A DNA stretch of 64,000 bases. Origin: Rhodoferax sp. (GTDB lineage: Bacteria; Pseudomonadota; Gammaproteobacteria; Burkholderiales; Burkholderiaceae_C). The stretch is taken from positions 248,001 to 312,000 of the forward strand of contig NZ_JABBPD010000008.1 of assembly GCF_012927445.1 (NCBI RefSeq), written 5' to 3'. The notes under the pieces are model-generated. The model was not told the DNA's origin and did no database searches. It saw only the letters and a program-made list of their open reading frames with translations. The first letter of the stretch is position 1; each line of letters starts with the position of its first letter. This document shows, one piece after another, positions 1 through 64,000 of the stretch. A program made the translations under genes and the position numbers.

Positions 1-626
1 GGCAAATGGCGGCGCAGGATGTTCCCATGAAAGACAAGCAGCGGGCTGCCATTCGCCAGCATCCCGTGCAATCCGTCGCGCTACTTGAGAAAGTTGGCGT
101 TACCGATACCGACTGGCTGACCGCCATCGCGCAACACCATGAGCGAACGGATGGAACCGGCTATCCGCTGGGCTGCTCGGATGTCTGCGAGCTGGCCATC
201 GCGTTGCGGGTGGCCGATGTATTCATGGCAAAAATCAGCCCTCGTGCCTTGCGTTCGGCGCTGTCGCCGCAGGAGGCGGTCCGGGAGCTTTATCGCGAGG
301 ACAAAGGGGGCCCCATATCGACGGCAATCATCAAGGAATTCGGGATCTATCCGCCGGGTGATTTTGTCAAACTCGCCTCGGGCGAACTGGGCATTGTGGT
401 GCAGCGCACTGGCAATGCGCGGGCACCGATCGTGGCCGCCATCACGGATACGGCCGGGCATCCCGTCGCACGGACCGTCCGCCATGACACCGGGCAACCC
501 GGCTTTGCGATTGTGGCCAACGCGACGGACAAAGCCATGCTCACCCGTTTGCCGCCTGAACGCTTGTACGGCTTTTCATCTGCCCCGCCAGGACCGTCAA
601 CTCAGGATCGGCCGCCCACGGCCTAG
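1..626 (+). CDS. HD-GYP domain protein, C-terminal part (5' truncated by window)
   Basis: The reading frame is open to the window edge, so the true start lies outside. The visible part holds the second half of an HD-GYP domain: the signature HHERTDGTGYP sits about 45 codons in, followed by the ALRVADVFMA helix and a C-terminal tail ending in a Pro-rich stretch. HD-GYP domains hydrolyse cyclic di-GMP and are usually joined to a sensory or receiver domain at the N-terminus, which cannot be seen here. The metal-binding HD pair itself is also upstream of the window. Family call is firm; input signal is unknown. Confidence 0.85.
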   Translation, partial: QMAAQDVPMKDKQRAAIRQHPVQSVALLEKVGVTDTDWLTAIAQHHERTDGTGYPLGCSDVCELAIALRVADVFMAKISPRALRSALSPQEAVRELYREDKGGPISTAIIKEFGIYPPGDFVKLASGELGIVVQRTGNARAPIVAAITDTAGHPVARTVRHDTGQPGFAIVANATDKAMLTRLPPERLYGFSSAPPGPSTQDRPPTA

Positions 627-673
627 TTTCACGGGTTGGCAAGAGCCGCAGGCCGGTTCTGGGTGCAATGGGC

Positions 674-1144
674 TCAGACCTCGCCGCCAAACCGCTGGGT
701 CAGGTTGGCAATGTACTGCTCGATCATTTTTTCGAACTCGGCCTCCACCACGGGTGCCACCACCATTTTTATCAGGCCGGGCAGGGGCAGGGTGAGGTCA
801 CCGGTGATTTGCAGCACGATGAGGGTGGCTGTTTTCTTGTCTGTAATTTTCCAGCTGCCTGACACCAGGGCGTTGCCTTCACCCTGGACCGGTGTCCAGA
901 CCACTGTGCCCTTGGCCCTGTTGGCGACGTACTTGGAGGCGTAGATGGTTTGCAGGTTGATCTGGGCGATGCCGATTTTGGCCATTTCCCAGCGATAGAC
1001 ATCGTCTCCGAGGGCGACCAGTTTGTCCACTTTGGGAAAGAAACTGGCCGAGGTGGGTACGTCTGAAAGAACGTCAAAGACATCTTTGGCGCTGGCGTTG
1101 ACTTCAAACTCGTACCCCAGATCGATGTTCACGTTGATGGTCAT
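674..1144 (-). CDS. SRPBCC / CoxG-like small protein
   Basis: A 156-residue protein beginning MTINVNIDLGYEFEV, with the pattern of the START/SRPBCC fold: an early beta strand, a helix VFDVLSDVPTSASFFP, then alternating strands (VYRWEMAKIG, GTVVWTPVQGEGNALVSGSW) and a long C-terminal helix ending EKMIEQYIANLTQRFG. Carbon-monoxide-dehydrogenase subunit G (CoxG) relatives have this shape and are small ligand- or lipid-binding proteins; no CO dehydrogenase genes are nearby, so a CO role is not supported. The upstream in-frame extension lacks fold features, so the start at 1144 is preferred. It is divergent from the cyclic-nucleotide-binding protein gene. Confidence 0.7.
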   Translation of the reverse strand: MTINVNIDLGYEFEVNASAKDVFDVLSDVPTSASFFPKVDKLVALGDDVYRWEMAKIGIAQINLQTIYASKYVANRAKGTVVWTPVQGEGNALVSGSWKITDKKTATLIVLQITGDLTLPLPGLIKMVVAPVVEAEFEKMIEQYIANLTQRFGGEV

Positions 1145-1225
1145 GGGAGGCTCGCTAATTGATTGATGAGGCGATAAGCTGGGTGATGGTACACGGCGGA
1201 AATCAAGCCGTGTACCATTCTGGCC

Positions 1226-1765
1226 ATGAAGGTTGACCCCGCCATTGTTCAAATTTTTGCCGAAAACGTTCGGGCTGAAGTGCTGGCGCGTCCGCTGGCC
1301 ATCAAGCTTGATCCGGCCATCATTCAGAAAATCAAGCAACAGGTTCCGATTTTCAAGGGCATGACGCCGGACTGCCTGATGCGCACACTCGCCGTTGCTG
1401 AATATTATTCAGTCAAAGCCGGTGAGGTGGTGTTCAAGGAGCAGGATATTGGCGATTCATTTTTTGTCCTGATCGCCGGTGAGGTGCTGGTTGAAAAACT
1501 CAGGAACGGCCAGGTCGTTGAACTGGCCCGGCTCAACGCCGGTCATTGTTTTGGCGAGATGGCGCTGGTTGGCAACCATCTGCGATCCGCGACGGTGCGT
1601 GCTACACGCGACGCCGTCACGATGCGCTTCTATCGGGAACTCGTGGATTCGAACCCCGAAAGTGCGCACATCATCTACCGCAACATTGCCAGCATCCTAG
1701 CCAATCGGCTGGACGAATCCAGCGTGATGCTGGCGGATCTGGTAGGGCAGACGAGGACCAGTTAA
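1226..1765 (+). CDS. Cyclic nucleotide-binding domain protein without HTH
   Basis: A 179-residue protein with one cyclic-nucleotide-binding (Crp-type) beta roll. Visible features are VPIFKGMTPDCL, then VFKEQDIGDSFFVLIAGEV, the phosphate-binding-cassette-like run GHCFGEMALVGNHLRSATV (GEMAL and R-S-A-T), and a closing helix. There is no C-terminal helix-turn-helix, so it is not a Crp/Fnr activator; such stand-alone domains act as ligand-sensing adaptors or partner subunits. The first 35 residues form an extra helical piece. Its 3' end overlaps by 4 bases the end of the convergent gene at 1762-2148. Confidence 0.75.
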   Translation: MKVDPAIVQIFAENVRAEVLARPLAIKLDPAIIQKIKQQVPIFKGMTPDCLMRTLAVAEYYSVKAGEVVFKEQDIGDSFFVLIAGEVLVEKLRNGQVVELARLNAGHCFGEMALVGNHLRSATVRATRDAVTMRFYRELVDSNPESAHIIYRNIASILANRLDESSVMLADLVGQTRTS

Positions 1766-2148
1766 GACAGCATGCGGTCTTTTGCAACGAAATACTTGCG
1801 TGCGTAGGCGACCAGTTGTGCGTCGCTTGGATGGTCAATCGTTTCTACACCAACAACCTTGTCAGCCATGGCTTGGTCATGGGCATGAATATGCTTGATC
1901 AGCTGTAATTTTGCTTGGGCAGGGCCAACCACCAAGATCTCTTGAGCACCCGACAAGGCCTCAACGATGGCGTGATAATAGCTTTTGTCTTCGGCTTGAC
2001 GCCCTGCACCTATGGCACCACTTTTGGTGTGCAAATGGAGATGGGGCTTGGCTGGGTGAACGATAGACTTTTCTACATCGTCCATGCTGATGTGCATCAC
2101 ATGGGCTTCAGAGTGATCGAGCCAAACAACGGCGTGATAGTGCGACAT
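1762..2148 (-). CDS. Release-factor-like (baeRF / eRF1 domain 3 type) small protein
   Basis: A 128-residue protein starting MSHYHAVVWLDHSEAHVMH, with a central His-rich patch (HPAKPHLHLHTKSG) and the run SGAQEILVVGPAQAKLQLIKHI, which is the typical core strand-turn-helix of eRF1 domain 3 and of the bacterial release-factor-like (baeRF) families; similar short proteins are annotated 'translational machinery protein' in Burkholderiales. The function of these bacterial versions is not settled; ribosome-associated or stress roles are suggested. There is no GGQ motif because the peptide covers only one domain. It converges with the gene ending at 1765. Confidence 0.55.
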   Translation of the reverse strand: MSHYHAVVWLDHSEAHVMHISMDDVEKSIVHPAKPHLHLHTKSGAIGAGRQAEDKSYYHAIVEALSGAQEILVVGPAQAKLQLIKHIHAHDQAMADKVVGVETIDHPSDAQLVAYARKYFVAKDRMLS

Positions 2149-2259
2149 GTTTTCCTTTTGGTTTGATAAAACACCAGCTTATGCTGTTATAAAAACAACT
2201 TATTGACACAGGTCAAAGTTGCCTTATTTCTACTTGATGCCACTTGTGCTTCGTTTCTT

Positions 2260-3318
2260 ATGACCATTCTTCTCGCGCCCATGGAGGGTTTGCTGGACTT
2301 CGTGCTGCGCGACATTCTGACCCGTGTGGGCGGGGTCGACCGTTGCGTTTCTGAATTCATCCGCGTTACCAATACCTTGCTGCCGGATCGGGCTTTCATT
2401 CGTGAAATGCCGGAGTTGCTGAATGGCGGGCGAACTTTGGCCGGTGTGCCGGTGCGGGCGCAGTTGCTGGGGTCTGACGCTGTTTGCCTGGCGGAAAACG
2501 CCGCTTGTCTGGCGGCACTGGGGCCCGACGGCATTGACCTGAATTTTGGTTGTCCGGCCAAGGTGGTGAACCGTCATGGCGGTGGCGCCACCTTGCTGGA
2601 CGAGCCGGAGCTGCTGGTGGCCATCGTGTCGGCGGTTCGCCGCGCCGTGCCCGCCCACATGCCGGTTTCGGCCAAGATGCGCCTGGGAGTGAACGACGAC
2701 TCGCGCGCGGTGGAGTGTGCCCTGGCGATTGAAAGCGGCGGCGCCACTGAACTGGTGGTGCATGCCCGCACCAAGGCTGACGCTTACCGTCCACCCGCTT
2801 ACTGGGCGCGCATCGCGGACATTCGTGTTGCCGTGCGTATTCCGGTGGTGGCCAATGGCGAAATCTGGAATGTGCAGGATGCCTTGCGTTGCCGCGAGCT
2901 GTCCGGCTGCGATAAGCTGATGCTGGGCCGGGGCATGGTCACCGATCCGGGGCTGGCCTTGGCCATCCAGGCTGCCACGGCAAAGTCAGGACAGAATGGC
3001 GAGCGCTTCGTGGGGGATGCCTCAGCTTCGCCCTTGCGCATGTGTGGGCCAGCGAACTCCGGCCTGAGTTGGCAGACGTTGTTGCCCCACATCGCCGATT
3101 TTTGGCAACTGGTGTGTGCCCGGCTGGAGCGCCGCCAGCAAGCTGGCCGACTCAAGCAATGGCTCAACTTCTTGCGTCGTTGTTACCCGGAGGCCGAGTC
3201 GGCCTATATGGCGCTGCGCGCCATCAGTGAACCCGCCGTGATCGACCAGTGGCTGGCCGCCCAGGGTTTCGGTCGCGACACATTCGCCGATTCAAGTGGT
3301 AATAGTGACCGCCATTAG
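2260..3318 (+). CDS. dusC: tRNA-dihydrouridine(16) synthase
   Basis: A 352-residue FMN-dependent tRNA-dihydrouridine synthase. It opens with the Dus flavin-site motif MTILLAPMEGLLDFVLRD and carries the catalytic-cysteine signature IDLNFGCPAKVVNRHGGG with Cys98 as the general acid, plus VSAKMRLGV, VVHARTKAD and the phosphate-binding IPVVANGEI and LMLGRGM. The sequence HARTKADAYRPPAYW and the length fit DusC (U16 of tRNA) better than DusA or DusB. An in-frame upstream extension to 2203 has no homologous sequence, so the ATG at 2260 is used. Confidence 0.9.
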   Translation: MTILLAPMEGLLDFVLRDILTRVGGVDRCVSEFIRVTNTLLPDRAFIREMPELLNGGRTLAGVPVRAQLLGSDAVCLAENAACLAALGPDGIDLNFGCPAKVVNRHGGGATLLDEPELLVAIVSAVRRAVPAHMPVSAKMRLGVNDDSRAVECALAIESGGATELVVHARTKADAYRPPAYWARIADIRVAVRIPVVANGEIWNVQDALRCRELSGCDKLMLGRGMVTDPGLALAIQAATAKSGQNGERFVGDASASPLRMCGPANSGLSWQTLLPHIADFWQLVCARLERRQQAGRLKQWLNFLRRCYPEAESAYMALRAISEPAVIDQWLAAQGFGRDTFADSSGNSDRH

Positions 3319-3356
3319 ATTTACAGTACGTTCAACCTATTTTTGAGAAATACCCT

Positions 3357-4463
3357 ATGCAAACCAAAGCAGCAGTGGCCTGGAAAGCCGGCGCACCCCT
3401 GACCATTGAAACCGTTGACCTTGAAGGCCCCCGATTTGGCGAAGTGCTGGTCGAAATCAAGGCCACCGGTATTTGCCATACCGATTACTACACGCTCTCC
3501 GGCGCCGACCCGGAAGGCATTTTCCCTGCGATTCTGGGCCACGAAGGCGCCGGCATCGTGGTCGATGTGGGGCCGGGTGTCACTACGCTGAAAAAGGGCG
3601 ACCACGTTATTCCGCTGTACACCCCCGAGTGCCGCCAGTGCAAGTACTGCTTGAGCCGCAAAACCAATTTGTGCCAGCTCATTCGGGGCACGCAAGGCAA
3701 GGGTCTGATGCCCGACGCCACCAGCCGTTTCAGCCTGAACGGTGAGCCCATCTTTCATTACATGGGCACCAGCACGTTCAGCAACTTCACCGTGGTGCCC
3801 GAGATTGCGCTGGCCAAGATTCGCAAGGACGCGCCGTTTGACAAGGTCTGCTACATCGGTTGTGGCGTGACGACCGGGCTCGGTGCCGTGCTGTTTTCCG
3901 CCAAGGTGGAGGCCGGGGCGAATGTCGTGGTGTTCGGCTTGGGCGGCATTGGCCTGAACGTGATTCAGGGCGCCAAGATGGTGGGGGCCGACAAGATCAT
4001 CGGCGTGGACATCAACCCCGCGCGCCAGGCGATGGCGCGCAAGTTCGGCATGACGCACTTTATCAACCCGAAAGAGGTCGAGAACGTGGTGGACGCCATT
4101 GTGCAACTGACCGACGGCGGTGCGGATTACAGCTTCGAGTGCATTGGCAACACAGACGTCATGCGCCAGGCGCTGGAGTGCACGCACAAAGGCTGGGGCC
4201 GTAGCCTGATCATCGGCGTGGCCGCGGCTGGCGCCGAGATCAGCACGCGTCCGTTCCAGTTGGTCACCGGCCGCAAATGGGAAGGCTCGGCTTTTGGCGG
4301 CGCACGGGGCCGCACCGACGTGCCCAAAATTGTGGACTGGTACATGGAAGGCAAGATCAACATCGATGATCTGATCACCCACACCATGCCTTTGGCCGAC
4401 ATCAACAAGGGCTTTGAGTTGATGAAGAGCGGTGAATCGATTCGCGGCGTGGTATTGTTTTAA
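3357..4463 (+). CDS. frmA: S-(hydroxymethyl)glutathione dehydrogenase (class III alcohol dehydrogenase)
   Basis: A 368-residue zinc-dependent dehydrogenase that oxidises S-hydroxymethylglutathione, the adduct of formaldehyde and glutathione. The catalytic zinc region ATGICHTDYYTLSG, the GHEGAGIVVDVG motif, the four-cysteine structural zinc lobe (CRQCKYCLSRKTNLC) and the NAD fold VVFGLGGIGLNVIQGAK are all present, and the length is that of the class III family. It is followed 59 bp later by S-formylglutathione hydrolase, giving the complete two-step formaldehyde-to-formate route. A dispersed repeat element fills the spacer between the two genes. Confidence 0.95.
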   Translation: MQTKAAVAWKAGAPLTIETVDLEGPRFGEVLVEIKATGICHTDYYTLSGADPEGIFPAILGHEGAGIVVDVGPGVTTLKKGDHVIPLYTPECRQCKYCLSRKTNLCQLIRGTQGKGLMPDATSRFSLNGEPIFHYMGTSTFSNFTVVPEIALAKIRKDAPFDKVCYIGCGVTTGLGAVLFSAKVEAGANVVVFGLGGIGLNVIQGAKMVGADKIIGVDINPARQAMARKFGMTHFINPKEVENVVDAIVQLTDGGADYSFECIGNTDVMRQALECTHKGWGRSLIIGVAAAGAEISTRPFQLVTGRKWEGSAFGGARGRTDVPKIVDWYMEGKINIDDLITHTMPLADINKGFELMKSGESIRGVVLF

Positions 4464-4470
4464 CGAAATA

Positions 4471-4521
4471 TGCTGCTAGCCCTTACTGGATAAGCGCTGG
4501 CAGCTATTAAATAAGTAGCTG
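4471..4521 (-). repeat. Dispersed repeat, family A, intergenic copy (frmA-frmB spacer)
   Basis: Read on the minus strand this is GCTACTTATTTAATAGCTGC, then AGCGCTTATCC and AGTAAGGGCTAGCAG. It shares the layout of the other family A copies in the window: an imperfect inverted GCTA-TAGC block, a GCGC-like middle, then an (A)CGGGGGCT-like block. It occupies nearly the whole spacer up to the frmB start. Confidence 0.6.
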
Positions 4522-4522
4522 A

Positions 4523-5401
4523 ATGAACTCTGATTCCCTTGAATTGTTAAGCGAGCACGCCTGTTTTGGCGGCGTGCAGCGCTTTTACCAGCACGCCTCC
4601 ACCGAGATTGGTTTGCCCATGCGGTTTTCGGTGTATCTGCCGCCGCAAGCGGCGCATGGCAAAGTGCCGGCCGTGCTGTATCTGGCGGGCCTGACCTGCA
4701 CCGAAGAAACTTTCATGGCCAAGGCCGGGGCGCAACGCGTGGCGGCCGAGTTGGGGCTGGCATTGATCACGCCCGACACCAGCCCGCGCGGTGCCGGCGT
4801 GCCGGGCGAAACCGAGAGTTGGGACTTTGGGGTGGGCGCCGGTTTCTACCTGGATGCCACTCAGTCGCCGTGGTCCACGCATTACCGGATGGAGAGTTAC
4901 ATCACCGCCGAACTGTTGCCGCTGCTGGGGCAAGCGTTGGCGGTGGACCTCCAGCGGCTGGGTATTTTTGGCCATTCCATGGGTGGCCATGGGGCGCTGA
5001 CACTGGCGCTTAAACATCCAGCGTTGTTCAAGTCGGTCTCCGCCTTTGCCCCGATTTGTGCGCCCTCGCAGTGCCCCTGGGGACACAAGGCGTTGACCGG
5101 CTATCTCGGCGCCAACCCCGCCGCCTGGGTCGCGCACGATGCCAGCGCCTTGATGCATGAATGCCGCGCGGCACCTTATCCGGACGGCATCCTGATCGAT
5201 CAAGGCTTGGCCGATAAGTTTTTGCCCAGCCAGTTGCACCCCCATCTGTTTGAAGCCGCTTGCGCCAAGGTGGGGCAACCGCTGACACTGCGCATGCATG
5301 CCGGCTATGACCACGGTTACTACTTCATCTCGACCTTTGTCGCTGACCATCTGGCGCATCACGCGCAGACGCTGCTGGCGACGTCGCCCACACGTGCTTA
5401 G
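4523..5401 (+). CDS. frmB: S-formylglutathione hydrolase
   Basis: A 292-residue alpha/beta-hydrolase of the esterase D family that releases formate and glutathione from S-formylglutathione. The nucleophile elbow GHSMGGHGALTLAL is present, with LYLAGLTCTEETFMAKAGAQR, DTSPRGAGVPGE and the late GYDHGYYFIS histidine motif all typical of the family. It sits directly behind frmA, so the two are probably one operon for formaldehyde detoxification. The ATG at 4523 gives the expected N-terminus (LELLSEHACFGGVQRFYQH). Confidence 0.95.
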   Translation: MNSDSLELLSEHACFGGVQRFYQHASTEIGLPMRFSVYLPPQAAHGKVPAVLYLAGLTCTEETFMAKAGAQRVAAELGLALITPDTSPRGAGVPGETESWDFGVGAGFYLDATQSPWSTHYRMESYITAELLPLLGQALAVDLQRLGIFGHSMGGHGALTLALKHPALFKSVSAFAPICAPSQCPWGHKALTGYLGANPAAWVAHDASALMHECRAAPYPDGILIDQGLADKFLPSQLHPHLFEAACAKVGQPLTLRMHAGYDHGYYFISTFVADHLAHHAQTLLATSPTRA

Positions 5402-5439
5402 CCTGCTGCCTTCGTATCACCGCATACCAGGAACGAACC

Positions 5440-6348
5440 ATGACCATTGATTTCAAAGGCCGCGTGGCCATCGTGACCGGCGCCGGTGGTGGACTGGGTC
5501 GTCAACACGCCCTGGCTCTTGCCGCGCGTGGCGCTAAAGTGCTGGTGAACGACTTGGGCGGCACACGAGACGGCTCTGGCGGCTCAGTGACTGCGGCTGA
5601 AGCGGTGGTGGCCGAAATCAGGAATGCCGGCGGTGAGGCCATGGCCAATAACGCATCGGTAACCGACTTTTCTGCTGTGCAAGCCATGGTCCAGCAGGTT
5701 GTTGATGCCTGGGGTCGGGTGGATATTCTGGTGAATAACGCCGGCATCCTCCGTGACAAAAGCTTTGCCAAGATGGAACTGGCAGACTTCGAACTGGTGA
5801 TGAGCGTGCACCTGATGGGCGCCGTGCATTGCAGCAAGGCGGTGTGGGCCATCATGAATGAGCAGAAGTACGGTCGCATCGTCATGACCACCTCGTCGAG
5901 CGGCTTGTTCGGCAACTTTGGGCAATCCAACTATGGCGCGGCCAAGATGGCGCTGGTGGGCTTGATGCAGACGCTGTCGCTTGAAGGCGCCAAAAACGAC
6001 ATTCGCGTCAATTGCCTGGCCCCCACCGCCGCCACTCGCATGACCGAGGGTCTGATGCCCGAGGCGGTACTGGCCGCCCTCAAGCCCGAGGCCGTGGTGC
6101 CCGCCATGCTGGTACTGGCGTCGCAAGATGCGCCCAACCGTACCATTCTGTGCGCAGGTGCCGGTACCTTTGAGGCCGCCCTGACGCAAGGCGTCTGGAT
6201 TGGCACCGATGTCCTGGCGCCTGAACGGCTGGCCGAGCGCTTGGCCGATGTCACCGATCGTGCGGGTGAAACCGTGCCGCACAGCGGCGCTGCGCAGGGC
6301 AGCAACGAGGTGACTAAAGCGATGGCAAATGCGACATGGGCTGCCTGA
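5440..6348 (+). CDS. SDR dehydrogenase of the MFE-2 / 3-hydroxyacyl-CoA dehydrogenase type
   Basis: A 302-residue short-chain dehydrogenase. The NAD(P) motif VTGAGGGLGRQHA, the loop VLVNDLGGTRDGSG, NNAGIL and the active-site run SSSGLFGNFGQSNYGAAK (Ser and Tyr-x3-Lys) are visible. The VNDLGG loop and the roughly 300-residue length match the dehydrogenase unit of peroxisomal multifunctional enzyme type 2 and its bacterial relatives, so a 3-hydroxyacyl-CoA substrate is likely but not shown. A Shine-Dalgarno-like AGGAACG precedes the ATG. It lies 38 bp after frmB and may be read with it. Confidence 0.8.
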   Translation: MTIDFKGRVAIVTGAGGGLGRQHALALAARGAKVLVNDLGGTRDGSGGSVTAAEAVVAEIRNAGGEAMANNASVTDFSAVQAMVQQVVDAWGRVDILVNNAGILRDKSFAKMELADFELVMSVHLMGAVHCSKAVWAIMNEQKYGRIVMTTSSSGLFGNFGQSNYGAAKMALVGLMQTLSLEGAKNDIRVNCLAPTAATRMTEGLMPEAVLAALKPEAVVPAMLVLASQDAPNRTILCAGAGTFEAALTQGVWIGTDVLAPERLAERLADVTDRAGETVPHSGAAQGSNEVTKAMANATWAA

Positions 6349-6817
6349 TTTATTTGGCTATCGGATGTCGCGTTTGATGTTGCGCCGGAACAAGCCAAGC
6401 ACGGGTCGTGAGCTGGAAAAATATTCTGTCACGAACCGACTAATGCATGATGCCTGAACGTGTTTTGACAGTCGACTGCTACAGACTCATTGCTGTCAGC
6501 CAACTTTTCGAAATGCCCTCTCCAAGCCTGCCTTTGGCTCTACAGCCCGAACGACCGCAATGTGGTGTCAATTTCGATGATCGCCGAACCCACCCTTGAC
6601 CGGGAGCTGACGCCCGAGGCAGACCCTCCATTGCGGTCGTTGGGGGGGCAGTCAGTGTCACTCCCCGCCTGGCTCTTACGCAGCGCAAACCCCGTTTGTC
6701 GGCCAACACCCAATCGGGAAATTTCGACAACTGGCGTTGATCGCAAATGGCATTTGGGTGGCCACAAAAGGGGCGACACTACAGCCCCAATGACAAAACC
6801 AACTTCAGGGAGCGTTC
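6349..6817. other. Gene-free 469-bp left edge of the accessory island
   Basis: No credible gene was found on either strand; the short open frames here lack ribosome sites and family features. The stretch contains a 13-bp perfect inverted repeat (AACGACCGCAATG at 6550-6562, its reverse complement at 6629-6641) and degenerate AACGACCGC/CAATGGC-like words of the kind seen in decayed intergenic repeats of environmental proteobacteria. It separates the conserved SDR gene from the nuclease-helicase gene and may mark an island boundary. Confidence 0.5.
6550..6641. repeat. Inverted repeat, 13-bp arms
   Basis: AACGACCGCAATG (6550-6562) is matched exactly by CATTGCGGTCGTT (6629-6641), with a 66-bp spacer. 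The spacer is too long for an intrinsic terminator; this looks like a decayed repeat element at the left side of the defence island. Confidence 0.6.
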
Positions 6818-9800
6818 GTGCAAAAGCGTGATGAGGAAATTCTTTATTCGGCATCAGACCTTGTCAATTACCTTGAGTGTGAGCACCTCACTGCGCTTGA
6901 CCTGATTGACCTCGAAACACCGCTCCCAAAAACCAAAGACAGTGACCAAGCCAAACTGATCCAGGACAAGGGTTATGCCCATGAGGCAGATTTCCTTGCG
7001 GTGCTCAAAGCCCGGCATTCATCGCTGATCGATATTGCAGCCATCGGTGGCAATCTGGAGCAAAAGATCGCCAACACCCTTCAGGCGATGCGTGATGGTT
7101 TTGAAATAATTTTTCAGGCGACCTTGCGTGATGGCAGCTTGATTGGTCATGCCGATTTTCTGCGCAAAGTGTCCCGACCGTCAGAACTCGGTGACTGGAG
7201 CTACGAGGTCATGGATACCAAGTTGGCACGGAGCACGAAAGCCAAGTTCATCATCCAGCTGGGGTTTTACTCAGATTTGGTCGCTAAAGCCCAAGGACTT
7301 GCGCCGCTTCAAATGCATGTCGTCCTCGGGGACCGGACGGAAGTTGCATACCGCTACGCCGATTACGCGCGCTACCTGAAACTCGTGACTGAGCGCTTTC
7401 TCGAACGCGTCGCAGGTCAGGTCGTGGAAACCTATCCCGTCCCCTGCGAAAAATGCGACTTGTGCAAATGGAGCGGCCTGTGTGAAGACAAGCGTGTCAA
7501 GGATGACCACCTCTGCCAGGTGGCGAATATCAGTCAACTGCAAATCAAAAAGCTTCAGTCAGCAGGCGTAACAACATTGGCAGCTCTGGGCACGCTGTCG
7601 GCGACTGAGACTCGAATCCAGAAAATGACCGCTGAGACGCTTGAAAAACTGCATCGCCAAGCTCGACTGCAGCTGCTGGCGCGGCAAACCGGACAGAACC
7701 AACTCGAATTATTGTCACAGGAAGGCAACGCGGCCCGAGGATTTTTACGCTTGCCGCGGCCGAACGCGGGTGACCTATTTTTTGACATGGAAGGCAACCC
7801 ACTCGAAGAAGGTGGGCTTGAGTACCTCTTTGGTCTCTATTTTTTCCAGGAAGGAAAACCTGAGTTCAAGGCATTCTGGGGTCATAACCGGGCGGAGGAA
7901 AAGCGCGCTTTTGAAGGCTTCATGGATTTTGTGACGGCCTGGCTGCGCAAGCACCCGGCGGCCCATATCTACCATTACGCCCATTACGAGCAGACTGCGC
8001 TCAAAAAACTCATGTCGTTGCACGGCACCCGCGAGACCGAGGTGGACAAGCTGCTACGGGCACAAAAGCTGGTGGATCTCTACAAAGTCGTTCGTGAGGG
8101 GATTCGCGTTTCTGAACCCCGCTATTCGATCAAAAACATTGAACACTTTTACCTGGAGCGTCGCTCTGGCGACGTCACCAACGCTGGTGCCAGCATCGTC
8201 TATTACGAGCGCTGGAAAGTGACCGGTGACCCGCAACTGCTGAAAGACATTGAGGACTACAACTTTGACGATGTCCGCTCAACCTACGAATTGCAGCAGT
8301 GGCTCTTGTCATTGCGTCCAGCCGATCTACCGTGGGCGCACGACGCAGTTGGGACGCAGGACGCAACGACTCCGGATGTGGGAGAACTCACCCCAGAAGA
8401 ACAACGGTTGATCCCCTATCGAGAACAATTGACCGACACCTTGCCCGAGGACCGAAAAGTTTGGGGTCAGAACGAACATCTGCAGGAATTGACCTACCAG
8501 CTGCTCGATTTCCACCGACGGGCCGCCAAACCAGAGTGGTGGGCCATGTTTTCTCGCATGGAAATGGCGGAAGATGAGCTGTTGGATGATGGCGAATGCC
8601 TGGCAGGCTTGACGCCAGACCCGGCCCATCCGCCAAAGCTGGAAAAACGGTCCATCATTCACACCTATTTATTTCCTGAGCAGGGATCGAAACTCAAGAC
8701 TGGAGATAGCGCCGCCATCACGCAGACGGCTGAGCCGGTGCGGGAACTCAAGGTCGATGACGACAACCGCCGAGTCAGTTTCAAACGAACCGCAAACAAG
8801 GCGCCATTGCCGGATTGCGTTTGCATTGGCCCCGGCATGCCAGTCTCAACGAAAGCGCTGATCGAAGCAGTTTTCCGTTTTGGAGACAGCATTGTGAATG
8901 GCAGTGGTGACTATCCAGCGATTGAAGCCGTACTGACGCAGTCATTGCCGAAAATTAGGGGCAATGCAGTCGGCAGCCCTGTCGTGCCTGTGGATAGCGC
9001 GGCGTTACCGCACATCATCGAGGCGATTGCCAATCTGGATAGCAGCTATCTCTTTGTACAGGGCCCACCAGGTGCAGGCAAGACCTATACCGGCTCCCAC
9101 GTCATCGTTGCCTTGCTCAAGAAAGGCTACCGGGTTGGCGTGTCTTCAAACAGTCACAAGGCGATTAACAACTTGCTTCAGGGCGTGGTGAAGGTGGCCA
9201 AGGAGCAGCAATACGTTTTCAAGGGTGCCAAAAAATCAACCACAGGAAAAACTGATTCGTACTTTGATGGCGAATTCATTGAAGACGTCTTCAACAATGA
9301 AGACATCTGGGGTGCCTTCGGCAGCGATTCAGAATACCGCCTGATTGCCGGCACCGCCTGGCTGTTTGCCGACGCCGAAATGGACCAGCAGTTGGACTAC
9401 ATTTTTGTGGACGAAGCGGGTCAGGTGGCGTTGGCCAACTTGGTCGCCATGGGCACCAGCGCCAAGAACATTGTGCTGCTGGGTGATCAGATGCAATTGG
9501 GGCAACCCATTCAAGGCGTGCATCCGGGGCGCTCAGGCGAGTCCTCGCTTGAATACCTGCTCAACGGCATGGCGACCATTCCGGCCGAACGTGGCATTTT
9601 CCTCGGCACGACGTGGCGCATGCACCCCGATGTTTGCAGGTTTATCTCCGATGCGGTTTATGACGGCCGACTGGCGCCGGAACCCAACAATGCGAATCAG
9701 ACATTGATCCTCGGTGACGACGCTCATCCGGCCTTGATGCCTACCGGCCTGCGGTATGTGCCGATTGAACACGATGCCTGTTCGCAGCGCAGCCAGGAGG

Positions 9801-10237
9801 AGGCTGACCTCGTTCTGGCCTTGGTGACTAGCCTGCTGCAGCAGCGCTACCGCGACAAGCACGGACAGGAGCACCCGATGACGCTGAACGACATCCTTGT
9901 CGTGGCGCCGTACAACATGCAGGTCAACTTGTTGAAGCAGGTGCTGCCGGATGGCACGCGGGTTGGCACCGTCGATAAATTTCAGGGACAAGAGGCGGAA
10001 GCGGTCATCGTGTCGATGGCCACCTCCAGCGGGGACTATTTGCCGAGGAATATTGAGTTTCTGTACAGCAAGAACCGGCTAAACGTCGCCATCTCGCGCG
10101 CCAAGTGTCTAGCGATCTTCATTGCCAATCCGGCATTGATGGCCATTCGGTGCTCCACGCCGGAAGAGATGGCGCTGGTGAACACCTTGTGCTGGGTGCA
10201 GGAAGTGGGAGTGTCACCGGCACAAGCGATTTCGTAG
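6818..10237 (+). CDS. TM0106-type RecB-like nuclease fused to SF1 helicase
   Basis: A 1139-residue protein. The N-terminal third is a RecB-family nuclease: ECEHLTALDL near residue 20, metal-site Asp113 in GHADFL, and Asp133-Thr-Lys135 as the D/E-x-K core. A Cys cluster (Cys210, 213, 216, 222) probably holds an Fe-S or zinc centre as in Cas4/AddB-type nucleases. Next comes an RNase H-like segment (LFFDMEGNPL, EYLFGLYFF). The C-terminal part is a DNA2/UPF1-like helicase: Walker A GPPGAGKT at 749-756, Walker B Asp865-Glu866 (VDEAGQ), VGTVDKFQGQEAE and NRLNVAISRAK. Such proteins are recurrent in defence islands; here it lies 118 bp ahead of the McrBC block. The chosen start follows CAGGGAGCG. Target is unknown. 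Confidence 0.85.
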   Translation: MQKRDEEILYSASDLVNYLECEHLTALDLIDLETPLPKTKDSDQAKLIQDKGYAHEADFLAVLKARHSSLIDIAAIGGNLEQKIANTLQAMRDGFEIIFQATLRDGSLIGHADFLRKVSRPSELGDWSYEVMDTKLARSTKAKFIIQLGFYSDLVAKAQGLAPLQMHVVLGDRTEVAYRYADYARYLKLVTERFLERVAGQVVETYPVPCEKCDLCKWSGLCEDKRVKDDHLCQVANISQLQIKKLQSAGVTTLAALGTLSATETRIQKMTAETLEKLHRQARLQLLARQTGQNQLELLSQEGNAARGFLRLPRPNAGDLFFDMEGNPLEEGGLEYLFGLYFFQEGKPEFKAFWGHNRAEEKRAFEGFMDFVTAWLRKHPAAHIYHYAHYEQTALKKLMSLHGTRETEVDKLLRAQKLVDLYKVVREGIRVSEPRYSIKNIEHFYLERRSGDVTNAGASIVYYERWKVTGDPQLLKDIEDYNFDDVRSTYELQQWLLSLRPADLPWAHDAVGTQDATTPDVGELTPEEQRLIPYREQLTDTLPEDRKVWGQNEHLQELTYQLLDFHRRAAKPEWWAMFSRMEMAEDELLDDGECLAGLTPDPAHPPKLEKRSIIHTYLFPEQGSKLKTGDSAAITQTAEPVRELKVDDDNRRVSFKRTANKAPLPDCVCIGPGMPVSTKALIEAVFRFGDSIVNGSGDYPAIEAVLTQSLPKIRGNAVGSPVVPVDSAALPHIIEAIANLDSSYLFVQGPPGAGKTYTGSHVIVALLKKGYRVGVSSNSHKAINNLLQGVVKVAKEQQYVFKGAKKSTTGKTDSYFDGEFIEDVFNNEDIWGAFGSDSEYRLIAGTAWLFADAEMDQQLDYIFVDEAGQVALANLVAMGTSAKNIVLLGDQMQLGQPIQGVHPGRSGESSLEYLLNGMATIPAERGIFLGTTWRMHPDVCRFISDAVYDGRLAPEPNNANQTLILGDDAHPALMPTGLRYVPIEHDACSQRSQEEADLVLALVTSLLQQRYRDKHGQEHPMTLNDILVVAPYNMQVNLLKQVLPDGTRVGTVDKFQGQEAEAVIVSMATSSGDYLPRNIEFLYSKNRLNVAISRAKCLAIFIANPALMAIRCSTPEEMALVNTLCWVQEVGVSPAQAIS

Positions 10238-10355
10238 CCAAAAATAAATTTCTAGATTGTGTGATTTCGCCTATGTACGCCCTGTAATCTTGGGATTCTT
10301 TTCAAGTTGCATTGATTGAAGCATCGCCAATGCAGACTGCTTTTTAGGAGAACGG

Positions 10356-10682
10356 ATGAAGATCGCAAAAATTAGGATTACCCAAGGAAACTTGAACAAC
10401 AATCATTTTTACTTAACGTCATGTCTGTCAATGTTTCCTGCCGACTCCATTGGCGGTGGCAATGAAAAGGCACAAGCAAGAAAGTTGCTCAAGATCAAGC
10501 CGCGTGGGGATGAACAACTGGAAACAGACATTGATGGGACAAAGAATATTTTCAGAAAACGTGGGTGGGTCGGTGCAATGTTTCGGCATTCGTCTGCAAA
10601 GATTGGCGACTACGTCTTCATCGAAGAAAAAAATGACGGGTCATATGAGATATGGGTTGATGCATCAAAGGGAGTGGTATGA
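10356..10682 (+). CDS. Small protein, possible B3/EcoRII-N-like DNA-reader domain
   Basis: A 108-residue protein with no catalytic motif. It reads as a compact beta-rich domain: HFYLTSCLSMFPADSIGG, then LLKIKPRGDEQLETDIDG, NIFRKRGWVGAMF, and a closing GDYVFIEEKNDGSYEIWV. The pattern (FPADxIGG, T/ETDIDG, FRxRxWV, GDxVxIE...Y) reminds me of the pseudobarrel recognition domains of B3/EcoRII-N type that are attached to restriction and methylation enzymes; this is from memory and not verified. Its stop overlaps the mcrB start in an ATGA junction, so the two are translationally coupled. The best guess is a separate DNA-recognition subunit for the McrBC enzyme. AGGAG precedes the ATG. Confidence 0.6.
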   Translation: MKIAKIRITQGNLNNNHFYLTSCLSMFPADSIGGGNEKAQARKLLKIKPRGDEQLETDIDGTKNIFRKRGWVGAMFRHSSAKIGDYVFIEEKNDGSYEIWVDASKGVV

Positions 10683-12070
10683 ATTTGGATCAAAAACTGA
10701 CTGCTGAAGAAGCACACGAATATTTTCAAAAGCGATTTACACCGATAAACGAAATAACCAAAAAAATGGCGTGTTTCGAAACAGATGGAGGTCGTCAGAT
10801 TGGTCTCAATCTCGAAGGTAAGAAAGTCACTATGTTTGTGGAGCCAGGCGATTGGACGTTGATTGTTCCCGGAGTCGAACTAATTAGGACTTATGAAAAA
10901 AGAGAAAACGACTCGGATAAGGAAGGTAGGCATCATCATCTGAAATCTAATGCACCTCGTCTTTCCGCTGAATATCCTGCAATGTATCTGAGCATTCCAA
11001 CGATGGCTGTGCTTGCCGCATTCTGCGATGCCTATGGCGAATCAAAAGCACCACCTGCCGGGCAATCACCGTCGGAATCCACGCAAACACAAAGAATCAA
11101 TAGTACCGAACGGAACCTCTGCATGAACACAATCCTTTATGGTCCACCTGGCACTGGTAAAACTTACAGAACCACCGCGCTCGCCGTCAAAATGTGCGAA
11201 AAAGATGTGGCAGTGCCCGAGAAGAAATTTGAGTTTGCAGATGACAAAGCCTTGAAGGCCCGCTACGAAGAACTCAGAACAGAGGGGCGAATCAGCTTTG
11301 TCACTTTTCATCAGTCGTATGGTTACGAAGACTTTATTGAAGGACTTCGTCCAGAATTGAAAGATGGTCAGGTTTCTTACCGGGTTCGTCCCGGCATTTT
11401 TCGGGAAGCTTGCGCCGCAGCAGCCAAATCACCCTCTCAGAACCATGTCCTCATCATTGATGAAATCAACCGCGCCAATATCTCCAAGGTCTTCGGAGAG
11501 TTAATCACTCTGCTGGAACCCGACAAGCGAGAGGGCGCAATCAACGCCGTTACGGTAAAGCTCCCCTATTCTGGTGACTCATTCAACGTGCCTTCAAATC
11601 TGTATGTGATCGGCACCATGAATACTGCGGATCGATCAATTGCCTTGCTTGACACGGCGCTGAGGCGGCGTTTTGAATTTGAGGAAATGCAGCCGGACTA
11701 TGAAGCTTTGTCCAAGGACCCGGTTGCAGGGGTGGATATCCGCGCCATGTTGCGAGCCATGAATGACCGAATTGAATACCTCTATGACCGCGATCACAAC
11801 ATTGGCCATGCATATTTCATACATGCGAAAACGCTCGCCGACCTCGATGCGGTCTTCCGGCGCAAGGTCATCCCCTTGTTGCAGGAATACTTCTACGAAA
11901 ACTGGTCGAAAGTTCTGCTGGTCTTGAACGAAAAAGGTGGTGGCTTTATCAATGTCAACAACGATCTCCCCAAGGGACTGGAGTCGATAAATGAGGGGTT
12001 TGAGCCGCGACCACGTTATCAAATAATGCGCGAATTCAATGCGTCTGCCTACAGAAACATCTATCAGTAA
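10679..12070 (+). CDS. mcrB: McrB-family AAA+ GTPase motor
   Basis: A 463-residue AAA+ protein of the McrB clade, the NTP-driven motor of modification-dependent restriction. Walker A GPPGTGKT lies at 155-162, Walker B LIIDEIN at 258-264, and the McrB hallmark GTMNTADRS at 312-320, followed by ALLDTALRRRFEF. The first 148 residues are a private N-terminal domain (FVEPGDWTLIVPGVELI; YLSIPTMAVLAAFCDAYG) that I do not recognise and that differs from the E. coli McrB 5-methylcytosine reader. The start overlaps the small upstream gene by 4 bases and mcrC begins 5 bp after the stop, so the three form one operon. Base composition is visibly AT-richer than the flanking housekeeping genes. Confidence 0.9.
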   Translation: MNLDQKLTAEEAHEYFQKRFTPINEITKKMACFETDGGRQIGLNLEGKKVTMFVEPGDWTLIVPGVELIRTYEKRENDSDKEGRHHHLKSNAPRLSAEYPAMYLSIPTMAVLAAFCDAYGESKAPPAGQSPSESTQTQRINSTERNLCMNTILYGPPGTGKTYRTTALAVKMCEKDVAVPEKKFEFADDKALKARYEELRTEGRISFVTFHQSYGYEDFIEGLRPELKDGQVSYRVRPGIFREACAAAAKSPSQNHVLIIDEINRANISKVFGELITLLEPDKREGAINAVTVKLPYSGDSFNVPSNLYVIGTMNTADRSIALLDTALRRRFEFEEMQPDYEALSKDPVAGVDIRAMLRAMNDRIEYLYDRDHNIGHAYFIHAKTLADLDAVFRRKVIPLLQEYFYENWSKVLLVLNEKGGGFINVNNDLPKGLESINEGFEPRPRYQIMREFNASAYRNIYQ

Positions 12071-12075
12071 CTGAC

Positions 12076-13395
12076 GTGGCACTCATATCAATCCAGGAGT
12101 ACGGGAAACTCCATGTTGGCGAGTTTGATCCTGATCACCCCGCTGTTTTTCCATCCCAGGCAGCGATACTGACGAGTCTCAAGCCAACGTATGGGTTCGA
12201 AGTGTTTAAGTACGTCAATGGGACAACGATATCTGCGCAGCAGTATGTTGGCGCAGTTCAACTCGGCCCGCACACTATCGAAGTCCTCCCAAAAGTTGAT
12301 GGCAATGCTGTCAATGTTCGGCGCAATCTGGTGGCCATGTTGGGCGTCGCGCTCGACCTTGAAATTAGCGAAGGTGATGTCGCCCGAGTAGCTCTGCAAA
12401 ACCACGGCATCCTTGAAATTTTTGTCCGATTATTTTGTGACAAGCTCTTTGTTCAAATTCACAAGGGCTTGGTCAGACGATATGCGGGCCGTGAGGAAAA
12501 TCTGACGGTACTCCGTGGAAAACTGGGCCTGGCGGAACAGATTCGCCTGAACGCAGCCAATCCAGAGCGACTGTTTTGCCGCTTTGATGAATTCCAGGAG
12601 GACAACCCTCTCAATCAAGTCCTGAAGTCTGCAATTCGCATGCTCTTGAAGGTCTCGCGAGAGCTTAGGAATCAGCGGCAATTGGCGGAATTGATGTTGG
12701 CTTTCGAGGGTGTATCGGACGCCCCTAGGGAATCATTGCCGTGGACTCGTATCGTGTTTGATCGTTTGAGTGAGCGCTACCGGCCATGTTTCAAGCTGGC
12801 GGAGCTATTTCTTAAAAACACACCCCCCGACGTGACAGGTGGTGCAGCTCAAGGGTTTTCATTGTTCTTCGATATGAATGCACTGTTCGAGGAGTACATC
12901 GGTCGTCTCGCGATCCGTATTTTTACGCCATTGGGGTTCCGAATAACACTGCAAGGCCCGCAACAATATCTTGCCTTTAATGAGAATAACGAGAGACCGG
13001 CTTTTGCGCTGAAGCCGGATGTCGTTGGCAGCCTGAATTCAAAGACTGCCTGGATTTTGGATACCAAGTGGAAACAGCTTTCCATTGAAGAGGCGAAGGA
13101 TGGGGTAGCCCAGTCAGACCTTTATCAGATGTACGCCTACGCAAACTGCTACCGGTGCCCAGATGTTGTGTTGTTATATCCCCATCACAAAGAGTTGGGG
13201 GCCGATGCTGGGGTTCGTGGAAGCTACTTGCTCAACCCGTGGGTACACGAAATAGAAAGCAACGAAGTTAGGCGGGTTCGGGTAGCCACCATAAATCTGG
13301 AAAACCTGAAGACCGTTCCCGCACAGTTGAGTCGAATTTTTCTGCCTGAAGACGTGGCATCAACGGCGGCAATTACTTCGGGAGCAGCAGGTTGA
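12076..13395 (+). CDS. mcrC: McrC-family nuclease subunit
   Basis: A 439-residue partner of McrB. The N-terminal half has the McrC features VGAVQLGPHTIEVLPKV, RRNLVAMLGVALDL and LTVLRGKLGLAEQIRLN, with DEFQEDNPLNQVLKSAIRML in the middle. The C-terminal PD-(D/E)xK nuclease core is visible as Lys313-Pro-Asp315 and, after a strand, Asp329-Thr-Lys331 (WILDTKWK), followed by DLYQMYAYA. All catalytic residues appear intact, so the enzyme should be active. It starts with GTG five bases after mcrB. Confidence 0.92.
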   Translation: MALISIQEYGKLHVGEFDPDHPAVFPSQAAILTSLKPTYGFEVFKYVNGTTISAQQYVGAVQLGPHTIEVLPKVDGNAVNVRRNLVAMLGVALDLEISEGDVARVALQNHGILEIFVRLFCDKLFVQIHKGLVRRYAGREENLTVLRGKLGLAEQIRLNAANPERLFCRFDEFQEDNPLNQVLKSAIRMLLKVSRELRNQRQLAELMLAFEGVSDAPRESLPWTRIVFDRLSERYRPCFKLAELFLKNTPPDVTGGAAQGFSLFFDMNALFEEYIGRLAIRIFTPLGFRITLQGPQQYLAFNENNERPAFALKPDVVGSLNSKTAWILDTKWKQLSIEEAKDGVAQSDLYQMYAYANCYRCPDVVLLYPHHKELGADAGVRGSYLLNPWVHEIESNEVRRVRVATINLENLKTVPAQLSRIFLPEDVASTAAITSGAAG

Positions 13396-13462
13396 ACGCC
13401 CATCTTTGTCATGCAATGAACTCTTTTCCTCAACTATTCCTCTCCGTTGCGGGCATCTGACG

Positions 13463-14101
13463 ATGGGAATTATTTGGGGTAACCGAAAACTGTTTTCGAG
13501 GAATGACCGAGGTGTCCGGCTTGCGTTAAAGCATCCCCTGCTGGTGAACCGCCCCGTTATCGGACGTGGCGCTTACTCCGTTATTCTGGGCGGCGAAGCA
13601 TCGGTTTTCAAGCTCACCATGGATGGTGCCGCCTACGCTTTAGCTGAGCAGCAGCAGTCGTCGTGGCGAAGTTCTGCCTTGCCGGAAATTCGGGGGCTCC
13701 ACGGCACGGTCGGCGTGATCGACTGTGGTGTGCCGCTCTATCTTTTTGAAATGGAACATTTGGACCGGCTGACGGTGGGCAGCGCGGAACGCAAAACCTG
13801 TCTGGCCATCGCGCGGCAGTTGCGCCCCTTCTACCAAGATGGAATGACCTCATCCGAGCGAATGCGACATGTCGGTGCGCGCCAGTCGGACACATCGCTG
13901 GCTCAGGGCCTTGAGCTTCTGGCTGGCTTTTTGGAACCACGATGGCCCGCGGTCGATCTCGATTTGCACAGCGCCAATTTCATGCGGCGCCCCAAAACAG
14001 GCGAAGCGGTTATCGCCGATCCATTCATGGATATGGAAACTCGTACCCTTGCCCTAAAACACTATGCGCTGGGTTTGCCTGCGGGTACGGCCATTTTGTA
14101 A
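13463..14101 (+). CDS. Kinase-fold protein, phage-like, linked to McrBC
   Basis: A 212-residue protein (ATG at 13463; the frame is open back to a TTG at 13406). It carries a reduced protein-kinase-like core: a glycine loop IGRGAYSVILGG (residues 33-44), Lys50 in ASVFKL as the ATP lysine, a catalytic loop VDLDLHSANFMRR with Asp167 and Asn172, and ADPF with Asp186 in the DFG position. The DLH-x2-N-F/M order resembles the small kinase-like proteins of T7-like podophages and aminoglycoside-kinase folds. There is no signal or membrane segment. It starts 67 bp after mcrC in the same direction. It may phosphorylate a host or phage target, or be a phage-derived remnant; substrate unknown. Confidence 0.6.
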   Translation: MGIIWGNRKLFSRNDRGVRLALKHPLLVNRPVIGRGAYSVILGGEASVFKLTMDGAAYALAEQQQSSWRSSALPEIRGLHGTVGVIDCGVPLYLFEMEHLDRLTVGSAERKTCLAIARQLRPFYQDGMTSSERMRHVGARQSDTSLAQGLELLAGFLEPRWPAVDLDLHSANFMRRPKTGEAVIADPFMDMETRTLALKHYALGLPAGTAIL

Positions 14102-14408
14102 ATGCAGCCTCACTGCAATCGCTCGGCAGCGGCTGCTGCTATTCACAGGCGTCCATTTGGGGAGCCAAGGAGCCGACTACGAACAGCAACTGATCGGCAT
14201 TACAAATCACGCAGTTGGACAACCCGAAAGCCGCCAGTCGTCATCGACTCTTCACGCTGCATTCCGGTAGTTCGAGGCCCGAAAATCAAGGCCACTATTG
14301 TGGGCACTGCAGAAACATTCCCCTCTCCGCAATAGTGGCCTTGTCACGGCCACAATTCCGTGCCGCGCCCCTTGGCGAGTCCCGGCTACGGAATAGGGCG
14401 GCCCATTT
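14102..14408. other. Gene-free 307-bp right edge of the accessory island
   Basis: The stretch lies between the kinase-like gene and the end of gcvP on the opposite strand. No supported gene was found; overlapping short frames have no family features. It contains the 14-bp inverted repeat listed separately and is probably the termination zone for both converging units. Confidence 0.5.
14287..14343. repeat. Inverted repeat with 14-bp perfect arms
   Basis: CAAGGCCACTATTG at 14287-14300 is exactly matched by its reverse complement at 14330-14343, with a 29-base loop. It could serve as a bidirectional hairpin between the converging kinase-like gene and gcvP, although there is no T-run; its words also resemble the repeat at 6550-6641 in style. 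Confidence 0.6.
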
Positions 14409-17315
14409 TTACGGGTAGTCGCTGACCGGCACGCAAGCGCAGAACAAATTGCGGTCGCCGTACACGTTGTCAACGCGCCCAACCGGTGGCCAGTATTTGA
14501 CCTGTTTCAGCGTCGCCAGCGGAAAGGCGCCGACTTCACGCGAGTAGGGCCGATCCCACGCTTCGCCCATCAAGGAGGCCGCCGTATGTGGCGCGTGCTT
14601 CAGCGGGTTGTTGTCCTGCGGCCATTCGCCACGCTCCACTTTCGCAATTTCCTCGCGGATGGCGATCATGGCGTCGATGAAGCGGTCCAGCTCGTCCAGC
14701 GTTTCGCTCTCGGTCGGCTCCACCATCAGCGTGCCGGGCACCGGAAAACTCAGCGTGGGGGCGTGAAAACCGTAGTCCATCAGGCGCTTGGCCACGTCTT
14801 CGGCCGAGATACCGGCCGCGCCGCCACTGCTTTCCTTCAAGGGTCGCAAGTCAAGGATGCACTCGTGTGCGACGTGGCCGTTGGCGCTGGCGTACAGCGT
14901 GGGGTAGTGCTTTTTCAGCCGGGCACTGATGTAGTTGGCGCTCAGGATGGCGACTTCGGTGGCGGCCTGCAGGCCTTCCGGACCCATCATGCGGCAGTAC
15001 ATCCAGCTGATCGGCAACACAGCGGCATTGCCGAGCGGTGCCGCTGAAATGGCGCCGACACCGTTGACGGGCAGGCCGCCGGTGGCGTGCCCTGGCAGGT
15101 AGGGCACCAAGTCGGCCACCACGCACACCGGGCCGACACCGGGGCCGCCGCCGCCGTGCGGAATGCAGAAGGTTTTGTGCAGGTTCAGGTGGCTGACGTC
15201 GCCGCCGAACTCGCCGGGGGCCGCCACGCCCACCAGCGCATTCATGTTGGCGCCGTCCACGTAAACGCGGCCACCGTGGGCGTGCACCAAGTTGCACAGT
15301 TCCTTGACGCTGGTCTCGAACACGCCGTGCGTGCTGGGGTAGGTGATCATCACCGCCGCCAGATTGGCGCTGTGCAGTTCGCACTTGGCTTGCATGTCCG
15401 CCATATCGACATTGCCCTGCGCGTCGCAGGCGGTCACCACCACGGTCAGGCCTGCCATGTGGGCGCTGGCCGGGTTGGTGCCGTGGGCGCTGGAGGGAAT
15501 CAGGCAGATGTTGCGGTGGCCCTGGCCTTGGGCTTCATGGTAGGCCCGGATCACGAGCAGGCCGGCGTATTCGCCCTGCGAACCGGCGTTGGGCTGCAGG
15601 CTGATGCCGGCGTAACCGGTGGCCTGGCACAACCAGGCGCGCAGTTGCTCGTCCAGTTCGCGGTAGCCCTGCAACTGGTCGTGCGGTGCAAACGGGTGCA
15701 GCGACGCAAACTCGGGCCAGGTGATGGGGATCATCTCGCTGGTGGCGTTGAGTTTCATGGTGCAACTGCCCAGCGGGATCATGCTGCGGTCCAGCGCCAG
15801 GTCTTTGTCACTCAGGCGCCGGATGTAACGCAGCATGCCGGTTTCGGAGTGGTGCGTGTTGAACACCGGGTGTGTCAAAAAGCTGCTTTCACGGCGCAAG
15901 GCGGTGGGGATCAGGGACTCGATGCCCTTCTCGAAGTCACTGACCTTCGGCGGCGTTTGCCCGTCGTTGGCAAAGAAGGTCCAGAGTTGTTCAATGTTGT
16001 CGCGGGTGGTGGTTTCATCCAGCGACACGCTCACGCATTCTTTAGAGATAAATCGAAGGTTGGCCCCCGCCGAATGGGCGCGACTAGCTATTAAATTTGT
16101 AGCATCTGCGGTGTGAACGGTGAGTGTGTCAAACGCGCTGCTGTGGGCCAGCGCAAAGCCCATGTCCTGCAAACCGCGCGCCAGCACCGCGGTGTAAGCC
16201 GCTACGCGCTGGGCGATGCGTTTCAGGCCTTGCGGGCCGTGGTAGACGGCATACATGCTGGCCACTACCGCTGGCAGCACCTGCGCGGTGCAGATGTTGG
16301 AAGTCGCCTTTTCGCGGCGAATGTGCTGCTCGCGGGTTTGCAGCGCCAGCCGGTAAGTGGGGTTGCCGTGCACGTCCACACTAACGCCGACCAGGCGGCC
16401 GGGCATGGAGCGCTTGAACTCGTCGCGGCACGCCAGGTAGGCCGCATGCGGGCCACCGTTGCACATCGGCATGCCAAAGCGCTGCGTGGTGCCGACCACG
16501 ATGTCGGCATTCCACTCGCCCGGTGGCACCAGCAACGTGAGTGCCAGCAAATCGGCGGCCACCACGAACGCGGCTTGCTTGGCGTGCACCTGGGCCACAT
16601 CCGGGCGCAGGTCTGCAATCTGACCACTGGTAGACGGATATTGGGCCAGCACGCCAAAATAGTCGCGCCCCGCCAGCCAGCCATGCCACTGCTCGATCGA
16701 CTGCGCTACCAGCACTTCGATACCGAGCGGCGCGGCGCGTGTCTGAATGACTTCAACCGTTTGCGGATGGCAGTCAAGGCCAACGATGAAGGTGTTGCTT
16801 TTGCTTTTGACGCTGCGTTTGGCCAGCGTCATGGCTTCGGCCGCCGCCGTGGCCTCGTCCAGCATGGAGGCATTGGCCATCGGCATGCCGGTCAGGTCCA
16901 TGACCATGGTCTGGAAGTTCACCAGCGCTTCCATGCGGCCCTGACTGATCTCGGCCTGGTAGGGCGTGTAGGCGGTGTACCAGGCGGGGTTTTCCAGGAT
17001 GTTGCGCAGAATGACGCCCGGCGTGTGGGTGTCGTAATAGCCTTGACCGATGTAGCTTTTAAAGAGCTGGTTTTTAGATGCAATCGCCTTGAGTTCGGCC
17101 AGGGCTGCCGCCTCGGTCACCGCCGCCGGAATCGCCATGTGGCTGCTGCGGGCGATGGAGCGGGGCACGATGCCGTCGATCAGTTCGCGCCGTGAGGTCG
17201 AGCCCACGACCTGGAGCATCAAGGCCTCGTCCGCTTCATTCACACCAATGTGGCGAGCGATGAATTCAGAGGTGTTTTCGAGTTCGCTTAACGGCTGGGC
17301 GGATTGCATCAACAT
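14409..17315 (-). CDS. gcvP: Glycine dehydrogenase (aminomethyl-transferring), P protein
   Basis: A 968-residue pyridoxal-phosphate enzyme that decarboxylates glycine and passes the aminomethyl group to GcvH. The long single-chain length, the N-terminal [13 protein letters not shown], and the PLP-lysine region [19 protein letters not shown] are diagnostic. A ribosome site (AGGAA, 8 bases) favours the ATG at 17315. It is the last gene of gcvT-gcvH-gcvP. Within it, bases 16060-16108 are a dispersed-repeat copy encoding the segment around [19 protein letters not shown], in the C-terminal half's linker region. Confidence 0.97.
16060..16108 (+). repeat. Dispersed repeat, family A, copy inside gcvP
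   Basis: On the plus strand a GGCCCCCG block is followed by GGGCGCGACTAGCTATTAAA and TTTGTAGCATCTGC. The order matches the intergenic copy at 37441-37491. It is read through in frame by gcvP on the minus strand. Confidence 0.6.
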
Positions 17316-17328
17316 GGCTAATTCCTGA

Positions 17329-17721
17329 TCAGGCGGTGGCAGAAAAACTGGTGTAGCTGGTCTCGTCCATCAGGGCGTCCAACTCAGCCGGCTTGGCCAG
17401 TTTGACCTTGAAGAACCAGCCTGCGCCCAGGGGGTCGGAATTGGCCAGCGACGGGTCAGCGCGCAGGGCTTCGTTCACCTCGGTGATCTCGCCGGTGACG
17501 GGCATGTAGACGTCAGCGGCGGCCTTGACCGACTCGACGACGCCGGCAATGTCTTTGGCGGCCAGGGTGGCGCCCACTTCGGGCAGGTCCACAAACACGA
17601 CGTCGCCCAGGGCGTCTTGCGCGTGGTGGGTGATGCCGACGGTAATGATGGCCCCTTCGGTCGCGGCGGTGTCGCCGTCAACTTTGAGCCATTCGTGGTC
17701 AGGGGTGTACTTGATCGTCAT
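17329..17721 (-). CDS. gcvH: Glycine cleavage system H protein
   Basis: A 130-residue lipoyl carrier of the glycine cleavage system. It begins [19 protein letters not shown], has the [19 protein letters not shown] strand, and the lipoylation hairpin [19 protein letters not shown] in which the lysine of ESVKA is the attachment site. GGAG sits 7 bases before the start. It lies between gcvT and gcvP with 13- and 39-bp spacers. Confidence 0.97.
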
Positions 17722-17760
17722 GTCGGTTCTCCAGAAAAGTTAAATCAATGAAATTAAAAA

Positions 17761-18918
17761 TTAGCCGCGGTAGTAGCGTGTTGGTACAAAAGGCATGGCC
17801 ACCACTTCCATCGGCACCGGCTTGCCGCGCACGATGGCGTTGATCTTGGTGCCCAGCGCCGCAAACTCGGGTGCCACGTAGCCCATGGCCACCGGCTTGT
17901 CGATGGTGGGGCCGAGCAGGCCGCTGGTGACTTCGCCAATGCGCTGGCCGTCCAAGTCTTGCAGTTCGGTGTGATCCCGCACGGGGATTCGCTCCAGTGC
18001 CACCAGCCCCACACGTTTTCGGGCTATAGCCCCCGTCCCAGCTGCGAGTTGCGCTAGTATTTTTGTAGCACCAGGGAAACCGCCGGCGCGTGCGCCATCC
18101 GCCCGGCGTACTTTCTGCAGGGCCCAGTTCAGGCCGGCTTCAACCGGGGTGGTGCTGCTGTCGATATCGTTGCCGTACAGGCACAGGCCGGCTTCCAGGC
18201 GCAAGGAGTTGCGGGCGCCCAGGCCGACCGGTTTGACTTCGGGTTGCGCCAGCAGCGCCTGGGCCAGTGTTTCGGTTTGCGCCGCGGGCACCGAAATCTC
18301 GAAGCCGTCTTCGCCGGTGTAACCACTGCGGGTGACGAAACACGGCACGGTATCCGAGCCGCAAGCAAGGTCAAATTGACCACCGGTCATGAACACCAGC
18401 TTCTCGATGCCCGGGCACAGACGCTGCAGCGCCGTCACGGCTTGCGGGCCTTGCAGCGCCAGCAAGGCCATCTCCGGCATCGGAATCACCTGGCAGCGCA
18501 TGCCGATCTGGGCCTGGATGTGGGCAATGTCGCCCACCTTGCAGGCGCCATTCACAATCACAAAAATGTCGCCACCGTGGGCATAGTCGCGGTTCACGAA
18601 CATCAAGTCGTCGATGATGCCGCCTTCGTCGTTGAGCAGCAGACCGTAACGCTGCTTGCCCACCGGCAGGTCGATCACATCCACCGGCATCAGGCTCTCC
18701 AGGGCGGCCGCCGCATCGGGTCCGACCAGGCGCAACTGGCCCATGTGCGACACGTCAAACAGGCCGGCGGCGGTGCGGGTGTGCTTGTGCTCGGCCATCA
18801 GGCCGGCCGGGTATTGCACCGGCATCGAATAGCCGGCGAACGGCACCATGCGGGCACCCAGCGCGACGTGCAGGTCGTTGAGCGGAACTTTGAGAAGGTT
18901 GTCGGGCGTGGTGGCCAT
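17761..18918 (-). CDS. gcvT: Glycine cleavage system T protein (aminomethyltransferase)
   Basis: A 385-residue tetrahydrofolate-dependent aminomethyltransferase. VSHMGQLRLVGPDA, the conserved VNRDYAHGGDIFVIVNGACK block, RSGYTGEDGFEISVP and the final TSGLLGPTIDKPVAMGYV are family marks. An upstream in-frame ATG at 18951 would add 11 residues lacking family sequence, so 18918 is used. The gene follows the tandem glycine riboswitch by about 85 bp. A dispersed-repeat copy (18021-18072) encodes the unusual stretch ILAQLAAGTGAIARKRVG. Confidence 0.96.
   Translation of the reverse strand: MATTPDNLLKVPLNDLHVALGARMVPFAGYSMPVQYPAGLMAEHKHTRTAAGLFDVSHMGQLRLVGPDAAAALESLMPVDVIDLPVGKQRYGLLLNDEGGIIDDLMFVNRDYAHGGDIFVIVNGACKVGDIAHIQAQIGMRCQVIPMPEMALLALQGPQAVTALQRLCPGIEKLVFMTGGQFDLACGSDTVPCFVTRSGYTGEDGFEISVPAAQTETLAQALLAQPEVKPVGLGARNSLRLEAGLCLYGNDIDSSTTPVEAGLNWALQKVRRADGARAGGFPGATKILAQLAAGTGAIARKRVGLVALERIPVRDHTELQDLDGQRIGEVTSGLLGPTIDKPVAMGYVAPEFAALGTKINAIVRGKPVPMEVVAMPFVPTRYYRG
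18021..18072 (+). repeat. Dispersed repeat, family A, copy inside gcvT
   Basis: Plus-strand order is GGGCTATAGCCCCCGTCCCA, a GCTGCGAGTTGCGC middle, then TAGTATTTTTGTAGCACC. This is the same block order as the other copies. The reading frame of gcvT passes through it intact. Confidence 0.65.
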
Positions 18919-19002
18919 CAGCGAACTCCAGGAAAAGAAAAAACGGGGCAAAGGGGCAAGTCAAATGCCATGCGCACAACGAATGTCAACGCCATGGTCT
19001 GC

Positions 19003-19242
19003 CCCCGCTGTCCGCTTTACCTGAGAGATTCGCCGGGCCTGCACGGCCTTGACGGCTGGCAGACTGCGGGTTGCTCCTTCGGTGGACTGCATTCAATGCA
19101 GCCTCTCTCCAGTGGGGATACGGTGGTGGGTCGTGCAACCCGCCACCGTTCGTCAGTCCTTTTGCCTGAGCGTTCAAACCGCTGCAATCAGCGGCTCTGC
19201 GCCTTCGGCGGCCACCTCAACGGGCGACTCTCTCCTGACGGA
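19003..19242 (-). ncRNA. Tandem glycine riboswitch
   Basis: Read on the minus strand there are two glycine aptamers in series, each starting with a GGAGAGA-type P1/P2 strand, an internal CCGAAGGCGCA or CCGAAGGAGCAA block and ending with CTCAGGCAAAAGGACTGA or CTCAGGTAAAGCGGACAG. Aptamer 1 spans about 19242-19150 and aptamer 2 about 19118-19003. It lies directly ahead of gcvT and should switch the gcvTHP operon on when glycine is high. Confidence 0.93.
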
Positions 19243-19389
19243 GCGGATTCTACCCGCACGCCCATCCACCGAGACCTTGCTTCAATAACTCCTTAGACCG
19301 GCCTCGTTCCGGCTTTGGCAAACCGACGATTCAGAGTCTGGGGTTGCATTGGGTAACTCTAATTTGGCACACAACGATGCCATCTGGTT

Positions 19390-20343
19390 TCATCCTTTGG
19401 AGGGATAAATATCCTTGGCAACGTTTCGCACATGTTTCAGTAACAGGTTTGCGCCAGGCGAGATTGCATGGTCCCGTCGCATGATGATTCCAAAACCATC
19501 CATCTTGCAGGGTAGATCGATTGGCAGAATGGCCAGTTCGCGTGAACTAACGTAATAACGGGCAACTTCAACTGGCATGACGTGCAGGAAATCAGTCTGA
19601 TTCAGCAGACTTTTAATCACTGACATGGCCGTGGTTTCGACAACGTTGGATGGCGCCTCCAGGTCGCGGTGGCGAAATATCATGTCAAACTGGTGACGCA
19701 GAATACTGCCTCGTGGCGACAAGATCCAGCCGGCGGTCGCGAGATCATTTAACGTGAGGTCGCGACGCTCCAGCATCGGATGCCCGATGCGCGCCACGGC
19801 ACATTCGGTTTCTTCGGACAAATCCTCGTACAGGAGGCTGGACACATCTTCCTGTTGCAGAACGCGAGCGATCAAGAAGTCCAGTTGCCCGCTTTTGAGT
19901 CGCTCCATCAGCACATCGCTGGTGCCGACATCAACCCCAATGCTCAGCCTGGGTGCCTCTGCCTTGGCACTGGCGATTGCCCGCGGCACCAAGGTCATCG
20001 AGGGGGTGACGATGACCCCAATGTCAACCTGTCCTGACAACCCGGCCTGCAGTGATGCAATGGCGTCCTGGCCTTGCGTCAGGTTGGCCAGCGCCATCCT
20101 GACATGGCGGATCATCGTCTCGCCATAGAGCGTCGGTCGCATGCCTCTGGGTAGCCGTTCGAAAAATGGCACGCCAAAGAGCTCCTCAATATCCTTGAGC
20201 ATCTTGGATGCTGCGGGCTGACTCATGTTCGTCGTTGCGGCCGCCAAATGCAGGTTGCGCGCCTCGTCCAGCGCAATCAACAAAAACATCTGGCGGATTT
20301 TGAGCTTGGTACGGGTTCGTCGCGCCGCGTCAATGTCATGCAT
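19390..20343 (-). CDS. LysR-type regulator of the sugar-acid block
   Basis: A 317-residue LysR regulator. The HTH is visible as LHLAAATTNMSQPAASKMLKDIEELFGVPFFERLPRG, then the effector-binding domain (VDIGVIVTPSMTLVPRAI, LDFLIARVL). The frame is open further upstream, but the start at 20343 (MHDIDAARRTR) gives the normal LysR N-terminus with a short extra lead. It is divergent from the L-arabonate dehydratase gene and shares with it a 161-bp control region containing a TTGATA-N10-TATCAA inverted repeat, so it most likely regulates that operon in response to a sugar-acid intermediate. Confidence 0.88.
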   Translation of the reverse strand: MHDIDAARRTRTKLKIRQMFLLIALDEARNLHLAAATTNMSQPAASKMLKDIEELFGVPFFERLPRGMRPTLYGETMIRHVRMALANLTQGQDAIASLQAGLSGQVDIGVIVTPSMTLVPRAIASAKAEAPRLSIGVDVGTSDVLMERLKSGQLDFLIARVLQQEDVSSLLYEDLSEETECAVARIGHPMLERRDLTLNDLATAGWILSPRGSILRHQFDMIFRHRDLEAPSNVVETTAMSVIKSLLNQTDFLHVMPVEVARYYVSSRELAILPIDLPCKMDGFGIIMRRDHAISPGANLLLKHVRNVAKDIYPSKG

Positions 20344-20396
20344 GGTGGGTCTGTGGTGGAGGTGACCGTACGCTTTGAAAACGTGCAGCCAAGAAA

Positions 20397-20418
20397 TTGA
20401 TATTAAAAATTGTATCAA
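20397..20418. promoter_or_regulatory. Candidate LysR operator between regulator and araC-type dehydratase
   Basis: TTGATA at 20397-20402 is matched by TATCAA at 20413-20418 with a 10-base AT-rich spacer. It contains the T-N11-A arrangement typical of LysR boxes and lies 54 bp upstream of the LysR start in the divergent intergenic region. Confidence 0.45.
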
Positions 20419-20504
20419 TGTCGCGAAATTATTCATTTGATATGCATGGGTGATCCCACTAACATCCGGCCGCAGGCAATGTCCATCAATTTGAAAGAGC
20501 CAAG

Positions 20505-22244
20505 ATGTCCAACTCGTCAAAACGACCCTTGCGATCGGCCGCATGGTTCGGTACCGCCGACAAGAACGGCTTCATGTACCGCAGCTGGATGAAAAACCAG
20601 GGCATCCCGGATCATGAATTTCAGGGCAAGCCGATCATCGGCATCTGCAACACCTGGTCTGAGTTGACACCGTGCAACGCGCACTTCCGCAAGATTGCGG
20701 AGCATGTGAAGCGCGGTATTTCCGAGGCAGGGGGCTTCCCGGTCGAGTTCCCGGTGTTTTCCAATGGTGAATCCAACCTGCGCCCCACGGCGATGCTGAC
20801 GCGCAATCTGGCCAGCATGGATGTGGAAGAGTCCATTCGTGGCAACCCGATGGATGCCGTCGTGCTGCTGGTCGGCTGTGACAAGACCACGCCGGCGCTG
20901 CTGATGGGCGCCGCCAGCTGCGACATCCCGACCATCGTCGTGACCGGCGGCCCGATGTTGAACGGCAAGCATGAAGGCCGTGATATCGGCTCCGGCACGG
21001 TGGTCTGGCAGCTGCACGAAGCGGTCAAGGCGGGCCAGATCACCTTGAACCAATTCATGTCGGCCGAAGCCGGCATGTCGCGCTCGGCGGGCACCTGCAA
21101 CACCATGGGCACGGCCTCCACCATGGCCTGCATGGCCGAGGCACTGGGTACCTCGCTGCCGCACAACGCTGCCATTCCGGCGGTGGATGCGCGCCGCTAC
21201 GTGCTGGCGCACATGTCGGGTATGCGCATCGTGGACATGGTGTGGGAAGACCTGAAGCTCTCCAAGGTGCTGACGCGCGAAGCATTTGAGAACGCCATCC
21301 GCGTCAATGCCGCCATCGGTGGTTCCACCAATGCCGTGATTCACCTGAAAGCCATTGCTGGGCGCATCGGCGTGCCGCTTGAGCTGGAGGACTGGACGAA
21401 TGTCGGCAAGGGCACGCCCACGCTGGTTGATCTGCAGCCCTCAGGCCGCTTTTTGATGGAAGATTTTTACTACGCTGGCGGGCTGCCCGGGGTGCTGCGC
21501 CGGATGGGCGAGGGCGGCCTGCTGCCGCACAAGAATGCACTGACGGTTAACGGCAAGTCGATCTGGGACAACGTGCTGGACGCGCCGATCTACAACGCCG
21601 AAGTCATCCGGCCGCTTGACAACCCGCTGGTGGCAGATGGCAGCATGTGCATCCTGCGCGGCAATCTGGCGCCGCGTGGCGCGGTGCTGAAGCCGTCGGC
21701 GGCAACGCCCGCGCTGATGAAGCACCGGGGCAAGGCGGTCGTCTTCGAGGATTTCGATCACTACAAGGCGCGCATCGGCGACCCGGACCTGGAGGTCGAT
21801 GCCGACTCGGTGATGGTGCTGAAGAATTGCGGACCGAAGGGTTATCCGGGTATGGCGGAAGTCGGCAACATGGGCTTGCCGCCCAAATTGCTGGCGCAGG
21901 GCATTACCGACATGGTGCGCATCTCGGATGCCCGCATGAGCGGCACCGCCTACGGCACGGTGGTGCTGCATGTGGCACCGGAAGCGGCTGCCGGGGGACC
22001 CCTGGCCATCGTTCGCGATGGTGACTGGATCGCACTTGACAGCCAGGCGGGTAAGCTGGACCTGGAAATCAGCGACGCCGAGATCGCACAGCGCCAGGCT
22101 GAACTGCAGGCCCAGCCAGCAGCGCCGGCGAAGGGCGGCTATCAGCAGTTGTACATCGACCGGGTGTTGCAGGCCGACGAAGGCTGTGATTTCGATTTTC
22201 TGGTGGGCTGTCGCGGCGCCGAGGTGCCCAAGCATTCGCACTAA
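20505..22244 (+). CDS. araC: L-arabonate dehydratase (IlvD/Edd family)
   Basis: A 579-residue Fe-S sugar-acid dehydratase. Family marks are GICNTWSELTPCNAHF, the cluster cysteine in VLLVGCDKTTPALLMGA, AGTCNTMGTASTM, the C-terminal KNCGPKGYPGMAEVG and ISDARMSGTAYGTVVLHV. Length and sequence fit L-arabonate dehydratase, which gives L-2-keto-3-deoxyarabonate. The next two genes encode the following two steps, which supports this over dihydroxy-acid dehydratase. D-fuconate or related acids could also be substrates. No sugar dehydrogenase or lactonase gene is present, so the acid itself is likely taken up. Confidence 0.85.
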   Translation: MSNSSKRPLRSAAWFGTADKNGFMYRSWMKNQGIPDHEFQGKPIIGICNTWSELTPCNAHFRKIAEHVKRGISEAGGFPVEFPVFSNGESNLRPTAMLTRNLASMDVEESIRGNPMDAVVLLVGCDKTTPALLMGAASCDIPTIVVTGGPMLNGKHEGRDIGSGTVVWQLHEAVKAGQITLNQFMSAEAGMSRSAGTCNTMGTASTMACMAEALGTSLPHNAAIPAVDARRYVLAHMSGMRIVDMVWEDLKLSKVLTREAFENAIRVNAAIGGSTNAVIHLKAIAGRIGVPLELEDWTNVGKGTPTLVDLQPSGRFLMEDFYYAGGLPGVLRRMGEGGLLPHKNALTVNGKSIWDNVLDAPIYNAEVIRPLDNPLVADGSMCILRGNLAPRGAVLKPSAATPALMKHRGKAVVFEDFDHYKARIGDPDLEVDADSVMVLKNCGPKGYPGMAEVGNMGLPPKLLAQGITDMVRISDARMSGTAYGTVVLHVAPEAAAGGPLAIVRDGDWIALDSQAGKLDLEISDAEIAQRQAELQAQPAAPAKGGYQQLYIDRVLQADEGCDFDFLVGCRGAEVPKHSH

Positions 22245-22300
22245 GCACGAGCGTTGCGTGATTTTGGCCAAAGCGCGCGGCCTTCTTTAGAAAGATACCC

Positions 22301-23230
22301 ATGACTCATTCCAGGAACGTTCGCTACCAAGGTGTCTTCCCCGTGGTGCCCACGACCTTTACCGAAAGTGGAGATCTCGATCTGGCAAGTCAGAAGCGTT
22401 GCGTCGACTTCATGATCGACGCCGGCTCCAACGGCCTGTGCATTCTGGCCAATTTCTCGGAGCAGTTTTTGCTTTCGGATGACGAGCGCGAAGTGCTGAC
22501 GCGCGTGATTCTGGAACATGTGAATGGTCGGGTGCCGGTGATTGTCACCACCACCCACTTCAGCACCCAGGTCTGCGCCCAGCGCAGTTTGCGCGCCCAG
22601 GACATGGGTGCTGCCATGGTGATGGTCATGCCGCCCTACCATGGCGCCACCTTCCGCGTGCCGGAAGAGAAGATCTACGAGTTTTATGCGCGTCTGTCGG
22701 ATGTGCTTGGCATCCCGATCATGATCCAGGATGCGCCCGCTAGCGGCACGGCCCTGTCTGCCGCCTTCCTTGCCCGCATGGCGAAAGAGATCAAGCAGGT
22801 GTCGTATTTCAAGATCGAGACCGCTGGCGCCGCCTCGAAGTTGCGCGAACTGATTCGTCTGGGGGGCGACGCCATCGAAGGACCCTGGGATGGCGAGGAG
22901 GCCATCACCCTGCTGCCCGATCTGGACGCGGGCGCGACCGGTGCCATGACCGGCGGCGGGTATCCCGATGGCATCCGCCTGATTGTCGATGCCTACGCCG
23001 CTGGCCGGCGCGACGAGGCGGTCGCCCTTTACCAGCAATGGCTGCCCTTGATCAACTATGAAAACCGCCAAAGCGGCATCTTGACAGCGAAGGCCTTGAT
23101 GAAGGATGGTGGCGTGATCGCCTGCGAAGCGCCACGCCATCCCTGGCCCACCATGCACCCCGCTATCCGTGCAGGCTTGATCGAAACCGCGCAACGCCTG
23201 AACCCGATGGTGCTGCGCTGGGGAAAGTAA
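22301..23230 (+). CDS. araD: L-2-keto-3-deoxyarabonate dehydratase (DHDPS family)
   Basis: A 309-residue (beta/alpha)8 protein of the dihydrodipicolinate synthase superfamily. It begins RYQGVFPVVPTTFTESGDLD and has the Schiff-base lysine strand YFKIETAGAASKLREL, with VMVMPPYHGATFRVPEE. These features and the length match L-2-keto-3-deoxyarabonate dehydratase, which forms 2-oxoglutarate semialdehyde. It is placed between L-arabonate dehydratase and the semialdehyde dehydrogenase, the standard order of the non-phosphorylative pathway. Confidence 0.87.
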   Translation: MTHSRNVRYQGVFPVVPTTFTESGDLDLASQKRCVDFMIDAGSNGLCILANFSEQFLLSDDEREVLTRVILEHVNGRVPVIVTTTHFSTQVCAQRSLRAQDMGAAMVMVMPPYHGATFRVPEEKIYEFYARLSDVLGIPIMIQDAPASGTALSAAFLARMAKEIKQVSYFKIETAGAASKLRELIRLGGDAIEGPWDGEEAITLLPDLDAGATGAMTGGGYPDGIRLIVDAYAAGRRDEAVALYQQWLPLINYENRQSGILTAKALMKDGGVIACEAPRHPWPTMHPAIRAGLIETAQRLNPMVLRWGK

Positions 23231-23255
23231 ATTCAACAGAACGGAGCACTAAACC

Positions 23256-24698
23256 ATGGCGATTCAAAAACACGACAACCTGATCAACGGCCAGTGGGTC
23301 GCAGGTGCCAAATACGCTCCCAACATCAATCCGTCCAACCTCGCCGATGTCATCGGTGACTACACCCAGGCCGATGCCGCGCAACTCGATGGAGCCGTCA
23401 AGGCCGCCCGCGCCGCCTTCCCGGCCTGGTCCACCGGCAATATCCAGGCCCGTGCCGATGCGCTGGACAAAATTGGCTCCGAGATCCTGGCCCGGCGCGA
23501 GGAACTCGGCACCTTGCTGGCCCGCGAAGAAGGCAAGACCAAGCCCGAAGGTATTGGTGAAGCCACCCGCGCCGGCAACATCTTCAAGTTCTTCGCCGGC
23601 GAATGCCTGCGCCTGACCGGTGAAGTCGTGCCCTCGGTGCGCTCAGGCGTCAGCGTCGAGATCACCCGCGAACCGGTGGGCGTGATCGGCCTGATTACGC
23701 CCTGGAACTTTCCCATTGCCATTCCGGCCTGGAAGACTGCTCCGGCGCTGGCCTATGGCAACTGTGTGATCCTGAAGCCCGCCGACCTCGTGCCTGGCTG
23801 CGCCTGGGCACTGGCCGACATCATCAGCCGCAGCGGTATCCCCGCCGGCGTGTTCAACCTCGTCATGGGCCGCGGCAGCGTCATCGGTGACCCGCTGGTC
23901 ACCCACCCCGGCATCGACGCCATCAGCTTCACCGGCTCGCAAAGTGTGGGCGCTCGTATTGCCCAGCAATGCGCGGTCAACCTCAAGAAGGTGCAGTTGG
24001 AGATGGGTGGCAAGAACCCGCAAGTCATCCTGGACGACGCCGACCTGGCGCAAGCGGTTGAGCTCAGCGTGCAAAGCGCATTCTTCTCCACCGGCCAGCG
24101 CTGCACGGCAGCGAGCCGCCTGATCGTCACCGAAGGTATTTACCCCAGGTTCATTGAGGCCATGAAGCAACGCATGGCCAGCCTCAAGGTTGGTGACGCC
24201 CTGGCCGCGGGCATCGACATTGGCCCGGTGTCTTCACAAGCCCAGCTTGAACAGGACCTGAGCTACGTGGAAATCGGGCAGGCTGAAGGTGCCGTGTTGG
24301 TGGCAGGCGGCCAACGCGTGACGTGCAGCACCGAGGGTTTTTACATGGTGCCGGCGCTGCTGACCGACACCACGGCGGGCATGCGCATCAACCGCGAGGA
24401 AGTGTTCGGCCCGGTGGCCAGCATCATCCGGGTGAAGGGCTATGAAGAAGCGCTGGCCGAATCCAACAACACACCGTATGGCCTGTCGGCCGGCATTGCC
24501 ACGACGTCGCTCAAGCACGCGAGCCACTTCAAGCGCCACAGTCAGGCCGGCATGGTGATGGTGAACCTGCCGACGGCCGGTGTTGACTACCACGTGCCGT
24601 TTGGTGGGCGCAAGGGATCGAGCTACGGCTCGCGCGAGCAGGGGCGCTATGCGCAGGAGTTCTTCACCACGGTGAAAACGTCTTATATCGGCAGCTGA
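23256..24698 (+). CDS. araE: 2-oxoglutarate semialdehyde dehydrogenase
   Basis: A 480-residue aldehyde dehydrogenase. Catalytic Cys is in FFSTGQRCTAASR and the Glu in VQLEMGGKNPQV; TPWNFPIAIPAWKTAPAL and the C-terminal VPFGGRKGSSYGSREQG are class marks of the 2-oxoglutarate semialdehyde dehydrogenases. It closes the route from L-arabonate to 2-oxoglutarate. It starts 25 bp after the preceding gene and 15 bp ahead of the erythronate dehydrogenase gene, so all are one transcript. Confidence 0.9.
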   Translation: MAIQKHDNLINGQWVAGAKYAPNINPSNLADVIGDYTQADAAQLDGAVKAARAAFPAWSTGNIQARADALDKIGSEILARREELGTLLAREEGKTKPEGIGEATRAGNIFKFFAGECLRLTGEVVPSVRSGVSVEITREPVGVIGLITPWNFPIAIPAWKTAPALAYGNCVILKPADLVPGCAWALADIISRSGIPAGVFNLVMGRGSVIGDPLVTHPGIDAISFTGSQSVGARIAQQCAVNLKKVQLEMGGKNPQVILDDADLAQAVELSVQSAFFSTGQRCTAASRLIVTEGIYPRFIEAMKQRMASLKVGDALAAGIDIGPVSSQAQLEQDLSYVEIGQAEGAVLVAGGQRVTCSTEGFYMVPALLTDTTAGMRINREEVFGPVASIIRVKGYEEALAESNNTPYGLSAGIATTSLKHASHFKRHSQAGMVMVNLPTAGVDYHVPFGGRKGSSYGSREQGRYAQEFFTTVKTSYIGS

Positions 24699-24713
24699 AC
24701 TACTACTTAGGAA

Positions 24714-25775
24714 ATGACCATGTTGAAGCAATCCTCCCAGGCCCTTGGGTCATGTCATATCGTGATCACCGGCGGCGCCGGGTTTTTGGGTGTCCGTCTT
24801 GCGCGCACCCTGCTGGCACAGGGGCAGTTGTCGCTGGCGGGTGCAGCGCCTGCCAACATCGCCCGGATCACCCTGGTCGACCGCGCTGCGCCGCCCGCCG
24901 ACCTGCTGGCCGACGCGCGGGTGACTGCACTGAGCGGTGACCTGAATGCGCTTCTTGAAGAAAAAAACCCTCTAGCCACCGTCATTGCTCAAGATACTGC
25001 TATTGTTTTTCATCTTGCGGCGGCCGTCAGCGGTGAATGCGAGGCGGACTTCGATCTCGGCATGCGCAGCAATTTCGCCGCGACGCTGGCCTTGCTGGAG
25101 GCCTGCCGCGCCTTGAAGACAAAACCCGTGGTGGTGTTTGCCAGCTCGCTCGCCGTGTTCGGCGACGCCCCGGGTCAAGCGCTACCGCCTGCCATTGAAG
25201 ACAACACCCTGCCCACACCGCAGAGCAGCTATGGCATCCAAAAATTCATAGGTGAACAACTGGTGGCCGACTACACGCGCAAGGGGTTTATTGTCGGCCG
25301 TAACGTGCGTTTGATGACGGTCAGTGTGCGTCCCGGCACGCCCAACGGCGCAGCATCAAGTTTCTTGAGCGGCATGATCCGTGAGCCATTGGCAGGCGTC
25401 AAGGCGTCTTGCCCGGTGACGCCAGACACCCCCGTGGCACTCTCATCCCCCGCGCGCACCGTCCAGGGACTCATCCGCGCGGCCGAGGCGAGCGACCCGG
25501 CCTGGGGCCCGCGCACGGGCCTGAACCTGCCCGCACTGACCACCACCCCCGGCGAGATGGCTGCGGCGCTGGAGCGTGTGGCTGGCCCGGCAGCCACCGC
25601 GCTGATTGACTGGACGCCAGACCCGGCGATCCGCAATATTGTCAAGACCTGGCCAGCCCGGATTCATGCGGTGAGGGCGGGCGGCTTGGGCTTGCTGCCG
25701 GAGGAAAGCTTTGAAGACATCATCCGGGAGTACATCAGGGGAAATCCCTATGCCGTCAAGCTGCCGGTCAGATAA
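24714..25775 (+). CDS. denD: D-erythronate dehydrogenase (NAD-dependent epimerase/dehydratase family)
   Basis: A 353-residue extended SDR. The Rossmann motif ITGGAGFLGVRLARTL, FHLAAAVSGECEADFDLG, VFASSLAVFG and the catalytic SSYGIQKFIGEQL (Tyr-x3-Lys) are visible; VRPGTPNGAASSFLSGMIREPL is typical of DenD. It would oxidise D-erythronate to the 2-oxo acid used by OtnI, OtnK and OtnC, all encoded a few kilobases downstream. Bases 24969-25013 are a dispersed-repeat copy that encodes NPLATVIAQDTAIVFHL at the edge of the fold. Confidence 0.83.
   Translation: MTMLKQSSQALGSCHIVITGGAGFLGVRLARTLLAQGQLSLAGAAPANIARITLVDRAAPPADLLADARVTALSGDLNALLEEKNPLATVIAQDTAIVFHLAAAVSGECEADFDLGMRSNFAATLALLEACRALKTKPVVVFASSLAVFGDAPGQALPPAIEDNTLPTPQSSYGIQKFIGEQLVADYTRKGFIVGRNVRLMTVSVRPGTPNGAASSFLSGMIREPLAGVKASCPVTPDTPVALSSPARTVQGLIRAAEASDPAWGPRTGLNLPALTTTPGEMAAALERVAGPAATALIDWTPDPAIRNIVKTWPARIHAVRAGGLGLLPEESFEDIIREYIRGNPYAVKLPVR
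24969..25013 (+). repeat. Dispersed repeat, family A, copy inside denD
   Basis: CCTCTAGCCACCGTCATTGC, then TCAAGATACTGCTATTGTTTTT. It corresponds to the CCTCTAGCCCCCGTC...GCTATT order of the intergenic copy at 37441-37491. It is in frame within denD. Confidence 0.55.
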
Positions 25776-25781
25776 TAATTA

Positions 25782-25795
25782 GAATTTGTATGATA
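25782..25795. promoter_or_regulatory. Candidate GntR operator ahead of TRAP operon
   Basis: GAATTTGTATGATA here recurs as GAATTTGTATGATGA at 29608-29622 ahead of the ltnD operon. TTGTATGAT is the usual look of FadR/FCD-type GntR half-sites. Both lie 70-85 bp upstream of the first gene of an operon in this block. Confidence 0.5.
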
Positions 25796-25863
25796 ACTTT
25801 CGCGCGGATTGATGAATTGAACATCCATCAGCCCGTAACCCTTTTTAATCGAGGAGTCCTTGT

Positions 25864-26835
25864 ATGAAATTGAGTAAACTGGTTATTAGCCTGTCTTTGG
25901 TCGTTGGTTTTGTAGCCACTGCAGCTGCCCAGACTAGCATGAAGATCAACATTTCTATCGCGCAAAACTCCCACCAGGGTATTGCGATTGACACCTTTGC
26001 CAAAGAGGTTGGAACCCGAACCAACGGCCGCTACAAAATCGAGACTTTTTACAACGCTTCACTCGGCAGTGAGCGCGAATCCATTGAGGCGGTGCAACTG
26101 GGCACCCAGGAACTGACTTTCACGTCGTCTGGCCCGGTGCCCAATTTCGTGCCGGAAGCCAAGATTCTGGATATTCCATTTTTGTTTCGGGACAAGGCGC
26201 ATGCCCGTGCCGTGCTGGATGGCCCGATCGGTCAGGAAATGCTGGCCAAGTTCGAGCCCAGGGGCTTCAAGGCGCTGGCCTGGGGCGAGAACGGCATGCG
26301 CAACATGACCAACAGCAAGCGCACCATCAACAGCCCGGATGACCTCAAGGGCTTGAAGATTCGCACCATGGAAAATCCAGTGCACGTGGCCGCCTACAAA
26401 GGGCTGGGCATCGTGACTACACCAATGGCCATGGCCGAGGTGTTTACTGCGCTGCAGCAAGGCACGGTCGACGGTCAGGAAAATCCCTTGTCCGTGATCA
26501 TGGCGGCCAAACTCGACCAGGTGCAAAAGTACGTATCACTCACCGGCCACGTCTATTCACCCGCCATCTTCCTGATGAACAAGGCCGCCTTCGATAAGCT
26601 CAGCGCCGCCGACAAGCAGGTCTTTCTGGATGCGGCCAAGGTGGCCGTGGTCGCCAACCGGGCCCGGGTGGACGCCGATGATGCCATGGGCGTGACTTAC
26701 CTGCGCAGCAAGGGTATGGAGGTGACAGAGAACGTAGACAAGACCAAGTTCGTGGCCAAGCTTGCGCCGGTGTACGCCGACTTCGAGAAACAATTTGGCA
26801 AAGCCAATATGGACAAGATCCGCAACTACAAGTAA
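25864..26835 (+). CDS. dctP: TRAP transporter solute-binding protein
   Basis: A 323-residue periplasmic receptor with a signal peptide (MKLSKLVISLSLVVGFVATAAA, cut after AAAQ). DctP-family marks are FAKEVGTRTNGRYKIETFYNASLG, the arginine in LKGLKIRTMENPVHVAAYKGLG and GTVDGQENPLSVI. GAGGAG lies just ahead of the start. Together with DctQ and DctM downstream it should import a C4/C5 sugar acid using the sodium gradient; the genes on either side point to tetronates or arabonate. A strong hairpin follows its stop. Confidence 0.92.
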   Translation: MKLSKLVISLSLVVGFVATAAAQTSMKINISIAQNSHQGIAIDTFAKEVGTRTNGRYKIETFYNASLGSERESIEAVQLGTQELTFTSSGPVPNFVPEAKILDIPFLFRDKAHARAVLDGPIGQEMLAKFEPRGFKALAWGENGMRNMTNSKRTINSPDDLKGLKIRTMENPVHVAAYKGLGIVTTPMAMAEVFTALQQGTVDGQENPLSVIMAAKLDQVQKYVSLTGHVYSPAIFLMNKAAFDKLSAADKQVFLDAAKVAVVANRARVDADDAMGVTYLRSKGMEVTENVDKTKFVAKLAPVYADFEKQFGKANMDKIRNYK

Positions 26836-26836
26836 T

Positions 26837-26856
26837 TGCTGCTATTTTTGTAGCTG
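26837..26856 (+). repeat. Partial dispersed repeat, family A, after dctP
   Basis: TTGCTGCTATTTTTGTAGCT corresponds only to the GCTA-TAGC half of the family A element. It lies between the dctP stop and the terminator-like hairpin. Confidence 0.45.
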
Positions 26857-26858
26857 CC

Positions 26859-26892
26859 AACACCCGAAGCGTTTGAGCTTTCGGGTGTTTTT
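26859..26892 (+). terminator. Intrinsic terminator-like hairpin between dctP and dctQ
   Basis: AACACCCGAA and its exact complement TTCGGGTGTT form a stem around an 11-base loop, followed directly by a run of T. It would reduce transcription into the permease genes and so set a receptor excess. Confidence 0.8.
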
Positions 26893-26922
26893 TTTACCTT
26901 TCCATTTCAGGTTGTTATTGCA

Positions 26923-27417
26923 ATGAAAGAAAAATTTCTCCGGCTGGAGCGGTGGACCAGCGGACTTGCGTTGTACGCCGCCTGTGCCATGCTGATGCTG
27001 GCGGCCAGTCTGGCCATGTTCCAGATCATCACCCGCTTCGTGCTTGAAATACCCGCTGAATGGACCGAGGTGATGATCCGTTTCAGCCTGATCTGGATGG
27101 TGTTTCTGGGTATTCCGATGGCGTTTCGCCAGGGCGCCATGGTCAGTGTGGATGTGCTGTACCGCTGGAGTCCGCCGCGCATGCGCCGCGTGCTCGACTG
27201 GGTCGTGTGTCTCGCCGCTATGGGCTTGATCCTCATCATCACCTGGTGGGGCTGGGACTATGCCGTGCGTGGCAGGGTGCAAACCATGAGCGGACTGGAG
27301 AGCGTGTCGATGTTCTGGGCCTACCTCGCCATGCCGGTGGGGGGGGCGTTCAGCCTGATTGGCATCATTGGCAACCTGCTGGACACCCAGCGTCTTGAAT
27401 TGGAGACCGCAGTATGA
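26923..27417 (+). CDS. dctQ: TRAP transporter small permease
   Basis: A 164-residue membrane protein with four predicted helices: the first after a short cytoplasmic lead (LYAACAMLMLAASLAMFQII), then MIRFSLIWMVFLGIPMAFRQGAMVSVDVL, the VVCLAAMGLILIITWWGW helix and the C-terminal FWAYLAMPVGGAFSLIGIIG. EWTEVMIRFSLIWMVFLG is the DctQ signature. Its stop overlaps the dctM start. Confidence 0.92.
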   Translation: MKEKFLRLERWTSGLALYAACAMLMLAASLAMFQIITRFVLEIPAEWTEVMIRFSLIWMVFLGIPMAFRQGAMVSVDVLYRWSPPRMRRVLDWVVCLAAMGLILIITWWGWDYAVRGRVQTMSGLESVSMFWAYLAMPVGGAFSLIGIIGNLLDTQRLELETAV

Positions 27418-28691
27418 CCGCCGTGATGTTGAGCACCATGGTGCTGTGCTTTGCACTTACCGTTTCTGTGGCCGTGTCGATTGGACTGGCCTCCATCTTT
27501 GGCATTCAGGTTGCCAACGCCAATATGCTGATCTCCGTTAAGGAGATGTTCAACGCCATCAACAAGTTCCCGTTGGCCGCCATCCCGTTCTTTATCCTGG
27601 CCGGCAACGTCATGGAAACGGGTGGCATCTCGCGCCGCCTGGTGGAGTTTGCCAAGAGTCTGGTGGGTGGCGTGCAGGGTGGCCTGCCGATGACCTGCGT
27701 GTTGACCTGCATGATCTTCGCATCAGTGTCTGGCTCATCGGTGGCGACCACCTTTGCCATTGGCACCATCCTGATTCCGGCGCTCATCAAGCATGGCTAC
27801 CCGACCACCTGGGCGGCGGCGTTGCAGGCCACCAGTGCCGAGCTCGGCGTCATCATCCCGCCCTCGATCCCAATGATTCTGTATGGTGTGAGCGCCGAAG
27901 TCTCGATTGGTGAACTGTTCATCGCCGGTTTTGGTCCGGGCCTTTTCATCAGTGGCGCGCTGATGCTGTTTGTCTGGGTTTACTGCCGGATCAAGGGCTG
28001 GGGCAAGAACGATGGCGACGGCCGCCTGTCGGTCGGCAAGGCCACCTGGAAGGCCGGCTGGGCGTTGCTGATGCCGGTCATTATTCTGGGCGGCATTTAC
28101 GGCGGAATTTTCACCCCGACCGAGGCCTCGGCCGTGGCGGTGTTTTATTCGCTGATCGTGGGTCTGCTGATCTACCGCGAGATCAAGTTGCCGGACCTCT
28201 ACCACATCCTGCGCAAGTCGGTGCTGTCGTCGGCGGTGATCATGTTCATCATTGCCAACGCCGGCCTTTTTGCCTTCCTGATCACGCGCGCTGGCGTACC
28301 GGAGGCCATTGGCCTGTGGCTGCAGGAGGTCTTGAAAACGCCCGCTTACTTCTTGTTGGGGGTCAACGCCGCGCTGTTCGTGATTGGCATGTTTATCGAG
28401 ACCGGTGCCGCCATCATTGTGCTGGCCCCGATCCTGGCACCGGTGGCGCAGCACTTTGGCATTGATCCGGTCCACTTTGGCCTGGTGATGGTGGTGAACC
28501 TGGCCTTGGGCATGATCACGCCGCCGTTCGGCGTCAACCTGTTTGCAGCTTGCACCGTGGCACGCATCTCACTGGACCGCATGATCAAGGACCTGATTCC
28601 GTTCGTCCTGGTGGTGCTGGCGTGCCTGATGGTCATCTCCTACGTGCCGGTGCTTTCACTCGGGCTGCGCGATCTGGTTTACGCCAAATAA
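27414..28691 (+). CDS. dctM: TRAP transporter large permease
   Basis: A 425-residue protein of about twelve hydrophobic segments, the sodium-coupled transport subunit of the TRAP system. NKFPLAAIPFFILAGNVMETGGISRRLVEFAK, IPPSIPMILYGVSAEVSIGELFIAG and PPFGVNLFAACTVARISLDRM are the conserved blocks. It overlaps dctQ by 4 bases. A GC-rich hairpin (CCCGGC...GCCGGG, 28704-28727) follows the stop. Confidence 0.93.
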   Translation: MTAVMLSTMVLCFALTVSVAVSIGLASIFGIQVANANMLISVKEMFNAINKFPLAAIPFFILAGNVMETGGISRRLVEFAKSLVGGVQGGLPMTCVLTCMIFASVSGSSVATTFAIGTILIPALIKHGYPTTWAAALQATSAELGVIIPPSIPMILYGVSAEVSIGELFIAGFGPGLFISGALMLFVWVYCRIKGWGKNDGDGRLSVGKATWKAGWALLMPVIILGGIYGGIFTPTEASAVAVFYSLIVGLLIYREIKLPDLYHILRKSVLSSAVIMFIIANAGLFAFLITRAGVPEAIGLWLQEVLKTPAYFLLGVNAALFVIGMFIETGAAIIVLAPILAPVAQHFGIDPVHFGLVMVVNLALGMITPPFGVNLFAACTVARISLDRMIKDLIPFVLVVLACLMVISYVPVLSLGLRDLVYAK

Positions 28692-28742
28692 CGTGAACCC
28701 AAGCCCGGCGGGCGTTCGCGTGCCGGGTGATAAAGTTGCACG

Positions 28743-29537
28743 ATGAATTTAAGTCCTCCCATGACCGCTCAGTTCAAGCCCATCACGCCCGGTGCCTACC
28801 TTTCAGATCAGGTGGCGGATACGCTGACCGCCGAGATCCGGGCCGGACGGCTGGCGGTGGGGGCCAAGCTGCCGACCGAGGCCGCGCTGGTAGAGCAATT
28901 TGCGGTAAGCCGCACGGTGGTGAGGGAAGCGGTCTCTCGGCTGAAGTCGCTGGGTTTGGTCGATTCAAGACAGGGCAGTGGTGTCTATGTCAAGGAAGTA
29001 GGCTTTTCGCCACTCAACTTTGATGCCAAGTCTGCCGTCTCCAAGCAGGCGGTGATCCAGATAGTGGAGGTGCGTCGCGCACTGGAGGCCGAAGTCGCTG
29101 GCTTGGCCGCGCAACGGCGCACTCAGGCTGATATCAAGCGCATCGGCAAATCCATTGCGCTGCTGGACAAGGCGGTGCAAGCCGGTGGCGACGGCGTGGA
29201 CGAAGACGTCCAATACCACCGCGCCATTGCCGAGGCCGCGCGCAACCCCTTTCTCATTGGCACGCTGGAATACCTGGGCCAGTTCCTGCGCGGCGCTACC
29301 GGCGTCACGCGCGCCAATGAAGCGCGGCGGGCAGATTTCGCGCGGCAGGTGCGCGTCGAGCACGACAAGATTTTGCGTGCCATTGAAGCCGGCGACGCAG
29401 CCGCGGCGCGCAAGGCTGCGGCGCGGCACATGGATAACGCCATCCTGCGCATTGAACAGGCTGACCCGACTTTTTGGCAGCAGGCGGGTGTGCAATTGGC
29501 ACGCCCCCTGGTCTCCGGCTTGACACGTCGGAGTTGA
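28743..29537 (+). CDS. GntR-family (FadR/FCD) regulator
   Basis: A 264-residue regulator with an N-terminal winged helix (VADTLTAEIRAGRLAVGAKLPTEAALVEQF, SRTVVREAVSRLKSLGLVDSRQGSGVYV) and an all-helical FCD ligand domain (VEVRRALEAEVAGLAAQRR, EDVQYHRAIAEAARNPFL, EHDKILRAIEAGDAAAARKAAARHM). It lies between the TRAP operon and the ltnD operon, both of which carry the same GAATTTGTATGAT motif upstream. It is probably the repressor of tetronate use, released by a sugar acid. Confidence 0.88.
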   Translation: MNLSPPMTAQFKPITPGAYLSDQVADTLTAEIRAGRLAVGAKLPTEAALVEQFAVSRTVVREAVSRLKSLGLVDSRQGSGVYVKEVGFSPLNFDAKSAVSKQAVIQIVEVRRALEAEVAGLAAQRRTQADIKRIGKSIALLDKAVQAGGDGVDEDVQYHRAIAEAARNPFLIGTLEYLGQFLRGATGVTRANEARRADFARQVRVEHDKILRAIEAGDAAAARKAAARHMDNAILRIEQADPTFWQQAGVQLARPLVSGLTRRS

Positions 29538-29607
29538 CTCGGTTGCCTCCATAAGGGGCGGCCTTGCGTGTGCAAGCGTGGGTAAACCCGCATGTTGAGT
29601 TCACGCG

Positions 29608-29622
29608 GAATTTGTATGATGA
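29608..29622. promoter_or_regulatory. Candidate GntR operator ahead of ltnD operon
   Basis: GAATTTGTATGATGA matches the site at 25782-25795 in 13 consecutive bases. It lies 68 bp before the ltnD start, between the GntR gene and ltnD. Confidence 0.5.
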
Positions 29623-29689
29623 CCATATAAAATATGGGAAGCAGGCACTGTACCGTCAGATTGAATTTTAAAATGAAAGTAGCCAACAA

Positions 29690-30580
29690 ATGACATCCAA
29701 TGTGGGCGTGATCGGCCTGGGGGCTATGGGCAGTGGTATGGCGCGTTCCTTGCGGCGTCATGGCTGTCGTGTCCATGTATTTGACGTTCGCGCAGAGGTC
29801 GCGCAGGCCTTTGCGGCGGAGGGCGGTGTGGCCTGTGCCTCACCCGCCGAACTGGCGGCACAGTGCGACGTCATCGTGTCGGTGGTCGTCAATGCCGCGC
29901 AGACCGAAAGCGTGCTGTTTGGCGAGGGGGGGTGCGCCGCCGCCATGAAGCGCGGCAGCGTGTTTGTGATGTGCTCCACCGTGGATCCCAACTGGTCGAT
30001 GGCGCTCGAAGCGCGGCTGGCCGAGCAGGGCGTTCTCTATCTCGATGCCCCGATCTCGGGCGGCGCTGCCAAGGCCGCCAGCGGCGAAATGACCATGATG
30101 ACCTCGGGCAAGCCCGAGGCTTATGCCGCGGCTGGGCCATTGCTGGATGCCATGGCGGCCAAGGTGTACCGACTGGGCGACAGCGCCGGTGCGGGCAGCA
30201 AGGTGAAAATCATCAACCAGCTGCTGGCAGGTGTGCATATCGCCGCTGCGGCCGAGGCTATGGCACTGGGCTTGCGCGCGGGAGTCGATCCGGCGGCCTT
30301 GTATGAGGTGATCACCCACAGCGCGGGAAACAGCTGGATGTTCGAGAACCGCATGGCCCATGTGCTCAGCGGCGACTACACGCCATTGTCGGCGGTTGAC
30401 ATCTTTGTCAAGGATCTCGGGCTGGTGCTTGACATGGCGCGTGCCAGTAAGTTTCCGCTGCCACTGTCGAGCACAGCGCACCAGATGTTCATGCAGGCGT
30501 CCACCGCCGGTTTCGCGCGCGAGGACGACAGCGCAGTGATCAAGATATTCCCCGGCATTGAGTTGCCCAAAAAGCCATGA
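29690..30580 (+). CDS. ltnD: L-threonate dehydrogenase
   Basis: A 296-residue beta-hydroxyacid dehydrogenase. VGVIGLGAMGSGMARSL is the NAD motif, DAPISGGAAKAASGEMTMM is the substrate-site block, and GAGSKVKIINQLLAGVHIAAAAEAMAL holds the catalytic lysine. It would oxidise L-threonate to 2-oxotetronate, the substrate of OtnI. otnK follows after a short repeat-filled spacer and otnC and otnI come next, the canonical tetronate cluster. Confidence 0.88.
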   Translation: MTSNVGVIGLGAMGSGMARSLRRHGCRVHVFDVRAEVAQAFAAEGGVACASPAELAAQCDVIVSVVVNAAQTESVLFGEGGCAAAMKRGSVFVMCSTVDPNWSMALEARLAEQGVLYLDAPISGGAAKAASGEMTMMTSGKPEAYAAAGPLLDAMAAKVYRLGDSAGAGSKVKIINQLLAGVHIAAAAEAMALGLRAGVDPAALYEVITHSAGNSWMFENRMAHVLSGDYTPLSAVDIFVKDLGLVLDMARASKFPLPLSSTAHQMFMQASTAGFAREDDSAVIKIFPGIELPKKP

Positions 30581-30660
30581 GCTCCGCCGAGCGCCGCCCC
30601 CAGCAAGCTCAGCTCCCTCGGGGGGGCAGGGCAGCACACAACGTGGCAAGCGTGGGGGCC
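30578..30660 (+). repeat. Dispersed repeat, family B, between ltnD and otnK
   Basis: Blocks in order are CGCCGCCCCCAGCAAGCTCA, GCTCCCTCGGGGGGGCAG and CACACAACGTGGCAAGCGTG ending GGGGCC directly before the otnK ATG. The copy at 60600-60682 has the same order. The CTCCCTCGGGGGG part can fold as a GC-rich hairpin. Confidence 0.7.
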
Positions 30661-31923
30661 ATGAAGCTCGGCTGCATTGCCGATGATTTCACCGGTGCCA
30701 CTGATCTGGCCAACAACCTGGTGCGCGCCGGCATGCGCGTGGTGCAAGCGATGGGCGTGCCGAGGCAGTCACTGGACGCCGAAGCCGACGCCGTGGTGGT
30801 GGCGCTCAAGTCGCGCACTTTGCCTGTGAATGAGGCCGTTGCGCAGTCGCTGGCCGCCCTGAAGTGGCTGCAAGCGCAAGGCGCACAACAGATCTACTTC
30901 AAGTATTGCTCGACCTTTGACAGCACGGCGCAGGGCAACATCGGCCCCGTGACGGAAGCACTGATGCAGGCGCTCGGAAGCGATTTCACGATTGCCACAC
31001 CCGCATTCCCCGACAACCAGCGCACCGTTTTCAAGGGACACTTGTTCGTGGGCGACGTCTTGCTCAATGAGAGTGGCATGCAGAACCACCCGCTCACACC
31101 CATGACCGATGCCAACTTGGTACGCGTGTTGCAGGGGCAGTGCCGGCGCCAGGTGGGCCTGATCGATTACAAGGTGGTGGCGCAAGGCGAGGCAGCAATT
31201 CGCACGCGCATCGATCAGTTGCGCGCCCAAGGGGTCGGTCTGGCCATCGTGGATGCGATTTCAAATGATGACCTGCTGCGCCTGGGCCCGGCCCTCAAGA
31301 ACATGCTCCTCGTAACAGCAGGTTCTGGGGTTGCGATTAGCCTGCCGGCCAATTTTGGCATTACACCCTCCAGCATGGCCAGCGCACTGCCCGAAGCCGA
31401 AGGCTTGCAGGCAGTGGTGTCGGGCAGCTGCTCGCTGGCGACCAATCGGCAGGTGCTTGCTTTCATCAAGGCGGGACTGCCGGCGCGCAGTGTCGATCCA
31501 CTGCAGGTTGCAGCCGGGGTCGATGTCGTGGCGCAGATGCTGGACTGGGCCAAACCTTTGCTGGGTCAGGGGCCGGTACTGATTTATTCTTCGGCTGATT
31601 CGAATGCCGTCAAGGCCGTTCAGGCGCAACTCGGGGTCGAAGAGGCCGGCGCCTTGTTGGAGCGCACCCTGGCCGCGATTGCACGTGGTCTGGTCGACGT
31701 CGGCGTGCGACAGCTGGTACTGGCCGGCGGCGAAACCTCGGGTGCCTGCGTGCAGGCTTTGAACATCACGCAAATGAAGATCGGCCCCCAAATCGATCCC
31801 GGTGTGCCCTGGTGTCATGCTCAGACGGATGCTGCCCCGCAAGGAGGGCTGCACCTGACGCTGAAGTCGGGTAACTTCGGCACCGATGACTTCTTCATCA
31901 AAGCCTTTGCGAGGCTGGTGTGA
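30661..31923 (+). CDS. otnK: 3-oxo-tetronate kinase
   Basis: A 420-residue four-carbon acid-sugar kinase (DUF1537 fold). It starts MKLGCIADDFTGATDLANNL, carries YFKYCSTFDSTAQGNIGPV and FPDNQRTVFKGHLFVGDVLLNESGMQNHPLTPM in the N-terminal domain, and VLAGGETSGACVQAL in the C-terminal nucleotide-binding domain. It phosphorylates 3-oxotetronate for decarboxylation by OtnC. The frame is open through the upstream repeat, but homologous sequence begins at 30661. It overlaps otnC in a GTGA junction. Confidence 0.92.
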   Translation: MKLGCIADDFTGATDLANNLVRAGMRVVQAMGVPRQSLDAEADAVVVALKSRTLPVNEAVAQSLAALKWLQAQGAQQIYFKYCSTFDSTAQGNIGPVTEALMQALGSDFTIATPAFPDNQRTVFKGHLFVGDVLLNESGMQNHPLTPMTDANLVRVLQGQCRRQVGLIDYKVVAQGEAAIRTRIDQLRAQGVGLAIVDAISNDDLLRLGPALKNMLLVTAGSGVAISLPANFGITPSSMASALPEAEGLQAVVSGSCSLATNRQVLAFIKAGLPARSVDPLQVAAGVDVVAQMLDWAKPLLGQGPVLIYSSADSNAVKAVQAQLGVEEAGALLERTLAAIARGLVDVGVRQLVLAGGETSGACVQALNITQMKIGPQIDPGVPWCHAQTDAAPQGGLHLTLKSGNFGTDDFFIKAFARLV

Positions 31924-32594
31924 CTGAGTCGCAAGCCCGTGACGAGATTTGCCGTGTCGGGCGCAGCCTGTTCGAACGCGGCTATGTGCACGCCAGCGCC
32001 GGCAACATCAGCGTCAGGCTGGAGGAGTCGGACGGTGGCGGCTTTCTGATCACGCCCACGGATGCCTGCCTGGGCTTCCTCGACCCCGATCGGCTGGCCC
32101 GGCTGGATGCGCAAGGGCAACAGCTGAATGGCGATCGCGCCAGCAAGACCATCGCGCTGCACATGCAGATCTACCGGTCTGCAGGCCCCTTCGACCCGCA
32201 AACCCGGTGTGTGATCCACACCCACAGCACGCACTGTGTGGCACTGACACTGCAGCCGCATGGCAGCGAACTGCTGCCGCCCATCACCCCTTATTTTGTG
32301 ATGAAGGTCGGCCATGTGCCCGTGATTGCCTACCACCGCCCCGGCGACCCTGCGGCGGCGCAGCGAGTGGCACAGACTATTTCACGCTATGGCGAGGCCG
32401 GCACGCCGATTCGCGCCGTGATGCTGGAGCGCCTCGGACCCAATGTCTGGCACGAGTCACCCGCCGCGGCCATGGCGACGTTGGAAGAACTTGAAGAAAC
32501 CGCCCGGCTGGTGAGCCAGAGCGCCTGCGCGCTCGTGCCCCTGACCGAACCCCAAATTGAACAACTGCGCCAAACCTTCGATGCCCGCTGGTGA
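31920..32594 (+). CDS. otnC: 3-oxo-tetronate 4-phosphate decarboxylase (class II aldolase family)
   Basis: A 224-residue class II aldolase/adducin-family enzyme with GTG start. [30 protein letters not shown] is the substrate phosphate region, and [10 protein letters not shown] and the later [13 protein letters not shown] carry the zinc-binding histidines. It decarboxylates 3-oxotetronate 4-phosphate to dihydroxyacetone phosphate and CO2, the exit step of the tetronate branch. Confidence 0.9.
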
Positions 32595-32599
32595 ACCTT

Positions 32600-33397
32600 A
32601 TGCCTAAATTTGCAGCCAACTTGTCCATGCTCTACCCTGAGTTTGATTTTCTGGATCGTTTCGAAGCCGCCGCAAAAGACGGTTTCAAAGCCGTCGAGTA
32701 CCTTTTTCCCTATGCTTTCGAGAGTCGAGAAATCGCGGAACGCCTCAAGGCTCATGGCCTGCAGCAGGTCTTGTTCAACGCGCCGCCCGGCGACTGGGAC
32801 GCTGGCGAGCGCGGCCTGGCCTGCCTGCCCGGGCGCGAAGCCGAATTCCGCGCGGGCATCGGCAAAGCGCTTGATTACGCAGTGGCCTTGGACTGCCCGC
32901 GCATCCACGTGATGGCTGGGTTGCTGCCGGCGGGCACTGCGCACGAAACGCTTTACCCGACCTATATCAGTCAACTGCGCTGGGCCGCTGCAGAGGCCGC
33001 CAAGCAGGGCATCGATGTGCTGATCGAGCCGATCAACACGCGTGATATTGCGCGCTTCTACCTGAACCGCCAGGATCACGCCCACCAGGTGCTGGCCGAC
33101 GTGGGCGCAGCCAACCTCAAGGTGCAGATGGACCTGTATCACTGCCAGGTGGTGGAGGGTGACGTAGCGATGAAGCTGCGTCAGTACCTGCCGACCGGCC
33201 GCGTCGGTCACATTCAGATTGCGGGCGTGCCGCAGCGGCACGAACCGGATCTGGGTGAACTGAACTACGCTTATCTGTTCTCGGTACTGGACGAGCTGGG
33301 CTACGACGGCTGGATCGGTTGCGAGTACCGGCCTGCGAGGGGCACGCAAACCGGTGGCACGTCCGCCGGACTGGACTGGCTCAAGCCCTATCTCTAA
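32600..33397 (+). CDS. otnI: 2-oxo-tetronate isomerase (hydroxypyruvate isomerase family)
   Basis: A 265-residue TIM-barrel isomerase. [38 protein letters not shown], the metal ligands in [17 protein letters not shown] and [17 protein letters not shown] and the terminal [17 protein letters not shown] are those of the OtnI/Hyi family. The frame also allows a GTG at 32591 that overlaps otnC; ATG at 32600 fits the family N-terminus. It interconverts 2-oxo- and 3-oxotetronate. Confidence 0.9.
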
Positions 33398-33414
33398 AGT
33401 TAAGGATTTTCTTC

Positions 33415-34320
33415 ATGGTAAAAACTGTCGGATTTATTGGTCTGGGGATGATGGGCCGGGGCATGGCAAAGCATGTGCTTGGAAGCGGGCATCCGGTCAC
33501 AATACTCGTGCGTTCGAACGAAGACGAGCTACGCTGCGCGGACCTGCTTGCAGGTGGTGCACAGCCCCTGAAGACAGCCGCCGAGGTAGCGGCCGCAGCC
33601 GACATCGTCATCATTTGTGTGCCTGGATCGCCGCAAGTCGAAGATGTCGTGTTTGCGGAGCATGGCCTGCTGCAAGGTATCAAACCTGAATGCGTGGTGG
33701 TGGATTGCTCGACTTCCCTGCCTGAGTCCACACGGCGCGTGGCAGCGGCCATTGCCACCCGGGGGGGGCTCTTTCTTGACGCTGCCATGACCGGGACGCC
33801 CAAAGACGCCGATGAAGGCAAGATCAACCTGCTGGTCGGTGGTGACCCGGCGGTGCTGGCGAGCGTCCGCCCTGTTTTTGACACGTTTGCAAAAAATATC
33901 TACGACTGTGGCGCAGTCAGCTCCGGGCACACCACCAAGCTGCTACACCAGTTCGTCGTACTTGGCAACGCCGCCATTCTGGCCGAGGCTTTTTCCTGTG
34001 CTGGAAAAACCGGAGTGAACCTTGAGGTCCTGTGCGATGTGATCGCCTCCGGCGGAGCGAACAGCACGGCCTTCCAGCGCTTGCGTCCCTTTGTGCTCGA
34101 AGGTAACGATCAGTTTTTCCGCTTCTCGCTGGCCAATGCGCACAAGGATATGCATTACTATGCCCGGATGACCGGCGAGGCCAGGGCCGTGTCATTCATC
34201 GGTGATGCGGTGCACAACACCTACACGGTGGCCGCCAACCTGGGCTATACAACGCAGTTCGTGCCACATTTAGTGAGCAGCTTGAACAAGCTTAACGGGT
34301 TGACGCCAAGCTCGGCATAG
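33415..34320 (+). CDS. Second beta-hydroxyacid dehydrogenase of the block
   Basis: A 301-residue NAD-dependent dehydrogenase related to LtnD and 3-hydroxyisobutyrate dehydrogenase. VGFIGLGMMGRGMAKHVLG binds NAD, DAAMTGTPKDADEGKINLLVGG is the substrate loop, and GHTTKLLHQFVVLGNAAILAEAF carries the catalytic lysine. It lies 17 bp after otnI and ends the transcript. It differs clearly from ltnD, so it probably handles a different acid, such as another tetronate stereoisomer or tartronate semialdehyde. Confidence 0.8.
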   Translation: MVKTVGFIGLGMMGRGMAKHVLGSGHPVTILVRSNEDELRCADLLAGGAQPLKTAAEVAAAADIVIICVPGSPQVEDVVFAEHGLLQGIKPECVVVDCSTSLPESTRRVAAAIATRGGLFLDAAMTGTPKDADEGKINLLVGGDPAVLASVRPVFDTFAKNIYDCGAVSSGHTTKLLHQFVVLGNAAILAEAFSCAGKTGVNLEVLCDVIASGGANSTAFQRLRPFVLEGNDQFFRFSLANAHKDMHYYARMTGEARAVSFIGDAVHNTYTVAANLGYTTQFVPHLVSSLNKLNGLTPSSA

Positions 34321-34335
34321 AAAGCTTGGCGGCCT

Positions 34336-36030
34336 CTACATCCCCGCGTAATTCGGCCCGCCGCCGCCCTCCGGTGTCACCCACACGATGTTCTGCGTCG
34401 GGTCCTTGATGTCGCAGGTCTTGCAGTGCACACAGTTCTGGGCATTGATCTGCAGCCGGTCGCTGTTGTCCTCGTTCTTGACGAACTCATAGACCCCGGC
34501 CGGGCAATAACGGGCTTCCGGCCCGGCAAACTTGGCCAGGTTGATGGCCACCGGCACCGCTGCGTCTTTCAGGGTCAGATGCGCCGGTTGCTGTTCTTCG
34601 TGGTTGGTGTTGCTGATGAACACGCTGCTGAGTCGGTCAAACGTCAACTTGCCATCCGGTTTCGGATAAACGATCGGTTGGCATTCGGCGGCCGGCTTCA
34701 AGCAGAGGTGGTCCGGCTTGTCGCGCCGCAGGGTCCACGGCACATTGCCTTTCAGCAGGTATTGTTCAATACCGGTCATCAGGGTGCCCACCGTCAACCC
34801 CTTCTTGAACCAGGCCTTGAAGTTGCGTGATTTGTTCAGTTCGGTGTAGAGCCAGCTTTTCTCGAACGCGTCCGGGTAGGCGCTGAGCTCGTCATGCTGC
34901 CGTCCTGAGGTGACGGCGTCATAGGCCGCCTCGGCAGCCAGCATGCCGGTCTTGATGGCGGCGTGACTGCCCTTGATGCGGCTCACGTTCAGGTAACCGG
35001 CTTCACAGCCGACCAGGGCGCCACCGGGGAATACCGTCTTCGGCAGGGACATCAGGCCACCGGCCGTGATGGCGCGGGCACCATAGCCCAGGCGCTTGGC
35101 GGGCTTGAGGCCCTGCTCCTGGCCTTCAAAGTAATAACGGATGTTGGGATGGGTTTTCCAGCGCTGGAACTCTTCAAACGGACTGAGGTAAGGGTTGGCG
35201 TAGTCCAGCCCGGTGATGAAGCCCAAGGCGACCTTGTTGTCTTCCAGATGGTAGAGAAAGGAGCCGCCATAGGTGCTGTTGTCCATCGGCCAGCCGGCGG
35301 TGTGCATGACAAAACCGGGCTGATGGCGGGCTGGGTCAATTTCCCACAGTTCCTTGATGCCCAGACCATAGGCTTGCGGATCACGTCCGTCGTCCAGCTG
35401 GTATTTGGCAATCAGCTGCTTGCCCAGATGACCACGCGAACCTTCGGCAAAAATGGTGTACTTGCCATGCAGCTCCATGCCGATCTGGAAGTTCTCGCCC
35501 GGTACGCCGTCCTTGCCAACGCCGAGGTTGCCGGTGGCGACGCCCTTGACGGAGCCATCATCGTTGTAAAGCACTTCGGCGGCGGCGAAGCCGGGGAAGA
35601 TTTCCACGCCCAGGTTTTCCGCCTGCTGCGCCATCCATTGCGTCACCGCCCCCAGGCTGACAATGTAGTTGCCGTGGTTGTGGAAACAGGCCGGCAGAAA
35701 AAACTTCGGCGTGCGAAAACCGGATTTTTCACCAAGAAACACCATGGCGTCATCGGTCACCGGCTGGTTCAGCGGCGCCCCCATGGCCTTCCAGTCGGGG
35801 AACAGCTCGTTCATGGCAATCGGGTCCATGATGGCGCCCGACAGAATATGGGCGCCGGGCTCCGAGCCTTTTTCCAGCACCACGACTGAGACGTCTTTGC
35901 CTTTTTCAAGGGCTAATTGCTTGAGACGGATGGCGGTGGCCAGGCCGCCGGGGCCGCCACCGACGACAACGACGTCGTATTCCATGGCTTCACGGGGGCC
36001 GTATTGGGCCAAGATTTCCTGGTTTGTCAT
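34336..36030 (-). CDS. Electron transfer flavoprotein-ubiquinone oxidoreductase
   Basis: A 564-residue membrane-associated FAD and 4Fe-4S enzyme that passes electrons from ETF (fed by acyl-CoA dehydrogenases) to ubiquinone. VVVVGGGPGGLATAIRLKQ is the FAD motif, GYLNVSRIKGSHAAIKTGMLAAE lies in the centre, and the C-terminal ferredoxin-like domain has CPAGVYEF and CVHCKTCDIKDPTQNI. Length is that of the family. It is divergent from an SDR/thioesterase pair across a region with a perfect 14-bp palindrome, fitting fatty-acid control. Confidence 0.95.
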   Translation of the reverse strand: MTNQEILAQYGPREAMEYDVVVVGGGPGGLATAIRLKQLALEKGKDVSVVVLEKGSEPGAHILSGAIMDPIAMNELFPDWKAMGAPLNQPVTDDAMVFLGEKSGFRTPKFFLPACFHNHGNYIVSLGAVTQWMAQQAENLGVEIFPGFAAAEVLYNDDGSVKGVATGNLGVGKDGVPGENFQIGMELHGKYTIFAEGSRGHLGKQLIAKYQLDDGRDPQAYGLGIKELWEIDPARHQPGFVMHTAGWPMDNSTYGGSFLYHLEDNKVALGFITGLDYANPYLSPFEEFQRWKTHPNIRYYFEGQEQGLKPAKRLGYGARAITAGGLMSLPKTVFPGGALVGCEAGYLNVSRIKGSHAAIKTGMLAAEAAYDAVTSGRQHDELSAYPDAFEKSWLYTELNKSRNFKAWFKKGLTVGTLMTGIEQYLLKGNVPWTLRRDKPDHLCLKPAAECQPIVYPKPDGKLTFDRLSSVFISNTNHEEQQPAHLTLKDAAVPVAINLAKFAGPEARYCPAGVYEFVKNEDNSDRLQINAQNCVHCKTCDIKDPTQNIVWVTPEGGGGPNYAGM

Positions 36031-36127
36031 AGGGTAACTCGCTTGATAATGAGATTTGTTATTGGAAGAAGCCGCAGCAAGGGATTGTCGATCGTCAAAA
36101 TGATTTTATGCGTGGAGTTTACATAAT

Positions 36128-36141
36128 AGAACGATCGTTCT
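36128..36141. promoter_or_regulatory. Perfect palindrome AGAACGATCGTTCT in divergent promoter
   Basis: The 14-bp perfect palindrome AGAACGATCGTTCT lies 25 bp before the SDR start and about 98 bp before the ETF-QO start. GAACG-N2-CGTTC operators are typical of TetR-type regulators of fatty-acid degradation in proteobacteria (PsrA/FadP-like), which suits the flanking genes. The regulator is not in the window. Confidence 0.6.
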
Positions 36142-36165
36142 TTTTTATTCATGGAGACTTTGAAA

Positions 36166-36948
36166 ATGGCTTACAGCATTGATCTTTCGGGCCGGGTGGC
36201 TTTTATCACGGGTGCCTCCAGCGGCTTGGGAGCCCAGTTTGCCAGAACCCTGGCAAGGGCCGGTTCTGCCGTGGTTCTGGCCAGTCGCCGGGTTGACAAA
36301 CTGAAGGATCTCCGCGCCCAGATTGAAGGCGAGGGCGGTGATGCGCATGTGATGGAACTGGACGTTACCGACCACGGCTCCATCAAGTCGGCGGTGGCCC
36401 ATGCCGAAACCGAAGTCGGCTCCATCGATATTCTGATCAACAACTCAGGCGTGAGCACCACCCAGCGCATTCAGGACGTGTCGGAAGAAGACTACGACTA
36501 TATCTTTGACACCAACCTCAAGGGTGCTTTTTTTGTGGCGCAAGAGGTGGCTAAACGCATGTTGGCGCGGGCGCAAGGGTCGGCGCCGGGCACTTACACC
36601 GGCGGGCGCATTGTCAACATCGCCTCGACCGCGGGTTTGCGCACGCTGCCGCAAATCGGGGTCTATGGCATGAGCAAGGCGGCGGTGATCCAGATGACCA
36701 AAGCCATGGCGCTGGAGTGGGGCAAGTTTGGCATCAACGTCAATGCCATCTGCCCGGGTTATATCGACACCGAGATCAATCACCCGCACTGGAAGACCGA
36801 GCAGGGGCAGAAGCTGGTGCAGATGCTGCCACGCAAACGGGTCGGGCAACCCCAGGACTTGGATGCCTTGCTGGTTATGCTGTGCGCCAAGGAGAGTCAC
36901 TTCATCAACGGCGCCATCATTGCCGCCGACGATGGCTTTGCCGTCTGA
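36166..36948 (+). CDS. SDR dehydrogenase, probable 3-hydroxyacyl-CoA dehydrogenase
   Basis: A 260-residue short-chain dehydrogenase. AFITGASSGLGAQFARTL binds the nucleotide, NNSGVSTTQRIQDV follows, and the active site is IASTAGLRTLPQIGVYGMSKAAV (Ser and Tyr-x3-Lys). The start at 36166 is 8 bases after GGAG; a second ATG at 36151 is in frame. The facing ETF-QO gene and the thioesterase gene downstream suggest a role in acyl-CoA metabolism, but the substrate is inferred from context only. Confidence 0.82.
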   Translation: MAYSIDLSGRVAFITGASSGLGAQFARTLARAGSAVVLASRRVDKLKDLRAQIEGEGGDAHVMELDVTDHGSIKSAVAHAETEVGSIDILINNSGVSTTQRIQDVSEEDYDYIFDTNLKGAFFVAQEVAKRMLARAQGSAPGTYTGGRIVNIASTAGLRTLPQIGVYGMSKAAVIQMTKAMALEWGKFGINVNAICPGYIDTEINHPHWKTEQGQKLVQMLPRKRVGQPQDLDALLVMLCAKESHFINGAIIAADDGFAV

Positions 36949-37005
36949 ACAGCCCGCCGTCTGCAGGCTTCAAGTGACCAACCGGTTTTATCAAGGAAAA
37001 AAACA

Positions 37006-37425
37006 ATGAAGATCGAGATTCCCGAGAAGAAGAAACTGGTGTTTGAGGTGCGTGTCCCGATTCGCTGGGGCGACATGGATGCCATGAACCATGTCAACAA
37101 CACCATCTATTTCCGCTATTTGGAGACGTGCCGCATTGACTGGATGGCGTCGATTGGCTGCATGCCCAACCCGCAGGGTGAAGGGCCGGTGATCGTCAAT
37201 GCGTTCTGCAATTTTTACAAGCAGCTCGAATACCCGGGCGACGTGCTGGTGAAGATGTATGTGAGCGACCCGGGCCGCACCACCTTTGAAACCTGGGGCA
37301 CGATGGAGCGGATCGACCAGCCGGGCGTGATCTACGCAGCCGGCGGCGCCACCACCATCTGGGTGGACTTTCCGAACCAGAAAGCCCTCACGCTGCCTGA
37401 CTGGATGCGGGAACTCGTGAGCTAA
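37006..37425 (+). CDS. Acyl-CoA thioesterase (hot-dog fold, 4HBT type)
   Basis: A 139-residue hot-dog thioesterase. The active-site block RWGDMDAMNHVNNTIYFRYLETCRIDWM carries the catalytic Asp of the 4-hydroxybenzoyl-CoA thioesterase family (WGDMDAMNHVNN), followed by strands FCNFYKQLEYPGDVLVKMYV and TTIWVDFPNQKALTLP. It probably hydrolyses an acyl-CoA and is read with the SDR gene 57 bp upstream. Confidence 0.88.
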   Translation: MKIEIPEKKKLVFEVRVPIRWGDMDAMNHVNNTIYFRYLETCRIDWMASIGCMPNPQGEGPVIVNAFCNFYKQLEYPGDVLVKMYVSDPGRTTFETWGTMERIDQPGVIYAAGGATTIWVDFPNQKALTLPDWMRELVS

Positions 37426-37440
37426 CATTTATGACTAATC

Positions 37441-37491
37441 AGCCTCTAGCCCCCGTCTTATCTGCGCAAGCAGCTATTTAATTAATAGCGT
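37441..37491 (+). repeat. Dispersed repeat, family A, intergenic copy
   Basis: AGCCTCTAGCCCCCGTCTTA, then TCTGCGCAAGCAGCTATTTA and ATTAATAGC. This is one of the two clearest intergenic copies and serves here as reference for the family. It fills the gap between the converging thioesterase and AhpD-like genes. Confidence 0.7.
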
Positions 37492-38064
37492 CTATTTTGA
37501 TTTTGGAATCCGGCCCATCTGGTAGAACTCGGGGTTGGGCATCATATTGGAGAAGCTGGCCATCCGGTTCGAGAGGCCAAAGAAGGCGGTGATGGCGGCA
37601 ATGTCCCAGGCGTCTTCGTCATTGAAGCCGTGCGCGTGCAGGGCGGCAAAGTCGGCGTCCTCGACTTCGGCTGATTTCTGGCAGACCTTCATCGCAAAGT
37701 CCAGCATGGCGCGCTGCCGTGGCGTGATGTCGGCCTTGCGGTAGTTCACCGCCACTTGGTCGGCGACCAGCGGCTTTTTCTCATAGATGCGCAGAATCGC
37801 ACCGTGCGCCACCACGCAATACAGGCACTGGTTGGCGGCGCTGGTGGTGGTCACGATCATTTCGCGGTCACCCTTGGTGAGGCCTGACTCTTTCAGCATC
37901 AGGGCGTCGTGGTAGGCAAAGAAGGCACGCCACTCGGCCGGTCGACGCGCCAGTGCTAGAAACACATTGGGCACGAAGCCCGCCTTCTCTTGCACCTCCA
38001 GCACTTTGGCCTTGATGTCGTCAGGCAGCTCATTGATGTCGGGGGCGGGGTAGCGTGTGCTCAT
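37492..38064 (-). CDS. AhpD-like peroxidase-related protein
   Basis: A 190-residue protein of the carboxymuconolactone-decarboxylase/AhpD superfamily. The redox motif NQCLYCVVAHG (Cys-x2-Cys-x3-His) is intact, inside VTTTSAANQCLYCVVAHGAI, and FNDEDAWDIAAITAFFGLSNRMA is the second family block. It belongs to the 'peroxidase-related enzyme' subgroup with a longer N-terminus. The catalase gene lies 106 bp upstream in the same direction, so both may answer to peroxide, although a terminator-like hairpin stands between them. Confidence 0.82.
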   Translation of the reverse strand: MSTRYPAPDINELPDDIKAKVLEVQEKAGFVPNVFLALARRPAEWRAFFAYHDALMLKESGLTKGDREMIVTTTSAANQCLYCVVAHGAILRIYEKKPLVADQVAVNYRKADITPRQRAMLDFAMKVCQKSAEVEDADFAALHAHGFNDEDAWDIAAITAFFGLSNRMASFSNMMPNPEFYQMGRIPKSK

Positions 38065-38117
38065 GGTGTGTCTCTCGTTGATGTGGTTCGCTTCGCATGA
38101 TACGTTTGCGCGGACGC

Positions 38118-38148
38118 AAAAAAAGCGCAGGGCTCATGCCCGGCGCTT
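38118..38148 (-). terminator. Intrinsic terminator of katA
   Basis: Read on the minus strand: AGCGCCGGGC, loop ATGA, GCCCTGCGCT followed by TTTTTTT. The stem has one internal mismatch. It lies about 25 bp past the catalase stop. Confidence 0.85.
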
Positions 38149-38170
38149 GTGATTGTGTTGAACCGGCTGC

Positions 38171-39604
38171 TTACACCTTGAGCCCCAAGGCTTTGGCCAC
38201 ACCGGCGCCATAGGCCGGGTCGGCCTTGCTGCAGTTGGCGATGTGGCGTTGCTGAATCGCTTTCGAGGCGCCGCCGACGGAGCGGGCAGTGTTGTCAAAC
38301 AGCACCTGCTGCTGCGCCGGCGTCATCAGGCGAAACAGATTGCCCGGTTGCGAGAAGTAGTCTTCGTCCACCCGGTGGTTCCAGTGGTCGGCGGCGCCCT
38401 CGATGGACAGCGGTGGTTCGGCAAAGTCGGGTTGCTCTTGCAAGGCGCCTTTGCTGTTGGGCTCGTAGCCAATCTCGGCGCCATTGTTGTGGTCGACGCG
38501 CATGGCGCCGTCGCGGTGGTTGCTGTGGAAGGGGCACTTGGGCGCGTTCACCGGAATCTGGTGGTGGTTCACACCCAGGCGGTAGCGCTGCGCATCGCCG
38601 TAGGCAAACAGGCGTGACTGCAGCATTTTGTCCGGCGAGAAGCTGATGCCCGGCACCACGTTGGCCGGCGAGAACGCCAACTGTTCGATTTCGGCAAAGT
38701 AGTTTTCGGCGTTGCGGTTGAGTTCCAGCACGCCGACGTCCCTCAGCGGGTAGTCGCCATGCGGCCAGACCTTGGTCAGGTCGAACGGATTCAGATGGTA
38801 GGTGGCCGCGTCTTTCTCCGGCATGACCTGAATCTTCAGGTTCCAGCGCGGGAAGTCGCCGTTGTCGATGGCGTTGAGCAGGTCCGACTGCGAGCTTTCG
38901 CGGTCTTTGCCGACCAGGGCTTCAGCCTCGGCATCGGTCAGGTTCTGGATGCCTTGTTGCGTCACGAGGTGGAACTTGACCCAGAAGCGCTCGTTCCTGG
39001 CATTGAGAAAACTGAAGGTGTGGCTGCCAAATCCGTGCATGTGGCGGTAGGACTTGGGCAGGCCGCGGTCACTCATGACGATGGTGACTTGGTGCAGTGC
39101 CTCCGGCAGCAGGGTCCAGAAGTCCCAGTTGTTTTCGGCGCTGCGCATGTTGGTGCGCGGATCGCGCTTGACGGCGCGGTTCAGGTCGGGAAACTTCAAC
39201 GGGTCGCGCATGAAGAACACCGGCGTGTTGTTGCCCACCAGGTCCCAGTTGCCTTCTTCGGTATAAAACTTCATGGCAAAGCCGCGGATGTCACGCTCGG
39301 CATCCGCCGCACCGCGCTCACCGGCCACGGTGGAAAAACGCATTGCCAAGTCCGTCTTTTTGCCAATAGTCGAAAAGATTTTGGCCTTGCTGAACTGCGT
39401 GATGTCGTGCGTCACCGTGAAGCTGCCAAAGGCGCCTGAGCCTTTGGCATGCATGCGCCGCTCGGGAATCACTTCGCGGTGAAAGTGTGCCAGCTTTTCC
39501 AGATGCCAGACGTCCTGCAGCAGCATGGGGCCGCGCGGGCCGGCGGTGATGACATTCTGGTTGTCGGGGACCGGCGCGCCAGCTGCGGTGGTTAATTTGG
39601 TCAT
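38171..39604 (-). CDS. katA: Monofunctional haem catalase, small-subunit clade
   Basis: A 477-residue catalase that breaks down hydrogen peroxide. The distal haem histidine lies in [15 protein letters not shown], the proximal tyrosine motif is [23 protein letters not shown], and [19 protein letters not shown] and [16 protein letters not shown] are family blocks. Length indicates the clade 3 small-subunit type. The upstream region (39623-39715) has five ATAG and one CTAT tetramers, suggesting OxyR control. It is divergent from the gene at 39808. Confidence 0.96.
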
Positions 39605-39622
39605 GGCTGTTTTCCTTTGCTG

Positions 39623-39715
39623 ATAGATTGAAACAACTAATAGTCTTTTTATTATGTTCAGCGACTATCCATGAGGCAATAGCAATTCGATAGTAATTTT
39701 TCAAAGCGCTGATAG
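39623..39715. promoter_or_regulatory. Possible OxyR-binding region upstream of katA
   Basis: ATAG tetramers at 39623, 39640, 39679, 39690 and 39712 and CTAT at 39665 lie in the divergent katA/CMD promoter. OxyR contacts ATAG/CTAT elements with about 10-bp spacing; the spacing here is only partly regular, so this is tentative. Confidence 0.3.
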
Positions 39716-39807
39716 TTATTGGCTTTGTTTCAGGCCGCGAGTCCGACTGTCCCGATCGCGTGCCAGAGCCGCCCGCTATGCTCGGTGATTTTGCAGGAGT
39801 ACACACG

Positions 39808-40185
39808 ATGGATACCCAGTTTGACAAAGGCTTGGCGACGCGAAAACAGGTGATGGGCGAAGACTTTGTCGCCAAGGCCTTGGGCAATGTGACCGATTTC
39901 ACGCGGCCCATGCAGCAGCACATCACCCGCAACGCCTGGGGCGATGTGTGGCAACGCGAGGGGCTGGATTTGAAAACCCGCAGCCTGATCACGGTGGCCA
40001 TGCTTACCGCGTTAGGCAAGCAGCACGAGCTCAAGGGCCATGTGCGCGGCGCGCTGAACAACGGCGCCACCGTGGCCGAGATTCAAGAGGTGCTGCTGCA
40101 CGCCAGCATTTACTGCGGTGTGCCGGCGGCGGTGGAGGCGTTTCGTTCGGCGGCTGAAGTGGTAGATGGGCCAGGTCAAGCTTGA
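39808..40185 (+). CDS. pcaC: Carboxymuconolactone decarboxylase family protein
   Basis: A 125-residue protein with the features of 4-carboxymuconolactone decarboxylase: FDKGLATRKQVMGEDFVAKAL, the block EGLDLKTRSLITVAMLTALGKQHELKGHVRGALNNG and EIQEVLLHASIYCGVPAAVEAFR. These are the PcaC-type residues and there is no AhpD Cys-x2-Cys motif, so it is not a redox member. No other protocatechuate genes are nearby, hence the exact substrate is uncertain. AGGAG precedes the ATG at 39808. Confidence 0.8.
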   Translation: MDTQFDKGLATRKQVMGEDFVAKALGNVTDFTRPMQQHITRNAWGDVWQREGLDLKTRSLITVAMLTALGKQHELKGHVRGALNNGATVAEIQEVLLHASIYCGVPAAVEAFRSAAEVVDGPGQA

Positions 40186-40227
40186 ATTGTGTTAGGTTGG
40201 GTTGGCAGCACACAAGCAACTGCTAAA

Positions 40228-40350
40228 CTCAGCCCATCATTGGGGAGTAGTCGCCTTTCACGCTGTTGAAAGGGCTTGCGTCAACATACTTGATCGGTCG
40301 ATCATGGTGCAAGCGGTTTCTAACTTGGCAAGACCTTTGACTGTGCAGCT
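40228..40350 (+). ncRNA. Manganese riboswitch (yybP-ykoY type)
   Basis: The conserved elements are in order: TGGGGAGTAG at 40241, GTCAACATACTTG, ATGGTGCAAGCGG and GGCAAGACCTTTGA ending near 40340. These are the core loops of the yybP-ykoY family, which senses Mn2+. The gene behind it is the Mn exporter MneA, the typical partner in proteobacteria. A GGCCGG...CCGGCC pair (40358-40395) just ahead of the gene may be the expression platform. Confidence 0.9.
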
Positions 40351-40407
40351 TCGGAGTGGCCGGGGAGATGTGCGGTCATTGTTTTTTGTCCGGCCTTGGA
40401 ATCCCTC

Positions 40408-40983
40408 ATGGAAGCTCTTCTCATTTCTACTGGCGTTGTCGCTCTCGCAGAGATCGGCGACAAAACCCAACTGCTGGCGTTCATTCTCGCGGCACGTTTC
40501 AAAAAACCTCTTCCGATCATTGCCGGCATCCTGTGCGCCACGCTGGTCAATCACGGCCTGGCGGGCGCCTTGGGCGCGTGGATTACCTCCGTCGTCAGTC
40601 CCGAGGCGATGCGCTGGGCGTTAGGTCTGTCGTTTATCGGTATGGCGATCTGGACGCTGATTCCCGACAAGATCGAGGAAGAAGAAACCCAGGTGGCCAA
40701 ACACCTCGGTGTTTTTGGTGCAACCCTCATCACCTTCTTTCTGGCCGAGATGGGCGACAAGACCCAGATCGCCACCGTTGCCCTGGCGGCGCACTACGGG
40801 GCGCCATTGATGGTTGTTGCGGGCACCACGCTGGGCATGCTGCTGGCGGATGTGCCGGCCGTTTTTGTTGGCAACAAGTTCGCCGCCAAAATTCCGATGA
40901 AACTGGTGCACTCCATTGCGGCCGGCATTTTTGCAGTGATGGGTTTGCTCACGCTGTTCAAGGTCGAGCAACTGTTTCAGTAG
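40408..40983 (+). CDS. mneA: Manganese exporter (UPF0016 / GDT1 family)
   Basis: A 191-residue inner-membrane protein of six helices in two repeats. Each half has the E-x-G-D-K-T signature: ALAEIGDKTQLLAFIL and FLAEMGDKTQIATVAL. This is the family of GDT1/TMEM165 and of bacterial MneA, which exports Mn2+. The manganese riboswitch directly upstream supports this. A TTG at 40396 is also in frame, but the ATG at 40408 gives the usual N-terminus. Confidence 0.93.
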   Translation: MEALLISTGVVALAEIGDKTQLLAFILAARFKKPLPIIAGILCATLVNHGLAGALGAWITSVVSPEAMRWALGLSFIGMAIWTLIPDKIEEEETQVAKHLGVFGATLITFFLAEMGDKTQIATVALAAHYGAPLMVVAGTTLGMLLADVPAVFVGNKFAAKIPMKLVHSIAAGIFAVMGLLTLFKVEQLFQ

Positions 40984-41000
40984 GCGTTGACACTCGCCAT

Positions 41001-41032
41001 CAAGCGCCAGGGTTTAGGGTTTATGGCGCTTG
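41001..41032. terminator. Hairpin after mneA
   Basis: CAAGCGCC at 41001-41008 pairs exactly with GGCGCTTG at 41025-41032 around a 16-base loop. It lies 18 bp after the mneA stop; no T-run follows, so it is a weak terminator candidate. Confidence 0.4.
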
Positions 41033-41078
41033 GCTTGGCGGTGCGTATTAATAATCCGGCGGAGTATTCCTTGCTGCG

Positions 41079-41209
41079 TTAACTCAAGAATTTGATGAGA
41101 ACGCCTGGATGAATGCTCCAGCCGACAAAGCCGGACAGTCCCATGAGAAAGCCAAAGCCAGCGGTGGGGTTGAGGCGCGACCCAGCAGGATTGTTTGCGT
41201 GAATGGTTG
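41079..41209 (-). other. Short open frame, possible remnant of a membrane protein
   Basis: On the minus strand the frame VATIHANNPAGSRLNPTAGF continues as GFLMGLSGFVGWSIHPGVLIKFLS to a TAA stop. The hydrophobic end reads like the C-terminus of a small membrane protein, but no start codon with ribosome site is visible. It lies just behind the 48-residue membrane-protein gene. It could be a decayed gene or chance. Confidence 0.25.
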
Positions 41210-41356
41210 CTACAGACCGCGTCCTCGAATGAGCCGAATCAGAATCACAACGACCGCGATGACCAGGAGGATATGAATGAATCCGCCCATGGTGTATGCG
41301 CTGACTAATCCTAAAAGCCAGAGAACAAGCAAAATGACTGCAATGGTTTCAAGCAT
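41210..41356 (-). CDS. Small membrane protein, lmo0937 family
   Basis: A 48-residue protein: MLETIAVILLVLWLLGLVSA, a short Gly turn (YTMGG), then FIHILLVIAVVVILIRLIRG and RGL at the end. Two hydrophobic helices around a Gly-rich turn and an Arg-rich tail are the mark of the lmo0937 family of tiny stress-associated membrane proteins. GGAGA lies 7 bases before the ATG. The role is unknown; the BON-domain lipoprotein gene across the divergent region is a common companion in envelope stress. Confidence 0.8.
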   Translation of the reverse strand: MLETIAVILLVLWLLGLVSAYTMGGFIHILLVIAVVVILIRLIRGRGL

Positions 41357-41605
41357 GTGTATTCTCCTTTAGCCAAAATTTGGCGGTAGTCAAATCATAC
41401 GGCGGATTACCACGGATCGTCACTTTAGCCCTTGCACCACTGAGGCCTATGTGTTCTCGATTTTTTCTCAATCCGGGCTGGCACTTGATGGTGTAAGGCT
41501 TTAACTTGTCATCAGTGGGTTATCAGGTTACGCTGCAGTTGGCTGGTCGGGGCGTCTCGATCCGATCAATCTGTATCAGCTATCAACTATCACTGGAGGT
41601 TCAAC

Positions 41606-41920
41606 ATGATCATTCGCAACACTCTCGCCGCCATCATTGCGGCAGCGGCTTTGCTTACTGCAACGGGCTGCGCGGTCCATCGTGGTCAGGAAACCGTTGG
41701 CGCCTACGTCGACGATACAACGATCACCACCACGGTGAAGGCACGCTTTGTTCAAAACAAAGACGTCGACGCTTCCAGTATTCGGGTTGAAACTCTCAAT
41801 GGCACGGTCCTGTTGTCCGGTTTCGCCAAGACCGCGAATGAGCGGAGTTCCGCTGAGACTCTCGCTCGGGGCGTTAGCGGTGTGAAAGCGGTCAAGAACG
41901 AGATTGCCATTCGTCCTTGA
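41606..41920 (+). CDS. BON-domain lipoprotein
   Basis: A 104-residue exported protein. The lipoprotein signal is AAALLTATGC with the lipidated Cys after TATG. The mature part is a single BON domain: TTTVKARFVQNKDVDASSIRVETLNGTVLLSGFAKTANER with the conserved glycine, then GVSGVKAVKNEIAI. It resembles OsmY/DolP halves and probably binds phospholipid at the periplasmic side of the outer membrane. GGAGG precedes the start. Confidence 0.88.
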   Translation: MIIRNTLAAIIAAAALLTATGCAVHRGQETVGAYVDDTTITTTVKARFVQNKDVDASSIRVETLNGTVLLSGFAKTANERSSAETLARGVSGVKAVKNEIAIRP

Positions 41921-41958
41921 TCCTCGCCAGAAACTTCTGTCAATCAGAGCTTCAGGTT

Positions 41959-42501
41959 TCAGCCCGCCATTAGTTTGTGCACTAAATCGCCCGTGTTCGC
42001 TGCCTTGTATTTACGCATCAAGCGGGCACGGTAGATTTCAACGGTGCGGTGGCTGATGGTGAGCGCCTTGCCGATTTCTTTAGACGTGAGGCCGTCCATC
42101 AGATGGGCGGCCACCTCGCGTTCTCGCGCCGTGAGTTCGGCCTTGACCGGGCGACGTGAGCTCATGTCAATAAAGGTCCAGATGCCTGCCTCATGCGGCG
42201 CGTCCTGGTTCAGTGCCCGGCCGGTCACATGACACCAAAAGGTTTCGCCACTGGATCGCTTCATGATGCGATCATCCGCGTAGGTGCCGTTGCGATTCAA
42301 AATGGGTGCAATGCGCAGACCGGTGCGCTCAAACTCGATGAGACTCGGGTACAGCACCTGAAACGATTGGCCCACCAGCAGTTCGCGTGATGCGCCAAAC
42401 ATCTCGCACAAGTGGCGGTTGCAGTCCAGCATTTGCCGGTTGCGCGACAGAACCAGTCCGACCGGTGCCAGCTCGAATGCAAGACGGTAATCAATATCCA
42501 T
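41959..42501 (-). CDS. PAS-LuxR type regulator of the CoA-transferase operon
   Basis: A 180-residue regulator. Residues 1-115 form a PAS domain (DYRLAFELAPVGLVLSRNRQ, SGETFWCHVTG, GIWTFIDMSSRR) and 125-180 a LuxR HTH (LTAREREVAAHLMDGLTSKEIGKALTISHRTVEIYRARLMRKY). It is divergent from the CoA-transferase genes with about 100 bp between starts, so it probably activates them. The frame is open to 42579, but the PAS sequence begins at MDIDYRL. Confidence 0.87.
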   Translation of the reverse strand: MDIDYRLAFELAPVGLVLSRNRQMLDCNRHLCEMFGASRELLVGQSFQVLYPSLIEFERTGLRIAPILNRNGTYADDRIMKRSSGETFWCHVTGRALNQDAPHEAGIWTFIDMSSRRPVKAELTAREREVAAHLMDGLTSKEIGKALTISHRTVEIYRARLMRKYKAANTGDLVHKLMAG

Positions 42502-42604
42502 GCTTGTGTGGGTCGCAAGAGTTAGGGTTTGTACTTTACGAAGAACTACGTATTTAGCTAGGTAGTATCGTACGTGCATAAATTCTTTGAAGGAGATAGA
42601 TCAA

Positions 42605-43312
42605 GTGAATAAGATTTACCCAAGTGCCGCCAAGGCGCTGGAAGGCATTGTCAAAGACGGGCAACTTCTGGCTGTCGGTGGCTTCGGCCTGTGTGGCATC
42701 CCCGAGGCCCTGATTGACGCCCTGCGCGATACCGGCGTCAAAGATCTGACGGTCATCTCCAACAACGCGGGTGTCGATGGCTTCGGCCTGGGCAAACTGC
42801 TGGAGACCCGCCAGATCACCAAAATGATCTCCAGCTACGTGGGTGAAAACAAAGAATTCGAACGTCAATACCTTGCGGGTGAGTTGCAGCTTGAATTCAC
42901 GCCGCAGGGCACGCTGGCTGAAAAGCTGCGGGCCGGTGGTGCTGGCATTCCGGCGTTTTACACCCGCACGGGCGTGGGCACACTGGTGGCTGAAGGCAAG
43001 GAAAACCGGGTGTTTGATGGCCATGTCTACATCATGGAACACGCCCTGGTGCCCGAAGTCTCGCTGGTCAAGGCCTGGAAGGCTGACAAGAGTGGCAATT
43101 TGCTGTTCCGCCGCACGGCGCGTAACTTCAATCCGGCCGTTGCAATGGCGGGCAAGATCACGGTCGTTGAGGTGGAGGAGATTGTCGAGACCGGCACCTT
43201 CGATCCTGATTCAGTGCATTTGCCCGGCATTTACGTGCACCGGATTGTGCTCAATGCAACGCCCGAGAAGCGCATTGAAAAAAGAACCATCACTGAGAAA
43301 GCAGGAGTCTGA
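42605..43312 (+). CDS. scoA: 3-oxoacid CoA-transferase subunit A
   Basis: A 235-residue alpha subunit of a succinyl-CoA:3-oxoacid (acetoacetate or 3-oxoadipate) CoA-transferase. The GTG start follows AAGGAG by 9 bases. [17 protein letters not shown] is the family glycine loop, [16 protein letters not shown] and [26 protein letters not shown] follow. [15 protein letters not shown]-like sequence and the subunit B behind it complete the enzyme. The pair allows use of acetoacetate or a dicarboxylic aromatic intermediate. Confidence 0.93.
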
Positions 43313-43314
43313 TC

Positions 43315-43953
43315 ATGGCTTGGACACACGACCAAATGGCGGCCAAAGCTGCTGAAGAATTGCATGATGGGTTTTACGTCAACCTGGGGATTGGCTTGCC
43401 AACCATGGTGGCGAATTTCGTCAACCCGGACATTGAGGTTTGGCTGCAAAGCGAAAACGGCATGCTGGGCATCGGCCCGTTTCCAACCGACGACGAGGTC
43501 GATGCCGACTTGATCAACGCCGGCAAGCAGACCGTGACGACCATTCCCGGGTCCTCAATTTTTGGCAGTCACGACAGCTTCGCCATGATTCGTGGCGGCA
43601 AGATCAACCTGAGCATTCTGGGCGCCATGCAGGTGAGTGAAACCGGCGATCTGGCCAACTGGATGATCCCCGGCAAGATGGTCAAGGGCATGGGCGGCGC
43701 GATGGATCTGGTGGGGGGCGTCAAGAGCGTCGTTGTGCTGATGGAACACGTGGCGAAGAAAAAAGACGGCACCATCGATTTGAAGATACTGCCCACTTGC
43801 ACGCTGCCGCTCACCGGCGTCGGCGTGGTGGACCGCATCATCACCGATCTGGCTGTGCTGGATGTGACGCCGCACGGCCTGAAAGTGGTGGAGATGGCGC
43901 CCGGCGTGACGCGCGAAGAGTTGCAGGCCAAGACGGGCGTGCAGCTGCACTAA
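43315..43953 (+). CDS. scoB: 3-oxoacid CoA-transferase subunit B
   Basis: A 212-residue beta subunit beginning two bases after scoA. The catalytic glutamate is in [15 protein letters not shown], which forms the glutamyl-CoA thioester, and [39 protein letters not shown] is the diagnostic block. It ends with a 4-base overlap into the convergent spermidine-synthase-like gene. Confidence 0.94.
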
Positions 43954-44705
43954 CCCGGCTGCGTCATGTCCCAGGAGATACGCGAAAACTCTCGCTGGAG
44001 TTGATCGCGTACTTCCTGGTCAAAATTTTTCAGCGGGTCGTTCTGCCGCAGCTCATCCACTGACATACGGGGCCCTTTGCTCGCAAAAAGAATGCTGTTG
44101 CTTTTTTCTTTGGAGGCGATCTCCAGCAGGTTGCCGTCGAAAGCCAGTCGGATGCGCCCGCTGAACACCGGGTGCTCCGGGTGATCGTGATGCAGGTTGG
44201 CTGCCATGACCCCATGGGGTGAGAGCACCTTGAAGCAGTCGTCGTAAAAGCGCTGTGAGCACAGGCTTGGCGCTTGTCCCCGACTGTCGAAGCCGTCTAC
44301 CAGCAGCACATCAAATCGTTCTGAGGTGTCGCGTACAAAGTCAGCCCCGTCCGCACAAATCATGGCGATACGCGTCTCATCTTCGGGCACTTCAAATTCT
44401 TGCCGCAGTGCAATCACCTGAGGATTGATTTCAAGCACCGTGAACCGTGTGTCAGGCAGGTGGCGGTAACAAAACTTGAGCAGCGACCCGCCGCCCAGTC
44501 CAATCATGGCGATGTTGGCTGGCCGGCTGTTAAACATCAAAAAACCCATCATCGTGCGGGTGTAATCCACCTCCAGTTGGGTCGGTCGCGCACTGCACAT
44601 GCGGCTTTGCAGCTGGTCCAGGGTGAAATACAGGGATTTGATGCCGTCGGCAGAAAACACGAAAGGCGCATCGAACAGGGATGCATCGGATTCTGGGTGG
44701 GACAT
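43950..44705 (-). CDS. Spermidine-synthase-like methyltransferase-fold protein
   Basis: A 251-residue protein with the spermine/spermidine synthase fold. The nucleotide pocket [20 protein letters not shown], the acidic [15 protein letters not shown], and [20 protein letters not shown] are visible. The last block departs from true spermidine synthases, which carry DSSDP, so the substrate is uncertain. Similar orphan proteins are common in proteobacteria. Its 3' end overlaps scoB. Confidence 0.78.
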
Positions 44706-44714
44706 GATTTTGAC

Positions 44715-44788
44715 TGGAGCGGGTGATGAGAATCGAACTCACGTATCGAGCTTGGGAAGCTAGCGTTCTACCATTGAACTACACCCGC
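44715..44788 (-). tRNA. tRNA-Gly (anticodon CCC), CCA encoded
   Basis: Acceptor GCGGGTG pairs with CACCCGC, the D arm is GTTC...GAAC, the anticodon loop is TTCCCAA with anticodon CCC, and the T arm is GTGAG-TTCGATT-CTCAT. The terminal CCA is encoded. The anticodon stem CTAGC/GCTCG has a T-C mismatch at the second pair (28-42). Confidence 0.95.
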
Positions 44789-44847
44789 AATTGATGCTGC
44801 CAGAGCCAGCGGCCTTGACTCATCCGCTGTTCTGGAAGCTGCAGAGT

Positions 44848-46335
44848 TTACTGCAGGATGTCGCCAATGCAGAGATATTTGATCTCGACATAGTCATCCA
44901 TGCCGTGGTGTGAACCCTCGCGGCCCAGACCGGACTGCTTGACGCCGCCAAACGGCACATGCTCAGTTGCCAGAATGCCGACGTTGATACCGACCATGCC
45001 GTATTCCAGTGCCTCGGCCACCCGGAATATCCGGCCCACGTCGCGGCTGTAGAAATAGCTGGCCAAGCCGAATTCGGTATGGTTGGCGGCGTCAATCGCT
45101 TCCTGCTCGGTGGTGAAGCGGAACACGGGCGCGAACGGGCCGAAGGTTTCTTCTTTGGCGCACAGCATGTCGGCGGTGGCTTCCGAAATGACGGTGGGCT
45201 CAAAAAACTGGCCACTTAATGGCTTGCCGCCGGCCATGATCTGGCCGCCCTTGGCGATGGCGTCAGCGACGTGGCGGCTGACTTTGTCGACGGCCGCGTC
45301 TTCGATCAGCGGGCCTTGCGTGACACCTTCTTCAAAGCCGTTGCCGACTTTGAGTGCTTTGACCTTGGCGGCAAACTTGGTCACAAACTGGTCGTACACG
45401 CCACTCTGCACATAAAAGCGGTTGGCACAAACGCAGGTTTGGCCGGCGTTGCGGTATTTGCTGAGCATGGCACCTTCGACGGCGGAGTCGATGTCGGCAT
45501 CGTCAAACACGATAAAGGGCGCATTGCCGCCCAGTTCCAGCGACATTTTCTTGACGGTTGGGGCCGATTGCGCCATCAGGATGCGACCGACTTCGGTGGA
45601 GCCGGTGAAGCTGATGTGGCGCACCACGTCGCTGGCACAGATGACCTTGCCGACGGCAATGGAGTTGTTGCCGTCGGCGGTAATCATGTTCAGCACGCCA
45701 GCCGGAATACCGGCGCGAATCGCCAACTCGGCGGCCGCCAGCGCGGTCAGTGGTGTCAGCTCGGCCGGCTTGATGAGGACGGTGCAGCCAGCGGCCAGCG
45801 CCGGGGCCACCTTGCGCGTGATCATGGCCAGCGGGAAGTTCCAGGGTGTGATCGCGGCGCAGACGCCAATCGGCTGCTTGATCACCATCAGGCGGCGGTT
45901 GTTGTCGAATTGGGGCAGGGTTTCGCCATTGACGCGCTTGGCTTCTTCGGCAAACCACTCCACAAAGCTGGCGCCATAGGCGACTTCGCCCTTGGCTTCC
46001 GTAAACGGCTTGCCTTGCTCGGCGGTCATGATGCGTCCCAGGTCGTCCTGATTGGCCATCAACAAATCAAACCACTTGCGCAAGATGATGCTGCGCTCTT
46101 TGGCGGTCTTGCTGCGCCAAGCCGGCCAGGCGGCGTTGGCGGCTGCGATGGCCAGCTCTGCCTCGGCCGGGCCGAGGTTGGCGACATCGGCCAGTTTGTG
46201 ACCGGTGGCCGGATCCAGGATGTCAAAGCGGCTGGCACCGGCGAGCCACTGGCCGTTGATCAATGCATCGGCCTTGAGCAGCGTCGGGTCGTTCAGCAGC
46301 GAGAGGGGTGATGTTTGAGTAGGTGTCATGTCCAT
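44848..46335 (-). CDS. gabD: NAD(P)-dependent succinate-semialdehyde dehydrogenase
   Basis: A 495-residue aldehyde dehydrogenase. Catalytic Glu is in [20 protein letters not shown], catalytic Cys in [17 protein letters not shown], and [33 protein letters not shown] and the end [16 protein letters not shown] are marks of the succinate-semialdehyde and related dehydrogenases. Two ATG codons (46335, 46329) are alternatives. No GABA transaminase is beside it, so glutarate-semialdehyde or similar substrates are possible. Confidence 0.87.
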
Positions 46336-46567
46336 GGCGGTCAGTGGGTTGAGTTTGGGAGGAAGGCAGAACCAAAGCATCAAGCGTAGCGGGTTTTCCG
46401 CTGGGTCGTCGTGCCGTTTGCGACAAGTCGCAAACGGCACTTGCTTGGCGACATCGTCACCGTGTCTTGATGACTTAAAATTTATAGCTTCGGTGGCTGG
46501 CTGTCTTCATGCTTTACCGACCACAGCCGATTCGCCCCAAGAACTACTCAATCTTTCCTCCTTCGCC

Positions 46568-49294
<2,727 letters not shown>

Positions 49295-49296
49295 TT

Positions 49297-49350
49297 TGCT
49301 ATTAATTGGATAGCTACTTGCGCATGCTACACGGGGGCTAGCGCTTGATT
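49297..49350 (+). repeat. Dispersed repeat, family A, intergenic copy after alaS
   Basis: TTGCTATTAATTGGATAGCT, then ACTTGCGCATGCTACACGGG and GGCTAGCGCTTG. This copy is complete and is close to the reverse complement of the 37441-37491 copy. Confidence 0.7.
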
Positions 49351-49378
49351 CGGTTCTAAATTTGCGAGACGGGCCCCT

Positions 49379-49397
49379 GGCCTGTCTATCGCAGGCC
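49379..49397. terminator. Hairpin between alaS and acyltransferase gene
   Basis: GGCCTG at 49379 pairs with CAGGCC at 49392 around a 7-base loop. It sits between two converging genes and may serve both; no clear T-run is present. Confidence 0.45.
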
Positions 49398-49435
49398 CCT
49401 TACGGCTGGTGAGCCCCTTGGTGCCGGCGGAGGGC

Positions 49436-50512
49436 TCAGTAGCCGTGTCGGGGCGATATTTTTTTACCGTGTGCGCCCAGTCGAGACAACGGCGCCTCGA
49501 TCCAGCGTTCAAACAGCACGGCCAGTCCCAGGCAGGCCATCCAGCTGCCCAGTAACGCCAGCACGGCAGGCCAGGTGCCGCGCAGCCCCAGCCGCACAAA
49601 CAGCGCATTGCCGAGCATCAAGACCGAAAAATGCACCAGAAACAGGGCGTAGGAAGTTTGCCCCAGCCGGCTAATCACACCTGTTAGCGAGGCGGGCAGG
49701 GCGGTTCGGGCGTGGGTGGCATGTTGATGCCATTGCAGCAATCCCAGGAGCAAGGCCACCGTCAGGGCCAAGGCGATGCGTTCGCGAAAATCAAACGCCA
49801 GCGCGAGCAGTCCGATGCCTGCCAGCAAACCGAGCAGCCAGCCGGGGCGGCGTGCGTTGCCGGCCCAGAAGGCGGCCGCCCCCATGCCATAGGCGCCAAA
49901 AAAGTACAGTGCCCAGTTGTCCCAACCCTCATCGCGATTGAAAAAGAACAGCGACGCCAGCATCAGGCCCAGCAGCAGCGCCTGCGGCCAGCGCGGGCTG
50001 CGGCCCAGCCACAGCAGCAGTGTCATGAGGGCGAAAAGCTGAAAGTCGATCGCCACATACCAGACACCGGCTGACAGGGAGTCGTAGCCGAGCACGCCCT
50101 GCAACAGCGTCGCATGCGACAGCGCCTGACGCCAGGTCGGTGCATCAGGGATGAAGTCGGCGTTGAGCCAGTGGCGGGCCAGCGCCGCACTGGCGACGGC
50201 GAGCAACAGGGCGGCCAGGAAAGGCAGGATCAAGCGCTGGTAGCGCTGCAGGATCGAGCGCCAGGGGGAACTCACGCGCATCTGCCCGGCCGGGGCCAGA
50301 CTGCGCACGGCCAGGTAACCGCCGAGCACCAGAAACACCTGCACCGCCATGCGGGCGTACTCGAAAAACCAGTCGGTCAACGCGGGGGCGGCGTCGCTCA
50401 GGGCATCGGCCAGCGGTCCGTACGCCACAAAGTGGTGCAGCACAATCAACTGCGCGGCGATCAGCTTGAGGGCATCAATGTGCGTTTGCCGGCCAGGCCT
50501 GGTGGAACTCAT
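49436..50512 (-). CDS. Membrane acyltransferase (acyltransferase 3 family)
   Basis: A 358-residue protein with about ten transmembrane helices. It starts THIDALKLIAAQLIVLHHFVAYGPL, the family signature with the catalytic His near the end of helix 1, followed by FFEYARMAVQVFLVLGGYLAV and many hydrophobic runs to the end. These proteins O-acylate envelope sugars or other surface polymers. It overlaps the transglutaminase-like gene by 4 bases in the same direction, so both act in one transcript. Confidence 0.85.
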   Translation of the reverse strand: MSSTRPGRQTHIDALKLIAAQLIVLHHFVAYGPLADALSDAAPALTDWFFEYARMAVQVFLVLGGYLAVRSLAPAGQMRVSSPWRSILQRYQRLILPFLAALLLAVASAALARHWLNADFIPDAPTWRQALSHATLLQGVLGYDSLSAGVWYVAIDFQLFALMTLLLWLGRSPRWPQALLLGLMLASLFFFNRDEGWDNWALYFFGAYGMGAAAFWAGNARRPGWLLGLLAGIGLLALAFDFRERIALALTVALLLGLLQWHQHATHARTALPASLTGVISRLGQTSYALFLVHFSVLMLGNALFVRLGLRGTWPAVLALLGSWMACLGLAVLFERWIEAPLSRLGAHGKKISPRHGY

Positions 50513-51681
50513 TGCGCGGGCAGCACCAGGTCGGCCGTGTCGGGGCGAACCCAGCGTGCGAATTCTCGCGTGGTGTCGATGCAGCCGCCGGCATCGGTGT
50601 AGACACCGCGGGGTTCACGGTAGCGCTCCATCACGGCCATGATCCGCTGAAGTTCAGCCGGGTTGTGCAAGGCCGCCTCGATCATCGGTTCAATCCGGGC
50701 TTCGTCGATGCGCTCCTCGCCGTTCTCGTCCAGATAGAGTCCGAGTCGCCAGTGGTAAATTTCCACACATTTACGGGCCAGGGTGTAAGGCTGCTCGTGC
50801 TTCCATAAGTTACTGAACAGGCCACCGCCCAGGTACATGACCCATGAACCTTCAAAACCCGAGGCCTCGGAAGAGGGTTCATCGGGATTGCGGAACCAGG
50901 TGCGGTCACCTGGCACGAAATAGCGGGGTGGCAAGGGTTCGTCCATTGAACCCTGCTCGCGCAGAAAAACCTCATGAAACTCGCCTGACGCGATGGGGCG
51001 CGCCGTCCACATCGTCTGCAATTGCTGGAGCAGGGCCGGGTTGATTTTTTCCAGCTCCTGCGCGATGCCCAACAAAATCACGTATTCAGTGGCGCGATAA
51101 CAGGAGAACGCGTACAGGCTGCCCGACACCTCCGGTTGGGTGGCTTTGGTCAGGGCCGCGATCAGCGATACCCCGGGCAGGACGGTGAAGCCGCGGTCCT
51201 CGTTGTAAGTCCAGCAGTCCGGCGGGCGATCGACCTCGCGGGTGTGAAAGGCCAGCGTCGTTTTGCGAGCGGCCAGCACAATGTTGCGGCGGATGCGAAC
51301 CGCTGACAGCAACTCATCCAGGCTGGGGAACTCGAAGGCCACCGGCCCCATGAGCAGTGTGACCACGATCTCGCGCATCAGATCCGCTGGCTGCGTCAAG
51401 GTGTCGAGGTGCAGTGTCTTGCAGAGTTGCAGCGTGTCGTGACCGGGTGCCCAAGCCTGCGCTTGTTCGTCATTGAGCCGCAGGCACAGAAAAGGTCCGA
51501 CGGCATCGGCACCGGTTTCAACCCTCACATGCGGCGCCAGATCCAGTGCGTCAAGCAGCTTCAGCACGGCCTGGCCTTCCTCAATGGCCTCGGTTGTTGG
51601 ATTGCCCCGAATAAGAATGCCGCGAAGGGCGGGGCGACCTTGATTGCCCATCGTGCTGTTTGTTTCCTGCCAGTAACGCAT
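50509..51681 (-). CDS. Transglutaminase-like protein related to Bacillus Tgl
   Basis: A protein of about 390 residues with no signal peptide. A central block GFTVLPGVSLIAALTKATQP, SGSLYAFSCYRATEYVILLG and later PPRYFVPGDRTWFRNPDEP then GSWVMYLGGGLFSNLWKHE follows the order of the spore-coat transglutaminase of Bacillus: catalytic Cys in the YAFxC motif, then a PGD-x-FxNP motif and a GxN/GG segment. This would make protein-glutamine gamma-glutamyl crosslinks. The call is from pattern recall and not verified. The start is uncertain (ATG at 51681 or at 51651 with AGGAAA upstream). It sits behind eutBC by about 99 bp. Confidence 0.55.
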   Translation of the reverse strand: MRYWQETNSTMGNQGRPALRGILIRGNPTTEAIEEGQAVLKLLDALDLAPHVRVETGADAVGPFLCLRLNDEQAQAWAPGHDTLQLCKTLHLDTLTQPADLMREIVVTLLMGPVAFEFPSLDELLSAVRIRRNIVLAARKTTLAFHTREVDRPPDCWTYNEDRGFTVLPGVSLIAALTKATQPEVSGSLYAFSCYRATEYVILLGIAQELEKINPALLQQLQTMWTARPIASGEFHEVFLREQGSMDEPLPPRYFVPGDRTWFRNPDEPSSEASGFEGSWVMYLGGGLFSNLWKHEQPYTLARKCVEIYHWRLGLYLDENGEERIDEARIEPMIEAALHNPAELQRIMAVMERYREPRGVYTDAGGCIDTTREFARWVRPDTADLVLPAQ

Positions 51682-51779
51682 TATTTGACTGGGCAAAATA
51701 CCCCAAGCGAAACCCGGTATTGTGCGCTTGAGAACAAGGGCCTCTTCATCGTCAGTTCGGCTCCGTTTGGAGCGATCGC

Positions 51780-52610
51780 TTATTTCAGCAGGAAATTTTT
51801 TCGATTTGCTACCGCCAAGTCAGGGGCGGCTCCCGTTTCATCCTTGAGGTCGACGCCGGACAATTGCCGACGGCGTGACGCTGACAACAAGTGGTGCAAT
51901 TTGTAAGCGGCTTCCTCATAGCTCAGTCCGGCCGGGCGCACGTTGGAGATGCAATTGCGGCTGGCATCCAGCAGGCCGACGCGCGGCATCCATGTCAGGT
52001 ACAAGCCCATGCTGTCGGGTGAACTCAAGCCCGGCCGTTCACCGATCAATACCACCACCGCCTTGGCGCCCAGCAGCTCGGCGACTTCGTCGCCGACGGC
52101 AACCCGGCCTTGCTGGACGATGCAAATCGGTGCGATGGACCAGTTTTCTTCGGCGATATGGCGTTGCAGCACGCGTAGAAAGGGCGCCGCGCTTTGCTCG
52201 ATGGCGACGGCCGACAGGCCATCCACCACCACGAAGGCGAGGTCGTAAGGATGATCGGACTGTGTCTTTTCGCCGTTCCTCAGGACCGCCAGTGCCTGCC
52301 GCGATGCCGCGTCGAGCCGGCGTCCCAGGTCGGGGCGCCGCAGATAAGTGCTGCGGTCGGCGGCCGCACTGTGCAGCGTGAGGCAGGGCGCACCATGGGT
52401 TTGCGGCGATGCGTTCAAGGTGTTCGCCAAGTGCGCGACGTCCAGTGCCAGATGCACCGCATCGCGCGCCTTGGCATGGGCCAACTGGAACTCCAGATGC
52501 GCGGCAGTCGGCAAGCTCACGCCGGCGCGCCCGAGCGCGATACGGGCATCGGTAAACTGGCGCAGGATTGCCCACGGGTTGGCGATGGCGGGTGATGGCT
52601 GATTTTTCAT
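51780..52610 (-). CDS. eutC: Ethanolamine ammonia-lyase small subunit
   Basis: A 276-residue subunit of adenosylcobalamin-dependent ethanolamine ammonia-lyase. [75 protein letters not shown] and [18 protein letters not shown] are the family blocks, including the B12-binding region. It lies 18 bp after eutB and forms the active enzyme with it. No eutA reactivase or microcompartment shell gene is in the window. Confidence 0.95.
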
Positions 52611-52628
52611 GGCAGGCCAACTTTCACG

Positions 52629-54026
52629 TTAAGGCAGACGCAACAACGCTTTCTGGAACGCTGGCGGCAAAGCAGGATTCAGCCGGAACTGCTTGTCGCC
52701 GCTGAAGATCTGCATCCTTTGCAACCAGGCCTCGAATTCCGGCGCCGGCCGCAGACCTAAAACGCGACGGGCATACAGCGCGTCGTGAAACGACGTGCTC
52801 TGGTAATTGAGCATGATGTCGTCCGCGCCCGGCACCCCCATCACAAAGTTGCAGCCGGCCACGCCGAGCAGCGTCAGCAGCACGTCCATGTCGTTCTGGT
52901 CGGCCTCGGCATGGTTGGTGTAACAAACATCGCAGCCCATCGGCAGGCCGAGCAGCTTGCCGCAAAAGTGGTCTTCCAGCCCGGCGCGGATGATTTGCTT
53001 GCCGTCGAACAGGTATTCCGGTCCGATGAAGCCGACCACCGAATTGACCAGCAGCGGCTTGAAGTGGCGCGCCACCGCATAGGCGCGCGCTTCGCAGGTT
53101 TGCTGGTCGATCCCTTGATGCGCGTTGGCCGACAAGGCGCTGCCCTGACCGGTTTCGAAATACATGACGTTGTCGCCGACCGTGCCGCGCTGCAACGACA
53201 AGGCCGCGCTGCGCGCCTCCTCCAGCAGTTTCAGGCTGACGCCGAAGCTGCGGTTGGTGGCCTCGGTGCCGCCGATCGACTGGAATACCAGGTCCACCGG
53301 TGCACCGCGGTTGATGGCTTCAATCGTGTTGGTGACATGCGTCAGTACACAGGACTGGGTCGGGATTTCATACTGTTGGATGATGTCATTCATCATTGTC
53401 ACCAGCTTGATGGCTTGCGGCACGTTGTCGGTGGCCGGATTGATGCCGATCACCGCATCGCCACTGCCGTACAGCAAACCGTCCAGCAGGCTGGCGGCGA
53501 TGCCGGTGGCGTCATCGGTCGGGTGGTTCGGCTGCAAGCGGGTGGACAGGCGGCCTGGTAGCCCGATGGTGTTGCGGAATGTGGTCACCACTTGGCACTT
53601 TTTTGCCACCAGAATCAGGTCCTGGTTGCGCATGATCTTGCACACGGCGGCCGCCATTTCCGGTGTGATGCCGGGCGCCAGTGCGGTCAGCATGGCACTG
53701 TCCACGTCGTCGCCCAGCAGCCAGTTGCGAAAGTCACCCACGGTCAGATGACTAACGGGGGCAAAGGCGGCGGCGTCGTGGCTGTCGATGATCAGGCGCG
53801 TGATTTCGTCGTTTTCATACGGGATCAGTACTTCGCTCAAGAAGATGGCCAGCGGCAACTCGGCCAGCGCCATTTGTGCCACGGCGCGTTCTTCGGCACT
53901 GTGAGCCGCCACCCCGGCCAGCCGGTCGCCGGAACGTTCCGGGGTGGCCTTGGCCATCAGGTCTTTCAAGTCGCAAAAGGCGTAAGTCTTGGCTCCGACG
54001 GTGTGGGTGTACTGATGTGCTTGCAC
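52629..54026 (-). CDS. eutB: Ethanolamine ammonia-lyase large subunit
   Basis: A 465-residue catalytic (beta/alpha)8 subunit that converts ethanolamine to acetaldehyde and ammonia. LLDGLLYGSGDAVIGINPATDN, QSCVLTHVTNTIEAINRGAPVDLVFQSIGGTE, DNVMYFETGQGSALSANAHQGIDQQTCEARAY and CDVCYTNHAEADQNDMDVLLTLLGVAGCNFVMGVPGADDIM are diagnostic. The full length is present. With eutC it allows use of ethanolamine as a nitrogen source. Confidence 0.96.
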   Translation of the reverse strand: MQAHQYTHTVGAKTYAFCDLKDLMAKATPERSGDRLAGVAAHSAEERAVAQMALAELPLAIFLSEVLIPYENDEITRLIIDSHDAAAFAPVSHLTVGDFRNWLLGDDVDSAMLTALAPGITPEMAAAVCKIMRNQDLILVAKKCQVVTTFRNTIGLPGRLSTRLQPNHPTDDATGIAASLLDGLLYGSGDAVIGINPATDNVPQAIKLVTMMNDIIQQYEIPTQSCVLTHVTNTIEAINRGAPVDLVFQSIGGTEATNRSFGVSLKLLEEARSAALSLQRGTVGDNVMYFETGQGSALSANAHQGIDQQTCEARAYAVARHFKPLLVNSVVGFIGPEYLFDGKQIIRAGLEDHFCGKLLGLPMGCDVCYTNHAEADQNDMDVLLTLLGVAGCNFVMGVPGADDIMLNYQSTSFHDALYARRVLGLRPAPEFEAWLQRMQIFSGDKQFRLNPALPPAFQKALLRLP

Positions 54027-54141
54027 GGTGTGCTTAGCTCAAATTTGGCACGATAGCAGCTATTGCCCTGGTTCGCTGGATTCAGCCAGTTCTCCCGTGG
54101 TTACCGGAAATTTTTTGAACAGAGCCCGTCTGGATCGTGGG

Positions 54142-54654
54142 CTATTTTTTGAGCGCAGTCTTGGTCCGGGCTGGCTTTTTGACCGGCAATCGTTTGATCT
54201 CGCTCACGGGAATCAGGCTGATGCTGCGGTCAATGGTTTGCGTTCTGCCATGCTTCGGGCGGGTGATGTCGGCCAAGGTCACCTTGTCCAGTTCGGCCAG
54301 ATACATTTGCAGCGCGGTCTTGAAAACCTGCTTTAACTGGCAGTGAGCGGTGAGCGTGCAGGCGTTGTGGCTGGCATCAAAACACTCCACCATCCGGAAA
54401 TCTGTCTCGGATTTTCGCACCACGTCACCAATATTGATGTCGGCCGCTGCCTTGAGCAGGCGCAAACCACCGCCGCGCCCGCGCGTGGTCTGCAGCAAAC
54501 CTTGGCGCGCCAGATCGTTGACGATCTTCATTAAATGGTTTTTGGAGACCGCGTGGCTTTCGGCCAGTTCAGCAATGGTGATCGAGCGCTCAGGGTTGAG
54601 AGCGCAGAACATCAAAACCCGCAAGGTGTAGTCGGTGTAGTCTGTCAGTCTCAT
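54142..54654 (-). CDS. nsrR: Rrf2-family regulator, NsrR type
   Basis: A 170-residue Rrf2 winged-helix regulator. MRLTDYTDYTLRVLMFCALNPERSITIAELAESHAVSKNHLMKIVNDLARQG is the HTH, and RGRGGGLRLLKAAADINIGDVVRKSE follows. The Fe-S cysteines are in ECFDASHNACTLTAHCQL with NsrR-like spacing. It is divergent from nnrS, the usual NO-stress partner, and likely represses it until nitric oxide destroys the cluster. The Lys/Arg-rich tail after about residue 150 is an extension. Confidence 0.88.
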   Translation of the reverse strand: MRLTDYTDYTLRVLMFCALNPERSITIAELAESHAVSKNHLMKIVNDLARQGLLQTTRGRGGGLRLLKAAADINIGDVVRKSETDFRMVECFDASHNACTLTAHCQLKQVFKTALQMYLAELDKVTLADITRPKHGRTQTIDRSISLIPVSEIKRLPVKKPARTKTALKK

Positions 54655-54680
54655 CAGAGGCCTTTATTGTTGCTGTTACA

Positions 54681-54695
54681 TGTCATTTTATGACA
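54681..54695. promoter_or_regulatory. Palindrome TGTCATTTTATGACA in nsrR-nnrS region
   Basis: TGTCAT and ATGACA form a perfect inverted repeat around TTT. It lies about 27 bp before the nsrR start in the divergent promoter and is a candidate operator for NsrR or a Crp/Fnr-type regulator. Confidence 0.5.
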
Positions 54696-54713
54696 CATTA
54701 AATATTAAGATAT

Positions 54714-54726
54714 ATGTAGAATACAT
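54714..54726. promoter_or_regulatory. Palindrome ATGTAGAATACAT upstream of nnrS
   Basis: ATGTA and TACAT surround GAA, within AAGATATATGTAGAATACAT. The AAGAT...ATGTA look is like the AT-rich NsrR operators, and it lies 40 bp before the nnrS ATG. Confidence 0.45.
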
Positions 54727-54765
54727 TAATTGAAAAATATTTGCCATCTACGTCATTACATTGCC

Positions 54766-55971
54766 ATGAAAACAAATTCGTTGCCCATCTTCTCCGAAGT
54801 CAAAGCCGCTGCACAGATGCAAAAGGGCATGCCTTTTTTGCGGCTGGGTTTTCGGCCTTTTTATGTCGCTGGGGCCTTGCTCGCGGCCCTGATCGTGCCG
54901 CTGTGGGTGGCCATGTTTCTCGGCCAGCTGCCGTTAACGCCTGCCGTGCCACCCCTGCTGTGGCACGCACATGAAATGTTGTTCGGCTTTGCGGTGGCCA
55001 TCATCGTGGGGTTTTTGCTGACGGCCGGCAAGGCGTGGACCGGGCTCGCCACGCCGCGCGGCGCCTGGCTGGGTGGCTTGGTCGTGCTGTGGCTGGCGGC
55101 ACGCGTGGCCTCGGTACTGGGGTCCTACGCGCTGTATGCGGTGCTGGATATGGCGCTGTTGCCGCTGGTGGCTGCCATTTTGCTCACGCTCTTGCTGCGT
55201 GCGCGCAATTACCGCAACCTGCCGCTGGCCCTGATTCTGGCGTTGCTGGCGTCCGCCAATCTGTTCTTTCATCTGGCGGCGATGGGTGCGCTGAATCTGC
55301 CCGCCATCACGCCTTTGTATGCTGGTTTGGCATTGATCGTGATGATTGAGTGCGTGATGGCCGGGCGTGTTATTCCGGCGTTCACCATGGCCGTCACGCC
55401 GGGTTTGAAGCTGATCGCCACGGTATGGGTCGAACGGGTCACGCTGGGCGCTACCGGCTTGGGTTTGGCGCTCTGGGTGTTTGCGCCAAACGGTGTGGTG
55501 AGTCTGTTGGTCCTTGCACTGGCCAGTGTGCTGCATCTCAAACGCTTGGCCAGCTGGCGTCCTGCGCTCACAGTCAAACGTCCCATTTTGTGGATTCTGC
55601 ATGCCGCCTATGCCTGGATTCCGGTCGGACTGGGGTTGCTGGCACTGGCCCAGATCGGCCTGGTGCCCGTTTCGTCCGGTGTGCATGCGCTGGCGGTCGG
55701 AGCCACCGGCGGTCTCATCATCGGCATGATCACCCGTACCGCTCGCGGTCACACCGGCCGGCCCTTGAAGGCGTCGAACCCCGAGGTACTGGCCTACGCG
55801 CTGGTGATGACCGCCGCTGTGCTGCGCGTGCTGTTGCCCCTGCTGGCACCCGGGCTGCTGGGGGTCTCGCTCATTGCGGCAGCGGTGGTCTGGAGCGCTG
55901 CATTTTTGATCTATTTGTGGCAGTTCACGCCCTGGCTGATGAGCACCCGGCTCGACGGCAAAGACGGTTGA
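54766..55971 (+). CDS. nnrS: NnrS family membrane protein
   Basis: A 401-residue protein with about twelve transmembrane helices. PFLRLGFRPFYVAGALLAAL, LLWHAHEMLFGFAVAIIVGFLLTAGKAWTG and the later VMAGRVIPAFTM and GMITRTARGHTGRPL are NnrS marks, with the conserved histidines of the haem-copper site. NnrS protects against nitric oxide and its iron-thiol products. A TTG at 54730 is in frame, but ATG at 54766 starts the family sequence. It is divergent from nsrR. Confidence 0.93.
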   Translation: MKTNSLPIFSEVKAAAQMQKGMPFLRLGFRPFYVAGALLAALIVPLWVAMFLGQLPLTPAVPPLLWHAHEMLFGFAVAIIVGFLLTAGKAWTGLATPRGAWLGGLVVLWLAARVASVLGSYALYAVLDMALLPLVAAILLTLLLRARNYRNLPLALILALLASANLFFHLAAMGALNLPAITPLYAGLALIVMIECVMAGRVIPAFTMAVTPGLKLIATVWVERVTLGATGLGLALWVFAPNGVVSLLVLALASVLHLKRLASWRPALTVKRPILWILHAAYAWIPVGLGLLALAQIGLVPVSSGVHALAVGATGGLIIGMITRTARGHTGRPLKASNPEVLAYALVMTAAVLRVLLPLLAPGLLGVSLIAAAVVWSAAFLIYLWQFTPWLMSTRLDGKDG

Positions 55972-55982
55972 TGTGCCGCTGA

Positions 55983-57200
55983 TCAGGTGGCCGATGACAG
56001 CACGGTGAACACCCGCACCGTGCCTTCAATGGCGCGCAGATTGGCCAGCGTGGCCGCATCCATGGCGGCGCTGACATCGATCACCGCCACGCCAAAGCCA
56101 CCCTGGGTTTCCAGATGCAGCAGCGACACGTTGAGGTCCGCCGCACTGAGCGCACTGTTGACATGCGCCATGACACCGGGTCGGTCATGATGGATATGGA
56201 CCAGACGCGAAGGTGCACGCAGCGAACCCACCGAGAGTTCGGGCAGATTGACGCTGCCGCGGATGGCGCCCACCATCAGGTAGTCGCGCAGTTTTTCGGA
56301 CACTTCAACGCCCAGGTTGCGCTGCGCTTCCACGGTGGAGCCGCCGACGTGGGGTGTCAGGATCACCTTGTCAAAAGCCTGCAACGGCGACTCGAAGGCT
56401 TCAGCCGCCGACGCTGGTTCACGCGGAAACACGTCCAGCGCAGCACCACGCAGGCGCGGCCCGGCCAGCGCTTCGACCAAAGCCTCAATGTCCACCGCAT
56501 GGCCGCGTGCCAGGTTGATCAGCACGGCGCCGTCTTTCATCTGGGCCAGGCGCTGCGCATTGATGAGGTTCTTGGTCCGTTCGGTTTGGGGCACATGCAG
56601 GGTCACCACATCGGCCTCAATCAGCAGCGCTTCCAGGCTGGCCGTGGGGGCTGCATTGCCCAGGGGCAGACGCGCTTCAATGTCGAAATAGATCACCCGC
56701 ATGCCGATGGCCTCGGCCAGCAGCCCGGTCTGGGTGCCAATCTTGCCGTAGCCCACAATGCCGAGCGTTTTGCCGCGAATTTCATTGGCGCCTTTGGCAT
56801 CCTTCATCCAGACGCCACGCCGGGCGGCGGCATGGCGTTCCGGCACGCGGCGCAACAGGTGGATGGCGTGGCCAATGACCAACTCCGCCACCGATCGGGT
56901 GTTGGAGAACGGGCCGTTGAAGACGGCAACGCCCAGCTCGGTTGCGGCGACCAGATCAAGGTTGTTGGTGCCGGTGCAATAGGCCCCCACCGCGAGCAGT
57001 TTGGGCGCATGCGCCAGTACCTCGCGCGTGAGGGGGGTGCGCGAGCGCAGCCCCAGCACATGGACATCGGCCAGCAGGGTTTGCAACTCGCTGACGGAGG
57101 GGGCATGTTTCAAGCGCACGATGTTGGCCCCCGCCATGCCCTGCAAAATGGGCGTGGCGCTGGCATGGATGTCTTCGAGTAGAAGTATGTTGAGATGCAT
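55983..57200 (-). CDS. serA: D-3-phosphoglycerate dehydrogenase with ACT domain
   Basis: A 405-residue D-2-hydroxyacid dehydrogenase opening L-serine synthesis. LGIVGYGKIGTQTGLLAEAIGMRV is the NAD fold, VLINLARGHAVD and LTPHVGGSTVEAQRNLGVEVSEKL the active-site His block, and the last 80 residues form an ACT domain (VHIHHDRPGVMAHVNSALSAADLNVSLLHLE) for serine feedback. The length fits the E. coli SerA type without the extra allosteric domain. The frame is open upstream to 57245, but MHLNILLLEDIH is the natural start. Confidence 0.93.
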   Translation of the reverse strand: MHLNILLLEDIHASATPILQGMAGANIVRLKHAPSVSELQTLLADVHVLGLRSRTPLTREVLAHAPKLLAVGAYCTGTNNLDLVAATELGVAVFNGPFSNTRSVAELVIGHAIHLLRRVPERHAAARRGVWMKDAKGANEIRGKTLGIVGYGKIGTQTGLLAEAIGMRVIYFDIEARLPLGNAAPTASLEALLIEADVVTLHVPQTERTKNLINAQRLAQMKDGAVLINLARGHAVDIEALVEALAGPRLRGAALDVFPREPASAAEAFESPLQAFDKVILTPHVGGSTVEAQRNLGVEVSEKLRDYLMVGAIRGSVNLPELSVGSLRAPSRLVHIHHDRPGVMAHVNSALSAADLNVSLLHLETQGGFGVAVIDVSAAMDAATLANLRAIEGTVRVFTVLSSAT

Positions 57201-57467
57201 GAAATTCCTGACGTCAAAAGTAGTTGCGGATGCGTTGGGCTTCAAGAGACCGGGACATGGGTTTAATACATATATATCCTATGTCTCTTCAACTGCAAGT
57301 TCAAGAGTCAGTGGTTTTTGTCCGCTATGGATTTGTGGGCATTGGCGGGCTTGCGCTCTGTGGTGTGCCCGTGTTTGAGTAGCATTCATCGGCCTTTGCG
57401 GTGCATGGGCGAGTCGTTTGAATCGGGTTGACGCCATCTGGCGCGTCGGTCTATCGGGAGAAGAGGT

Positions 57468-57851
57468 TTGGAATATCTTTTGTTGAAACACCTGCACGTC
57501 ACTTGTGTGGTGACCAGTGTCAGTCTGTTTGTCTTGCGTGGCACGTTGGAGTTGATGGCGCAGCCATGGCGTCGCTGGCGTTGGCTCCGCGTGGCGCCGC
57601 ACTTGGTGGACACGCTGCTGCTTGGCTCGGCGCTTTGGCTGGCCTGGCGCATCGGGCAATACCCGTTTGTAAATGGCTGGCTGACCGCCAAGGTGCTGGC
57701 GCTGGTGCTCTACATCCTGCTCGGCAGTCGCGCCTTGGGCATCAAGACACCGGTGTCACAGAGACCGGTGTATTTTGTGGCGGCGCTGCTGACTGTGGGC
57801 TACATCGTGGGCGTGGCGTTCACGCATTCAGCCAGCTGGGGCTTGCTGTAG
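57468..57851 (+). CDS. SirB2-family membrane protein
   Basis: A 127-residue protein with four predicted helices: HLHVTCVVTSVSLFVLRG, VAPHLVDTLLLGSALWLAWR, WLTAKVLALVLYILLGSRALG and PVYFVAALLTVGYIVGVAFTHS. The pattern LKxxHxxxVxxSxxLFxxR is the SirB2 family mark. The start codon is TTG with AGAAGAGG before it. The function of SirB2 proteins is unknown; the facing DUF2249 gene ends 3 bp after it on the other strand. Confidence 0.8.
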   Translation: MEYLLLKHLHVTCVVTSVSLFVLRGTLELMAQPWRRWRWLRVAPHLVDTLLLGSALWLAWRIGQYPFVNGWLTAKVLALVLYILLGSRALGIKTPVSQRPVYFVAALLTVGYIVGVAFTHSASWGLL

Positions 57852-57854
57852 CGA

Positions 57855-58115
57855 TCAGAGGCGGGCGAAGTCGATGACGATGGCGCCCGGTTCACGCTGC
57901 ACGTATTCAATGGACACCGCGTCGCCGTAGCGGGCGGTAAGTTGGTGCAGCAGGGGGATCGGATCGTGATCATTGCAAAAGCGCATGGTCTCGCCCGGTT
58001 GTAGCGAATCGAGCGCCCCAAAAATGGCGGCATGACGGAAACGCTTGGCAACGCCGCGCGCATCAAACGGATAGATGGCTTCGGGTGTGACGTGGTTGGT
58101 GGCACAGGAACTCAT
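57855..58115 (-). CDS. DUF2249 domain protein
   Basis: An 86-residue protein of the DUF2249 family. IYPFDARGVAKRFRHAAIFGALDSLQPGETMRFCNDHDPIPLLHQL matches the family block (DxR...R...IF.AxD.L..GE.....DHDP.PL) and the TusA-like fold. Such proteins often sit next to nitric-oxide and anaerobic respiration genes. A 35-bp near-perfect palindrome lies 17 bp upstream, suggesting tight repressor control. Confidence 0.85.
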   Translation of the reverse strand: MSSCATNHVTPEAIYPFDARGVAKRFRHAAIFGALDSLQPGETMRFCNDHDPIPLLHQLTARYGDAVSIEYVQREPGAIVIDFARL

Positions 58116-58131
58116 GAAAAAAACCTTTTGA

Positions 58132-58166
58132 AGTTATATGATGCATTGTAAGTGAATCATATAACT
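58132..58166. promoter_or_regulatory. 35-bp palindrome upstream of DUF2249 gene
   Basis: The arm AGTTATATGATGCA is matched at 13 of 14 positions by the reverse complement of TGAATCATATAACT, with TTGTAAG between. Its AT-rich GATGCATT core is NsrR-like. It covers the promoter zone of the DUF2249 gene on the minus strand. Confidence 0.65.
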
Positions 58167-58302
58167 GTGGCCAGTCTTTAATCCGCGGCAGAGGCTTGAT
58201 CTGCGGGGGCGTGGCGTGGCTATGCGTGCATTCGTTATTCCTGTACGTCATCTTGCTGTCACCGGCGCCCACTACCGTGTAAAACACTACCCGGGAGACT
58301 CC

Positions 58303-59583
58303 ATGCGCCGTTCTTTGTTTTCGCTGACCCTTGCCTGCTTCGCCGGCCTGTTGCCCGGCCTGGCGTCGGCTGTGCCCAAAAGCGATGTTTCGCCCAAGTG
58401 GCATCCGACCGACGCGCGTGGCCCCAGCGTGCAGCTCGGTCCGCGTCCGTTCTTCTTGGTGGACGACATGAGCAACAGCCCGCTCAAGCAGCAGCTGCAG
58501 GCCTGCAAGAACCGGGCGCAATTCACCCGCACTGATTTCTCGATCGGCCATCGTGGTGCGGCGCTGCAGTTTCCCGAACACACCCGGGAATCCTATGAGG
58601 CGGCGTCCCGCACGGGCGCAGGCATTGTTGAGTGCGATGTCACCTTCACCAAAGATAAGGAACTGGTGTGCCGTCACGCACAGAACGACCTGCACACCAC
58701 GACCAACATTTTGGCCACCGACCTGGCGGCCAAATGCACCCAGCCGTTCACGCCAGCCGTAGTCGATGCCAGTGGCCAGGTGACGACACCGGCGAGTGCC
58801 GAATGCCGCACCAGCGACATCACACTGGCCGAGTTCAAGACCTTGCGCGGCAAGATGGACGCCTTCAACCCCCGCGCCAAAACCGTCGCGGAGTACCTCT
58901 CCGGTACCGCCAGTTGGCGCACGGATCTCTATTCCGGTCCGACCAGCGGTTCGCTGCTCTCGCACCAGGAAAGCATCGCGCTGTTCAAGCAGCTCGGGGT
59001 GAAGATGACGCCTGAACTCAAAAGCGCGAGCGTCACGATGCCCTTTGACGGCTTTACCCAGGAAGCCTATGCGCAGAAGATGATCGACGAGTACAAGCAA
59101 GCCAAGGTGCCCGCGCAGCGAGTGTTTGCGCAGTCGTTTAACAAGGCCGACATCCTTTACTGGCTAGCCCATGAGCCCGCTTTCGGGAAGCAGGCGGTTT
59201 ACCTGGATGCTGCCAATCGCGTGAGCGACCTGCCGGACGCGGCGGAGCTGGCCCGTTACAAGGCGCAGGGTATCAACATCGTGGCGCCGCCGCTCTTTGC
59301 GCTGCTCACCACCGATGCCGACGGCAATCTTGTCCCGTCTCAGTATGCGAAAGATGCCAAAGGGGCAGGGCTGGGCATCATCCCCTGGTCGCTGGAGCGC
59401 TCCGGCATCCTGGCCGATGGTAACAACGGCTTTTTCTACCAGAGCTTTGACAGCGCAATCAAACGGGAGGGTGACACGATGCGGGTGCTCGATGTACTGG
59501 CCAGGCAGGTCGGCATTCGCGGCATCTTCAGCGACTGGCCGGCGACGGTGACCTTTTATGCGAACTGCATGGGCCTGAAATAA
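58303..59583 (+). CDS. glpQ: Periplasmic glycerophosphodiester phosphodiesterase
   Basis: A 426-residue exported enzyme. The signal peptide is [23 protein letters not shown]. The catalytic HRG motif is [23 protein letters not shown] and the metal site continues with [31 protein letters not shown]; a Cys-rich insert (KCTQPF, ECRTSD) lies after it. It splits glycerophosphodiesters to glycerol 3-phosphate and an alcohol. With ethanolamine among possible alcohols, it could feed EutBC, but that is only inference. The start at 58303 has GGGAGA upstream. Confidence 0.9.
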
Positions 59584-59632
59584 AGGCAATCTGAGGGTTG
59601 CCGCCCAGTCTCTGCACCGTGCACACCGGTGA

Positions 59633-60577
59633 TCAGGGCGTGGCTGCGTTCAGCAAGATTTCAGCCGTAGCCAGCGCCTGCAGCGTGCGCCGGCTTTCAA
59701 ACCGTTGGACTTGCCCTGTGACCGGGTCGATAAATTCAATGCTTTTGGCCAGCAGTTGCAGGGGGTTCGCGTAATCGATTTGCCCCTCGGGCGTGAGGAT
59801 CGGATACAGACCATCGCCAACGATGGGCAGGCCCAGCGCCGCCATGTGGACGCGCAGCTGGTGGCGCTTGCCGGTAACGGGGCTGAGGGCATAGCGGGCC
59901 CGCTGGCCCCGCACCTCCAGCACGTTCACATGGGTGATGGCGTTGGGTGAGCCGTCCACTTCGTGTTGCAGCATGAAGTGACCGGCTTCCACAATGCGGC
60001 TGGTCCGGGTGAGGGGTAATTCCAAATCGTCGCGCCACGGTGCAATGGCTTCGTAGGTTTTTTTGACGTTGCGCTGGCTGAACAGGGCGTGGTAACAGGC
60101 ACGGGTTTCGGGCTGCACCGAAAACATCACCAGGCCCGCCGTATCGCGGTCAATGCGGTGCACCGGCACGAGTGTGTCGATGCCCAGTTTTTGCTTGAGC
60201 CGCACCAGCACGGTCTCGGTCAGGTAGCCGCCGGAGGGGACCACCGGCAGGAAATGCGGTTTGTCGACCACCACCAACTGCTCATCCTGAAACAGAATGA
60301 CCTCTTCAAACGGGATACGCGGCTCATCCGGCACTGCGCGGTAGTAGTAGACGCGGACGTGGCTCTGGTAGGGGCTGAGCGGTGTGACCGGCACGCCGTG
60401 CTCATCCACCACATCGCCTTCGACCATGCGCTGACACCAGACGTCGCGCGAGATGGCCGGGAACCGCTCGGTCAAAAAATCCAGGGTGGTCGGCCAGGCT
60501 CCGGCGGGGAGCCCGATGCAACTGGGCCCCACGCCATGGCGGGCGGGCGGCACGAAATGGCCGGCAGGCTGGGTCAT
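59633..60577 (-). CDS. RluA-family pseudouridine synthase
   Basis: A 314-residue protein of the RluA family. An N-terminal part (LDFLTERFPAISRDVWCQRMVEGDVV) forms an S4-like region, followed by VVVDKPHFLPVVPSGGYLTETVLVRLKQ and the catalytic HRIDRDTAGLVMF with the active-site Asp. KRHQLRVHMAALGLPIVGDGLYP is the second family block. The exact uridine target in rRNA or tRNA is unclear. The frame is open upstream, but only through the family B repeat; ATG at 60577 is used. Confidence 0.87.
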   Translation of the reverse strand: MTQPAGHFVPPARHGVGPSCIGLPAGAWPTTLDFLTERFPAISRDVWCQRMVEGDVVDEHGVPVTPLSPYQSHVRVYYYRAVPDEPRIPFEEVILFQDEQLVVVDKPHFLPVVPSGGYLTETVLVRLKQKLGIDTLVPVHRIDRDTAGLVMFSVQPETRACYHALFSQRNVKKTYEAIAPWRDDLELPLTRTSRIVEAGHFMLQHEVDGSPNAITHVNVLEVRGQRARYALSPVTGKRHQLRVHMAALGLPIVGDGLYPILTPEGQIDYANPLQLLAKSIEFIDPVTGQVQRFESRRTLQALATAEILLNAATP

Positions 60578-60599
60578 GGGTTCGGGCAGCGCTACGACA

Positions 60600-60682
60600 G
60601 ACGCCGCCGCGCCGGGCCGCCCCAAGCAAGGCGAGCCCCCTTGGGGGGCAGTGCAGTACACAGCGTGACCAGCGTGGGGGTC
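60600..60682 (+). repeat. Dispersed repeat, family B, between trmB and the pseudouridine synthase gene
   Basis: CGCCGGGCCGCCCCAAGCAA, then GGCGAGCCCCCTTGGGGGGC and AGTACACAGCGTGACCAGCG ending TGGGGGTC. It aligns with the copy at 30578-30660 but lies antisense to its flanking genes. The CCCCCTTGGGGGG part is a perfect hairpin. Confidence 0.7.
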
Positions 60683-61502
60683 AAAACGCTACCCGTTCAA
60701 ACACCACATCCCAGACACCGTGCCCGAGTTTGATGCCGCGGTTTTCGAACTTGGTTAACGGACGGTAATGCGGTTTGGGCGCGTAGCCGGCCAGTTCCGG
60801 GTGGGCTTGGATCGCCGTGTTTTTCAGCAGCGGCTCCGCGCTGAGCACTTCCAGAATTTGCTCGGCATAAGGCTGCCAGTCGGTGGCGCAGTGCAGGTAG
60901 CCACCGACCTTGAGGCGGGCGGCCAGCTTGGCAATGAGTGGCGTCTGGATCAGGCGGCGCTTGTTGTGTTTTTTCTTGTGCCAGGGGTCGGGAAAAAAGA
61001 TGTGCACGCCGTCCAGACTTTGCAGCGGCAGCATGTTGTCGATCACCTCGACGGCGTCGTGCGCCACGATGCGGATGTTGCGCAAGCTCTGTTCACCAAT
61101 GCGCTTGAGCAGGGCGCCGACACCCGGCTCGTGCACCTCGCAACACAAGAAGTTTTTCTCCGGCATCACGGCCGCAATGTGGGCGGTGGCTTCGCCCATG
61201 CCGAAGCCGATTTCCAGGATCACCGGCCGGGGTTTTAGATCGTTTTGACCTTCAGCCCCCGTCGCGTATACGAAGGCTGCTGCAAAATCAATAGCGCTTG
61301 CCTGGTACGGGAGCAAAAACTGGGGGCCAAGATCCTCAAAGGCTTTGGTCTGGCCGGTGGTAACGCGACCCGCACGCCGCACAAAGCTCTTGATTTCCTT
61401 GGGATAAGCCACGCCCTCGGGCATGCTGCCCCGGATGCGGGGGCTGCGCGCGCTGGGTGGGTTGTCAGGGGCGGTGGGAGTGGGGATGTTTGTATCGTTC
61501 AC
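60681..61502 (-). CDS. trmB: tRNA (guanine-N7-)-methyltransferase
   Basis: A protein of about 273 residues (GTG start at 61502; the ATG at 61424 is an alternative). The SAM motif [34 protein letters not shown] and the TrmB hallmark [19 protein letters not shown] with [13 protein letters not shown] near the end are clear. A dispersed-repeat copy (61249-61296) encodes the stretch [19 protein letters not shown] just before the SAM motif, an apparent extension relative to the usual family sequence. Confidence 0.93.
61249..61296 (+). repeat. Dispersed repeat, family A, copy inside trmB
   Basis: CTTCAGCCCCCGTCGCGTAT, then ACGAAGGCTGCTGCAAAATC and AATAGC. Same block order as the intergenic copy at 37441-37491, with the trmB frame continuing through. 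Confidence 0.65.
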
Positions 61503-61615
61503 GGGGATCGATTGTAAATAGGCTAATTTGGGGTCTTGAATTTTGAGGTTTTCCAAGCACCCGCGCCGCCGCGCGTCGCCACGACAGCCCAAGCCGTCAA
61601 GATGACCGGGCATCT

Positions 61616-62632
61616 TTAAAGACGCGGCCAAATGAGGCTCCCTTCTTCCGCCCGGCGGGGCGGGAGAGGGGTTGGAGGCGTGAGTGGGGGAAAAGTTAGC
61701 GGAAACAAAAACCCCCATGCCACCACCCAAGCCGCAAGCGCCTCCGCAACGCATCCCGAACCAACCGGCAACCCCAATAAACCAGCAGCCGTGTTCAGCG
61801 CCGCCAGCGGATCAGATAAATCCAGCCTCCGCGCCCCGTTCTGTTTGGAGAGCTTTTCACCGTCCTCGCCCAACACCAAGGGCGTGTGCAGATAGCGCGG
61901 CGTTGGCAGTCCTAAACACTGCTGCAACCCAATCTGCCGTGCCGTGTTGTCGACCAGATCCTCGCCACGCACCACGTCGGTGACACCTTGCGCCGCGTCG
62001 TCCACCACCACCGCGAGCTGGTAGGCAAAGCAGCCATCGGCACGCCGGAGCACAAAGTCGCCAACCTCGGCCGACACATCCTGCTGTTGCGGTCCCAGGC
62101 GACGGTCGCGCCAGCGGATGATTGAATTTGCTACTATTTCGATAGCTATTTGCGCAGGTAATACGGGGGCTGGAGGTCGATTTGATACATAAGAATCAGT
62201 CCGCATCCGCCAGGCGCGTCCGGTCTTGCCGTGCAACCCGGTGCGGCAGGTGCCCGGATAAATCAGCTCGCCATGACGCTCGCGCCCCAGCCCCTGGCGG
62301 CTTAGCGCGGTTTCAATGTCTTTGCGGGAACAAGCACAGGGGTAGGCCAGTCCGTTCGTCAGCAACTGGTCCAGCGCCTGCTGGTAGTGCGCGGAGCGCT
62401 GCGATTGCCACACCGGTGGCTCGTCGGGCTGAAGGCCACAGGCGCTGAGTTGCTGCAGGATGAACTGGTCCGTGCCCGGCACGCAACGCGGTGTGTCCAC
62501 GTCTTCGATGCGAACCAGCCAACGGCCGCCATGGGCGCGCGCGTCCAGCCAACTGGCCAGGGCTGCCACCAGTGAGCCGGCGTGCAGCGGCCCGGTGGGG
62601 GAAGGCGCAAACCTTCCACGGTAGCCGGTCAT
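61616..62632 (-). CDS. gluQ: Glutamyl-Q tRNA(Asp) synthetase
   Basis: A 338-residue short glutamyl-tRNA synthetase relative that loads glutamate on the queuosine base of tRNA-Asp. [24 protein letters not shown] carries the HIGH-type site, [18 protein letters not shown] the KMSKS-type site, and [11 protein letters not shown] the zinc Cys pair; the anticodon-binding domain is absent as expected. Bases 62127-62184 are a dispersed-repeat copy that encodes [18 protein letters not shown] ahead of IIRWRDR. The stop side ends within a Pro-rich tail. It overlaps the FAD-protein gene by 4 bases. Confidence 0.92.
62127..62184 (+). repeat. Dispersed repeat, family A, copy inside gluQ
   Basis: TTTGCTACTATTTCGATAGC, then TATTTGCGCAGGTAATACGG and GGGCTGGAGGTCGATTTG. 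It is one of the most complete copies in the window and lies inside the gluQ reading frame on the opposite strand. Confidence 0.75.
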
Positions 62633-63690
62633 GCCACAGCGAGTGCCAGCTCCAAACCTGAGACAAACGCATCTTCCACCCGGTGCCCAAGACACCAGTC
62701 GCCGCAGGCGCCGACGCCCATCTTGGCGTCCCACAGATGGGATTTGCCCAGTGGCTGGCTGGTTTGGGCATATCGCCAGCGCTGGCTGTCAATGTGGGCG
62801 GGCTCGGCCCGGATGCCGGTGACTTCGGTAAAAGCTTTGAGCAGCTTGGCCTGCACCCGCTCGGCATCGTCATCGATATGCTCTTGTGACCAGGCCGCGC
62901 TGGCTTGCACGGTCCAGCGCTCCACGACGCTGCGCCCTGGCTTGCTTGATTCGCGTGCCAGCCAGGCAATGCGGTGGTGTGTGCTGCGGGCGGCATTCCA
63001 CTGTGGCCCCAAGGTGGTCAAGCCCGGCTGTACCGCCTGCGGAAAGGCCAGCATCAGGGTCCAGCAAGGGGTTACTTTGACTTTGTCGATTTGTTTCTCC
63101 ATCCGCTCAAACTGCTGTGCGGTTTGCAGCAACGCACGCGTCTGCTCCGATGGCATGGCCAGCAGCACGACGTCAAATCCCGCAAACACATGACGCGCAT
63201 CACCCGGCCCCTCGGTGTGCAGCTGCCAAAGTTTGGGATGGAGCGCATCACGCTCCAGGTGCGTTACCTTGGTTTCCAGCTCAACATGGTGTTGCTCCAC
63301 CAGGGGCTCTGCCCAGCTGCGGGTCAGGGCGTTCATGCCCGGCGTCGGCACCCAGTGGGCTTCGGTCGAGTGCAGTCCGTTCGCGGCGACCTGGCCGTGC
63401 TCGTCCAGGACCCGCACGTTGTTGGCGCTCCAGGGCTTGCACAGTCCCGGCACGGTTTCCAGCGCTTGCACAAAGCGCGGGTCGCGCACGGTGAAATACT
63501 GGGTTCCGAGGTCAAACGTGCCAAACGGGCTGTTCCGCGTGGCCATCCGTCCCCCAATCCCCCGGCTTTTCTCGAACAAGGTGACTTGGTGGCCCGCTTG
63601 CGCCAGGGTGCGGGCGCAACTAACGCCCGCCATGCCTGCCCCGATGACGGCGATGTTTTTTGTTTCGGGTTTGGATGTGGATTGAGTCAT
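62629..63690 (-). CDS. NAD(P)/FAD-dependent amine-oxidase-like oxidoreductase
   Basis: A 353-residue flavoprotein of the renalase/amine-oxidase type. The FAD motif [38 protein letters not shown] and [15 protein letters not shown] are clear; the C-terminal [21 protein letters not shown] completes the FAD site. The real substrate of bacterial members is a dihydropyridine-nucleotide isomer or unknown. GGAG precedes the ATG at 63690. It reads into gluQ with an ATGA overlap. Confidence 0.87.
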
Positions 63691-63727
63691 GAACGGAATC
63701 TCCATGGGTTGTGTTATGTCTTGCACT

Positions 63728-64000
63728 TTACACGCCTCGGTGCCGCTCCAGTAAAGCGGCGCGGGTCGCAGGACTGGTTAATTGGTTCAACCACCAACTC
63801 AGGGCCCGACCCGGGCCTGACTTGGTGACGTTGCGCCACGCGTAATTGACCCGCACAATGCGCTCCGGCCGGGCGACCTTTTTTGCCACCAGGCGCCCGG
63901 TCTCGATGAAGTTGTGGGCCATGCTTTCGGGCACGAACCCACCGCCCAGTCCGCGCAGTTGCGCATCAAGCTTGGCCTGCATGGTCGCCACGGTGAAGAC
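63728..64000 (-). CDS. LysR-family regulator, C-terminal part (5' end beyond window)
   Basis: The frame is open to the window end, so only the last part is seen. AKLDAQLRGLGGGFVPESMA is the C-terminal co-inducer domain strand-helix (GLGxGFVPE) of LysR regulators, followed by VNYAWRNVTKSGPGRALSWWLNQLTSPATRAALL. The HTH is outside. It is probably read in the same direction as the FAD oxidoreductase gene 38 bp downstream. Confidence 0.82.
   Translation of the reverse strand, partial: VFTVATMQAKLDAQLRGLGGGFVPESMAHNFIETGRLVAKKVARPERIVRVNYAWRNVTKSGPGRALSWWLNQLTSPATRAALLERHRGV

Follow-up and report, generated by a model that had tools for sequence, protein, structure and literature searches.

Do the five genes at 6818–14101 of the 64-kb window (the whole stretch of DNA analysed) form a single defence system, or are they independent systems stacked side by side? 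The original prediction, which left both readings open, described five genes in the same direction, and all five ORFs were found on the + strand where they had been placed: a helicase-nuclease, a 108-aa protein, McrB, McrC and a kinase-like protein. The block is an accessory island at the gcvP-SDR site, since a genome of the same genus, G284, has just two unrelated ORFs between gcvP and SDR. A second genome of the genus, G121, has different genes after gcvP and, in the third of the three compared, G214, the gcvP search gave no informative match. Promoter and terminator scans of the island returned sites no more numerous than in shuffles, and the limits of the operon are therefore not set by these scans.

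The base composition separates the middle of the island from its ends. The six flanking genes have GC 0.60–0.64 and GC3 0.72–0.83, and all five island genes fall below them: GC 0.551 and GC3 0.649 for the helicase-nuclease gene, 0.431 and 0.468 for the 108-aa gene, 0.477 and 0.502 for mcrB, 0.510 and 0.541 for mcrC, and 0.571 and 0.615 for the kinase-like gene (counted from 13463). However, low GC combined with coupling is common to the middle three genes only. The predicted coupling was confirmed as an ATGA overlap between the small gene and mcrB and a gap of 5 bp between mcrB and mcrC. The three-gene core is thus set apart in composition from the helicase-nuclease and kinase-like genes.

Two members of the core are readily recognised. 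The McrB-type AAA+ GTPase (463 aa, + strand, 10679..12070) matched AAA_5 in Pfam (2.9e-17) and the solved McrB structure 6ut3 (1.7e-62), and it contains the Walker motifs and a canonical MNTADR (NxxD) motif, with no long insert from FHQ to Walker B. Its N-terminal domain (∼125 aa, + strand, 10679..11077) had been called unrecognised and indeed gave no match in Pfam, PADLOC or NCBIfam; a distant relative lies within the McrB of an Acinetobacter plasmid (27.4% identity, E 2e-3). A search of 369 genomes of the class for this domain gave, apart from the domain itself, only two marginal matches interrupted by stops, and these were dropped. Modelled alone from the single sequence, the domain reached a pLDDT of 40 and the model was not used. 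No relative of this McrB was found in viral contigs. The McrC nuclease subunit (439 aa, + strand, 12076..13395) matched PF10117 (2.3e-79) and the structure 6ut5_G (9.3e-28), has its PD...DxK (PD-(D/E)xK) motif at residue 314 and is the one McrC match across the source genome, lying within the window.

McrB is usually described as one polypeptide in which the target-recognition domain is fused or inserted. Here the proposed DNA-reader (specificity) subunit is the stand-alone 108-aa protein encoded directly upstream of McrB (+ strand, 10356..10682). It gave no family match in Pfam, PADLOC, NCBIfam or PHROGs and nothing significant by sequence against the PDB. As these sequence routes failed, the assignment of its fold rests on an AlphaFold2 model (pLDDT 89), which predicts a B3 DNA-binding fold across the whole domain. 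The best Foldseek match to this model was 6c5d, the DNA-reading N-domain of the McrB-like protein LlaJI.R1, and plant B3 transcription factors were also among the top matches. When the Pfam B3 family (PF02362) was compared with 12 members of the 108-aa family, one matched, at a non-significant E of 0.11; a second comparison gave a single match, scoring 12.4 bits where the cut-off is 30.1 (E range 0.11–0.15 overall). Given that this is under the cut-off, the protein is predicted to be B3 by fold but is not a Pfam B3 member. Scanning 75 genomes of the class with the Pfam B3 model gave no match and was uninformative, the control genomes being silent too. The B3 domains of BfiI, NgoAVII, UbaLAI and EcoRII are parts of type II enzymes; there the B3 domain lies within the enzyme, whereas here it stands alone beside McrBC.

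Gene order, predicted fold, motifs, fusions and neighbours in other genomes, and the separate composition support a core which is an McrBC-type restriction system with its DNA-reading domain as a separate gene, the helicase-nuclease being optional and the kinase-like protein a passenger or independent. We give this reading a probability of about 0.72. In such a system the three proteins would associate physically and act in phage defence. The 108-aa protein would bind target DNA, recognising it by a specific sequence or by a modified base, and would recruit the McrB ring in trans; McrB would hydrolyse GTP and translocate, and McrC would cut. The translational coupling may balance the amounts of the three subunits. 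The TM0106-type helicase-nuclease could process the cut DNA.

The kind of DNA which would be targeted can be approached through known systems. E. coli K-12 McrBC (type IV) likewise combines an NxxD McrB GTPase with a PD-(D/E)xK McrC nuclease. K-12 McrB recognises 5mC by means of a fused DUF3578 domain (PMC11090510), whereas the island McrB has no DUF3578 match. The same source describes the CoCoNuTs as McrBC-derived, with some accessory domains fused in one type and encoded as separate genes in others, a likeness to the present island, and as having an NxD motif and coiled coils (PMC11090510); membership was rejected because the island McrB has MNTADR, that is NxxD and not NxD. LlaJI (R1.LlaJI / R2.LlaJI) shares the McrB-type GTPase, the McrC-type nuclease and the B3-fold DNA reader. 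However, its B3 domain is the R1 N-terminus and its cassette encodes two 5mC-methyltransferases (PMC1459862), whereas the island has a separate 108-aa gene, fused in its relative L026, and no methyltransferase among its five proteins by Pfam, PADLOC and NCBIfam. Because the island is without a methyltransferase, modification-dependent (type IV-like) recognition appears to have a slight edge over recognition of an unmodified site in the manner of LlaJI. As a variant of the preferred reading, the core might still be a LlaJI-like type II system cutting at a specific unmodified site, with protection by a methyltransferase whose gene lies elsewhere, given that the LlaJI.R1 reader is the closest solved structure to the 108-aa model and that a genome-wide search with PF00145 and PF01555 found two C5-methyltransferase loci and four N6/N4 loci. 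This version is rather unlikely, for LlaJI keeps both of its methyltransferases in its own cassette (PMC1459862), while none of the PF00145 or PF01555 matches falls inside the window, and those on its contig come no closer to the island than ∼320 kb.

The 108-aa protein might instead regulate transcription of the operon or hold McrBC in check, and not be a targeting subunit. Plant B3 domains regulate genes, transcription factors of this plant type rank with the best matches by structure, and the 108-aa gene is the first of the coupled trio. In L023, a locus in a third genome, however, the 108-aa-type gene is separate and follows McrB-McrC as the last of the trio, and in L026, in another genome, the domain is fused inside McrB. 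It also occurs within ASCH-type proteins and behind an exonuclease, arrangements which argue for effector targeting over promoter binding and make the regulator improbable. At 13 other loci (L003, a duplicate of L002, being left out) the family was accompanied by an ASCH-type gene or domain in 4, an exonuclease in 3, McrBC in 2 and no recognised partner in 4, the family scan of neighbours having covered a chosen part and those of L049 having been compared with 12 reference proteins only. At L050 the gene occurs along with McrB and a TM0106-type helicase-nuclease. No relative was found in phages or viral contigs. The sensing originally suggested as one function of the set is supported by the predicted DNA-reader fold of this protein and by its fusion into McrB or position after McrC elsewhere.

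The preferred reading, a core with a separate reader, leaves the two outer genes as neighbouring modules. The TM0106-type RecB-like nuclease/SF1 helicase (1139 aa, GTG start, + strand, 6818..10237) matched NCBIfam TIGR03491 with 327.5 bits (cut-off 97.45; 1.4e-97) as well as AAA_11/AAA_12. On a Croceicoccus plasmid it lies directly upstream of McrB-McrC, with a 4-bp overlap between its last frame and mcrB, and at L050 it is ∼2.7 kb from McrB on the opposite strand; McrBC therefore adjoins it in two other loci and the two are not always apart. In Caballeronia it is beside a McrC-related DUF2357 protein. Other relatives, among the plasmid loci examined, are beside unrelated systems, and in the phylum sample McrC was present in one of five other genomes with the helicase-nuclease. 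The plasmid evidence comes from 8 loci examined among the 20 matches listed (233 records), with incomplete gene tables, and is biased because H62 was picked for sharing a record with an McrB match. Since McrBC adjoins some relatives and unrelated systems adjoin others, the helicase-nuclease is probably an optional partner. No paper on the TM0106 nuclease in a defence context was found in the open-licence literature under the spelling 'defense'.

The kinase-like protein (+ strand, 13406..14101; 231 aa from TTG or 212 aa from ATG at 13463) appears by sequence to belong to a phage-type family, matching phrog_3809 (4.7e-10), which has no known function; its match to the kinase family phrog_15752 was weak and short (E 0.0037 over 26 residues). 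No relative was found in plasmids and phages. A weak match in G277 overlaps, on the opposite strand, an apparent aldehyde dehydrogenase ORF and was dropped as chance. The kinase arm originally proposed is not supported, as the relatives found lie apart from McrBC, one in the source genome on another contig than McrC and one in a viral contig among phage-like ORFs within the stretch listed, though this evidence is weak because so few were found. The gene may be a passenger or an independent module. A single five-gene system in which the helicase-nuclease and the kinase are both indispensable, a reading favoured by the common strand and the Croceicoccus, L050 and Caballeronia loci, is very improbable given the other partners of the helicase-nuclease, its one-in-five association with McrC, the kinase-like relatives away from McrBC and the outer genes' composition unlike the core, and it was rejected in favour of stacked neighbours around the reader, McrB and McrC.

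McrBC itself is of a known kind, and what appears to be new here is the reader as a separate small gene; no account of a stand-alone B3 reader with McrBC was found in the open-licence literature, which does not prove absence. HsdS is the exchangeable specificity subunit of type I enzymes. We tentatively propose, at somewhat less than even odds, that the 108-aa protein is the first member of a bacterial family, as yet unnamed, of portable B3 readers, separate or fused, which in McrBC would act as an HsdS-like exchangeable specificity subunit in trans. Equally speculative, taken together, are the quite different effectors, McrBC apart, into which it might fit: ASCH-type proteins with GmrSD and type I genes as neighbours, a DUF499/DUF1156 system, and an exonuclease next to a DUF4011 helicase. 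If the reader does act in trans, McrBC specificity would be exchangeable, and this could be tested by swapping one small gene. If the family is common to several defence systems, it would be one for which no model was found in Pfam, NCBIfam, PADLOC or PHROGs, and for that reason it could help to uncover new restriction systems.

The five genes of the island share one direction, as originally predicted; they lie on the + strand between an SDR gene (5440-6348) and gcvP (14409-17315, - strand). Family scans recognised TM0106-type RecB-like nuclease and SF1 helicase domains in the helicase-nuclease, together with a McrB-type AAA+ protein and McrC; the 108-aa protein and the kinase-like 231-aa protein had no Pfam, PADLOC or NCBIfam match. 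The predicted coupling of the middle three genes was borne out, with an ATGA overlap between the small gene and mcrB and with mcrC starting 5 bp past mcrB. All five genes are AT-richer than their neighbours, each falling below the six flanking genes (GC/GC3 0.60-0.64/0.72-0.83). Values increase from the small gene (0.431/0.468) through mcrB (0.477/0.502) to mcrC (0.510/0.541); the helicase-nuclease, at 0.551/0.649, and the kinase-like gene, at 0.571/0.615, stand apart from these three. No tRNA was found beside the island. One genome of the same genus (G284) conserves gcvT-gcvH-gcvP followed by SDR, with just two ORFs (411 and 176 aa), neither resembling an ORF of the window, separating gcvP from SDR. 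A second (G121) has different genes after gcvP and the sole gcvP match in a third (G214), of 31 bases, is too short to inform on the site. The 108-aa protein was confined to the source genome among 299 genomes sampled from the family.

A Bradyrhizobium plasmid encodes a homologue of the 108-aa protein (43.9% identity) in the order WYL-helicase-ASCH-small-hypothetical-ATPase-DUF1156-DUF499, the ASCH match being under the Pfam cut-off (E 0.007). Scanning genome contigs gave six loci; profile searches found the small domain in 5/397 other genomes of a phylum sample and in one more from a 240-genome sample of the class of G767, a genome considered below. The first seven sequences share invariant NL-x-NNHFYL, GG-x-N, R-x-R and GD, among others, and across all twelve just six invariant columns are left, including both R of R-x-R.

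Partners at 13 other loci were McrBC (2), ASCH-type (4), an exonuclease (3) or none recognised (4). L005, L008 and L024 carry fusions of the small domain with an ASCH-type domain; ASCH passed the Pfam cut-off solely in L024 (E 2e-4), and the other two were called from their resemblance to the ASCH-type gene of the Bradyrhizobium plasmid. The L024 fusion gene follows HsdR, HsdM, HsdS and GmrSD_N genes on a single strand. At L006 the small domain is fused behind an RNase_T exonuclease, adjoined by a DUF4011 helicase-nuclease; L004 and L007, read by eye, apparently share this arrangement without a single intact frame. L009 is close to a contig end and its match is divided between two frames. No defence partner was recognised at L022, L025 or L049, the neighbours of the last being compared with 12 reference proteins only.

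In G767 (L023/L050) McrB (848 aa), McrC (452 aa) and a 108-aa homologue follow one another on one strand. At L026 an 879-aa McrB carries a DUF3427 stretch, the small domain (residues 202-301) and then AAA+, and McrC is the next gene. This McrB scored 24.2 bits with a small-domain profile built without it, the best of 2000 shuffled proteins scoring 4.5 bits; seven other McrBs were absent from the 12 best matches of that search. McrC was present in 2/6 small-domain genomes, both times at the small-domain locus, and in 7/149 other genomes of a second phylum sample, G767 being counted in both sets. Comparing this co-occurrence with chance alone overstates the link because defence genes cluster. 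The L026 fusion is stronger evidence for a McrBC link than these counts.

The window McrB has Walker A (155), an FHQ motif (207), Walker B (257) and MNTADR, a canonical NxxD form, and McrC retains PD...DxK. The closest solved relatives are McrB and McrC of 6ut3-6ut8, from T. gammatolerans (PMC7680126). Inserts are described as frequent in McrB GTPase domains and suggested as specificity domains (PMC11090510). The gap from FHQ motif to Walker B is 153-238 residues in 6/8 McrBs compared and 44 in those of the window and L026, both linked to the small domain; L023 combines an insert with the small gene. At L023, L028, L029 and L038 the gap is 237-238 and the insert within AAA+, absent from the window McrB, looks EVE/PUA-like by eye. 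The Klebsiella plasmid mcrBC pair of L029 (87-9676) is flanked by two IS26 copies, its McrB being among the 40 listed out of the 324 plasmid records in which the window McrB had a match.

The N-terminal domain of the window McrB, which matched no family in Pfam, PADLOC or NCBIfam, could be a second reader or docking domain. It is distantly related (27.4%, E 2e-3) to part of an Acinetobacter McrB whose 970-aa frame adjoins methyltransferase and helicase genes. The annotated start of this Acinetobacter McrB at L027 (5356-8268; start 6241) omits about 295 residues of open frame, which hold most of the related stretch. The Acinetobacter McrB as query found an A. baumannii plasmid McrB beside type I genes.

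The original prediction left a choice between one defence system and stacked systems. From their neighbours elsewhere, the helicase-nuclease and kinase-like genes are read as stacked modules. Eight plasmid neighbourhoods of the helicase-nuclease were opened from 20 listed matches (233 records), one picked for sharing a record with a McrB match. On a Croceicoccus plasmid the helicase-nuclease, broken by an IS element, lies upstream of McrB-McrC and its last frame shares 4 bp with mcrB; at L050 it is 2.7 kb from McrB on the opposite strand. Seven other plasmid neighbourhoods held a DUF2357 protein (1), ubiquitin-like operons (2), a DUF4011 protein (1) or none of these (3); DUF2357 is described as the McrC N-terminal domain family (PMC11090510). 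The helicase-nuclease occurred in 5/149 other genomes of this second phylum sample, 1/5 of which had McrC. The two plasmids with bacterial ubiquitin-like operons (multiubiquitin, ThiF, DUF6527) beside TM0106-type nuclease-helicases are those of L041 (3600-10333) and L045 (6971-12166). ORFs beside the G767 helicase-nuclease (L050 2945-5646, - strand) resemble ZorA/ZorB (MotAB-like) on reading, which suggests a Zorya-type neighbour. The kinase-like protein groups with PHROG 3809; a relative on a viral contig (53% over 38 residues) sits between ORFs read as terminase subunits, and an in-genome relative on contig C5 is apart from the genome's sole McrC match.

In these families McrB assembles into hexamers driven by GTP, McrC does the cutting and the DNA is selected by a reader domain (PMC7680126, PMC11090510). 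Here the 108-aa protein, modelled as a B3 fold, would read the target DNA in trans for McrBC. It may read modified DNA or, as in LlaJI, unmodified DNA, the former being somewhat more likely because the island has no accompanying methyltransferase. A LlaJI-like mode may still apply, since searches for the C5 and N6/N4 families located methyltransferase loci in the genome outside the window, two of C5 and four of N6/N4 type. The system is read as McrBC with a detached B3 reader, and its setting is an ordinary stacked defence island.
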